In this document: in pieces, positions 1-42,054 of the stretch
Layout of the letters: each line of letters starts with the position of its first letter
Numbering within the stretch: position 1 is the first letter of the stretch
NCBI GenBank assembly: GCA_012518735.1
Contig: JAAYRO010000003.1
Location: 1 to 42,054 of the forward strand
Direction of reading: 5' to 3'
DNA length: 42,054 nt
Source: Bacillota bacterium
GTDB taxonomy: Bacteria > Bacillota > Limnochordia > Darwinibacteriales > Darwinibacteriaceae
The notes under the pieces: generated by a model
Told to the model about the DNA's origin: nothing
Databases searched by the model: none
Seen by the model: only the letters and a program-made list of their open reading frames with translations
Made by a program: the position numbers and the translations under genes

Positions 1-201
1 CCCGCTCGGGATCAAGCCCGTACCTTCCTGCTGAGTATTAACGCGGACGTATCATGGAACGTACGCATGGCATCCAGTGACCCTGTGGGACTTACCTTAT
101 TAATACAGCATTCGCCACGAACAAGTCTAATTGTAAATTTCCAGCTCACTCCCGGTAGTACCGGATGGCAGATCAAGTCACTCGAAGCATTCCCAATATA
201 A
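1..201 (+). CDS. 3' end of a hypothetical protein (truncated by left window edge)
   Basis: Frame 1 is open from base 1 to TAA at 199-201: PARDQARTFLLSINADVSWNVRMASSDPVGLTLLIQHSPRTSLIVNFQLTPGSTGWQIKSLEAFPI*. It is followed immediately by a terminator hairpin. Family not recognised. Confidence 0.55.
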   Translation, partial: PARDQARTFLLSINADVSWNVRMASSDPVGLTLLIQHSPRTSLIVNFQLTPGSTGWQIKSLEAFPI

Positions 202-230
202 GAAAACGGAGGATCAGCCTCCGTTTTCTT
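200..230. terminator. Bidirectional intrinsic terminator between convergent genes
   Basis: Perfect 13-bp inverted repeat AAGAAAACGGAGG-ATCAG-CCTCCGTTTTCTT, with A/T-rich outer stem on both sides, between the left-edge + CDS and gdhA (-). Confidence 0.85.
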
Positions 231-1500
231 ATGGATAAATCCCCCGCAACTTAATAGTTTGGGCAACTCGCTCCACCGCTATCAGGTGTGCAGCAGATCG
301 CATATCCACCTTTTCTGCTTGCGCACGACTGTATACCTCATGGAAGCTAGTGACCATCCGTCTCTTCATTTCCTTTACCACTTGTTCTTCTGTCCACGAT
401 AGCTCTTGGATACCCTGCACCCATTCAAAATAAGAAACGGTTACACCACCGGCATTTGCTAGAATATCAGGAATAATAATAATTCCATTTTCGTTCAGAA
501 TTCTGTCTGCTTCTAGAGTAGTCGGACCGTTTGCTCCTTCAGCAATAATTTTCGCCCTTATCCGTGGTGCATTTTCTTTTGTGATTTGGTTTTCCAAAGC
601 GGCTGGAACCAGAATATCCACTGGCAGTTCCAAAAGTTCGCTGGAAGTAATGGGCGCCGCTGGTCCTTTATAATGAATAACCGACCCTTTTTCAGCCACC
701 GTTTGTTTTATAGCTTTCGTGTCCAGACCATGTTCGTTATAAAGACCACCGTAAACATCACATACGGCGATTACTTTACAGCCTAGGTCTTCTAAAATAA
801 CCGCAGCATTAGAACCAACATTTCCATAACCCTGCACGGCTACAGCAGCACCCTCAAGATTCATGCCAATACACTTAGCCAATTCAATAATCGTATAGAC
901 ACAGCCTCTACTCGCAGCATCAACTCGTCCTCGAGAACCACCCATTTCAATGGGCTTTCCAGTTACGATTTCAGGGATCGAATATCCCCGATGCATACTG
1001 TATGTATCCATAATCCACGCCATAATTTGAGCATTCGTGTTTACATCCGGCGCAGGAATGTCTTTGTCAGGACCTATAATAATGCTGATCTCCGTTGTAA
1101 AACGCCTAGTCAAACGTTCTAGTTCCCCTATAGATAGTTTAGTGGGATCAACTACAACGCCGCCTTTCGCACCGCCATAAGGTATATTCACCACGGCACA
1201 TTTCCATGTCATACCCATGGATAGGGCCACAATTTCATCCATAGTTACTGCCGGATGGTACCGTATCCCACCCTTCGCTGGTCCTCGAACCAAATTGTGG
1301 TGTACCCGATAGCCATCAAAAACTTCCACTGACCCATCGTCCATTCGTACTGGCACAGATACTGTTAAAATTCTCTGAGGTTTACTGAGGATCCGCCGCA
1401 TAGACTGATCTAATCCTAAACGATCGGCTGCTTCATTAAGCTGTTGAATTGCTATGTCAAGCAGGTTGGGTAAACCTCCTTGGCCATTCTGATGAACCAT
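229..1500 (-). CDS. gdhA: Glu/Leu/Phe/Val family glutamate dehydrogenase
   Basis: 423 aa; GPAKGGIRYHP, K-containing PYGGAKGGV motif, Rossmann VQGYGNVGSNAA. Confidence 0.95.
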   Translation of the reverse strand: MVHQNGQGGLPNLLDIAIQQLNEAADRLGLDQSMRRILSKPQRILTVSVPVRMDDGSVEVFDGYRVHHNLVRGPAKGGIRYHPAVTMDEIVALSMGMTWKCAVVNIPYGGAKGGVVVDPTKLSIGELERLTRRFTTEISIIIGPDKDIPAPDVNTNAQIMAWIMDTYSMHRGYSIPEIVTGKPIEMGGSRGRVDAASRGCVYTIIELAKCIGMNLEGAAVAVQGYGNVGSNAAVILEDLGCKVIAVCDVYGGLYNEHGLDTKAIKQTVAEKGSVIHYKGPAAPITSSELLELPVDILVPAALENQITKENAPRIRAKIIAEGANGPTTLEADRILNENGIIIIPDILANAGGVTVSYFEWVQGIQELSWTEEQVVKEMKRRMVTSFHEVYSRAQAEKVDMRSAAHLIAVERVAQTIKLRGIYP

Positions 1501-1523
1501 TCATCGTCCTCCTCTTTGTATTT

Positions 1524-2669
1524 CTAGAATCTTATTCCTCCGCCCAGGAAAAAGCCTACGTATTCCTGAATAGAGCCAGATTCCTCAAGTCCCTGCCATC
1601 GAATACCGCCCCTCACTGTGATGAATGGCAATCTAAACCGGGCTCCCATGTCCAAAGCTGACCAAGATGCATGGGATGCATGATTCACTGACCCTGATTG
1701 TCTAATACTAGTCATGGCAGGAGCATATTCCACCGTACCAAAAAGATCAAAACCAAGACTAATTGTTCTTACTAGACCGAGCTGGACACTCATTCCCCTG
1801 TATAATGCGTAATCTAATTCTGCAGACCCTGCCTCTTTTCCTGCATACGCCGTATCCCCATATCCAACATTGCCCAAAAGTTTGAGATTATCCCATACAG
1901 ATAGTTCACCACCAACAAAGGCTGTTGAACGATTCTGAATGAACAACCGATCCGCTGGGTCCCAATTTCCTTTTTCCAGCTGATTTGTGTACAATTTCCA
2001 TAATGTCCCCCAATCATTGGGGTTTCCAATAAGCTGACAGCGAAGACCAGCTTGCAGAGAACCTAAATCAAGGATACTAACAGATCCGCCATAACTCACT
2101 TGTGCATCGGTTCCGAACCTGTCTGCACTGGACATTATGTACCATACATCACCATTCACACCCATGGCATGGGCCTGGCCCCACATCCCAAAACCAAGAA
2201 CCATAATCAAAGCCATCAACAAGACAGTCCGTCCTACTGCTTTTTTTCGTTGAACTCCATAGACAACCATACAAGCAATAAAAGCCACCGCGACTCGAGG
2301 AATAATAAGGAAGAGGAAAGGCGCACCTAGTGTCATAAAGATTATGGTATCCTCAATTAAGGCATGACAGAGAGCCATAAAGGTTCCTATGATTCTCCCT
2401 TCCTGATCAGAGACTTTCCCTTCTCTCATATGAGCAATGATTACGCCCGAACCAAATGTGAGACCGAAAACCATAGCAACCACCAATGGGAAAGCTCCTT
2501 CCTCCCCCAGCCCAATCCAGCGAAAAGGTTTTGAAATAACATGATTAATCCGCTGCAGAATGTTGTTGGCTTGAGCAATCTCAAGTACAATCATCAGAGG
2601 GATTACGACTCTAGCAATGGTCCAGACACCACTTAGTCCCTGTAAAAACCCATTCCACAATATACTCAT
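1524..2669 (-). CDS. Nucleoside-recognition (GATE) domain membrane protein fused in frame to a signal-peptide-like segment and beta-barrel-like C-terminal domain
   Basis: Start MSILWNGFLQGLSG at 2669, coupled by TAATG overlap to the upstream gene. The N-terminal part is polytopic (FGLTFGSGVIIAHMREG...). The C-terminal part LLMALIMVLGFGMWGQAHA + amphipathic strands ends GFFLGGGIRF. The track start at 2963 is an upstream extension in the wrong frame of the neighbouring gene. Confidence 0.7.
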   Translation of the reverse strand: MSILWNGFLQGLSGVWTIARVVIPLMIVLEIAQANNILQRINHVISKPFRWIGLGEEGAFPLVVAMVFGLTFGSGVIIAHMREGKVSDQEGRIIGTFMALCHALIEDTIIFMTLGAPFLFLIIPRVAVAFIACMVVYGVQRKKAVGRTVLLMALIMVLGFGMWGQAHAMGVNGDVWYIMSSADRFGTDAQVSYGGSVSILDLGSLQAGLRCQLIGNPNDWGTLWKLYTNQLEKGNWDPADRLFIQNRSTAFVGGELSVWDNLKLLGNVGYGDTAYAGKEAGSAELDYALYRGMSVQLGLVRTISLGFDLFGTVEYAPAMTSIRQSGSVNHASHASWSALDMGARFRLPFITVRGGIRWQGLEESGSIQEYVGFFLGGGIRF

Positions 2670-3094
2670 TACAAGATCCCTCCTAAGATAACTCCAGCAA
2701 GGAGCGAGCATCCCAATCGTAAAAGAAGAATATATGTAATTGAGCTTCCTGCTTTTTTGCTTATAGGTAACTCTACTAACAGAGAATGACAAAACCCAAG
2801 CATTACACTTAAAATCGTTATCTCTCTTAAAGATAAGTCTAAAGCAATAATAGTGCCAGCTGCAGCATATAAGTTCACAAAGTAACCGCTGAATAAAACA
2901 AGCGCCGCATCGCCTGGCAAACCTAGAAATCTCATATAAGGACCAAAAGCATGGGCCAGCCAATTGAGAAGACCACTAGCCTTAAACAAGGCCACCAACA
3001 CAGCAGTGGGTATGATGACTTTTGCCAGTTCCCAAGTAGTCTCACACCCGGAACGAAATCCTTTATAAAGAATCTCACGATTTATCTTTATCAT
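2669..3094 (-). CDS. Nucleoside-recognition (GATE/SpmA-SpmB-like) domain membrane protein
   Basis: MIKINREILYKGFRSGCETTWELAKVIIPTAVLVALFKASGLLNW...; paired with the downstream nucleoside-recognition protein. Confidence 0.75.
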   Translation of the reverse strand: MIKINREILYKGFRSGCETTWELAKVIIPTAVLVALFKASGLLNWLAHAFGPYMRFLGLPGDAALVLFSGYFVNLYAAAGTIIALDLSLREITILSVMLGFCHSLLVELPISKKAGSSITYILLLRLGCSLLAGVILGGIL

Positions 3095-3119
3095 GCAGTA
3101 TCCATCTCCTATTTCCATA

Positions 3120-4019
3120 CTAAATTCCCTGCTGAAGCATGGTAATCACATTCTTTGGAACAGGACACCACAGCCTAATCACCTGATGGGTGCGGGGATG
3201 AGAAAAGGTAAGACGCCACGCGTGCAGTACCTGCCCTACTGCTTGTGGTATGGGCTTGTTATAGAGCGGATCACCGACAAGGGGGTGACCTATAGATGCC
3301 ATATGAACCCGAATTTGATGGGTTCGACCACTTCCTAATCTAACCCGCAACAGACTGTACTTCTTACCAAAGCGAATGGTTTCGTAGTATGTCTGTGCCC
3401 ACTTTCCCTGTGCCTGTATAGCCCGTTTCACACCATGATCCAGTGACCGACCAATGGGAGCTTCGATCATTCCTTGAGACGGACTTGGATGACCTTCTAC
3501 TAATGCGAGATACTCTCGAGCCAACTTTCCATCACTTAACTGCTGCAGTAATCCATGGAGACTGTAAGGTTCTTTGGCCACCAAGACTAGTCCAGATGTA
3601 TCCTTATCAATCCGATGAACTAAGCGCACCTTCGTTCGGATTCCTATGGTCTGCCAATAGTAAGCGATAGCGTTCGCCAGGGTACCTTCTTGATAAGCTC
3701 CAGTGGGATGAACTGCCATTCCGGCTGGCTTGTTGATGGCTAACAAATAATCGTCTTCAAAAACGATATCCAGCGGAATATTCTGTGGTTCCATAGTGGT
3801 AGGCTCATCGTAGAACACAATCTTTAACTCATCACCAGCTGTCACTCTGCGAGTAATAAAGTCTCGCTTACCGTTGAGGTATACCCCACCTCCCCGTTTC
3901 ATCCTGCGTAGTAAGCCCCGACTCAAATCTAACCGACCATAGATAATATCCTTGACCATTAACCCATCTTCTTGCGGAAGAACGTAAGTAGTAAGTGTAT
4001 TCCGATCATCCTTATTCAT
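3120..4019 (-). CDS. RluA family pseudouridine synthase
   Basis: 299 aa with LVHRIDKDTSGLVLVAK (RluA catalytic Asp motif), GSGRTHQIRVHMASIGHPLVGDPLY. Confidence 0.95.
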   Translation of the reverse strand: MNKDDRNTLTTYVLPQEDGLMVKDIIYGRLDLSRGLLRRMKRGGGVYLNGKRDFITRRVTAGDELKIVFYDEPTTMEPQNIPLDIVFEDDYLLAINKPAGMAVHPTGAYQEGTLANAIAYYWQTIGIRTKVRLVHRIDKDTSGLVLVAKEPYSLHGLLQQLSDGKLAREYLALVEGHPSPSQGMIEAPIGRSLDHGVKRAIQAQGKWAQTYYETIRFGKKYSLLRVRLGSGRTHQIRVHMASIGHPLVGDPLYNKPIPQAVGQVLHAWRLTFSHPRTHQVIRLWCPVPKNVITMLQQGI

Positions 4020-4743
4020 AGATCATTTTCACCGTCATTCCCCCGTCCACTATCAAATTCGTTCCAGTAATAAAGCCGGCCCCATTGGACGATAGATACT
4101 CACATGCAGAGGCAATATCAGCAGGAAGACCTACTCGACCACTAAAATGCTGCTCCTGATCTGCCCTGCTAAGTTGTTCCTGCGATGTATGAATCCATCC
4201 TGGGCTGATACAGTTCACCCTAATCCCGTATATACTGAGAGATGCAGCCAGACTATGAGTCAAAGCCACCAAACCACCTTTGGAAGCTGTATATGCCTCT
4301 GTGTTCGGTTCAGACATAAAAGCACGGGTAGAGGCGATGTTGATAATGCTTGGATCAACAGCCTGTTTGAGAAGGGGCAGTAGATACTTGGTCATTAAAA
4401 ACGCCCCTCGCAGATTGGTATTTACCACTACATTCCACTCATCCACCGTTAACTCTTCTATACTTTTATTAATACTCATGCCTGCGTTATTTACTAGTAC
4501 ATCGACACGGCTGAATTCTCCAGCAAGCGTGTCCCCGAGCAGCCGAACACTGTTAGGCAGTGCCACGTCGGTTTGGACAGTCAATAATCGATCTGTCACC
4601 CACTCGTTTTCATGACGAAGATCAGCAGAAACGACCGTATCCCCGCTGGAAAGAAATCTTTCAACAATAGCCTTACCAATCCCTTGAAATCCGCCAGTTA
4701 CCACTATTACCCGGTGCGTCATTGCCATTCCACTCCTCTCCAT
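4012..4743 (-). CDS. SDR family oxidoreductase
   Basis: VVTGGFQGIGKAI (TGxxxGIG), NNAGMS, YTASKGGL (YxxxK), SPGWIHT. True start probably MAMTHRV, a few codons inside. Confidence 0.92.
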   Translation of the reverse strand: MERSGMAMTHRVIVVTGGFQGIGKAIVERFLSSGDTVVSADLRHENEWVTDRLLTVQTDVALPNSVRLLGDTLAGEFSRVDVLVNNAGMSINKSIEELTVDEWNVVVNTNLRGAFLMTKYLLPLLKQAVDPSIINIASTRAFMSEPNTEAYTASKGGLVALTHSLAASLSIYGIRVNCISPGWIHTSQEQLSRADQEQHFSGRVGLPADIASACEYLSSNGAGFITGTNLIVDGGMTVKMIYE

Positions 4744-4772
4744 CCACCATTAACCTTTAGTACCACTGTGCC

Positions 4773-4801
4773 AAATAAAAAGGAGGCTGTCAACAGCCTC
4801 C
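4773..4801 (-). terminator. Intrinsic terminator downstream of DUF1540 gene
   Basis: GGAGGCTG-TTGA-CAGCCTCC hairpin followed on the minus strand by TTTTTATTT. Confidence 0.8.
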
Positions 4802-4817
4802 CAAATCAATGATTGAT

Positions 4818-5063
4818 TTACTTCGTTCGAAACACATTATCATCTTCAATCTCCTGCGAATCTTTGGGAACAAAAGTCTTACAGCAAGTCTCCATACAAG
4901 AATCAACGGGCGAAACAGGAGTTCGCGCTGATTGGGGCGCATCCCAACTATCTGGCTGATCGGCACCAAACTGATCCGATGTAATCAGAATTTCTGATGC
5001 GACACATTCATTCCCCTGCGCCCAATAATGGCAGTTGTTCACGCTGCAGTTCACTCGAGCCAT
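4818..5063 (-). CDS. DUF1540 domain-containing small Cys-rich protein
   Basis: MARVNCSVNNCHYWAQGNECVASEILIT...DSCMETCCKTF; typical DUF1540 cysteine pattern. Confidence 0.88.
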   Translation of the reverse strand: MARVNCSVNNCHYWAQGNECVASEILITSDQFGADQPDSWDAPQSARTPVSPVDSCMETCCKTFVPKDSQEIEDDNVFRTK

Positions 5064-5106
5064 ATTGAGTGCCTCCTTAGGTTAATTTACCAACAGTAGT
5101 ATCTCA

Positions 5107-5940
5107 CTAACCAAAAGCTTTTATTCCACTGTAGAGTTTGCTGATAACCAAGGTGACGGCAAACAATGCAGTTGCCACAAGAACTACCGTAGCTCCAGGC
5201 GGCGCCCCTAGATAGTATGAAATATACAATCCCCCAAAGGCAGACAAAAGGCCATTACCAGCCGCAACGGCCATCAGAGGACCAATCCGCTTAGTAACTA
5301 GAGAACCAGTGGCTGCAGGAGTAATTAATAAAGCCACGACTAAAATAACACCTACCGCCTGTATGGAAATGACAATTGCTACTGCAACAGCGGCAAGTAA
5401 CAAACTTTGGAAAAATGCAACAGGAAAACCAGCCGCCTCAGCACCAACCGGATCAAATGCAGCAAAGACAAAACGGGAGAAAAAAACCCACATCATAATA
5501 CCAATCAATACTGCCACTCCAATAATCAGCCAAATCTCCCGAGATTGTATGGCCATCACTGAGCCCAAAAGCAGACTGTTCAAGTCTCCTGCAAATCCTG
5601 GCAGAGCGGCTAAAATAATGATGCCTAACGCAAAAACGCCGGTAAATAGTATAGCTAATGCAGTGTCATCTTTTACCTTCGTCACACGAGTCAAAAACAC
5701 TACACCCAAAGCGGTGATCAAAGCAAAAACCAGTGCCCCAAAATATATGTTAACACCTATGAGCAGTGCGAAGGCAATGCCGGTAAAAGTCGTATGAGCA
5801 ATGGCGTCACCCATAAAGGCTAAACCCTTTAATACAACGAAAGTACCTACTACCGCAGCCACAACAGCGATAATTCCGGTTCCAATAAAAGCTCGAATCA
5901 TGAAAGAATACTGAAAGGGTTCCAAAAGGGTTTCAAACAT
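5107..5940 (-). CDS. Metal (zinc/manganese) ABC transporter permease, ABC-3 family
   Basis: 277 aa; GLAFMGDAIAHTTFTGIAFALLIG, QAVGVILVVALLITPAATG; operon with ATPase and metal-binding protein. Confidence 0.93.
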   Translation of the reverse strand: MFETLLEPFQYSFMIRAFIGTGIIAVVAAVVGTFVVLKGLAFMGDAIAHTTFTGIAFALLIGVNIYFGALVFALITALGVVFLTRVTKVKDDTALAILFTGVFALGIIILAALPGFAGDLNSLLLGSVMAIQSREIWLIIGVAVLIGIMMWVFFSRFVFAAFDPVGAEAAGFPVAFFQSLLLAAVAVAIVISIQAVGVILVVALLITPAATGSLVTKRIGPLMAVAAGNGLLSAFGGLYISYYLGAPPGATVVLVATALFAVTLVISKLYSGIKAFG

Positions 5941-6709
5941 CGTGAATCATAACCTCCCCGGTAGGTTGAACAGTGGGGAAATGGCGGGAAAAAAGTTTAG
6001 TCATGATGTCTTCCGTTAGTACCTCTCGCGGTACACCTTCAGCCACCACTTCACCATTCAGAGCTAAGACCTGATCAAAATGCTCAATTAGGCAGTCAAA
6101 ATCGTGAGTCGCTACAACTATCGTTCGCCCTTCTGATCGGAGCTTCTGGAATGTGCTGGCCAGTTCATGTTGGGCCTGCGCATCCAGTCCTGTGGCAGGC
6201 TCGTCTAAAAGAATAATATCGGCTCCTTGAGCTAGAGCACGGGCCAAAAACACTCTCTGCCGCTGCCCCCCACTTAGTGACCCAATCTGGGCCGACTCAA
6301 GATCACTAATTCCAAGGTGAGTTAAGGCTTGGCGAGCCAATTCATAATCCTGTGGTGTAAATCTCTCCCAGAATCGCTTACTGATAAGCCGTCCCTGTAG
6401 AACTACATCCAAAACTGAAATAGGAAAAGACCAATCTACTTCTTCTGCTTGAGAAAGATAAGCAACTTTTCCCCGTACTTCGCCAGGAGCTGAACCCATC
6501 AGCCTAATTTCTGCATTTTCATTAAGCGGCTTAACTAGTCCTACTAAAGCTTTCAGCAGAGTAGACTTACCTCCCCCGTTAGGACCAATAATTCCTGCTA
6601 AAGTTCCATCCAGTACTTCCCATGAGATACTGCTGATCACAGGACGACCATCATACCCTGCTTTTAGATCTCTTACTTCAATTGCTGGTTGTCTAGATCT
6701 GGCAATCAT
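5933..6709 (-). CDS. Metal ABC transporter ATP-binding protein
   Basis: Walker A GPNGGGKST, signature LSGGQRQRV, Walker B ILLDEP. Confidence 0.94.
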   Translation of the reverse strand: MIARSRQPAIEVRDLKAGYDGRPVISSISWEVLDGTLAGIIGPNGGGKSTLLKALVGLVKPLNENAEIRLMGSAPGEVRGKVAYLSQAEEVDWSFPISVLDVVLQGRLISKRFWERFTPQDYELARQALTHLGISDLESAQIGSLSGGQRQRVFLARALAQGADIILLDEPATGLDAQAQHELASTFQKLRSEGRTIVVATHDFDCLIEHFDQVLALNGEVVAEGVPREVLTEDIMTKLFSRHFPTVQPTGEVMIHDV

Positions 6710-7617
6710 TGCAGTGCCTCCACAAGTGTCTTTCCGTTCAAGTACATCATATCCAAATATGAGGATACATCTTGAGTGAAACTATCACTATACAGTATTC
6801 GCACACTACCCCCTACCTCATTGGTCAGAGCTTCAGCGTAACGATGCCCACTGCTGATTTGAGGTTCCATAAAAACTACAGGCTTATTATACGAACTGAG
6901 AAGCTTGACCATTTCAACCATATCACGGGCAGTCGGTTCACTCTGTGGATTGTGAACCAAAAACTCAACCACTGAAAACCCATAGCGATCTGCCAAATAA
7001 CTGAACGCGTTATGATAGGTAACCAGTACTCGATTCTCTGGGGGTATCTTGCTGATCTCTGTCAGCAGCCAAGCATCTAATTCCTCAAGCTTTTGAATGT
7101 AATCTGCAGCACGTTCTTGGAAATACTCTTCATTTTCTGGCACCAAAGCGCTAAGAGCGGCTGCCATTCTTTCAACATAGTGGATAGCATTAGGAACACT
7201 CAACCAAAAATGAGGGTCTCCTTCATGTTCATGCCCGTGGTTGTGTTCTCCTCCAGCAAGTGGAACCAGTCCCTCTGATAGAACAACAACAGGCGTATCA
7301 GGACTGGCTGCATTACTGATTAAACGATCCAGCCAAGCATCGAACCCTCCGCCATTGGAAAAAACAATGTGGGCCGATGCTACTGACCGAGCATCTCGAG
7401 GTGTAGGTTCCCATGAATGGGGATCTGCACCAATAGGCACTAAGGATATTACATCTGCCCGATCGCCCCCTACTTCCTGTGCGAAATCAGCCAAAATAGG
7501 AAACGTTGTCACAATTCTTATGTCACCAGCTTCTACCATAAAAGTGCAAGTACCTAGAAGCATTATAAGTACCAGCACACCTATTTTCGGTGCCCCATTT
7601 TTCACCATGTAATCCAC
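6706..7617 (-). CDS. Metal ABC transporter substrate-binding protein (ZnuA/cluster A-I type)
   Basis: Signal peptide, VGIGADPHSWEPTPRDA-like motif, His-rich loop HNHGHEHEGDPHFW, ENRVLVTYHNAFSYLADRYG. Start may be the internal MVKNGAPK. Confidence 0.92.
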   Translation of the reverse strand: MDYMVKNGAPKIGVLVLIMLLGTCTFMVEAGDIRIVTTFPILADFAQEVGGDRADVISLVPIGADPHSWEPTPRDARSVASAHIVFSNGGGFDAWLDRLISNAASPDTPVVVLSEGLVPLAGGEHNHGHEHEGDPHFWLSVPNAIHYVERMAAALSALVPENEEYFQERAADYIQKLEELDAWLLTEISKIPPENRVLVTYHNAFSYLADRYGFSVVEFLVHNPQSEPTARDMVEMVKLLSSYNKPVVFMEPQISSGHRYAEALTNEVGGSVRILYSDSFTQDVSSYLDMMYLNGKTLVEALQ

Positions 7618-7665
7618 CCCCTCCTCAATATACTATATCACTTGCTTTGCTACCCGTAAATAGAA

Positions 7666-7691
7666 ACCGCCGCTCAAAAACAAGCGGCGGT
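7666..7691. terminator. Hairpin at 3' end of malG-like gene
   Basis: ACCGCCGCT-CAAAAACA-AGCGGCGGT perfect 9-bp inverted repeat; weak T tract. Confidence 0.6.
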
Positions 7692-7698
7692 CTTCGAC

Positions 7699-8556
7699 TT
7701 AACCTTTCACTGCACCGTGAGTTAATCCTGATACAAGATATTTCTGCAGGAACATGAACAAAATCACAATGGGTAAGGCACCTAAGACAGATGCTGCTGC
7801 AAAAACCCCCCAGCGGTTGGCGTACTGATCGTGAATAAACAACTGCAGTCCTACAGCCAAAGTGTATTTACTGCTGGAAGTAATTAAGACACTGGCTAGA
7901 ATAAACTCGGAATAGGTGCCAATAAACTGCAGCAGAAAGACTACAGCTAGAATTGGACGAGCCAAAGGCAGGATAATCATATAAAAAGCTTGAAATGGAG
8001 TAGCTCCGTCAATCATAGCCGATTCCTCTAGGGAAGTAGGTATGGTATCAAAATACCCTTTCATCAACCACGCATTTACTCCCATAGCTCCACCTAGATA
8101 AACCATAATTAGTCCTGCATGTGTATTGATGCCTAATGCTGGAAACAGTTTTCCAATGTTAAGAATTAACAAGTAAACAGCTACTGCTGCCAGCATTTGA
8201 GGAAAGACTTGGACTAGTAGAGAAATGAATAAACCAGTCCGCCGTCCTTTGAACCGAAACCGGGAAAATGCATAAGCAGCCAACGATGTCATTGTAACGA
8301 CCAAAGCTGAGGTTATTAATGATACAATCACCGAATTCTTGATCCAAAGTGCAATAGGATGCTGCTGATTGGTAAACAACTCTCGGTAATTATCGAGACT
8401 GACTACTTTAGGAATTAGGCTCTGCCCAACTAAAGTATTCGCTGGGTTAAAAGATGCTGATATTACCCAGAATATAGGGAACAAAGCAAATACCAAAAAA
8501 ACCAAGAGGATTCCGTGGCGCCACAGGGCACCAAAAAACGTGTGCCGTCTATACAT
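7699..8556 (-). CDS. malG: Maltose/maltodextrin-type ABC transporter permease (MalG-like)
   Basis: 285 aa, six TM; EESAMIDGATPFQAFYMIILPLARP (EAA motif), YTLAVGLQLF, C-term LVSGLTHGAVKG. Confidence 0.88.
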   Translation of the reverse strand: MYRRHTFFGALWRHGILLVFLVFALFPIFWVISASFNPANTLVGQSLIPKVVSLDNYRELFTNQQHPIALWIKNSVIVSLITSALVVTMTSLAAYAFSRFRFKGRRTGLFISLLVQVFPQMLAAVAVYLLILNIGKLFPALGINTHAGLIMVYLGGAMGVNAWLMKGYFDTIPTSLEESAMIDGATPFQAFYMIILPLARPILAVVFLLQFIGTYSEFILASVLITSSSKYTLAVGLQLFIHDQYANRWGVFAAASVLGALPIVILFMFLQKYLVSGLTHGAVKG

Positions 8557-10111
8557 TTTTATTCACATCCTCCAAGGCTCCTGTAAATCGGAAATTAAAG
8601 AACGTAATGGTCCCTGTGATCAAGAAAATAATCAACGTTACTGCCGATGCCAATCCGTAATCTACACCACGACCACTCTCAAATGCTAATCGATAGGTAT
8701 AAGAGATTAGAATATCGGTGTAACCTGCAGGAGTCTGAGCCCCAGGGATGGGCGGTCTTCCTCTAGTCAGAAGATAAATCACAGAGAAATTGTTGAAATT
8801 AAACGAAAAAGATGCGACCAAAAGAGGTGCCACACTCACCATAAGAAGGGGTATGGTAATGTAGCGAAACTGCTGCCAAGAAGAAGCTCCATCTACAACG
8901 GCAGCTTCATACATTTCAGAACCGATACTTTGAAGAGCACCTAAACAGATGATCATCATGTATGGAAAACCCAACCACAAATTCAAAATAACCAATGCTA
9001 TTTTTGCCCAAAACGGATCCTGCAGCCAGGGTACAGATGAATTGATAGTAGCTTGGAGAATCTGGTTAATTACACCTACTTCAGTATTAAACAAACCTCG
9101 CCAAATCAAAGCTGAAATAAATGCAGGGATAGCGTACGGTAGAATGAGCAAAGAACGATAGGCTTTGCGAAAACGTAAATAAGGGTCGTTGAGTAGAATA
9201 GCCAGAAACAACCCTACTGCAAACGTAGTGGCAACACTGAGTAAAGCCCATTGAACTGTCCACAGGAAAACACGGGCAAAAGGACCTGTAATCTGGCGAT
9301 TCGTAAAGAGCTTCCGGAAATTTGAGAGTCCTATAACGGTGCGAAAACCAGGAGTTAATCGGGTGCCATCGGCTGCCTGGAAATAGCCGTTAGATGGTTT
9401 ATAAACAATCCCCGTTTGTAGATCCACTAATTCATCAGTGTTGGGCTCATAGACATACTGACGCTCATAAATAGCAAAGCTGTTCACATTGCGCATCCGC
9501 AGCTGTTTTCCATCACCACAGTCAAAACCGATTGCAGAAAGCTCATTGGTCATGCGGACCAAGTCTCTCTTTTCCAACAGAATATAATCATCTAAGAATT
9601 CTAGTTTTGGATCATCTAAGGAAACACTGTCAATCGTACTCTTATGCCCTAACAAGAGCTCACCGTCAGGCCGTGTAAACAGAAAAGCAAGCTCTCCTTG
9701 ATCATTTATGTATGCCTCAAATGCATAGCTTTCTGCATCTCGATCGATGACAAATTTCTCTTCGAATTGGGCAATCACTTGTTCTTTGGACAGAATATTC
9801 CCTGTTCCGTAATTGGTTAGAGAGATATATACCGTATATACAATAGGATAGACAACCAACAGAAACATAAAGAAAGTAGCGGGCAGTAAGTATCGAAATG
9901 GGTAACCACCAGGTAGAATAAAGACAATGTTCACAATGAGTGCTCCGAGTAGTAAGAGTGCCAGAATCACGTAGGATTGGTGGGAAATCAAGAATAAAGC
10001 ACTCCAAATAACGATCACATTTAGAACAGCCAAACCTAATCCTTTTAGAACTTTGGACAGTATTGAACCACGCACGCTATCACACCCATTCTTGAAATCA
10101 CTGTCCACCAT
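8549..10111 (-). CDS. malF: Maltose/maltodextrin-type ABC transporter permease with large extracytoplasmic loop (MalF-like)
   Basis: 520 aa; EAAVVDGASSWQQFRYITIPLL (EAA loop), NFNNFSVIYLLTRGRPP, large P2-like loop between TM segments. Confidence 0.88.
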   Translation of the reverse strand: MVDSDFKNGCDSVRGSILSKVLKGLGLAVLNVIVIWSALFLISHQSYVILALLLLGALIVNIVFILPGGYPFRYLLPATFFMFLLVVYPIVYTVYISLTNYGTGNILSKEQVIAQFEEKFVIDRDAESYAFEAYINDQGELAFLFTRPDGELLLGHKSTIDSVSLDDPKLEFLDDYILLEKRDLVRMTNELSAIGFDCGDGKQLRMRNVNSFAIYERQYVYEPNTDELVDLQTGIVYKPSNGYFQAADGTRLTPGFRTVIGLSNFRKLFTNRQITGPFARVFLWTVQWALLSVATTFAVGLFLAILLNDPYLRFRKAYRSLLILPYAIPAFISALIWRGLFNTEVGVINQILQATINSSVPWLQDPFWAKIALVILNLWLGFPYMMIICLGALQSIGSEMYEAAVVDGASSWQQFRYITIPLLMVSVAPLLVASFSFNFNNFSVIYLLTRGRPPIPGAQTPAGYTDILISYTYRLAFESGRGVDYGLASAVTLIIFLITGTITFFNFRFTGALEDVNKNV

Positions 10112-10139
10112 AGGCCCTTATAAAAGGACCTATGGTGGA
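10104..10139. promoter_or_regulatory. Intercistronic hairpin between malE-like and malF-like genes (candidate attenuator/RNA stabiliser)
   Basis: Perfect 11-bp arms TCCACCATAGG ... CCTATGGTGGA around a 14-nt centre, in the malE-malF intergenic gap; no clear T tract. Confidence 0.65.
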
Positions 10140-10146
10140 ACGAAAA

Positions 10147-11346
10147 CTACATACTAGCCTCGATTGTCTGAACGATCATCTCTACAGCATCTTCCAGCGC
10201 TTTTCTTGGTGTAGATTGCTGGTTGATAATAAGCTCAATTGCGTCTCCCCACGCTGTCCAAACAGCATTCATTGCAGGAATAGCTGGCATAGGTACACCC
10301 TCAGAGGCTGCCAGCATTACACCGAGCATATCTGGATCCTCGTTGATGACTTCAGCTGCAGGAAGGAAAGCAGTTGGGCGAGGATCTCTCTCAAACAGAG
10401 CAAGCATTGTTTCCTCAGTGCCTACAAACTCATTTAGGAATATGTTCGCCAGCATCTTGTTTTCACTAAATGCACTGACCATAAATCCCTGTGCTCCTAC
10501 AAATGGTCTGCCGAAACTCCCTTCAATGGATGGAATCCGAGTAAATCCATAGTTGACCCCAGCAGAACGCACATCTTCAAATGCCCAGGGACCTGTAATC
10601 ATAAAGGCCGCTTCACCATTTTGGAACAGACTCATCATGGTGTCATAGGTAGTTGCTCGAGCCATAATACCATCGTCTAAGAGTCTTTCGAATAACTCTA
10701 GACCTTTCACCGATCCTTCATTAGCTAAGCCCACATCTAGAGGATTGAGAACACCATTTTCGTCTTCACCAAATACATAGCCGCCTAACGCGCTAAAGAA
10801 GGGGAACGTATGATATGGATCTGGTTGGGGCATAACAAGACCGTATTTCCCTTCAGCCATAAGTTTGTTACCCACCTCAATCAGCTCTTCAAAACTCACT
10901 GGCGGCTCTTCTCCAATCAAGTCCTTATTGAAGAAAAGACCAATGGATTCAATGGCATAGGGAAGTCCATAGCGGCCCCCTTCCCAAGTAAAGACATTAA
11001 GAGCCGACTCAACATAAAGAGATTCGTCTTCAATGTCAATTTCCTCAATCAAGCCATCCGTAACAAGCTGGCCTAACCAGTCATGGGCGCCAATGATGAT
11101 ATCAGGACCCTCACCAGTTGGTGCCACAACACCTAAATTATCCCGAATTTCCCCAAATGGCATTTCCTGGACCGTCACAGGAATACCGTACTCCACAACA
11201 AAGTCAATGGCAATATCAGCAAGAATGGGAGCACGCACTCCGTCAGCCCAAATAAGCAGTTCACCAGGAACTGAAGCGAAAACAGGCGCAGCAATAACAA
11301 GTGTTAACATAACTACCCACAGATGGAGTGAAAATCGTCTCATCAA
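10147..11346 (-). CDS. malE: Maltose/maltodextrin-type ABC transporter substrate-binding protein (MalE-like)
   Basis: 399 aa; signal peptide ending VFAS, ELLIWADGVRAPILADIAIDF, MITGPWAFEDVRSAGVNYGFTRIPSIEG. Confidence 0.9.
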   Translation of the reverse strand: MMRRFSLHLWVVMLTLVIAAPVFASVPGELLIWADGVRAPILADIAIDFVVEYGIPVTVQEMPFGEIRDNLGVVAPTGEGPDIIIGAHDWLGQLVTDGLIEEIDIEDESLYVESALNVFTWEGGRYGLPYAIESIGLFFNKDLIGEEPPVSFEELIEVGNKLMAEGKYGLVMPQPDPYHTFPFFSALGGYVFGEDENGVLNPLDVGLANEGSVKGLELFERLLDDGIMARATTYDTMMSLFQNGEAAFMITGPWAFEDVRSAGVNYGFTRIPSIEGSFGRPFVGAQGFMVSAFSENKMLANIFLNEFVGTEETMLALFERDPRPTAFLPAAEVINEDPDMLGVMLAASEGVPMPAIPAMNAVWTAWGDAIELIINQQSTPRKALEDAVEMIVQTIEASM

Positions 11347-11428
11347 CCAAGCACCTCCGAATATTGTTTAATCAAAACATTCACTACACAGCCGTTCCGG
11401 TTTGGCCCCTTCACCCCCTCTGTGTTTA

Positions 11429-11442
11429 TTCAAACGTTTGCA
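11429..11442. promoter_or_regulatory. Candidate LacI/MalR-family operator upstream of malE
   Basis: Palindrome TTCAAACGTTTGCA with core CAAACGTTTG (11431-11440), about 85 bp upstream of the malE start codon. Confidence 0.5.
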
Positions 11443-11459
11443 TAAAATGATAAATAAGC

Positions 11460-11490
11460 TTCGCTTTTGAATCATCATATCAAAAGCGAA
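11460..11490. terminator. Hairpin downstream of the HesB-like gene (candidate terminator)
   Basis: Perfect 11-bp inverted repeat TTCGCTTTTGA-(9 nt)-TCAAAAGCGAA between the HesB-like gene and malE. Confidence 0.5.
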
Positions 11491-11558
11491 CTCATCTACC
11501 ATTATTCTCTACAAATACAACAAACCCTTCTATTTATTAACAAGAGTAAATTAATTAT

Positions 11559-11855
11559 TCAGCACTGACTGCTGTGGTTTGTTTTTATGGAAAACCCTTT
11601 GCCAAAAATGGTTTTCCGATAATCCACAACTGCGCCTTGGGCGTACTTCATGGCTTGAGGGTCCAACAAGAACTTAAATCCGGAGCTTTCTACAACCGTA
11701 TCTCCCATTTCTTCTGTCTCTTCCAGAGACATTCCAAAATTAGGACCGCCTCAACCAAAACCATGAACAAAAATGCGAATCATAGTTACATCAGGTGCTG
11801 CTTGATCCAGCAATTCACGGAGCATTGCCTGAGCTTTGGGAGTAACTGTGACCAT
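11559..11855 (-). CDS. HesB/IscA-like selenoprotein (in-frame TGA at 11751-11753 read as selenocysteine)
   Basis: Not in the ORF track because of the internal TGA. Reads MVTVTPKAQAMLRELLDQAAPDVTMIRIFVHGFG(U)GGPNFGMSLEETEEMGDTVVESSGFKFLLDPQAMKYAQGAVVDYRKTIFGKGFSIKTNHSSQC*. ATG at 11855 is preceded by a strong SD (AGAGGAGG). U is at codon 35, where HesB/IscA proteins carry the conserved Cys. SECIS-like hairpin at 11715-11731. Confidence 0.88.
11704..11744 (-). promoter_or_regulatory. Candidate bacterial SECIS element
   Basis: Minus strand after TGA: 19 nt, then TGTCTC-TGGAA-GAGACA (perfect 6-bp stem, 5-nt loop with G at loop position 2). The loop starts 26 nt after the TGA. Possible lower stem CCUAAUUU/AAAUGGG with one bulge. 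Confidence 0.78.
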
Positions 11856-12225
11856 GAAAAATCCTCCTCTTAACATTTATCAGTCCACAACAAACTAGAA
11901 CGGCAAGTGCTGCAAAGGTACCTAATCGACCACCCACTCCCACTAGACAAGCACGACATCCGTAAACTATGACTGCACACAAAACGCTAACAACAGCCAT
12001 TTCTAATTGGTTCGTCACCCGAACACAGGAAGACATGGTGGCATAAGATACACATGTACAGACCCCTGCTAAGAATATACCAGATTCATGCAGACGTGGC
12101 AAGAGCAGCCCTGACAGCAGAGCTATCCAAGCAGACACTTCCACGCTCGATAATCCTCGATGATTTCGAAGCCAGAAACCGAAGGCTCCAGCAGGAATAC
12201 TTACAAAAAAGCTCACCCACAACAT
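11815..12225 (-). CDS. Hypothetical Cys-rich membrane protein, paralogous to the upstream gene product
   Basis: 136 aa; hydrophobic segments, GVGGRLGTFAALAVLV matches GIGGRLGTMAATAVIV of the neighbour; several Cys (VCTCVSYATMSSC, VLCAVIVYGCRACLV, VCC). The 3' end overlaps the HesB-like gene start by 41 bp. Confidence 0.65.
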   Translation of the reverse strand: MLWVSFFVSIPAGAFGFWLRNHRGLSSVEVSAWIALLSGLLLPRLHESGIFLAGVCTCVSYATMSSCVRVTNQLEMAVVSVLCAVIVYGCRACLVGVGGRLGTFAALAVLVCCGLINVKRRIFHGHSYSQSSGNAP

Positions 12226-12226
12226 C

Positions 12227-12727
12227 CTACCGTCCCCCCACTCCCAGTAAGATTGTTACAATGACTGCTGTTGCTGCCATGGTACCAAGACGCCCACCAA
12301 TTCCTTCCCAGACACCCTCCATCACTTCATACAGCAGACCAGCAAACAGTCCAGCCAAACCTGCTGTCCAAATCGTAGGTAAGACTTCTGGCGAACTCAT
12401 TCCGACAAAAGCACCTGTGTAGACAATTAATGAGTACCGATTCTTAAGAAATTTACTAGCTAAGAGACCGACTACTCCAGATGCGACAGTGGGTCCCAAA
12501 TTGGAAACGCTGCTCAAGGCATACACTATTACCGAGCCTACACAACCTAAAACGGCTGCTGTTATCAGCTCACGCCAATCCTTTTCATAACTAAATCCCA
12601 AGCCACAGCCTACTAGACCAAGACCACTTAGGAAGATAACGAATGAATGACCTCGACCCAACATGCCGTGGATCAGTTCCAAAGCAGCAACAATCAGCGG
12701 TATTGCCATAAGGATCCACTTCCACAT
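12227..12727 (-). CDS. Hypothetical polytopic membrane protein
   Basis: 166 aa, MWKWILMAIPLIVAALELIHGMLG..., multiple hydrophobic segments; tandem with the homologous downstream ORF (stop and next ATG one base apart, TAGGATG). Confidence 0.7.
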   Translation of the reverse strand: MWKWILMAIPLIVAALELIHGMLGRGHSFVIFLSGLGLVGCGLGFSYEKDWRELITAAVLGCVGSVIVYALSSVSNLGPTVASGVVGLLASKFLKNRYSLIVYTGAFVGMSSPEVLPTIWTAGLAGLFAGLLYEVMEGVWEGIGGRLGTMAATAVIVTILLGVGGR

Positions 12728-12741
12728 TGGGTCTCACCTCA

Positions 12742-13692
12742 TTAAGGAAGGCTGCTTTGAAGTACGATCCCTTTTCCGTCTAATACATAACGTTTTAGAC
12801 AGGCTGGAACCAAACACGACTGACCCTTCCCAATTTTCGTTGTAGAACCATCGGCTGTAATATGAGCATCCCTATCTACGCTCGTGACTATGTGAAAACT
12901 GTCCTCCAACTCTATTGTCTTAGTGGTGGGCCCATTATGAACCTGAAGCAGAAAATGCTGACTGCATCTGGCAAAATGGTAATCCATAGAATAGGCTTCT
13001 TGGGAAAAGTCGATGACTTCTAAGGCTTGAGTAATGTGTAAATCACGGGGTTGTCCCTGATCGTCCACACGATCCCAATCGTAAACTCGATACGTCGTAT
13101 CAGAATTCTGCTGAACTTCGGCAACAACGACCCCCGCGCCTAATGCGTGAACTAGGCCAGCTGAAATAGGATATATCTCGCCTGCTTTTACCTGAACCTT
13201 ATTTAGACAATCTAAAATTGCTGAACCACCTTTTTTTACGGCTTCGGAAAAGCGTTCCCGAGTTACTCCTGGGCGAAGACCCCAGATTATCCACGCGCCA
13301 GGATCGCTGTGGACAATGTACCACATCTCTGTTTTGCCAAGTTCGCCCGGAATGTTCAAAGCAGCGTATTCGTCATCTGGATGTACTTGTACTGATAGAT
13401 CCTGCCGTGCATCGATAAACTTTAACAGCAGAGGAAATTTACCGTCCTTCTGCCTTCCCTTAAAACCGACCAAATCGATACCATAAAGATTCACTAATTC
13501 CTCTAAGGATCTGCCGGCCAATTCCCCCTGAGCAACTACACTTACACCATTGGGGTGAGCGGCAACATCCCAGCTTTCTCCAATAGGGCCAGACGGGAGA
13601 GAACGTCCAAAAAGCTCTGCAAACCTCCGCCCTCCCCACAGTTTCTCTTTATAAATAGGATGAAATGTCAATGGATATAACTTCGGTTTCAA
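12742..13692 (-). CDS. manA: Mannose-6-phosphate isomerase, type I (class I, Firmicutes type)
   Basis: 316 aa; YPLTFHPIYKEKLWGGRRFAELF, LSVQVHPDDEYA, GKTEMWYIV, VQQNSDTTYRVYDWDR. Confidence 0.94.
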   Translation of the reverse strand: MKPKLYPLTFHPIYKEKLWGGRRFAELFGRSLPSGPIGESWDVAAHPNGVSVVAQGELAGRSLEELVNLYGIDLVGFKGRQKDGKFPLLLKFIDARQDLSVQVHPDDEYAALNIPGELGKTEMWYIVHSDPGAWIIWGLRPGVTRERFSEAVKKGGSAILDCLNKVQVKAGEIYPISAGLVHALGAGVVVAEVQQNSDTTYRVYDWDRVDDQGQPRDLHITQALEVIDFSQEAYSMDYHFARCSQHFLLQVHNGPTTKTIELEDSFHIVTSVDRDAHITADGSTTKIGKGQSCLVPACLKRYVLDGKGIVLQSSLP

Positions 13693-13704
13693 CTACAGCA
13701 CCTC

Positions 13705-15054
13705 TTACTTAAGTCGCTTTTCAATCTGTTTCCGCTGTTCTTCAAATCCTGGTTTTCCAAGCAGAGCGAACATATTGGTCTTGTATGCTTCCACTCCTGG
13801 TTGATCGAAAGGATTCACACCAAGTAAGTATCCGCTTACGGCACAAGCTTTTTCAAAGAAATACACTAATGCTCCAAAGTAGTAAGGTGTCAGCTCTGGA
13901 ATCTCAACTATCAGATTTGGAACTCCTCCATCGGTATGAGCGAGAATAGTACCTCGAAACGCTTGATAATTCACGTAATCCATGGTTTGGCCTGCTAGGA
14001 AATTCAGTCCATCCAGATCTGCTTGGTCCTTCTTGATCATAAACTCGTGACGAGATTCCTGCACCCACAACACAGTCTCAAAAATATTACGCATACCATC
14101 TTGAATAAACTGACCCATAGAATGAAGATCAGTAGTAAAGTTTACACTGGCTGGAAAAATTCCTCTTTGATCTTTTCCTTCACTTTCACCGAACAGCTGT
14201 TTCCACCATTCATTAAAATACTGGAGAGAAGGTTCATAATTGACGAGAATCTCCGTCACTTTACCTTTACGATACAGCACATTACGGGCTGCTGCATATT
14301 GATAGGCATCGTTCATTTCGAGATTAGGTACCCCATACCAATTCCTAGCATCGGAAGCACCAGCCATGACAGCCTCAATGTCAATGCCTGCCACAGCCAT
14401 AGGCAGCAATCCTACTGGAGTTAGAACAGAATACCGTCCACCAACATCATCGGGAATAACGAAGCACTCATATCCTTCTGCATCAGCAAGGGTTTTTAAA
14501 GCCCCCCGTTCTTTATCAGTCGTGGCATAAATACGCTGACGAGCACCATCCCTGCCATATCGCTTTTCCAGCAGTTCACGAAAAACGCGGAATGCAATTG
14601 CCGGTTCTGTTGTAGTGCCTGATTTAGAAATGACGTTCACAGAGAAATCCCGATCGCCAATGATCTCAAGCAGCTCAGTTAAGTAAGTACCACTGATGGC
14701 ATGCCCTACAAAGAAGACCTGAGGTGTCTGCCGTTCTTTGTGCGGCAGAAGATTGTAAAAGGAATGGGATAGCATTTCTATGGCAGCTCGGGCACCGAGA
14801 TAGGACCCACCAATTCCAATTACAACAAAAACCTCTGAGTCGCCTTGAATGCGAAGAGCAGCTTCTCTTACTCTGTCAAACTCTTCTCTATCATAATCTT
14901 TCGGAAGATCAATCCATCCTAGAAAATCACTTCCTAATCCTGTACGATTATGCAGACGCTCATGAGCCAACTCCACTTCTGGAGCTAGGGCCTGCAATTC
15001 ACGTTCTGATAAGAATGGCGCCGCATGTTTGCAGCTAAACGTTAATTTCTTCAT
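13705..15054 (-). CDS. pgi: Glucose-6-phosphate isomerase
   Basis: 449 aa; [59 protein letters not shown]. Confidence 0.96.
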
Positions 15055-15129
15055 TCGCAGTTACTCCTTTGATCATTTTGATTCAACATTATTAATTAGT
15101 TACGACAAAGTTCCCTTAGTTACCTTCCT

Positions 15130-15158
15130 TTGCAGTATGGATTTCCATATGGTACACT
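15130..15158 (+). promoter_or_regulatory. Candidate sigma-A type promoter of mtnN with palindromic spacer
   Basis: TTGCAG - 17 nt - TACACT, spacer containing TATGGA-TT-TCCATA (15136-15149), followed by SD GAGGTG and ATG at 15176. Confidence 0.45.
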
Positions 15159-15175
15159 AAAACCGAGGTGATTCC

Positions 15176-15886
15176 ATGGAAAAGTATATAGGAATTATTG
15201 GAGCGATGGATGAGGAAGTCAGCGCGTTAATTCAACACCTAACAGATCCGGAACCAATTGCAGCACCCTTTCGTGATCTTCCGATGTTCAAAGGAAGATT
15301 AAGAGACCGTTCCGTTATCATTGCCCGTTGTGGTATTGGCAAGGTAAACGCTGCCCTATGCAGCCAGTTTATGATAGATAGGTTTCCACTGCAGGCCCTA
15401 ATTAACACAGGGGTAGCAGGCGGAATCAGCCCCCTATTAGAGCTGGGAGACCTAGTGATTTCTGCGAATGCAATCCACCATGACTTTGATACCCGAAATT
15501 TTGGATACGATCGAGGAACCATCCCAAGTATGAATGTCCGTTCATTCCCAGCCGATCCCCAAATACAAAAAGAGGCCCTTCAAATTGCCAAACATATCAT
15601 GGGAGCTGAACGTGTTCATTTGGGGCTTGTTGTTTCTGGGGACCAATTTGTATCTTCTACGGACCAGAAAAACGAGATTGTGCAGTTTTTCCCAGACGCC
15701 TTATGTGTAGAAATGGAGGGGGCAGCCATTGCCCAAGCTGCTTATGTGAACAGAATCCCTTACGTGATTATTCGTTCCATCTCTGATAAAGCAGATAATA
15801 CGGCACCTGATGATTTTGATGCCTACCTGGACAAAGTGATTCCCAAACTTAATGAAGTAGTAAGAGAGCTTGTGAGCACCATTTAG
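15176..15886 (+). CDS. mtnN: 5'-methylthioadenosine/S-adenosylhomocysteine nucleosidase
   Basis: 236 aa; IGIIGAMDEEVSALIQ, NTGVAGGI, VSGDQFVSS, VEMEGAAIAQ, IIRSISDKAD. Confidence 0.96.
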   Translation: MEKYIGIIGAMDEEVSALIQHLTDPEPIAAPFRDLPMFKGRLRDRSVIIARCGIGKVNAALCSQFMIDRFPLQALINTGVAGGISPLLELGDLVISANAIHHDFDTRNFGYDRGTIPSMNVRSFPADPQIQKEALQIAKHIMGAERVHLGLVVSGDQFVSSTDQKNEIVQFFPDALCVEMEGAAIAQAAYVNRIPYVIIRSISDKADNTAPDDFDAYLDKVIPKLNEVVRELVSTI

Positions 15887-16614
15887 GGTTCACTCTGCTC
15901 TAAATTCTGAGCAGCTAAGAATTTCAAGATCCCAGTACTTAATGCTTGTGCAACATGGACTCGAAAGTCACGGTCGGCCAGTTTCGCCAAATCTTGGGGA
16001 TTGGACATGAATCCCACTTCTACGAGGAGAACCGGTACTTTGGCCTTAAGCAGCAGGAGCGTGCTGCGGGGTACCACGTAGTTATGGTTCATTACCTGAA
16101 CTCTCTCCAATTCATCAAACACAATCTGTGCAAATAGTTTATCAATATAGGAATCATGCAAGTAGAACACAATAGCACCAGATGTTGAGGGATTCTTCGT
16201 AGAATTGGCGTGTACACTCATGCCAACACGAGCCTGATTCATCATCTTGAAACGTCCTAACAAGTCACGGCGATGACGTGTCCCGTTTTCCACAAGGTGG
16301 CTAACATCCCGATCCGTATCTCGAGTTAATCCTACTTTAAGACCGTGTTCTGTAAGAATCCGACCCATCTCAAGGACGATATCTAAGGTGAAGTGTTTCT
16401 CATAAACATCAGAATTACCAATCGCGCCAGGGTCAATTCCACCATGCCCCGCGTCAAGCATTACGTCATAAATCACATCTTCCGGCAGTAAAGCGATTGT
16501 GTAAACAGCTAGTGGAAAGGAACCATAGATTGCCAAGACTACTAGACAACAGGCTAATATTACCATACCCCAAGCCAAATAACGAGGTACGACAATCACG
16601 TACAACCGACCCAT
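15883..16614 (-). CDS. N-acetylmuramoyl-L-alanine amidase, CwlD-like
   Basis: 243 aa; N-terminal TM, VMLDAGHGGIDPGAIG, LTRDTD, SVHANSTKNPSTSGAIVFY, VPVLLVEVGFMSNPQD (Amidase_3). Confidence 0.9.
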   Translation of the reverse strand: MGRLYVIVVPRYLAWGMVILACCLVVLAIYGSFPLAVYTIALLPEDVIYDVMLDAGHGGIDPGAIGNSDVYEKHFTLDIVLEMGRILTEHGLKVGLTRDTDRDVSHLVENGTRHRRDLLGRFKMMNQARVGMSVHANSTKNPSTSGAIVFYLHDSYIDKLFAQIVFDELERVQVMNHNYVVPRSTLLLLKAKVPVLLVEVGFMSNPQDLAKLADRDFRVHVAQALSTGILKFLAAQNLEQSEP

Positions 16615-16753
16615 CCTTTTCCCTCCTCAATTCCTCTATCCATGTATATTCAAGAGGTGGCTTGGACCATACGGAGGACTTAGGGTCCCCCATAGGTGAA
16701 CTTGCTTTTGCGAATTGAATATGATATTGCTAAATGTGGGAGGAGGAAACCTC

Positions 16754-17437
16754 ATGTATCGAAAGAGTATTGTGGTTTTACTGCTCATAGCTGTATTAAC
16801 CACGCCAGCCATGGCAAAAACACCGAATGAACTCATAGAAGAAGCAGTACTAGTATTAAGAGAAATAGCAGAACAACCTGATGCAGAACCAATGGCAAAT
16901 CTGCTCAAAAACGCCTACGGAGTGGCTATTTTCCCTTCGGTTATTAAGGCGGGAATTGGTTTAGGTGGGCGGTACGGTGAAGGGGTTATCCTGCAGCGCG
17001 ATCCAAAAACCAATTCTTGGTATGGACCGTATTTTGTCAATATGAAAGGCATTTCCTACGGTTTTCAGATCGGACTGCAGTCAACTGCACTCGTTTTAGT
17101 GATCGCGAATGAACGTGGGATGGAGGGTCTTAAGGAAGGAAAAATCACCTTAGGCGGAAGCCTATCAATTGCGGCTGGTCCCATTGGACGATCAGCTGAA
17201 GCAGGTACAGATTTAGAGTTAAAAGCTTCAATGTACAGTTATTCCATTAGTAGAGGAGCTTTTGCAGGCGCCTCACTGGAAGGAGCCATTATTGATAACA
17301 GCACTGGAAGCAATCTCGTTTTTTGGCAGGAAGAGCTGAAACCAGAGGAGATTCTAAAGAAGAAGGCATCAAGCGAGTCTATTCAACCACTGATTCAGGA
17401 ACTACAAACCATTGTTAAGAAAACCCATATAGGCTAG
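16754..17437 (+). CDS. SYLF (YSC84-like lipid-binding) domain protein, exported
   Basis: Start MYRKSIVVLLLIAVLTTPAMA at 16754 with SD GGAGGAGG; AYGVAIFPSVIKAGIGLGGRYGEGVIL, YSYSISRGAFAGASLEGAIID. Confidence 0.88.
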   Translation: MYRKSIVVLLLIAVLTTPAMAKTPNELIEEAVLVLREIAEQPDAEPMANLLKNAYGVAIFPSVIKAGIGLGGRYGEGVILQRDPKTNSWYGPYFVNMKGISYGFQIGLQSTALVLVIANERGMEGLKEGKITLGGSLSIAAGPIGRSAEAGTDLELKASMYSYSISRGAFAGASLEGAIIDNSTGSNLVFWQEELKPEEILKKKASSESIQPLIQELQTIVKKTHIG

Positions 17438-17448
17438 GGGGAATCTAA

Positions 17449-17907
17449 TTGACAGAAGTTATCGTAGAGAGTTTTACCATGGACCACACAAAAGTAAATG
17501 CTCCTTTTGTACGCAGATGCGGAACAATGCGTACTCCCCATGGCGATGTGATTGCAAAATATGATCTGCGGTTTACCCAACCGAACAAGGAGATCATGCC
17601 TACCGGTGCTGTTCACGCCTTAGAACACCTACTGGCAGCTTTTCTCCGTACGGAGCTGGACTCTATTATTGACATCTCACCTATGGGATGCCGAACCGGG
17701 TTTTATCTAACCTGCATTGGTGAAGCTTCCGAAGAAGAGATTGCCCAACACCTAATTAAGAGTCTAGAACAAGTAATGAAAGCAGAAGAAGTACCAGCAG
17801 CAAACGCAGTTCAGTGTGGAAATTACCGAGATCTATCATTGTTTGGTGCCAAGGAGTATGCTCGTGATGTCATTTCTGGTCTGCGCAGGAAGTACTCAAA
17901 AAATTAA
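17449..17907 (+). CDS. luxS: S-ribosylhomocysteine lyase
   Basis: 152 aa from a TTG start; ESFTMDHTKVNAPFVRRCG, HALEHLLAAFLR, DISPMGCRTGFYL, QCGNYRDLSL. Confidence 0.96.
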   Translation: MTEVIVESFTMDHTKVNAPFVRRCGTMRTPHGDVIAKYDLRFTQPNKEIMPTGAVHALEHLLAAFLRTELDSIIDISPMGCRTGFYLTCIGEASEEEIAQHLIKSLEQVMKAEEVPAANAVQCGNYRDLSLFGAKEYARDVISGLRRKYSKN

Positions 17908-17908
17908 G

Positions 17909-17948
17909 TTGGCGAAGGGGATGACCATATGGCCATCCCCTTTTTGCC
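17909..17948. terminator. Terminator between convergent luxS and glnS
   Basis: GGGGATG-ACCATATGGC-CATCCCC followed by TTTTT on the plus strand; flanking TTGGC/GCCAG extends the pairing. Confidence 0.85.
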
Positions 17949-17953
17949 AGCTT

Positions 17954-19645
17954 CTATTTCTTTTTCTTCTGCATCTTTGCCCAAGTATCTCGGAGAGGGA
18001 CTGTCTGATTAAAGACCAGCCTTTCTTGAGTAGAATCTTTGTCCACACAAAAGTACCCCTGCCGCTCAAACTGGAACTTATCTTCCGGTTTCACATCTTT
18101 CATACCTGGTTCGACTCGAACGTTTGTGAGAACCTCTAACGAATTCGGATTAACATTCTCATACAGGTCTCCTTCGTTAGGATCTTCTTTTGTAAATAGA
18201 TGATCGTAAATTCGTACTTCTGCAGGTAACGAATGTTCAGCTGAAACCCAATGCATGGTGGCTCTTACCTTACGTCCATCTGGTGCTGACCCACCTTTCG
18301 TCTCCGGATCGTATGTGCAGCGCAGCTCCACAATATTACCATCGTCATCCTTAATAACATCTGTACAAGTAATGAAATATGCAAACCGAAGACGAACTTC
18401 ACGACCTGGAGCCAAACGATAGAACTTCCGTGGTGGATTCTCCATAAAGTCTTCCTGTTCAATATAAATCTCACGAGAGAAAGGAATTAGTCTTGTGCCA
18501 GCACTGGGATCCTGTGGATTATTTAAAGCCTCCAGCATTTCCACTTTTCCTTCTGGATAGTTTTCAATAACCACCTTAAGTGGACGGAGTACTGCCATGG
18601 TGCGTGGAGCTCGTTGATTCAAATCCTCCCGGAGGCAGTGTTCTAGAAGAGCCACATCAACAATACTGTTAGCTTTTGCTACCCCAATACGATCACAAAA
18701 ATCCCGAATTGCCTCTGGAGTGTATCCTCTTCTCCGCAGTCCAACAAGAGTGGGCATGCGGGGGTCATCCCACCCATCTACAATGCCCTTCTCAATTAAG
18801 TCAAGCAATTTCCGTTTGCTCATCAATGTATAGCTTAAATTGAGTCGAGCAAACTCTATCTGCTGCGGATGAGGTCCATCGAAAACCTGATCTAAAATCC
18901 AATCATAAAGAGCTCGATTATTCTCGAATTCTAATGTACATATAGAATGGGTTATTCCTTCTATGGCATCGGACAAACAATGAGTAAAGTCATACATAGG
19001 ATAAATACACCACTTATCGCCAGTGCGATGGTGTTCCATTTTCCGGATCCGATAGATAATAGGATCCCGCATAACAACATTTGGTGAAGCCATATCTATT
19101 TTGGCCCTTAAAACATGTTCACCATCTTCAAATTCGCCGTTACGCATACGCTCAAATAATTCTAAGTTTTCTTCAATTGAGCGGTTGCGATAAGGGCTTT
19201 CCTTACCAGGCTCAGTCAAGGTCCCCCGATATTCCCGAATCTCTTCCGAACTTAAGCTGCATACATACGCTTTTCCCTGCTTTATTAAGTCCACAGCATA
19301 ATCGTACAGCTGATCGAAATAGTCGGATGCATAGTATAGATGGTCGCCCCAGTCAAAACCTAACCACCGCACATCTCTTTGAATGCTCTCGATATATTCT
19401 ACTTCTTCCTTCTCTGGATTGGTGTCATCAAAACGCAAATGACATGTGCCACCATAATCCTTCGCCAAACCAAAGTTCAAACAGATCGATTTGGCATGAC
19501 CAATATGGAGATAACCGTTAGGCTCGGGAGGAAAACGAGTCACTATCTCTTTGTGCTTCCCGGTCCTTAAATCCTCATTAATAATGTTTCTGATGAAGTT
19601 GGATGGAGTGCCTGTATCAGGGTTATTTTCAAGTGGTCTATCCAT
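17954..19645 (-). CDS. glnS: Glutaminyl-tRNA synthetase
   Basis: [19 protein letters not shown] (HIGH), [11 protein letters not shown] (MSKRK), [20 protein letters not shown]; start MDRPLENN at 19645 with upstream GGAGAGG. Confidence 0.95.
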
Positions 19646-19722
19646 AAACGTATCCTCTCCCATCAAACTATATCCTGTATTCACTTTAGCATAACTAAAG
19701 CTTCTGTCAAGGGTAGTGGCTT

Positions 19723-20904
19723 CTAGTGACCATGACACTTCCCTTTAAGTAGAAACTCTAGAGTAGGTTCAATATTCCAAAACTCTCTAAACTTCTCATA
19801 TTCACTCTCAATCGTCTCCAAATCTCTTTTCTGGCCGCGGAAGGCCCTAATCAAGAGATTCTTAGGAGTATGTTCCATATCAATAAACTCCATAATCTGA
19901 ACACTGTAGCCAACACTCTCTAACAGCTTTGCTCGGGCCGCATCTGTAAGTAGAGCCGCTACCCGCTCTTTAATAATTCCATGTTCCAGCAGAGGAGTCA
20001 TTAAAGGATTCTGGACTTGATTATATAGTTCATGCTGGCAGCATGGGACTGCTAGAATCACTTGTGCGTCCCACTGGACAGCCTTGGCTAGAGCATAGTC
20101 TGTAGCAGTATTGCAGGCATGAAGGGACACAACCAAATCGACCTTTTTCGTCCTCTCGTAGACCCTTATATCCTCATGCAGAAACTCCAAATCTGTATAG
20201 TCAAGTTTCTGAGCCGTCTGATTGCAGTACTCCACCACATCTTTCTTTAAGTCTAAACCTATGATCTGAACCTTAAGACCTAGTTCACTTACTAAATAGT
20301 GATATAAAGCAAAAGTTAAGTAAGCCTTACCAGAACCGAAATCTAGAACAGTCAGAGTCTCTCCATTATGAGGCTGCTGCAGGTAAGGTAAGCAGTCGGT
20401 TACAATCTCCAAAAACTTGTTCAGCTGACGAAACTTATCGTACCGCTTAGCTAGTACCCTACCTGATTTGTTCATTACTCCCAGTTCTACAAGGAAGGGA
20501 TAGACGGTTCCTTCTTGCAGAACATAGTTTTTCTGGCGATCATGCGTTTCAACTACCAGTTCTCGGCTAGGAGGCCGTTTTAGTATTGTCACTTTCCCCT
20601 TTTTGCTCACAAGGATCTGTACATCGGCTTTAACAGTAAACAGCATTCCCTGACGAAATACATTCTGCAGCAGGTTCATGATAAGTCTGCTTGTCTCAGC
20701 AGGAGTATGATTCTTATGATGTACTTTTTGAGGGAATTCATAGGTGAACTGATATGTCAAGCGACCCTGCAGGGAAATGGGACGAACAGTCACTTTTCTG
20801 TACTCCGTATCTGATTTGCTGCGCACCTTACTGAACGAACCAAAGATAAGCGACTCTGTCTGCATCGTCTCCTGAATTAGACTGGATAGATCCTCATACT
20901 TCAT
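19723..20904 (-). CDS. Class I SAM-dependent methyltransferase
   Basis: [21 protein letters not shown] (motif I), [25 protein letters not shown]. Start MKYEDLSS at about 20904. Confidence 0.85.
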
Positions 20905-22333
20905 CACTCTTCCCCACGTTTCCTGGTAATTGCCATTCGGTATGGAAGGATCCTTCCCGATCAGTTCTGCCATATGTGTGAGCTCCAAAGTAATCCCGCT
21001 GGGCCTGTACTAAGTTTGTCCACAATTGTGGATGACGCAGACTGTCGAAGTACGCTAGGGCTGATGAAAAGCCTGGAACTGGTAACCCTCGCTCTACAGC
21101 TGCTGCCACCACTCTGCGCCAATTCTGCTGCGACTTGTCCAGTACTCCTTGGAAGTAAGGAGCCAGCAGCAGATTAGGTAAGTCAGGGTTCTTGTTGTAA
21201 GCATCTGTAATATTCTGGAGAAACTGGGCCCGAATAATACAGCCACCCTGCCACAGCTTGGCAATCTCCCCAAGATCCAGATCCCAATCGTATTCTAAAG
21301 AAGCATGACGCAGAATATCAAAGCCCTGAGCATAAGCACAAATCTTGGACGCGTATAGAGCATCTCGTATCCCGTCTAGAAAGGCAGATTTATCAGTTAG
21401 GGGGGCCGTGCTCAACTGTGGGAAAGCTTCCACTGCTAAGTAACGCTGTTTCTGAGCACCAGAAATAATTCGGGCAAATACTGCTTCCGCAATGGTCGGT
21501 GCTGCTACCCCCAGATCGAGCGACTCTTGACTGGTCCACTTCCCAGTGCCTTTTTGACCAGCCACGTCCTGTATTACCTCCAGTAAAGGCTTTCCAGTGT
21601 CTTCATCAATTTTCCCTAGGATATGAGCAGTGATCTCAATAAGATAGCTGTCAAGTTCACCCTTATTCCAACACGAAAATGTTTCCTGCATCTCTAGAGC
21701 ACTCATACCCAACGCATTTTTCATAAGGAAATAGGCTTCGCCAATCATCTGCATATCTGCATATTCAATACCATTGTGAACCATTTTCACATAATGACCC
21801 GATCCGTCTGGACCGATCCATTGACAGCAGGGTGAACCATCAACGTGTGCAGCAATAGATTGAAGAATTGGTTTTACAATAGGCCAAGCCGAAGAACTGC
21901 CGCCTGGCATAATGCTGGGACCATGGAGTGCTCCTTCTTCGCCTCCGGAAACACCTGCTCCCACGTACAAAAGACCTTTGCTTTCAACCAAGCGAGTTCG
22001 CCGTATCGTATCAGTGTAGAGGGAGTTGCCTCCATCAATAATAATGTCTCCAGGCTCTAATACGTCTAGAAGTTTATCAATAAATGAATCCACTGGTTGT
22101 CCTGCTTTGACCATGAGCATGACGATGCGCGGTGTCTTGAGGCTGGCTGCCAACTCGTCAAGAGTAAAGGCTCCAATGATGTTTTTCCCCCTGCCACGAC
22201 CTTCCAGTAAATCCTGAACTCTGCTAGTGGTGCGGTTATGTACAGCTACAGTAAACCCTTTGCTTTCCATATTCAAAACTAGATTCTCACCCATCACCGC
22301 CAAACCAATTAGGCCAATATCCGCTTTCTTCAC
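20894..22333 (-). CDS. gnd: 6-phosphogluconate dehydrogenase, decarboxylating
   Basis: IGLIGLAVMGENLVLNMESKGF, GVSGGEEGALHGPSIMPGG, KMVHNGIEYADMQ, GTGKWTSQESLDLGVA; GTG start near 22333. Confidence 0.96.
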   Translation of the reverse strand: MKKADIGLIGLAVMGENLVLNMESKGFTVAVHNRTTSRVQDLLEGRGRGKNIIGAFTLDELAASLKTPRIVMLMVKAGQPVDSFIDKLLDVLEPGDIIIDGGNSLYTDTIRRTRLVESKGLLYVGAGVSGGEEGALHGPSIMPGGSSSAWPIVKPILQSIAAHVDGSPCCQWIGPDGSGHYVKMVHNGIEYADMQMIGEAYFLMKNALGMSALEMQETFSCWNKGELDSYLIEITAHILGKIDEDTGKPLLEVIQDVAGQKGTGKWTSQESLDLGVAAPTIAEAVFARIISGAQKQRYLAVEAFPQLSTAPLTDKSAFLDGIRDALYASKICAYAQGFDILRHASLEYDWDLDLGEIAKLWQGGCIIRAQFLQNITDAYNKNPDLPNLLLAPYFQGVLDKSQQNWRRVVAAAVERGLPVPGFSSALAYFDSLRHPQLWTNLVQAQRDYFGAHTYGRTDREGSFHTEWQLPGNVGKSDEV

Positions 22334-22368
22334 AATATTGATCCCCTTTCGTAACAGAATATTGAAAA

Positions 22369-22394
22369 AGGTGGACACCGTGTCTGCCCACCTA
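22369..22394 (-). terminator. Terminator downstream of FmdB-like gene
   Basis: Minus strand GGTGGGCAGACACGGTGTCCACC followed by TTTTT. Confidence 0.6.
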
Positions 22395-22399
22395 ACTGA

Positions 22400-22615
22400 T
22401 TAGTGCATAGGACATCCACCGCAGCCCTGACCACAAATATCGTCACGACTTAGGGAGCGCTGACGGATGTACCCCACAGGACTAAACGCCTGCACCACCT
22501 TTGTCGACTTACATTGTGGACAGGATGGCGTTACTCCCTGCCCTTTTTCTTCTAGTGTCAGTTTTACTTCAAAGACACTATCACACTCCCGACACCGATA
22601 ATCATACAGTGGCAT
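22400..22615 (-). CDS. FmdB family zinc ribbon protein
   Basis: MPLYDYRCRECDSVFEVKLTLEEKG...CPQCKS...GQGCGGCPMH. Confidence 0.9.
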   Translation of the reverse strand: MPLYDYRCRECDSVFEVKLTLEEKGQGVTPSCPQCKSTKVVQAFSPVGYIRQRSLSRDDICGQGCGGCPMH

Positions 22616-22632
22616 GAGTATTCCTCCTCAAA

Positions 22633-23565
22633 TCACAAACTAATAGATCGCTGAATTAACGGTTCTAAAACAGAATGCTGGTCGTGTATCCACAACAGCA
22701 TTGCCCCATTCAGATCAGCTAGTTGATTATTTCCAAAATCTAGTTGATACCATATGAACAGAAACTGGATAAGGTAGCACATATACAAAAAGGCAAGACC
22801 TTCCGCCTGCGTCAAAGGTTCTACCATAACGTAACTTTTTATCAGATCCTGAACAAACTTTGGCCACAATTGTCTTGTGGTCTGATCTGTAAAGATGGTA
22901 AATAATACAGCTGTAGAACAATAACAAAGGTCAAATATGCGAACGCCCGTTCTTACTCTGTCAAAATCTAAAAAGGCTGCTAACTTCCCTTCCCGAAAAA
23001 CCATATTACCAGGATGCATATCTCGATGAATCAACTGCCTAGGCAGTACTTCGTAGGGCATAACGAAGTTTCGACTAATCTGCGTTTCCAGATCGTGCAG
23101 CCTCGTCTGAAACCGACCGCCTAAGTATCCCTTTACGGCTGGCCATGCCCAACAAGACACTTCTGAAAATATGTCGAATGTTGGGAATTCAGACGTATGA
23201 GGGTACGACTGAAGACACTGATGCAGCCGAGCCAAGTTAACCCCAATCTCATAAGCATAGTTTTCATCGCATATGGAGAGGTTATCACCAGATGTACCAT
23301 CTACATAGGGATAGAGAACATAAATTCCTCCCTCATATTCTGCCCATGGTGCATCCTGTTCAGTGAAAAGAAGGACTGAAACGGGCTGCCCTTGTTCTCT
23401 TAACCAGCTCATTAAGTCATATTCTGCCCAAACAGTGGTTCTATCGGTACGCCTTTTCAGAATAAAGAGCTCTTCCCCCACCTGTACGTGCCAAACGATG
23501 CCCGTTACTGGTGTAATAGAAGCTTTACTAAATTTGTGCCCCCATTTCACGACTAAGCGTCTCAC
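22633..23565 (-). CDS. Aminoglycoside phosphotransferase/CotS family kinase-like protein
   Basis: 310 aa; RQLIHRDMHPGNMVFREGKLAAFLDFDRVRTGVRIFDLCY (APH catalytic loop). Confidence 0.88.
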   Translation of the reverse strand: MRRLVVKWGHKFSKASITPVTGIVWHVQVGEELFILKRRTDRTTVWAEYDLMSWLREQGQPVSVLLFTEQDAPWAEYEGGIYVLYPYVDGTSGDNLSICDENYAYEIGVNLARLHQCLQSYPHTSEFPTFDIFSEVSCWAWPAVKGYLGGRFQTRLHDLETQISRNFVMPYEVLPRQLIHRDMHPGNMVFREGKLAAFLDFDRVRTGVRIFDLCYCSTAVLFTIFTDQTTRQLWPKFVQDLIKSYVMVEPLTQAEGLAFLYMCYLIQFLFIWYQLDFGNNQLADLNGAMLLWIHDQHSVLEPLIQRSISL

Positions 23566-24548
23566 CCTGTTTCCCCCTGTTCCTCTAAATGACGAGGTGG
23601 ATGACCCAACCTATTTTTAAGAACCCACTCTCTATTTTTAACAATTGTATTCCCAATATCCTCAACCGCGTTCATTATCCACATATATGTCTGTGTTTCT
23701 GGTTCGTAATTTGCTTCACCAAACGAATGAACACGTCCTTGTTTCTGAAGCTCGTTAACTTGGGAAAACTCCTCTTTAGAACCCTTCTTATAAACCGCAT
23801 ACGTTCGACCGCCGTTTTGATTAATCAAGGAAAACACAGGTACATCGCTGGGACCATCAGCTATATAAATCATATTTTCAAATGGTATCCGCCGGTCGCT
23901 CTTAGGGATATTGGTGTTTACATCAATATCAGGGATCTTGTTCGCTCCCTTGTTAATCTCGAAAACAGCCCGAGTCTTCGTTGTATTATCAATGACATAT
24001 CCAATATCCTTAATGGTAACAGACTCAGGGTCCACTTGAAGTAATTCTTTACGATCGAGAAATCCAGGTGGTGGTAATAGTTCCACAAACTCACAGCCCC
24101 AAATGCCATCTGTATATGGAGCGATTTTGCTTCCCAGTACCATTTGGCGCAATCCTGTACTTACAATATAGTGTTCGACTTTAATGTCATATTTCTGAAA
24201 GACAGGATGCTGGGCCACAAAGTTCTTGACTGCCGGGAAAAATTCTGGGAGTCCAGGATAGAACTCAAGTTCCTGCCCAAGCTGCCGCAGCAAGCGATTA
24301 TTAAGACCTGCAAAGACCCCTTCTCGAACATACGCAAGAATATGGTTTAGGTAAATGCTGTCTTGTGCTACCAACTCGTTACCCTCTCGGCGCAGATAAT
24401 CGGGAAGGGAGTTAACCTCACGCCAAAAGACTTTTGGATCAACATTATAATGCCGCAAGAGGGGCTCCTGCATATAACCTGGAATCAAAGTTTTGTCAAA
24501 ATCCCAAATTACTGCAATGGTCGTCTGCACAAAAATCTCTGAAACCAT
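23562..24548 (-). CDS. HAD family hydrolase
   Basis: IWDFDKTLIPG (DxDxT), IVSTGLRQM, IADGPSDVPVFSL. Confidence 0.85.
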   Translation of the reverse strand: MVSEIFVQTTIAVIWDFDKTLIPGYMQEPLLRHYNVDPKVFWREVNSLPDYLRREGNELVAQDSIYLNHILAYVREGVFAGLNNRLLRQLGQELEFYPGLPEFFPAVKNFVAQHPVFQKYDIKVEHYIVSTGLRQMVLGSKIAPYTDGIWGCEFVELLPPPGFLDRKELLQVDPESVTIKDIGYVIDNTTKTRAVFEINKGANKIPDIDVNTNIPKSDRRIPFENMIYIADGPSDVPVFSLINQNGGRTYAVYKKGSKEEFSQVNELQKQGRVHSFGEANYEPETQTYMWIMNAVEDIGNTIVKNREWVLKNRLGHPPRHLEEQGETG

Positions 24549-24559
24549 CTTTTCCCCTC

Positions 24560-25285
24560 CTAATCCAATTCTATAGGTATAGAGCTGCCTAACGTAATCC
24601 TATCCAATCGAACAAAACACCGCCTGGCAGAGAGCTGAACCCCTTCTTGACTTGCCTTCTGCAGTGCCTCTCCAAAAGCTGGATCAATATGATATGCGGG
24701 ACGAAACAGCTTTGTGTCGTTCCGCTGAATCACAAATAATACGGCAGTATGAAAACTGGCAGATTGATGAAGCTTCGTTAATTCTAAAACATGCCGTCTT
24801 CCCCGATCAGTTACAGCATCTGGAAACATGGCCACCCCATTCTGAGATAATGTAACACTTTTCACTTCGAGAATGAGGTGTTCTCCTTTCTGATTTCGAA
24901 GAAGAAAGTCCCATCGAGAGTCATTTAGAGGATATTCAGCCCGAACATACTCCCAATCCTGGAATTCCTCAAGAAAACCTCTCTGCAGAGCCTTCTCAGT
25001 TAGACGGTTAACTAACGTTGATTGGAGAGAAACTAAAGAACCTCCCTCTTGTGTTTCAACCAAGATCGCGGACCACTTGGTCTTACGGTGAGGTCGATCT
25101 GCATAACGCAACCAAAGCCTTGCTCCAGGTACAAGCAATTCGATTAGGCGGCCCGGATCGGCCAGATGGGCTGAAACCAATTCTCCCGACTTCTGCAACT
25201 TGCAGTAAACTACAAATCTGTTAGGACGTTCTACAAATACAGCTTCATGCAGTGGTCCAAAATTTATGAAAACAGAGTTTGCCAC
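24560..25285 (-). CDS. sfsA: Sugar fermentation stimulation protein SfsA
   Basis: 241 aa; FVERPNRFVVYCKL, SAHLADPGRLIELLVPGARLWL, LILEVKSVTL, FPDAVTDRGRRHVLELT. Confidence 0.95.
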   Translation of the reverse strand: MANSVFINFGPLHEAVFVERPNRFVVYCKLQKSGELVSAHLADPGRLIELLVPGARLWLRYADRPHRKTKWSAILVETQEGGSLVSLQSTLVNRLTEKALQRGFLEEFQDWEYVRAEYPLNDSRWDFLLRNQKGEHLILEVKSVTLSQNGVAMFPDAVTDRGRRHVLELTKLHQSASFHTAVLFVIQRNDTKLFRPAYHIDPAFGEALQKASQEGVQLSARRCFVRLDRITLGSSIPIELD

Positions 25286-25428
25286 AGCATCACCTCAACG
25301 GTCTTTACTGTCTAAGATTCTATTTCATCTTGGTTTTCCCTTTTTTCAATCATCCACGGGCACAAAGTGTACACAGAGAAATTACAGGAAAACACCGTCC
25401 TCTGCCGAAATGTAGTATTACGTTTTGA

Positions 25429-26781
25429 ATGGGAGGTAGCATTGTGCATATCATTCTCTCCCCGCAGATAAGAAAAGCTTGCCAAACCCTAGCAGATGCT
25501 GGTTTCCATGCTTATATTGTAGGTGGAGCGGTTCGCGATAGTATTATGGGCGTAGAGCCGTTGGATTGGGATATTACTACAGACGCCTTACCTAACCAAA
25601 TTGAAGAGCTTTTTACAGAAACAATTCCCACTGGTAAGGAATTCGGGACCATTACAGTCTTAATTAAAGATGAACCCATCGAAATTACAACTATGCGCCA
25701 AGATGGACCCTACAGCGACGGGCGCCATCCTGATGATGTTGTCTTCACTAATAACATTGTTTTGGATCTAGGAAGGCGAGATCTGACTGTTAATGCGGTT
25801 GCTTATGATCCATTTGACGATTCATTTATTGATCCGTTCCACGGGATTAAACATATCAAACGCAGGCGGTTAGTTACTGTGGGTGAACCCCAAGAACGTT
25901 TTGAAGAAGACCCCTTACGTATGCTGCGCTTAGTCCGTTTTCAAAGCACACTCGGATTTAGTGTTGACAAAAAAGCCATTCTGGCCATTCGTCCCGAGCT
26001 CATGGCCAGAATTAGTGCTGAGCGAATTCAGCAGGAAATGACCAAGCTGCTCTTAGGCCACCACTTAGCTCCAGCCCTCGAACTTTTGTACCATTCTGGT
26101 TTGATGGAGAAGATACTGCCAGAACTAGCAGCAGGAGCAGGCGTACAGCAAGGGGGACGGCACTGTTTTGACGTTCTAGGTCACTCCATTACAGCAGCCC
26201 AATTTATCCGTCCTCAACTACATTTACGCTGGGCCGCATTACTCCATGACATAGGAAAGCCTGTCAAAGCTGGACGCAAACATGCTCAAATCGGTGCAGA
26301 ACTTGCAGAAGACATACTCCGTCGTCTTCGCTACAGCAACCAGCTGGTTGCTCAAGTAAAATCCCTGATCGCTAACCATATGTACGAAGTACATCCCTAT
26401 TCCTCAGACAGAGCCATGCGCCGTTTTGTGGCTAAAGTTGGTCCCAAAGCAGCTTTGGACCTTGTTGAACTGCGGCGAGCTGATATAGCCGGTATGTATG
26501 CTGATCCAAAGCAAGTTATTCACTATGTTCAACTGATGGAAGCTAGAATTAGGGAAATTCTTGACGCAGACGGTGCTTTAAGCCTTAAAGACCTTGATAT
26601 TGACGGAACTGAACTCATGAAAGAACTCCATCTCAAACCAGGACCACTCATTGGCCAGATTCTTGACTATCTTCTCAATCTGGTCCTAGATGACCCTACC
26701 TTAAACCATAAGTCCCTTCTGCTCAAACAAGCAAGGGTGTTTCTGAATACGCTAGGCGAAATCCTGCCGCCCAAGGTATAA
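25429..26781 (+). CDS. cca: CCA tRNA nucleotidyltransferase / polyA polymerase family with HD domain
   Basis: AYIVGGAVRDSIMGVEPLDWDITTDA, RRDLTVNAVAYDP, EDPLRMLRLVRF, LHDIGKP. Confidence 0.93.
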   Translation: MGGSIVHIILSPQIRKACQTLADAGFHAYIVGGAVRDSIMGVEPLDWDITTDALPNQIEELFTETIPTGKEFGTITVLIKDEPIEITTMRQDGPYSDGRHPDDVVFTNNIVLDLGRRDLTVNAVAYDPFDDSFIDPFHGIKHIKRRRLVTVGEPQERFEEDPLRMLRLVRFQSTLGFSVDKKAILAIRPELMARISAERIQQEMTKLLLGHHLAPALELLYHSGLMEKILPELAAGAGVQQGGRHCFDVLGHSITAAQFIRPQLHLRWAALLHDIGKPVKAGRKHAQIGAELAEDILRRLRYSNQLVAQVKSLIANHMYEVHPYSSDRAMRRFVAKVGPKAALDLVELRRADIAGMYADPKQVIHYVQLMEARIREILDADGALSLKDLDIDGTELMKELHLKPGPLIGQILDYLLNLVLDDPTLNHKSLLLKQARVFLNTLGEILPPKV

Positions 26782-27906
26782 AGGGAGTGGGCACCAATTT
26801 TGCAGCACCTTCGCTCGAGAAGGTAGAGAAATAACAGTCTGAGGACTATGGGGTCCAAAAAGAAACCGAGTCATTCGAGGTCCATCTAGTGCAATGATTC
26901 CCGATTCTGCAGTGGGGACACAGTAGACATCAGATTCTGCTGCTCCTATCTCCACAGACCCATAACCAATAATTTCTAAGGAAATGACACCATCATCTAA
27001 TGGCAGTACTTGAGACTTAGCCCGCAAACAAGCCTGCACCACCTTTTCCCAATTCAATATCTGCCAGTTCCCCGAAGTACTCAACGAAACATCCTCGGCG
27101 TATTTTTCAAGGAGCCTCATGAAAGACACATCAAGGGGATTAACTCCTACTCTGATAGATTGTGTGGAAGAACGCTGGATCAGAGCTTCCAACATTTTGA
27201 GCTGAGTCTCTTCATCCCCTGCAGCCAATTCAGTCACTTCTGTTTCCCCTTGGTTAACGACTAGATAGCCCACTAACTCTTTCCCACAATACGCTGCCAG
27301 CAATTTATGATACCAGTGGGAGCAGCAAGTAAAGAAATCTTCGGGAGAACGAGTGCAATAAGCTGACTGCTTTTTATGAAAAGAGAGCAGCTTCTCAATA
27401 AGAGCAGGGTCGTTTTCCGTAACGAGTTCCAATTGAATGGGATCGTTTGAATGGGGTACGTGCTTCAGATTGTTCTTAGTGAAGGTATACGTCCAAACCA
27501 CACCCGCTTTCTCATACCCAAAATGCAGATAACGATGGCGCAGCCCCGCCAACCAAGCAAGATCATACCCTCCTTCTTCCAGTACTCGTCTAACGCGATT
27601 CAGCAGGATTCCCATTAGGCCTCTGCCCCGTGCATAGGGATGAGTACTTACCGCGCCAATTCGTGCCAACTTGAGACTCATCTCTCCAACCACTAAGGTA
27701 GTGGGATAAATCCCTACTACAGCTTGAATACGTCCACTACTGCGAATGGCATAATGGTGCCCCATCGACTCTTCTGTCCTTTGATACAACGTTGGAAGCA
27801 TTGCTGGAAAATCGTGAGGTCTATTATTCATGCTGAATACCATATTCAAAAAATCCACGGTTTCATCATAATCAGACGCAGTTAATCGCACAACATTCTT
27901 TTCCAT
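26752..27906 (-). CDS. GNAT family N-acetyltransferase (Eis-like two-domain type)
   Basis: 384 aa; IGAVSTHPYARGRGLMGILLNRV acetyl-CoA motif, C-terminal SCP-like extension. Confidence 0.85.
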   Translation of the reverse strand: MEKNVVRLTASDYDETVDFLNMVFSMNNRPHDFPAMLPTLYQRTEESMGHHYAIRSSGRIQAVVGIYPTTLVVGEMSLKLARIGAVSTHPYARGRGLMGILLNRVRRVLEEGGYDLAWLAGLRHRYLHFGYEKAGVVWTYTFTKNNLKHVPHSNDPIQLELVTENDPALIEKLLSFHKKQSAYCTRSPEDFFTCCSHWYHKLLAAYCGKELVGYLVVNQGETEVTELAAGDEETQLKMLEALIQRSSTQSIRVGVNPLDVSFMRLLEKYAEDVSLSTSGNWQILNWEKVVQACLRAKSQVLPLDDGVISLEIIGYGSVEIGAAESDVYCVPTAESGIIALDGPRMTRFLFGPHSPQTVISLPSRAKVLQNWCPLPLYLGRQDFA

Positions 27907-27915
27907 GGATGTTCA

Positions 27916-28380
27916 TCACACTCCTAATTTCATAACCATTACTATAAAAGTGCATGGCCGCCTCATGGCAGAAAAACTGCCGATAGGGACAAAACCCAGC
28001 CGCTTATATACCTTTTGAGCTCGCCGGTTTACAGCATCTACTGTTAAACGGAAGCCACCAATCCAGAACTTTTCAATGGCAAACATCAATCCCGCCTGAA
28101 CAAACCCCTGCCCATAACCTTGTCCACAATAGGCCGGATGCATCCCAAGACCAACATCCAATAAATCCGCATCACTGTAGAGCGGCTTTCCTTTTGGGGA
28201 CCGAATCTGAGCTGAGGGTCCGAAACAGAAAAAACCTACTAGTTTATGGTCTTTGCAGACAGTAAAATACTGGCCACCCATTAACTCTGCAATGGCCAGT
28301 GCTGAACCTTCCATATTGTAGACATGGTACGGTTCTGGATACTCCCATTTCACAATTTCTAGTGCATGGACTAACTGCAT
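27916..28380 (-). CDS. GNAT family N-acetyltransferase
   Basis: LGMHPAYCGQGYGQGFVQAGLMFA, VNRRAQKVYKRLGFVPIG; likely start MQLVHALE at 28380. Confidence 0.85.
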   Translation of the reverse strand: MQLVHALEIVKWEYPEPYHVYNMEGSALAIAELMGGQYFTVCKDHKLVGFFCFGPSAQIRSPKGKPLYSDADLLDVGLGMHPAYCGQGYGQGFVQAGLMFAIEKFWIGGFRLTVDAVNRRAQKVYKRLGFVPIGSFSAMRRPCTFIVMVMKLGV

Positions 28381-28397
28381 TTTTTCAATCAGGTAGT

Positions 28398-29165
28398 TTA
28401 TGATGAACACCACCAATATCCATGGGTCTCTAACCAAAAAAGAGAATCTTTCAGTTGATCGGGTCCAACCTCAAGGGCCCATAATGCCTTTGGCGAATTT
28501 TTCTCAAGAGCGTAACAGACTTCGTCCAAAGGGATGTTTCCTTCTCCAAGACTGAGATGTTCATCTGCATCACCATAATTATCATGAAGGTGAACATAAC
28601 CGATCAGATCGCCAAGTTCCTGAACCCATTCTTCAACTGAGATTCTTCCATGACAATGAGCATGCCCTATATCGAGACAGACTTTCAAATTGGGCTTATT
28701 CACCTGTCCTACAACATCGGCCAAGAGCTTAGGATCTGGTTCCAGCAGGTTCTCAACATAAAAGCATATATCCTCATCTTTCCCAGATAGAAAACTATTC
28801 CAAAACTCCAAACTGCGGTTGAGCCACCCTCGATAGGTGTTAGTTCCAGGTACATAACCATGATGTAGTATAATATGAGAAACCTTAAATAGTTTGGCGT
28901 ACGTGTAAGCGAATTCAAATCTTTCTCTTGTGACCTCCCGAATAAGTCGATCACAACTTCCTGGACTCAAGTCACCAAAAGGTCCATGGAGAGCCCGTAC
29001 GCCCACCGTTCTGTAGTGTTCCTGATGTTCGGGAACAGCTTGGGAATTGTTTAAAGGATAATCTGGATTCGAAAAGGATTGGATCTCTACCCCCAGACCA
29101 TACGCCTTACAAATGGGTGCAGTCTTTTCCGGTTGGGCAGCGTCACATAAAAGAATCTCTAACAT
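28398..29165 (-). CDS. Sugar phosphate isomerase/epimerase-like TIM-barrel protein
   Basis: VCLDIGHAHCHG, YVHLHDNYGDADEHLSLGEGNIPLDEV (AP-endonuclease 2/xylose isomerase-like fold). Confidence 0.88.
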   Translation of the reverse strand: MLEILLCDAAQPEKTAPICKAYGLGVEIQSFSNPDYPLNNSQAVPEHQEHYRTVGVRALHGPFGDLSPGSCDRLIREVTRERFEFAYTYAKLFKVSHIILHHGYVPGTNTYRGWLNRSLEFWNSFLSGKDEDICFYVENLLEPDPKLLADVVGQVNKPNLKVCLDIGHAHCHGRISVEEWVQELGDLIGYVHLHDNYGDADEHLSLGEGNIPLDEVCYALEKNSPKALWALEVGPDQLKDSLFWLETHGYWWCSS

Positions 29166-29182
29166 TCAATCTTCCTCTTTGT

Positions 29183-29625
29183 CTAAAGTAATCTTTTCAC
29201 TACAATGGGGCTCTGTGCCTCCCTGATTGCAGATAGTCTCGGGATAAAGGTTCCTGCTAATTCCCCGGTCTTGGTAGCCACAGCTGTCACAAACTGGGCT
29301 AATTCCCACCAAATCAGATTCAGCATCAATCCAGCCTAGGCTGAGGCGACCATAAAATCGCCACAGCCTGTTGTACTCTTGACGTTACAATACTCAGCTT
29401 TCGCACATAATATGTCATGACCTTCGGTAGAAAATGACACCATCCCCTCCAAGAAGTAAGATAATCAGCTCAGGTCCAAAAATGTTGGGCCAGATTCATT
29501 AAGTGCTGTAGTTACCCGAGAGGCTGTGTCAATCCTTTACTACCACTTCCGATATGAGTGGTCTATACACTGATCTACTGTAATTGTATATCAACAGCTG
29601 GATTCATAGTCAAAGTAATAATCAT
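29183..29625 (-). pseudogene. Degraded PfkB-family 1-phosphofructokinase (FruK-like) pseudogene
   Basis: Fragments on the minus strand: MIITLTMNPAVDIQLQ* (FruK N-terminus), another frame ..RIDTASRVTTALNESG (cf. GKGINVARVLKALG), then MVSFSTEGHDILCAKAEYCNVKSTTGCGDFMVASA*AGL (cf. PfkB signature TVGAGDSMVAGFLAGL). Many stops and frameshifts, and an apparent central deletion. Confidence 0.85.
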
Positions 29626-29626
29626 G

Positions 29627-30577
29627 TCAGTTGTTCACAATAACATCCCGCGCTCTACCGTTACGTTCAGCAGATGTCTCCCCATTGGGATCGGGTGCCT
29701 TGATCTCAGTAAATTCTACTGCCATACCGGGTCTTAGCTGGACTCCCCTTTGTTCCGATGATAAGTTAGCCTTAGTAAAGAAATAATCCCCATCTTCCGA
29801 CCGAATGAATCCATAATTAGTCATAAAACGCTTTATGACGCCTTTTTTCCTAGTGACTGGTTCATCGTCATTAACAGTTCGCATCCAATAAACTGGAGGA
29901 GTCTTCTCGTTACTGCGAACTTCGAATAAGTCAGGGTAGGAACGAACTATATCCAACAGATTGGTATAGTTATAACTTCGGGGATCAAAATCAGGGAATT
30001 CACGGCGAATAGCCTGCCCTAAATGGGCCAAGAGCAGCCACCCATCATTATCCTCCTCACAAGCTTCATATGAACGGAGTACAATATCCTCTACTGGTAT
30101 TCCCCCTGGTGATGACCCATCTACTACACTACTAGAAGGGCTGGAAAAAGCTAGATTTTCCAAGTATACGAAACGATTGCAGGAACGAACTAGGATGCTC
30201 TTTGTTCCCTGCCGACCAATACCCATAACAAACATTCCATGTTCACGCAAACGTAAGGCTAGACTGTAGTAATCACTGTCACTAGATACAATACAAAATG
30301 CGTTCACTGGGTTTCTATTGGTAGAAACAATCTCGATAGCGTCCATGATTAAGGCACCATCAGTAGCGTTCTCCCCATATCTAAATTGCTGTATTGGTCG
30401 AATGGGGTAGCTCTGCAGTAGATCTTTCCAGCTTCCCATATGGGGATCGGTCCAATCGCCATATACCCGAGTTAAGATGATCTCACCTGAGCGATTAATC
30501 TCAGCCATAATGGCACTTAAGAATCTTGGTGATACATTCTCACCATCTACCAAGACGGCAAAATGGTGTTCAGACAT
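29627..30577 (-). CDS. NYN-domain protein with OST-HTH/LOTUS-like middle and cold-shock-like C-terminal domain
   Basis: FAVLVDGENVSPRFL, ATDGALIMDAIEIV, FCIVSSDSDYYSLALRLREHG (NYN/LabA); HLGQAIRREFPDFDPRSYNYTNLLDIVRSYPDLFEV (OST-HTH-like); GVIKRFMTNYGFIRSEDGDYFFTKANLS (CSD-like). Confidence 0.88.
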   Translation of the reverse strand: MSEHHFAVLVDGENVSPRFLSAIMAEINRSGEIILTRVYGDWTDPHMGSWKDLLQSYPIRPIQQFRYGENATDGALIMDAIEIVSTNRNPVNAFCIVSSDSDYYSLALRLREHGMFVMGIGRQGTKSILVRSCNRFVYLENLAFSSPSSSVVDGSSPGGIPVEDIVLRSYEACEEDNDGWLLLAHLGQAIRREFPDFDPRSYNYTNLLDIVRSYPDLFEVRSNEKTPPVYWMRTVNDDEPVTRKKGVIKRFMTNYGFIRSEDGDYFFTKANLSSEQRGVQLRPGMAVEFTEIKAPDPNGETSAERNGRARDVIVNN

Positions 30578-30647
30578 ATCAATCTTCCTCTCAACATTTC
30601 AATTCTTCTTATCTTGAAACGAACAAGCTCGCCCGTCTCACCCCCCT

Positions 30648-31277
30648 TCATTTCATAAGTTCTGTTAACAACACGCGAGCAGGTGCAGCTTCTACTCCCA
30701 CCACTTTTAAGGGTGCAGCGATCATAAGATACTCTCCTTGAGGAACATGGGCTAAGCGGAGTCCTTCGATAATAACCACACCTGCACCTAGCAATGCCAT
30801 ATGTGTTCCATGTTCCGGCTGATCCCGCTCGACCCCTAAGGCATCAAGGCCTACCCCATTTACGCCCATTTCCACTAAACGTTGAGCAGCCTTATGGGAA
30901 ATATAAACAAACTCCTTCTCCAAGATATCTTGGAAAGAGTTGATCGTCTTGAGGAGAACAAAGTCACCCTTCTCAATCCCTTTTTCATCAATATCATCAG
31001 GCATGATGGCATCGGTTACGTGGGTAAGATCTATCACCTTCACCGGCCGAACCAAGTCTTCAATGGAGATATCATCCATTGTTCTGCCCTCATAGACGAA
31101 ATGGAGGGGAGCATCAATATGAGTCCCTGTGTGCATATCCATTGTAACACGAGTCTCTCGTGCCCCCTGTCCATCTACATAATCTCGAGTAATAGTAAAG
31201 ACAGGTTTCTTTCCTTCTCGTCCCTTCCAAACAGGCATTTCTGGGTGAACATCCATGGAAATATCCCAAATTTTCAC
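30648..31277 (-). CDS. Cyclase family protein (kynurenine formamidase-like)
   Basis: ISMDVHPEMPVWKG, MDMHTGTHIDAPLHF (HxGTHxDAP), GLDALGVERD. Confidence 0.92.
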   Translation of the reverse strand: MKIWDISMDVHPEMPVWKGREGKKPVFTITRDYVDGQGARETRVTMDMHTGTHIDAPLHFVYEGRTMDDISIEDLVRPVKVIDLTHVTDAIMPDDIDEKGIEKGDFVLLKTINSFQDILEKEFVYISHKAAQRLVEMGVNGVGLDALGVERDQPEHGTHMALLGAGVVIIEGLRLAHVPQGEYLMIAAPLKVVGVEAAPARVLLTELMK

Positions 31278-32756
31278 CTAAAATCCTCCTCCTACTCTAG
31301 TAAATCTCAACCAATCTCTTCCATCTCGTTTCAGAAGTTCGGCACTCTCCTTCGGTCCCCATGATCCAGCAGGATATATGGGAATAGGCTCATGGCTATT
31401 TTCCCACCACTCGGCAATTTGGTCCACAAACCGCCAGGAATACTCTACCTCATCCCAACGAGTAAAGAGGGTAGAATCTCCACGCATTACATCATACAAT
31501 AAGCGCTCATAAGCTTCAGGTGAGTTGAAACCCTCGGCACAATTCTGACAGAAGTCCATAGAAACAGGCAGGATTGTGCTCTGGGTACCTGGCTGTTTCG
31601 CATTAAACTGTAAATATACTCCTTCATCAGGATTAACACGAATCACTAATAGATTAGAGGCTAGATCTCGTTCCTTAAAGTACAGGACTCCAGGCAGTTT
31701 CTTAAAGCTGATCACTATCTCAGAATACTTCTGAGGCAGACGCTTCCCCGTTCGCAAATAGAATGGTACACCAGCCCATCGAAAGTTGTCGATAGTGGCC
31801 TTTAATGCAACAAACGTATCGGTGTTAGAGTTAGGTGATACCCGATCCTCTTCCCGATACCCTCGGCAGCGACCGTGCTTATCAGGTCCATATTGACCGC
31901 GCACTACATCTTGGGGTTTGACTTTTAGAGAACGTAGGATTTTTACTTTCTCATCTCGCACTGATTCTGTATCCAACGAAACAGGTGGCTCCATAGCGAT
32001 CAAGGCCAATAACTGCAGAACATGATTCTGAATCATATCTCGGAGAGCACCGGCTTTTTCATAATAAGGTCCTCTCCCCTCGACACCAACAGTTTCACAC
32101 AAGCTGATCTGGACGTGATCAACATAACGGTTGTTCCAAAGGGGTTCAAATAAAGTGTTAGCGAAACGAATAACCATGATATTCTGAGCCATTTCTTTTC
32201 CTAAATAGTGATCGATACGGAATATATTCTCTTCTCGGAATGTCTCACGTACACCTCGATTCAGTTGAATAGCTGAAGCCAGATCTTGTCCAAAGGGTTT
32301 CTCAATGACTACCCTCTGCCAACTACCTGTATTTTCAGCCATTCCCTGAGCGTGCAGTTCGTCTGCAATTAGAGCAAAATATTGGGGAGCTACTGCCAAG
32401 AAGTAGACTCGATTGCCCTGCGTGTGATGTGTCCTATCGATCTGGGCTAAATATTCCTTGAGTGGTCCATAACCTAGAGAGTCATTAAAATCCAATTTAT
32501 AGTAGGTAAACAACTCTAAGAATGGTTTCATATCAATGAATGCATGATCATCGTTCCGAGAGAAATTCCTAATAGCCTCAATAATGTCTTCACGGACTTC
32601 TGCCGTTGTCTTATCCCGTCGACCGATGGAAACAACAGCAAAATGGGATGGAAGCAGCTCTTCTCTCCATAAGTTGTACAGGGCAGGGTACAGCTTTCGT
32701 TGAGTTAAATCGCCTGTTGCACCAAAGATAACCAATACACAAGGTTGTACTCTCAT
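31278..32756 (-). CDS. zwf: Glucose-6-phosphate 1-dehydrogenase
   Basis: VIFGATGDLTQRKLYPALYNL, EKPFGQDLASA, FRIDHYLGKEMAQNIMVIRF, VPFYLRTGKRLP. Confidence 0.97.
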   Translation of the reverse strand: MRVQPCVLVIFGATGDLTQRKLYPALYNLWREELLPSHFAVVSIGRRDKTTAEVREDIIEAIRNFSRNDDHAFIDMKPFLELFTYYKLDFNDSLGYGPLKEYLAQIDRTHHTQGNRVYFLAVAPQYFALIADELHAQGMAENTGSWQRVVIEKPFGQDLASAIQLNRGVRETFREENIFRIDHYLGKEMAQNIMVIRFANTLFEPLWNNRYVDHVQISLCETVGVEGRGPYYEKAGALRDMIQNHVLQLLALIAMEPPVSLDTESVRDEKVKILRSLKVKPQDVVRGQYGPDKHGRCRGYREEDRVSPNSNTDTFVALKATIDNFRWAGVPFYLRTGKRLPQKYSEIVISFKKLPGVLYFKERDLASNLLVIRVNPDEGVYLQFNAKQPGTQSTILPVSMDFCQNCAEGFNSPEAYERLLYDVMRGDSTLFTRWDEVEYSWRFVDQIAEWWENSHEPIPIYPAGSWGPKESAELLKRDGRDWLRFTRVGGGF

Positions 32757-32773
32757 CTTGAAACTCCTACTTT

Positions 32774-33235
32774 CTAACTTCCTAAAGAACTAGCCCGTTT
32801 GGCTCGTTTAAGTAGGACCAGAAGATTGTCCTCAAAACGGCGATCATCCTGATCACTACGGGCCGATGGCCCCTTTGTTCTTCCACCAGAACGGCGAAAG
32901 CGGGCCTTAATAGAACGTTCTTCCAGCAAAAAATCAATATTCTGATCCGAATACACTCTTCCCCAAGGGGAAATGGCATAGGCACCTTTTCCTAAAGCCA
33001 GAGCTGCTAAACCCCAATCCTGTGTGACAACGATATCTCCTTTCTGAGTATTGTTGATTACTGCGAGATCAGCAGCATCCTGCCCTTTGCCCACAGTAAT
33101 GTGATTGGAGCTGTCAACATTATGATCAACTGACGACACTGTCAGTAGTTCATATCCCCAGTGAGCTTTGTGTTTTCGAAGAATACTAAGACACGCTCGC
33201 GGACATGCATCCGCGTCCACAACCACTCTAAACAC
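32774..33235 (-). CDS. YaiI/YqxD family (DUF188) protein
   Basis: FRVVVDADACPRACLSIL..., SVDHNVDSSNHITVGKGQDAADLAVINNTQKGDIVVTQDWGLAALAL; GTG start at 33235 after SD GAGGTGG. Confidence 0.9.
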   Translation of the reverse strand: MFRVVVDADACPRACLSILRKHKAHWGYELLTVSSVDHNVDSSNHITVGKGQDAADLAVINNTQKGDIVVTQDWGLAALALGKGAYAISPWGRVYSDQNIDFLLEERSIKARFRRSGGRTKGPSARSDQDDRRFEDNLLVLLKRAKRASSLGS

Positions 33236-33250
33236 ATTTTTCCACCTCAA

Positions 33251-34027
33251 TTAATAGTGCCCAAGCAGGCCTTCCGACATGGCTTTTCTTTCACACAAGC
33301 GATAAATCCCGTATCCTAATCCTAAATGACCTAGACTGATTACTATGAAGAAAGCACATTCCCAGAACCCAAGATTGGAAAGATGGGCACCTCCAATCAT
33401 AACGCGCCTGACCAATGATGCTCCATAGCTACCCGGCAGCAGTCGGACCCACCAGACACTTTGTGGATCTACGGCAACTAAGGCAACCAAAGCAAATTGG
33501 ATCATTTGAGTAAAACTTTCAATTCGCTTAAAAACTAAAGTAAGGCCACCTACAGTAAATCCTATTCCCAAAATTCCAATAAGCGTAAATATGGTAATAG
33601 GAACAATGGATAGAAGATCAATATTCAGCGTTGAGCCAGTTACTACCATCACTGCACGCAGTAGAATTACTACAAGAATACTGTTTACAAAGAAACCGGC
33701 TGCAGCTTTTGCCCCCATAACCCATCCAAAACCATGAACAGACATATACAGCTGTTCTAGGGTCCCTTCCTTGGCCTCACGCCGTAGTGTGTAGGCCACA
33801 TCCTGATACGTAGAAAGCATAAAAAACCACAGTACATAACCGACAACCAACTGTTCCACCGTATCCCCATGGTCGCCGCCCCCTACAAGCCCACGGTAGC
33901 TGCCAAGAAGCAGAAGAAAGATAACGTAAATCGTAAGCATACCGCCAATACTGTTCACTAAATATCGTCGGAAAAGGATGAACTCTTTCTTGAGAAAGGC
34001 CTTAAATAACAGCAGTTTCTTGGCCAC
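33251..34027 (-). CDS. ABC-2 type transporter permease
   Basis: Six-TM type protein VAKKLLLFKAFLKKEFILFRRYLVNSIGG..., REAKEGTLEQLYMS; likely GTG start at about 34027. The upstream part of the track ORF (to 34213) lies in the ATPase gene. Confidence 0.85.
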   Translation of the reverse strand: MAKKLLLFKAFLKKEFILFRRYLVNSIGGMLTIYVIFLLLLGSYRGLVGGGDHGDTVEQLVVGYVLWFFMLSTYQDVAYTLRREAKEGTLEQLYMSVHGFGWVMGAKAAAGFFVNSILVVILLRAVMVVTGSTLNIDLLSIVPITIFTLIGILGIGFTVGGLTLVFKRIESFTQMIQFALVALVAVDPQSVWWVRLLPGSYGASLVRRVMIGGAHLSNLGFWECAFFIVISLGHLGLGYGIYRLCERKAMSEGLLGHY

Positions 34028-34979
34028 CACCGCCACTCCTCCTAAGAATCTCCAAGAAAACCCGCTCAAGGTTGTTCGCTTGCCTATCGATGGACTCGAT
34101 AAAGGAGTTTTCCTGTCCAAGAACAGCAAAAACATCATATAGAATCTTCGGGTCTTCCAGACGAACACTGAGGACTGTCCCCTCGTGTGATTCTGACTCC
34201 ACAGCCACCTCATTCATGGACAGCAGAGCCAGACGTTGGGTCTCAGTAAGATGCCCTCTGATTCGAATCTGATAGACTTTCGCTTTGAAAAGCTCCAAAA
34301 AGTTGTGAACTTTATCGTCAGCTATCATGCGGCCGTCGCTAATTATAACAGCACGTTCACATGTGTCTTGAACAACACTCATATCATGAGTCGTAAGTAT
34401 TATGGTACGTCCCTCTTCTGCCACAGCCCGTTTGAGAAGAACACGAATCTCATTCGATGCCTGCACATCCAACCCTAAAGTGGGTTCATCAAGGACAAGT
34501 ATGGGACTGTTCGCGATCATGGCCACAGCAATAGACAGCTTCTGCTGCATGCCGCGGGAGAGTTTACGGGCCTCAACATTGATTTTTTCTTCAAGACGGA
34601 AAAAATCAATATACTTTTCCATATCAGAGGTGAGAGTCTTTGGATTCTTGCCCTTAAGAGCAGCAAAAAATTCTAGATTCTCCCGTACAGTCAATCGCCA
34701 ATAAAGGTTGCGATTACCTTCTAGCACAGCACTGATATTCTCTAAGGCGCTGCTGCGGGCCGAGGTCATATTAAACCCGTTAATCAAGACTTGACCTTGA
34801 TCTGGCCGAATCAAGCCACAGATCATCTTAACTATAGTGGTCTTTCCCGCGCCGTTCGGGCCAAGTAAGCCTACGAGTTCGCCCTCCTTTACTTGAAAGG
34901 TCACACTGTCAACTGCTTTCACAGGAGGATCACCCCGTCTGCCAGGATACGTTTTCTGCAATGACTCAACCTTAAGCAC
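34002..34979 (-). CDS. ABC transporter ATP-binding protein
   Basis: GPNGAGKTT, LSRGMQQKL, ILVLDEPTLGLD. Confidence 0.94.
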   Translation of the reverse strand: MLKVESLQKTYPGRRGDPPVKAVDSVTFQVKEGELVGLLGPNGAGKTTIVKMICGLIRPDQGQVLINGFNMTSARSSALENISAVLEGNRNLYWRLTVRENLEFFAALKGKNPKTLTSDMEKYIDFFRLEEKINVEARKLSRGMQQKLSIAVAMIANSPILVLDEPTLGLDVQASNEIRVLLKRAVAEEGRTIILTTHDMSVVQDTCERAVIISDGRMIADDKVHNFLELFKAKVYQIRIRGHLTETQRLALLSMNEVAVESESHEGTVLSVRLEDPKILYDVFAVLGQENSFIESIDRQANNLERVFLEILRRSGGGGQETAVI

Positions 34980-35042
34980 AAGAATCCCCCCTTTTCTTAT
35001 AGGAGATTCTCTGAGATAGGGTCATTTCCCTCTTAATGCAGA

Positions 35043-35075
35043 AGTGCAGAATAATCCGAAGGACTATTCTGCACT
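35043..35075 (-). terminator. Hairpin downstream of pckA (candidate terminator)
   Basis: Perfect 11-bp arms AGTGCAGAATA/TATTCTGCACT, inner pairing closed by a TTCG tetraloop on the minus strand; no strong T tract. Confidence 0.65.
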
Positions 35076-35081
35076 ATGAAT

Positions 35082-36677
35082 CTAATCTACAACAGGTCCA
35101 GCTGCCTGAACCTCTGGAGCAACGTCTGCGTACTTTTTCTTGAAATTCTCTTGGAAAGCTCTTGCTAGTTCCAGAGCTTTCTTATCATATGCCTCTGGAT
35201 CCTCCCAAGTTTTCTTAGGATTCAGTATATCAGCTGGAACACCTTCAATGGATACGGGAACATGGAGACCAAAAATGGGATCTTTCCATGTTTCCACCTC
35301 GTTCAGCTCTCCAGAGAGGGCTGCACTTACCATTCGTCTAGTATACTTCAATTTGATCCTTTCTCCAACACCGTAAGGTCCGCCAGACCAACCAGTATTA
35401 ATCAGATAGACCTTCGAACCGTGTTTGTGCACCCTATCCCTCAGCATTTCCGCATATTTCAATGGTGATAATGGTAAGAATGGTTCACCAAAACATGCAG
35501 AAAAGGTCGCCTCAGGCTCCACAATCCCCCGTTCAGTACCAGCTAGTTTGCTGGTATAACCAGAGACAAAGTGATACATAATCTGTTCTTCGGTCAAGAT
35601 GCTGATTGGTGGCAGTACACCAAAGGCGTCGGCTGTCAGGAAAATCACTGCATCAGGATGTCCTGCCATACTGGGATCGACCCTACCAGGAATATAATCC
35701 AGTGGATAAGCAACCCTGGTATTTTCTGTAAACGACCCATCATCATAGTCAGGTATTCTATCATCTGGGTCAATGACCACATTCTCGAGAACCGATCCAA
35801 AACGGATGGCGTCCCAAATCTGTGGTTCATGTTCTCTGGATAAGTTGATACACTTAGCGTAGCATCCACCTTCGATATTGAACACGCCATTCTCTGACCA
35901 GCCATGCTCATCATCACCAACCAACTGCCGTTCTGGATCGTTAGACAATGTCGTCTTACCCGTTCCAGAAAGCCCGAAGAAAAGAGCGGTGTGACCATTA
36001 GAGCCCATGTTGGCCGAGCAGTGCATGGATAAAACACCTTTCGGCGGCAGCAGGTAATTCATTACTGAGAAAATGGACTTCTTGATTTCACCTGCGTAAG
36101 CTGTACCGCCAATCAGAACGACCCGTGATGAAAATGAAACAATCACGAAAGCCTCTGAATTTGTGCCGTCCTTCTCTGGATCAGCTTTTAGACCTGGCAC
36201 GGCAATAACAGTAAACTCTGGTTCAATCGTGGCAAGCTCATCCCTCTTAGGTCGAATAAATAATTGCCGAGCAAACAAGTTCTGCCACGCAAACTCATTG
36301 ACCACACGTAAAGGCATACGGTGCTCGGGATCAGCCCCAACATAACCTTCAAACACAAAAACTTCGTCTAAAGTATTGAGATATTCCATTACTTGATCAT
36401 AAAGCTTCTGGAAATTCTCCTCACTAATTGGTCGATTCACTGCGCCCCAAGCAACAGTATCTCTTGTTACATCATCTTTCACAATAAATTTGTCGTTAGG
36501 TGACCGTCCTGTATATTTACCGGTGCGTACGGATAAAGCACCGTTTGCTGTTAGAGTCCCTTCGCCTCTTTTAACAGCTTTTTCCACCAGTTGTGGTGCT
36601 GATAGATTAGATAGGGTAGACGATCGCTGCAAAATTGCTTTTAACTCAGGCGAAAGATTTTTTTCACCCATCTGCAA
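35082..36677 (-). CDS. pckA: Phosphoenolpyruvate carboxykinase (ATP)
   Basis: 531 aa; [54 protein letters not shown]. Confidence 0.97.
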
Positions 36678-36698
36678 ACCTCCTTTGTAATATAAACA

Positions 36699-37547
36699 TC
36701 AGTCCGTACTGTACACTGCGATTCCCAGTGTTCCTGGTCCAGTATGAACCCCAATAACCGGACTGACATGTCCTGTGATTATTTCATCAATGCTGCACAG
36801 TTCCTTAATGCGGTTGATCAAGGCCTGAGCTTCCTCTACAGCCGCACCATGGCATACTGCCACATTATTTCGGGATTTGGCTAGTTGCTCTTTTAAGGCC
36901 TCAAACATTTTATCAATAGACTGTTTACGCCCTCTGACCTTTGCATAGGTTGTATAGACTCCTTCTTCGTTCACAGTAATAATGAGTTTAATATTCAGGA
37001 TTTGGCCTAATGTACCAGCAACCTTACCAATTCTCCCTCCTTTTGTGAGGTATTCCAATGTACCGAGAACAAAGAAAACCCGCATTTTGGAAAGAATTCC
37101 TTGAACATGAGCGCAAACCGCCTCAAAACTAGCGTTCTGCTGCAGTTTTTGAGCAGCTTCTATCACTGAGTAACCCAATCCCATAGAAATGGATTTGGAG
37201 TCAATGACCTTAACTACCAAACCTTTAATCTGGTTCGACAGGTTTTCAATCATTTGTGCTGTGCCGCTTAAGCCTGAGGAAATATGAATGGCCAAAACAT
37301 GTGTAAATCCTTCATCTTTCAGTTTATGGAATAGGTTCAAAACATCCTCTGGTGAGGGAAGAGAGGTCGTGGGAATTTCAGTAGGCAAGTCCTCGTATAC
37401 CTGCTCAGCTGTAATATCTACATTATCACGATACTCCCGTTCCCCATAAACAATACGCAGGGGAACAACGTGAATCCCATATTTTTCTATAATATCCTGA
37501 GGTATATCACAGGTACTGTCGGTCATAATTGCCACTTTTTCGTTCAT
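36699..37547 (-). CDS. DegV family protein
   Basis: VAIMTDSTCDIPQDIIEKYGIHVVPLRI, TTSLPSPEDV, SSGLSGTAQ, LGTLEYLTKGGRIGKV, HTGPGTLGIAV. Confidence 0.95.
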   Translation of the reverse strand: MNEKVAIMTDSTCDIPQDIIEKYGIHVVPLRIVYGEREYRDNVDITAEQVYEDLPTEIPTTSLPSPEDVLNLFHKLKDEGFTHVLAIHISSGLSGTAQMIENLSNQIKGLVVKVIDSKSISMGLGYSVIEAAQKLQQNASFEAVCAHVQGILSKMRVFFVLGTLEYLTKGGRIGKVAGTLGQILNIKLIITVNEEGVYTTYAKVRGRKQSIDKMFEALKEQLAKSRNNVAVCHGAAVEEAQALINRIKELCSIDEIITGHVSPVIGVHTGPGTLGIAVYSTD

Positions 37548-37628
37548 AACGCCCTCCTAATTTTCCACTTCTTAATTCACCTATTGCCGAACCAAATACT
37601 ACATTTCCCCACATAGGCCCAAAATCCT

Positions 37629-37910
37629 CTAACGCCATTCCATTTCTACCCGAATAACTTCCCAGCGGGGATCGGCATCCATAAAGTTAACAACAAATTG
37701 AAGCTGCCTTTCGATTTTTTCCTTTTCTTCCCCAATGATGGCAATCCCAATTATCGCTTTCTGCCACAGGTTCTCATTCTCCAATTCAACAATAGAAACG
37801 TTAAACCTGTTCTGGATTCGTTTCACGATACTCTTAACTACTCGGCGCTTGTCCTTCAAGGATGTGGCTCCCGGAATAAACACATCAGCTACCAAAGTTC
37901 CTACAATCAT
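37629..37910 (-). CDS. DUF503 family protein
   Basis: 93 aa, MIVGTLVADVFIPGATSLKDKRRVVKSIVKRIQNRFNVSIVELE. Confidence 0.92.
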   Translation of the reverse strand: MIVGTLVADVFIPGATSLKDKRRVVKSIVKRIQNRFNVSIVELENENLWQKAIIGIAIIGEEKEKIERQLQFVVNFMDADPRWEVIRVEMEWR

Positions 37911-37924
37911 GTTCCAGACTCCCC

Positions 37925-39820
<1,896 letters not shown>

Positions 39821-39845
<25 letters not shown>

Positions 39846-41692
39846 GCAGCAAATTGACTGTAATACAGCTCTGCATAAAAACCATCCATCTTAAGCAGTT
39901 CTTCGTGTGTACCCTGTTCTACAATTTCGCCCTGATTAATTACTAGGATTCGATCAGCTCCATGGATGGTAGATAACCGATGCGCAATTACAAAGCTTGT
40001 ACGCCCTTCCATAAGCCGACCCATTGCCTGTTGAATCAGAAGCTCTGTACGAGTATCAACAGAACTAGTGGCTTCATCTAAGATCAAGACAGTAGGGTCG
40101 GCAAGGATTGCCCTTGCAATCGTAAGGAGCTGTTTCTGACCCTGCGAAATATTGGATGCATCCTCCTTTAGAATTGTATCATATCCATCAGGTAGTGTGC
40201 GAATAAAATGATCAGCGTGAGCGGCTGCAGCAGCTGCTTCAATCTCATCATCTGTGGCTCCACTCCGTCCATAGGCAATGTTTTCTCGAATGGTTCCTTC
40301 AAACAACCACGTATCCTGCAGAACCATTCCAAACATGGTTCGTAAGTTTCCACGTTTGATCTGCATGATATCGTGACCGTCAAAGGTGATAGTACCCCCA
40401 TCCACATCATAAAACCTCATCAGCAGATTGACTAGAGTGGTCTTACCTGCCCCCGTTGGTCCCACAATAGCTATGGTTTGTCCTGGATTCACCTTAAGAC
40501 TGAGATCCTTAATCACTGTTTTGACTGGATCATAACCAAACTGAACATTCGATAGCTCAATCTCACCCTTTGGATTAGTGATTGTTACAGCATCATCTGC
40601 ATCGGCCAGTTCTTCTTCTTCATCTAAGAGTTCAAAGACCCGCTCTGCAGCAGCTACAGTTGACTGAAGAATGTTCACAATACTTGCAGTCTGGGTAATG
40701 GGCATTGTGAATTGACGGGAATACTGAATAAACGCCTGAATATCCCCTATTGTAATAAGGCCTCGAGATGCGAAAATCCCACCTGCCACAGAAATCACAA
40801 CATATCCAATATTACCCACTAAACCGATGAGGGGCATAATAACGCCTGATATAAACTGGGCCTTCCAACCATTTTCATAAAGCTCGTCATTTACATCTCG
40901 AAATGTGCTAGTTGAATCTTCTTCTAAACCGTAGGCTTTGATAATGGCGTGACCTGTGTACATCTCTTCCACATGCCCATTAAGTTCTCCGAGAATTCTC
41001 TGCTGTCCTGCAAAGTATTTCTGCGACTTAGATGCTGCAAAAATACTTATTATAAGACTGAGAGGAAGCATTCCCAGAGTAATCAGGGTCATGATTGGGC
41101 TGATGGTGAGCATCATCACCAGCACTCCTACTAAACTCACAACAGAAGTAATGAGTTGAGTGATACTCTGCTGAAGAGTATGGCTTACTGTATCTACATC
41201 ATTGGTAATACGGCTGAGGATGTCCCCGTGTGCATTAGAGTCATAATATTTCAGGGGAAGGCGAGACAGCTTCTGACTGATTTCTTCTCGCATATCAAAA
41301 ACTGTTCTCTGGGCAACACCAGCCATCACGTACTGCTGAATATAACTGAACAGTGCACTAGCGACATACAGTCCTCCCAGCACCATTAATATCTGCCCAA
41401 TGGCTGCAAAATCAATGGCTGCCCCTGGCACCATACGCATTTTAGCCATTAATCCCTCAAAAATCTTTGTGGTGGCTTTTCCCATAATTTTGGGGCTCAG
41501 AATACTGAACAAAGTGCTCAATGCAGCTAACAGCAGTACGAGAATAACACGCCACTTGTGTGGACGCATGTAATGCATTAAACGTTTTACAGTACCTCTA
41601 AAATCTTTCGCTTTTTCAACAGGTCGTCCTATTCCTGCAGGACCATGGCCGCCTCCTGCAGGACCTTTTTTGCGTCGTTGTTCTTTATTCAT
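39821..41692 (-). CDS. ABC transporter ATP-binding/permease protein (type IV exporter half)
   Basis: 623 aa; TM domain plus GPTGAGKTTLVNLLMRFYD, ISQGQKQLLTIARAILADPTVLILDEATSSVD. Confidence 0.95.
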
Positions 41693-42054
41693 GAAACAGC
41701 CTCCTCACTAAATTGGGAAGCTACAATTTCCCTATAAACCTGGCAGCTTTCCATCAATTCATCATGTGTGCCTCGACCAACCACTCGTCCTGCCTCTAAG
41801 ACAATAATCTGTTCTGCATGCAGAACAGTACTGATCCGCTGTGCTACAACAATGATAGTAGAGTCAGCAGCGGCTTTTCTAAACTCCGTTCGTAAACGAG
41901 CATCTGTTTTGTAATCCAATGCAGAAAAAGTGTCATCCAGCAGATAAACTCTTGGTTGACGTACCAAAGCTCTGGCTATGGAAAGACGTTGTTTCTGTCC
42001 ACCGGAGACATTGGTGCCTCCTTGGGAGATATACGATTCGTAACCATCTTCTCG
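41689..42054 (-). CDS. ABC transporter ATP-binding/permease protein, partial (continues off the right edge)
   Basis: Frame open to the window edge: REDGYESYISQGGTNVSGGQKQRLSIARALVRQPRVYLLDDTFSALDYKTDARLR...; ATG/stop overlap with the downstream exporter half suggests a heterodimeric pair. Confidence 0.92.
   Translation of the reverse strand, partial: REDGYESYISQGGTNVSGGQKQRLSIARALVRQPRVYLLDDTFSALDYKTDARLRTEFRKAAADSTIIVVAQRISTVLHAEQIIVLEAGRVVGRGTHDELMESCQVYREIVASQFSEEAVS

Follow-up and report, generated by a model that had tools for sequence, protein, structure and literature searches.

The HesB-like selenoproteins form an established family (Zhang et al. 2006, PMC1794560), with selenocysteine (Sec, U) in the motif UxGP (2026 review, PMC13188914). 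Methanococcus maripaludis has a HesB-like selenoprotein, MMJJ_08070, which was found via mutagenesis and 75Se labelling and whose function was called unclear (PMC11097638). By fold, the closest systems are the A-type carriers IscA, SufA and ErpA. The window examined here, the whole stretch of 42,054 nucleotides from a Bacillota bacterium, holds a gene that standard calling makes look broken. The evidence very strongly supports reading it as an intact gene for a selenoprotein of the HesB-like (UxGP) family, and the probability that its in-frame UGA is decoded as Sec is put at about 0.96. The first-pass annotation had rightly taken the class as already described. The gene and its signals are:

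11562..11855, minus strand: coding sequence of the hesB-like selenoprotein; 98 residues with Sec at 35; ATG at 11855, stop codon TGA at 11561-11559
11751..11753, minus strand: in-frame TGA, codon 35, in the Sec reading; aligns with the Cys of Cys-type homologues and is TGA in 11/11 aligned class members
11863..11868, minus strand: Shine–Dalgarno AGGAGG, 7 nt 5' of the ATG, assigned from the sequence
11715..11731, minus strand: SECIS hairpin UGUCUC-UGGAA-GAGACA, loop at 11725-11721; covaries and is almost fully paired across 38 relatives

The first-pass annotation had given the same coordinates and frame, the internal TGA in the context HGFG-U-GGPNFG, 63 further codons before the terminal TGA, and a strong Shine–Dalgarno sequence; all of this holds. 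It is also correct that standard ORF calling misses the gene, which is cut into two. The internal TGA had been placed at the conserved Cys of the family, and the homologues do carry Cys or Sec at this position. The possibility that the terminal TGA encodes a second Sec was rejected, and this codon is taken as the stop: the sequence beyond it does not resemble the family, and most relatives finish at the same Cys, with unrelated sequence past their stop codons.

Translated with Cys at the TGA, the protein has a PF01521 match (E=5.9e-10; 39.8 bits against a cut-off of 26.3) and lies above the curated cut-off of TIGR00049, the Fe–S assembly accessory subfamily (68.5 vs 58.8). It is the sole PF01521 protein found in its genome. 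Its scores for TIGR01911 (52.2 vs 66.35), whose cut-off is passed by no genome of the class, and for NF038090 (53.7 vs 85) are below the curated cut-offs; hence, these models alone would not name the protein. The equivalog cut-offs for IscA, SufA and ErpA are likewise all above its scores. An AlphaFold2 model, for which eight Cys-type homologues were supplied along with the window protein, is confident (pLDDT 86.9), and the best PDB matches are IscA, SufA and their relatives. TM-scores to the query are 0.73–0.82 for A-type carriers; for E. coli IscA, the value is 0.81–0.82.

The sequence shows the in-frame UGA at the position where the IscA/HesB fold has its first conserved Cys, followed by a conserved bacterial-type SECIS hairpin, in a host with full Sec machinery. 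By established knowledge, SelB would bind this hairpin and bring Sec-tRNA(UCA) to the UGA, and translation would end at the terminal UGA.

The hairpin has a 6-bp stem and a 5-nt loop, UGGAA, which starts 26 nt after the TGA (25 nt between), with G at loop position 2. By the published criterion, a bacterial SECIS hairpin lies 16–37 nt downstream and has G in the first two loop positions; the window hairpin, with 25 nt to its loop, agrees with this. The perfect stem, loop and model fit claimed in the first pass were therefore confirmed. The RNA fold that it had proposed as a check did not single out the window hairpin: in isolation, the strand is no more stable than its shuffles (z −0.65) and prefers another pairing. 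If synonymous codons for the same protein are drawn at random, 1.6% of the draws have a perfect stem with G at that place, and 25% have some hairpin of at least 6 bp that fits the model. Taken alone, the window hairpin is thus unexceptional; it is conservation that lifts it far above chance. The full stem is present in 36 of 38 TGA-bearing relatives, and 33 of these 36 also have G as the second loop nucleotide; codon resampling gives 0.4 on average and 3 at most. Across the 38 relatives, 99.1% of cells are paired, and double (compensatory) changes occur at three of the six pairs, with the third pair seen as AU, UA, GU, UG and GC. If the proteins are kept and synonymous codons redrawn, pairing has a mean of 54% and a maximum of 63%; sliding the partner by 1–3 columns lowers it from 99.1% to 28–52%. 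A covariation score as high was obtained in 0/500 shuffles, a control that leaves relatedness in place; the slid control also retains relatedness and still separates clearly. Synonymous change is reduced in codons +1 to +16, where the hairpin lies (pS 0.44 vs 0.82 beyond). Three related members (L094, L096, L099) have UUGUA as their 5-nt loop, in which G is the third nucleotide, or the second if the closing U–A pair forms; this departs from the common UGG loop.

Host Sec machinery, implied by the first-pass annotation, is indeed found in the assembly that contains the window, which is 97% complete, with 2.26 Mb in 236 contigs. selA and selB are adjacent on contig C186, with tRNA-Sec (anticodon UCA) just beyond, next to selB; selD is on contig C18. 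The genome has a second selenoprotein gene, for the well-known selenoprotein GrdA, with TGA at the CxxU site (CFV-TGA). This gene (G000 contig C63:4142-4576, L135) is also split by standard ORF calling. FdhA was sought in the same genome as a further selenoprotein and not found, and SelD was rejected as one, with Cys read at the checked site. A cysteine-desulfurase-like (class V aminotransferase-like) frame upstream of selD (L019) was noted by eye only.

What the protein does is approached through its residues and its gene neighbours. In the window, the relevant neighbours are:

11815..12225, minus strand: upstream ORF without a Pfam or NCBIfam match (neighbour family F13); 3' end overlaps the hesB start
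12227..12727, minus strand: upstream ORF without a Pfam or NCBIfam match (neighbour family F14); conserved neighbour
12742..13692, minus strand: manA-like mannose-6-phosphate isomerase (TIGR00218 above cut-off; synteny); conserved upstream neighbour
5107..7617, minus strand: ZnuA/ATPase/ABC-3 metal-uptake transporter; in relatives, it lies immediately downstream of hesB

The gene order in the window's clade is pgi, manA, the F14 and F13 ORFs, hesB and then the transporter. ZnuABC-type genes are near hesB in five genomes, including that of the window, and only 15–16 nt lie between hesB and the znuA-like gene in G001 and G009. In the window, malE-malF-malG-like genes (7699-11346) separate hesB from the ZnuABC-type operon; they were probably inserted, since the relatives examined are without them at that place. 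The overlap of the F13 ORF with the hesB start, which has a counterpart in G001 and G009, suggests translational coupling. Both upstream ORFs (11815-12727) appear hydrophobic by eye, and are conserved upstream of hesB in the same two genomes. In G030 and G035, genes for a ferritin-like protein and encapsulin (PF04454) are directly upstream of hesB-Sec (L078:2492-4717, L079:4426-6553), with a Fur-family gene 42–62 nt downstream; G028 also has a Fur-family gene downstream of hesB. Literature linking HesB or a selenoprotein with encapsulin was sought with incomplete coverage, and nothing relevant was found. In a separate clade of seven genomes (L080, L082, L083, L114, L115, L117, L118), hesB-Sec adjoins selA/selB, in the order selD-selA-selB-hesB in four; hesB-selA-selB is also seen.

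On balance, the product is best viewed as A-type-carrier-like, in which Sec35 and Cys98 would bind iron, an Fe–S cluster or some other soft metal in the context of metal homeostasis, although this is favoured only by a little. Sec35 occupies the position of the first ligand in the IscA fold, and the C-terminal Cys-x-Cys is reduced to one Cys; the three-Cys IscA site is thereby incomplete, with Sec35 and Cys98 only. The link to metals comes from the neighbour genes only. A tentative alternative, somewhat less probable, accepts the selenoprotein but regards it as a redox enzyme (with a Sec35–Cys98 selenenylsulfide) or an accessory of selenium metabolism, and not as a metal carrier. Sec is usually catalytic, and the C-terminal Cys is invariant in the class alignment, accompanying Sec in 11/11 members; the selA/selB neighbours of the seven-genome clade point the same way. 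The fold, however, is that of IscA carriers, among which we know of no oxidoreductase, and the window's own clade adjoins metal genes. A metal or Fe–S carrier is therefore favoured over a redox enzyme. The metal-gene neighbours, coming from one clade, may reflect a single event, as perhaps may the selA/selB neighbours; because the neighbour arguments thus stem from two clades, a metal or Fe–S role is the best reading but unproven, whereas Sec decoding is near certain. A more specific and rather unlikely extension of the carrier reading is that Sec-HesB of this lineage might serve selenol-dependent handling of iron (or zinc), together with an encapsulated-ferritin store, a Fur-family switch and a ZnuABC-type importer. 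If true, this would be the first defined pathway for HesB-like selenoproteins.

It is highly improbable that the TGA is a premature stop, whether in a decayed pseudogene or as a sequencing error for TGC/TGT. A lone genome could look so, and the split made by standard ORF calling would be expected, but the TGA is found at the same codon in 10 further genomes of the class. This conservation in independent genomes argues strongly against sequencing error, which the first-pass annotation had named as a possible refutation; none of the refuting outcomes that it listed was obtained on checking. The codons before and after the TGA are both under purifying selection (pN/pS 0.52 and 0.49, respectively, in 11 aligned class members), and the hairpin that follows covaries. 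TGA-containing relatives also occur in 74 of 399 sampled genomes of the phylum, a survey in which the TGA position was checked by eye only for relatives fetched as loci; at this frequency, the earlier description of the family as rare is too strong for the phylum. selA is present in 70 of these 74 genomes and in 187 of the 325 others (Fisher p = 3e-11). Three of the four TGA-HesB genomes lacking selA are only 63–79% complete; the fourth, G250 (94% complete), has a TGA-containing match and no selA match. In a set of 61 genomes of relatives, a selA match was obtained for each of the ten carriers, with two of these matches shortened by contig ends. Organism-wide reassignment of TGA to an ordinary residue (as in code 4 or 25) would equally let the frame go on through the TGA, but has next to no likelihood, given the Sec tRNA and SelB, the presence of Cys and not Trp or Gly at the site in homologues, and two conserved transporter genes of the window (5933-6709 and 6706-7617) that end in TGA at family length, so that the code is otherwise standard.

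Cys-type relatives, mostly from Desulfosporosinus, nest inside the Sec forms in a tree of only 98 columns, and largely retain the hairpin, with all six pairs in 5/10. Nesting and retained hairpins fit a change from Sec to Cys; the fossil SECIS reported for the Desulfitobacterium hafniense HesB-like protein (PMC1794560) agrees with this picture. Fossil SECIS-like hairpins after the Cys codon were seen in the Cys-type HesB genes L002-L010 and L101.

By motif, fold, SECIS and host machinery, the window protein belongs to the HesB-like selenoproteins, a family itself already known. The finding corrects a gene split by standard calling and extends this family to a clade below curated cut-offs, and the neighbour genes offer a testable lead on selenoproteins described as functionally unclear. 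With the described family, the window protein shares the fold, Sec in UxGP (here UGGP), a SECIS directly downstream, the same Sec-decoding host type (including Clostridia) and the same interchange of Sec and Cys. It differs in that its clade falls under the TIGR01911 and NF038090 cut-offs and its lineage has metal-gene neighbours of its own, and the C-terminus of most class members has a single Cys. MMJJ_08070 is likewise a HesB-like selenoprotein, the likeness being one of description and not of sequence; it is archaeal, and the archaeal SECIS lies outside the coding region. IscA, SufA and ErpA have the PF01521 domain, the predicted fold and the place of the first Cys in common with the window protein, in which, unlike these carriers, Sec stands for the first Cys and one Cys takes the place of the C-terminal Cys-x-Cys.

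What the first reader, a model, noticed from the sequence alone, without database searches (positions are those of the whole stretch)
11559..12727. Candidate small system: tandem paralogous membrane proteins coupled to a Sec-HesB protein
Two adjacent membrane ORFs (166 and 136 aa) share a clear C-terminal motif (GIGGRLGTMAATAVIV vs GVGGRLGTFAALAVLV) and similar layout, so they look like an ancient tandem duplication. The second is unusually Cys-rich (VCTCVSYATMSSC, VYGCRAC, VCC), and its 3' end overlaps the selenoprotein gene by 41 bp. Stop and start of the first two ORFs are one base apart. This packing suggests a three-gene translationally coupled unit: two membrane subunits plus a selenocysteine Fe-S/redox-type protein. 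I recognise no described function for the membrane pair. A membrane redox or metal/sulfur/selenium handling role is speculation.
Basis: partly seen in the sequence, partly recalled or inferred. Interest (0 to 1): 0.7.

Follow-up and report, generated by a model that had tools for sequence, protein, structure and literature searches.

The report
Candidate formate channel of unknown fold
Two neighbouring membrane proteins of unknown function belong to a widespread, unnamed protein family that keeps turning up beside the genes that make or use formate, so they are probably a second, unrelated kind of formate channel; the selenoprotein next to them is a local neighbour and not a general partner.

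Summary
On the minus strand, membrane ORFs A (166 aa) and B (136 aa) lie one base apart, and B overlaps a UGA-containing HesB/IscA gene by 41 bp. A and B are true paralogues (profile comparison 99.5%, E 5e-23). The three-gene "HesB system" is not general: only 3 genomes in 2 related genera show it, while most relatives lack it. The pair has no match above cut-off in Pfam or NCBIfam, no PDB relative by sequence, and no Foldseek match at E <= 0.001 for a fused homologue modelled at pLDDT 96.8. Charge patterns fit 5+5 transmembrane inverted repeats, so A and B probably insert antiparallel; many lineages fuse them. In anaerobic Bacillota the family sits beside formate genes: formate dehydrogenase (NuoE-A-B-NuoF-FdhA), fdhD/selD, pflB-pflA, and fhs-fchA-folD. 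Such genes are the classical partners of FocA/FdhC channels, to which it is unrelated. Only 1 of 32 A/B genomes also has FocA/FNT; 30 of 32 have PFL or FDH. The window's genome has PFL but neither FNT nor FDH. Best reading: a bipartite formate channel/transporter (about 0.55). Transport is untested, and aerobic Flavobacteria and haloarchaea carry the family without formate linkage.

The parts
12227..12727 (-). Protein A (166 aa): 2 N-terminal transmembrane helices + one 5-helix repeat; equals the N-terminal half of the fused homologues
   Evidence: ORF; homologues in 32 of 101 relatives; loop charge pattern; alignment A2
12281..12304 (-). Motif GIGGRLGT of A (residues 142-149), near-invariant G-x-G-G-[RK]-L-G-T of the family
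   Evidence: conservation counts
11815..12225 (-). Protein B (136 aa): one 5-helix repeat, paralogue of A, equals the C-terminal half of the fused homologues
   Evidence: homologues; paralogy by hhalign
11917..11940 (-). Motif GVGGRLGT of B (residues 96-103)
11559..11855 (-). HesB/IscA-type selenoprotein (98 aa, Sec at residue 35), overlaps B by 41 bp; local neighbour, not a general partner
   Evidence: TIGR00049 above cut-off, Pfam PF01521; overlap; distribution
11751..11753 (-). In-frame UGA read as selenocysteine (residue 35)
   Evidence: same codon UGA in relatives
11715..11731 (-). Bacterial SECIS-like hairpin TGTCTC-TGGAA-GAGACA downstream of the UGA
   Evidence: fold z -2.2; identical sequence in L043 and L045
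12742..13692 (-). Mannose-6-phosphate isomerase gene directly upstream; conserved neighbour of the A/B pairs of this family that are not FDH-linked
   Evidence: (TIGR00218 141.6 vs 116.2 bits)

Best explanation
A and B are the two halves of a small bipartite membrane channel/transporter whose substrate, at least in the anaerobic Bacillota branch, is most likely formate (or formic acid). Each half carries a 5-helix repeat. The two repeats have opposite membrane topology, so A (7 TM) and B (5 TM) would pair antiparallel; other lineages fuse them into one 12-TM protein. Each repeat carries one near-invariant G-x-G-G-[K/R]-L-G-T loop, one on each membrane face; the two cationic loops plausibly form an anion pathway. 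In the window's organism, probably a sugar fermenter, with PFL but no FDH and no FocA/FNT, the pair would mainly export PFL-derived formate. Shown by computation: homology, fusion, repeat and topology pattern, confident predicted structure, conserved formate-gene neighbourhoods, scarcity of FNT. Inferred: transport itself, formate as substrate, the cationic loops as the pathway, export direction. The HesB selenoprotein is a lineage-specific operon neighbour, not part of the channel.
For: Neighbourhoods: NuoE-A-B-NuoF-FdhA(UGA) in relatives of the window (L047, L049, L052, L055, L059), A-B-NuoE-NuoF-FdhA in the Clostridium ultunense group (L088, L090, L091), fusion-NuoF-FdhA in L064/L065, FdhA directly upstream of the fusion in L189/L190, SelD-FdhD-A-B in L186-L188, L192-L195, L200, L202, L207, FdhA-FdhD-fusion in L206. 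PflB (TIGR01255, 1100 vs 994 bits)-PflA-A-B in L095, and Fhs-FchA-fusion-FolD in L135: formate is common to all of these, Mo or Se is not. 8 of 17 Bacillota families with A/B show FDH or FdhD linkage against roughly 0.3-1.5% expected per locus (rough). Known formate channels are recognised by linkage to pflBA or fdhAB (PMC5525234). 1/32 A/B genomes have FNT vs 21/69 others (p 0.0015); 30/32 have PFL or FDH vs 36/69 (p 3e-5). Own genome: PFL-like yes, FNT no, FDH alpha no. Predicted structure pLDDT 96.8, pTM 0.94; mirrored positive-inside pattern.
Against: No transport data. The window's own copy lies between PMI and malE with no formate gene nearby. Listed relatives in Flavobacteria and haloarchaea show no linked formate marker and lack FdhD where tested, so the ancestral or general substrate may differ. 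The anticorrelation with FNT weakens outside the window's family (p 0.10) and is not corrected for phylogeny. 8 of 35 other A/B genomes also hold FNT, including Dethiosulfatibacter, the one with the fhs link. G013 has the pair but neither PFL nor FDH alpha; G081 has the pair, no PFL and only a sub-cut-off FDH-alpha match.
Confidence: 0.55

Rival explanations
1. A small-solute transporter of broader or different specificity (for example bicarbonate/CO2, another short monocarboxylate or small anion) that some anaerobes use for formate or its co-product; the window's copy may carry the other substrate.
For: The family is present in aerobic Flavobacteria and haloarchaea that lack FdhD; the window copy and its PMI-linked relatives have no formate gene nearby; the FDH-linked copies of the window's family form their own clade (100/99), so the rest may differ in substrate.
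Against: PFL and Fhs contexts share formate and not CO2; 30 of 32 genomes with the pair among relatives have PFL or FDH.
Confidence: 0.25
2. An accessory of formate dehydrogenase itself (membrane anchor, or supplier of Mo/W or selenium to the enzyme) and not a formate channel.
For: Closest and most frequent linkage is inside FDH operons and with fdhD, selD and moeA.
Against: The family occurs without FDH: own genome, pflB-pflA locus L095 (FdhD not found in that genome), Flavobacteria, haloarchaea; SelD over cut-off in only 7 of 35 genomes; the fhs-fchA-folD locus has no Mo or Se enzyme next to it.
Confidence: 0.12
3. One reading: two membrane subunits plus a Sec-HesB protein acting in membrane redox or sulfur/selenium handling.
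For: Packing and overlap conserved in three genomes of two genera; within the window's family every genome with both genes has them adjacent.
Against: HesB is missing next to the great majority of homologues; HesB without the pair in G007, G035 and G073, both unlinked in G028 and G030; Cys of B not conserved.
Confidence: 0.05

Closest known systems
FNT family formate channels (FocA, FdhC; PF01226)
   Same: Genomic setting: beside pflBA or fdh genes, the rule by which FNT formate channels are recognised (PMC5525234); small membrane channel; inverted repeats (FNT repeats from general knowledge)
   Different: No sequence match (no FNT hit in 79 members), two genes or one fusion with 5+5(+2) helices, no Foldseek match at E <= 0.001; the two families rarely share a genome among relatives (1 of 32)
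Small antiparallel membrane families with paired and fused forms (Fluc/CrcB, SMR, DUF606; from general knowledge)
   Same: Evolutionary pattern: tandem paralogues of opposite topology that later fuse
   Different: None of their Pfam models is matched by the members scanned; helix number and motifs differ
ThrE / YjjP-YjjB exporters (PF06738)
   Same: Two-component or fused small-acid exporters (general knowledge); a single weak Pfam match of A
   Different: 13.4 bits vs cut-off 26.3; 1 of 79 members matches at E 0.053; not a member on this evidence
HesB-like selenoproteins (TIGR01911, NF038090)
   Same: The neighbouring protein is a HesB/IscA-type protein with Sec in place of a Cys; a known selenoprotein family (PMC1794560, found)
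   Different: Below the cut-offs of the two selenoprotein subfamily models (52.1 vs 66.35; 53.9 vs 85 bits)

Membership tests
FNT formate channels (PF01226) | Match to the FNT profile | tested here: not met
   No PF01226 match in the 25 + 79 members scanned
FNT formate channels (PF01226) | FNT fold (6 TM, two 3-TM repeats, pentamer) | tested here: not met
   Model has 12 helices in 2+5+5 layout; no PDB fold match at E <= 0.001, best are ClC at TM <= 0.20. Oligomer not testable here
FNT formate channels (PF01226) | Genetic linkage to pflBA or fdhAB | tested here: met
   FDH in many loci, PflB-PflA in L095
Formate channel (as a function) | Moves formate across the membrane | not testable with these tools
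   Needs a focA-deletion complementation or liposome assay
ThrE/YjjPB (PF06738) | Match above the Pfam cut-off | tested here: not met
   13.4 bits vs 26.3
HesB/IscA superfamily (neighbour gene) | TIGR00049 / PF01521 above cut-off | tested here: met
   70.0 vs 58.8 bits; 39.9 vs 26.3 bits
HesB-like selenoprotein (neighbour gene) | Conserved in-frame UGA with SECIS | tested here: met
   UGA in the homologues of G001, G007, G009, G028, G030 and others; hairpin identical in three genomes
HesB-like selenoprotein (neighbour gene) | Subfamily models TIGR01911 / NF038090 above cut-off | tested here: not met
   52.1 vs 66.35 and 53.9 vs 85 bits

The most novel reading that the evidence does not exclude
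A previously unnamed protein family with a fold not matched in the PDB is a second, independent solution to formate transport in prokaryotes, replacing FocA/FdhC in many anaerobes including syntrophic acetate oxidisers, and evolved from a dual-topology ancestor through gene pairs to fusions.
Probability: 0.45. Interest if true: 0.8.

Novelty: new variant of a known kind. Interest (0 to 1): 0.62.

Why it matters
Formate is a main currency between fermenters, syntrophs and methanogens, and genome studies decide whether an organism can exchange it by looking for FocA/FdhC. A haloalkaline syntrophic acetate oxidiser was judged to make H2 and not formate because its genome encodes no formate transporter (PMC6295475). 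A second, unrelated formate channel family, found here in sediment and digester genomes and beside the FDH operon of the C. ultunense group, would change such conclusions. It would also give a clean case of a pair-to-fusion antiparallel membrane protein without a known fold, and a possible module for formate-based biotechnology.

Tried and rejected
Pfam, NCBIfam and PDB sequence searches with up to 79 members gave only scattered weak matches to unrelated families, none shared by many members: Phage_holin_3_3 in 6 of 79, ThrE in 1; one-member matches such as Wzy_C 3.8e-5 were read as chance. The first structure job, run without an alignment, was poor (pLDDT 44) and was discarded. An alignment with B rows put them on the wrong half of the fused protein, so the structure job used fused and A rows only. 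Selenium or molybdenum supply was considered as the common factor and set aside: PFL and fhs contexts, and absence of SelD and FdhD from most other A/B genomes. A redox role of B's cysteines was rejected: not conserved. The neighbouring 800-aa protein of one family turned out to be B12-dependent ribonucleotide reductase, not a formate-using class III enzyme. An OFA-like MFS gene near L203 scores best as an L-lactate transporter. The promoter/terminator scan was uninformative, at shuffle level. Paper searches found no description of the family; preprints and most subscription papers are not held.

Full report
What is there. The window shows, on the minus strand, glucose-6-phosphate isomerase, mannose-6-phosphate isomerase (PMI), A (12227-12727), B (11815-12225), a HesB/IscA-type gene with an in-frame UGA (11559-11855), then malE and malF. 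The window is contig C76 of a 2.26 Mb, 236-contig genome. Named relatives are digester and sediment Bacillota MAGs, including Peptococcaceae bacterium 1109 and a Limnochordia MAG.

A and B are paralogues. Alone they align over 26 residues (E 8e-5). As families they align over 106 columns with 99.5% probability and E 5e-23. The same two modules occur as one fused protein of about 255-370 residues in many lineages. A corresponds to the first half and B to the second.

The family is large and undescribed in the libraries at hand. A scan of one genome per species found 261 relatives; the best 80 include Bacillota, Flavobacteria (Winogradskyella, Cellulophaga, Maribacter), haloarchaea, Amphibacillus, Mollicutes/Izimaplasma MAGs and Thermoflexales MAGs. 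No curated Pfam or NCBIfam family is matched above cut-off by the window proteins, no family is shared by the members, and no PDB sequence is matched. AlphaFold2 on a fused homologue with 42 rows gave pLDDT 96.8 and pTM 0.94 with helices in a 2+5+5 layout. Foldseek found nothing at E <= 0.001 in the PDB or in viral models; the best PDB matches were ClC channels with TM-scores of at most 0.20. Predicted structures of cellular proteins were not available for comparison, so "no known fold" means no PDB match.

Topology. Counting K+R in the loops of 16 fused proteins and 48 A/B pairs gives a mirrored pattern: repeat 1 loops a/b/c 0.06-0.08, 0.8-2.1, 0.0-0.06; repeat 2 loops a/b/c 1.4-1.7, 0.06-0.4, 1.6-1.9; C-terminus 3.7-5.7. 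By the positive-inside rule the two 5-helix repeats have opposite orientation, so A and B are predicted to insert antiparallel. The most conserved feature of each repeat is G-x-G-G-[K/R]-L-G-T, which falls on opposite faces in the two repeats.

HesB linkage. B overlaps HesB by 41 bp here and by 26 bp in L043 and L045. HesB homologues occur in only four of 23 genomes of the window's family (G000, G001, G007, G009). In the three that also have A/B the genes are adjacent; G007 has HesB alone; G028 and G030 of another family have both, unlinked. The link is therefore real but lineage-restricted. Selenium is not the shared factor of the family: SelD is over cut-off in only 7 of 35 A/B genomes outside the window's own group.

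Formate linkage. In the window's own family a separate clade of A (support 100/99) contains the pairs that lie inside NuoE-A-B-NuoF-FdhA operons with a UGA in fdhA (L047, L049, L052, L055, L059). Linkage to FDH recurs in other families: the Clostridium ultunense group (L088, L090, L091), L064/L065, L107, L189/L190, L201 (convergent), L206. A second arrangement, SelD-FdhD-A-B often followed by MoeA or GroES-GroEL, recurs in three families. A third is pflB-pflA-A-B in L095 (PflB 1100 vs 994 bits; PflA 271 vs 232 bits). A fourth is fhs-fchA-fusion-folD in Dethiosulfatibacter aminovorans (L135). Eight of 17 Bacillota families that carry A/B show FDH or FdhD linkage (f1, f6, f21, f25, f64, f67, f117, f131). 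With a rough expectation of 0.3-1.5% per locus this is far beyond chance (the expectation is an estimate, and families are not fully independent). The literature rule is that FNT formate channels are linked to pflBA or fdhAB (PMC5525234), and this family has the same partners.

Genome-level pattern. Among 101 relatives, 32 have A/B and 22 have FNT, only G032 both (p 0.0015); 30 of 32 A/B genomes have PFL or FDH against 36 of 69 others (p 3e-5). Outside the window's family the second association holds (12/13 vs 33/65, p 0.006) and the first is weak (p 0.10). These tests ignore phylogeny. The window's genome has PFL-like sequence (in two contig fragments) and fhs, no FDH alpha, no FNT, no FdhD.

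Reading. The simplest explanation is a bipartite formate channel or transporter that does the job of FocA/FdhC but is unrelated to it. Shown: homology, fusions, charge pattern, confident predicted structure, linkage. Inferred: transport, substrate, direction, antiparallel pairing, and the role of the cationic loops. The main weakness is that aerobic Flavobacteria and haloarchaea hold the family with no linked formate marker and without FdhD, and that the window's copy itself is not next to a formate gene. A different or broader substrate remains possible (0.25), as does an FDH-accessory role (0.12).

Relation to the literature. The C. ultunense genome paper describes the cytoplasmic FDH (AZSU01_60163-60167) and adjacent hydrogenase; the passages found do not mention a formate transporter or neighbouring membrane genes (PMC5924567). 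FNT was not found in its relative Clostridium sp. Cult1 (G456). A haloalkaline acetate oxidiser was inferred not to export formate because no formate transporter gene was seen (PMC6295475). This family makes such inferences testable.

Novelty grade. As a function, a formate channel is a known kind; as a protein family it matched nothing in the libraries searched. Because the function is inferred and AlphaFold DB and TCDB could not be searched, I grade it a new variant of a known kind and not categorically new.

Noticed in passing
window 11559-11561 (-): The HesB frame has a second UGA (codon 99). Relatives have TAA at that place, so it is the true stop and not a second Sec.
   Followed up: yes
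window 11815-12225 (-): B carries 8 Cys here against a median of 1 in 48 homologues; the Cys-richness is private to this genome.
   Followed up: yes
L186, L187, L188, L192, L193, L194, L200, L202, L207: Recurrent cluster LysR - SelD - FdhD - A - B, often followed by MoeA or GroES/GroEL, in three families: a possible FDH-maturation regulon with its own LysR regulator.
   Followed up: partly
L045 and L059 (genome G001): One genome carries two pairs, one in an FDH operon and one between PMI and HesB/Znu genes: a natural test of whether the two clades share a substrate.
   Followed up: no
L151 / L204: The pair is followed by genes whose start looks like a Kef-type antiporter (4509-5687) and a ClC-type channel (5668-6963); a different, ion-related neighbourhood. 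Identification by eye only.
   Followed up: no
L196, L198, L208: In one family the pair lies beside B12-dependent ribonucleotide reductase genes.
   Followed up: partly
L102-L152 (Flavobacteria): Very common in Winogradskyella and relatives, in variable contexts and without FdhD or an over-cut-off SelD in those tested; function there unknown.
   Followed up: partly
L182 (G330) and L183 (G172): Weak partial matches (E 6e-5 to 8e-5) inside ORFs of 577-591 aa; may be distant relatives or chance.
   Followed up: no
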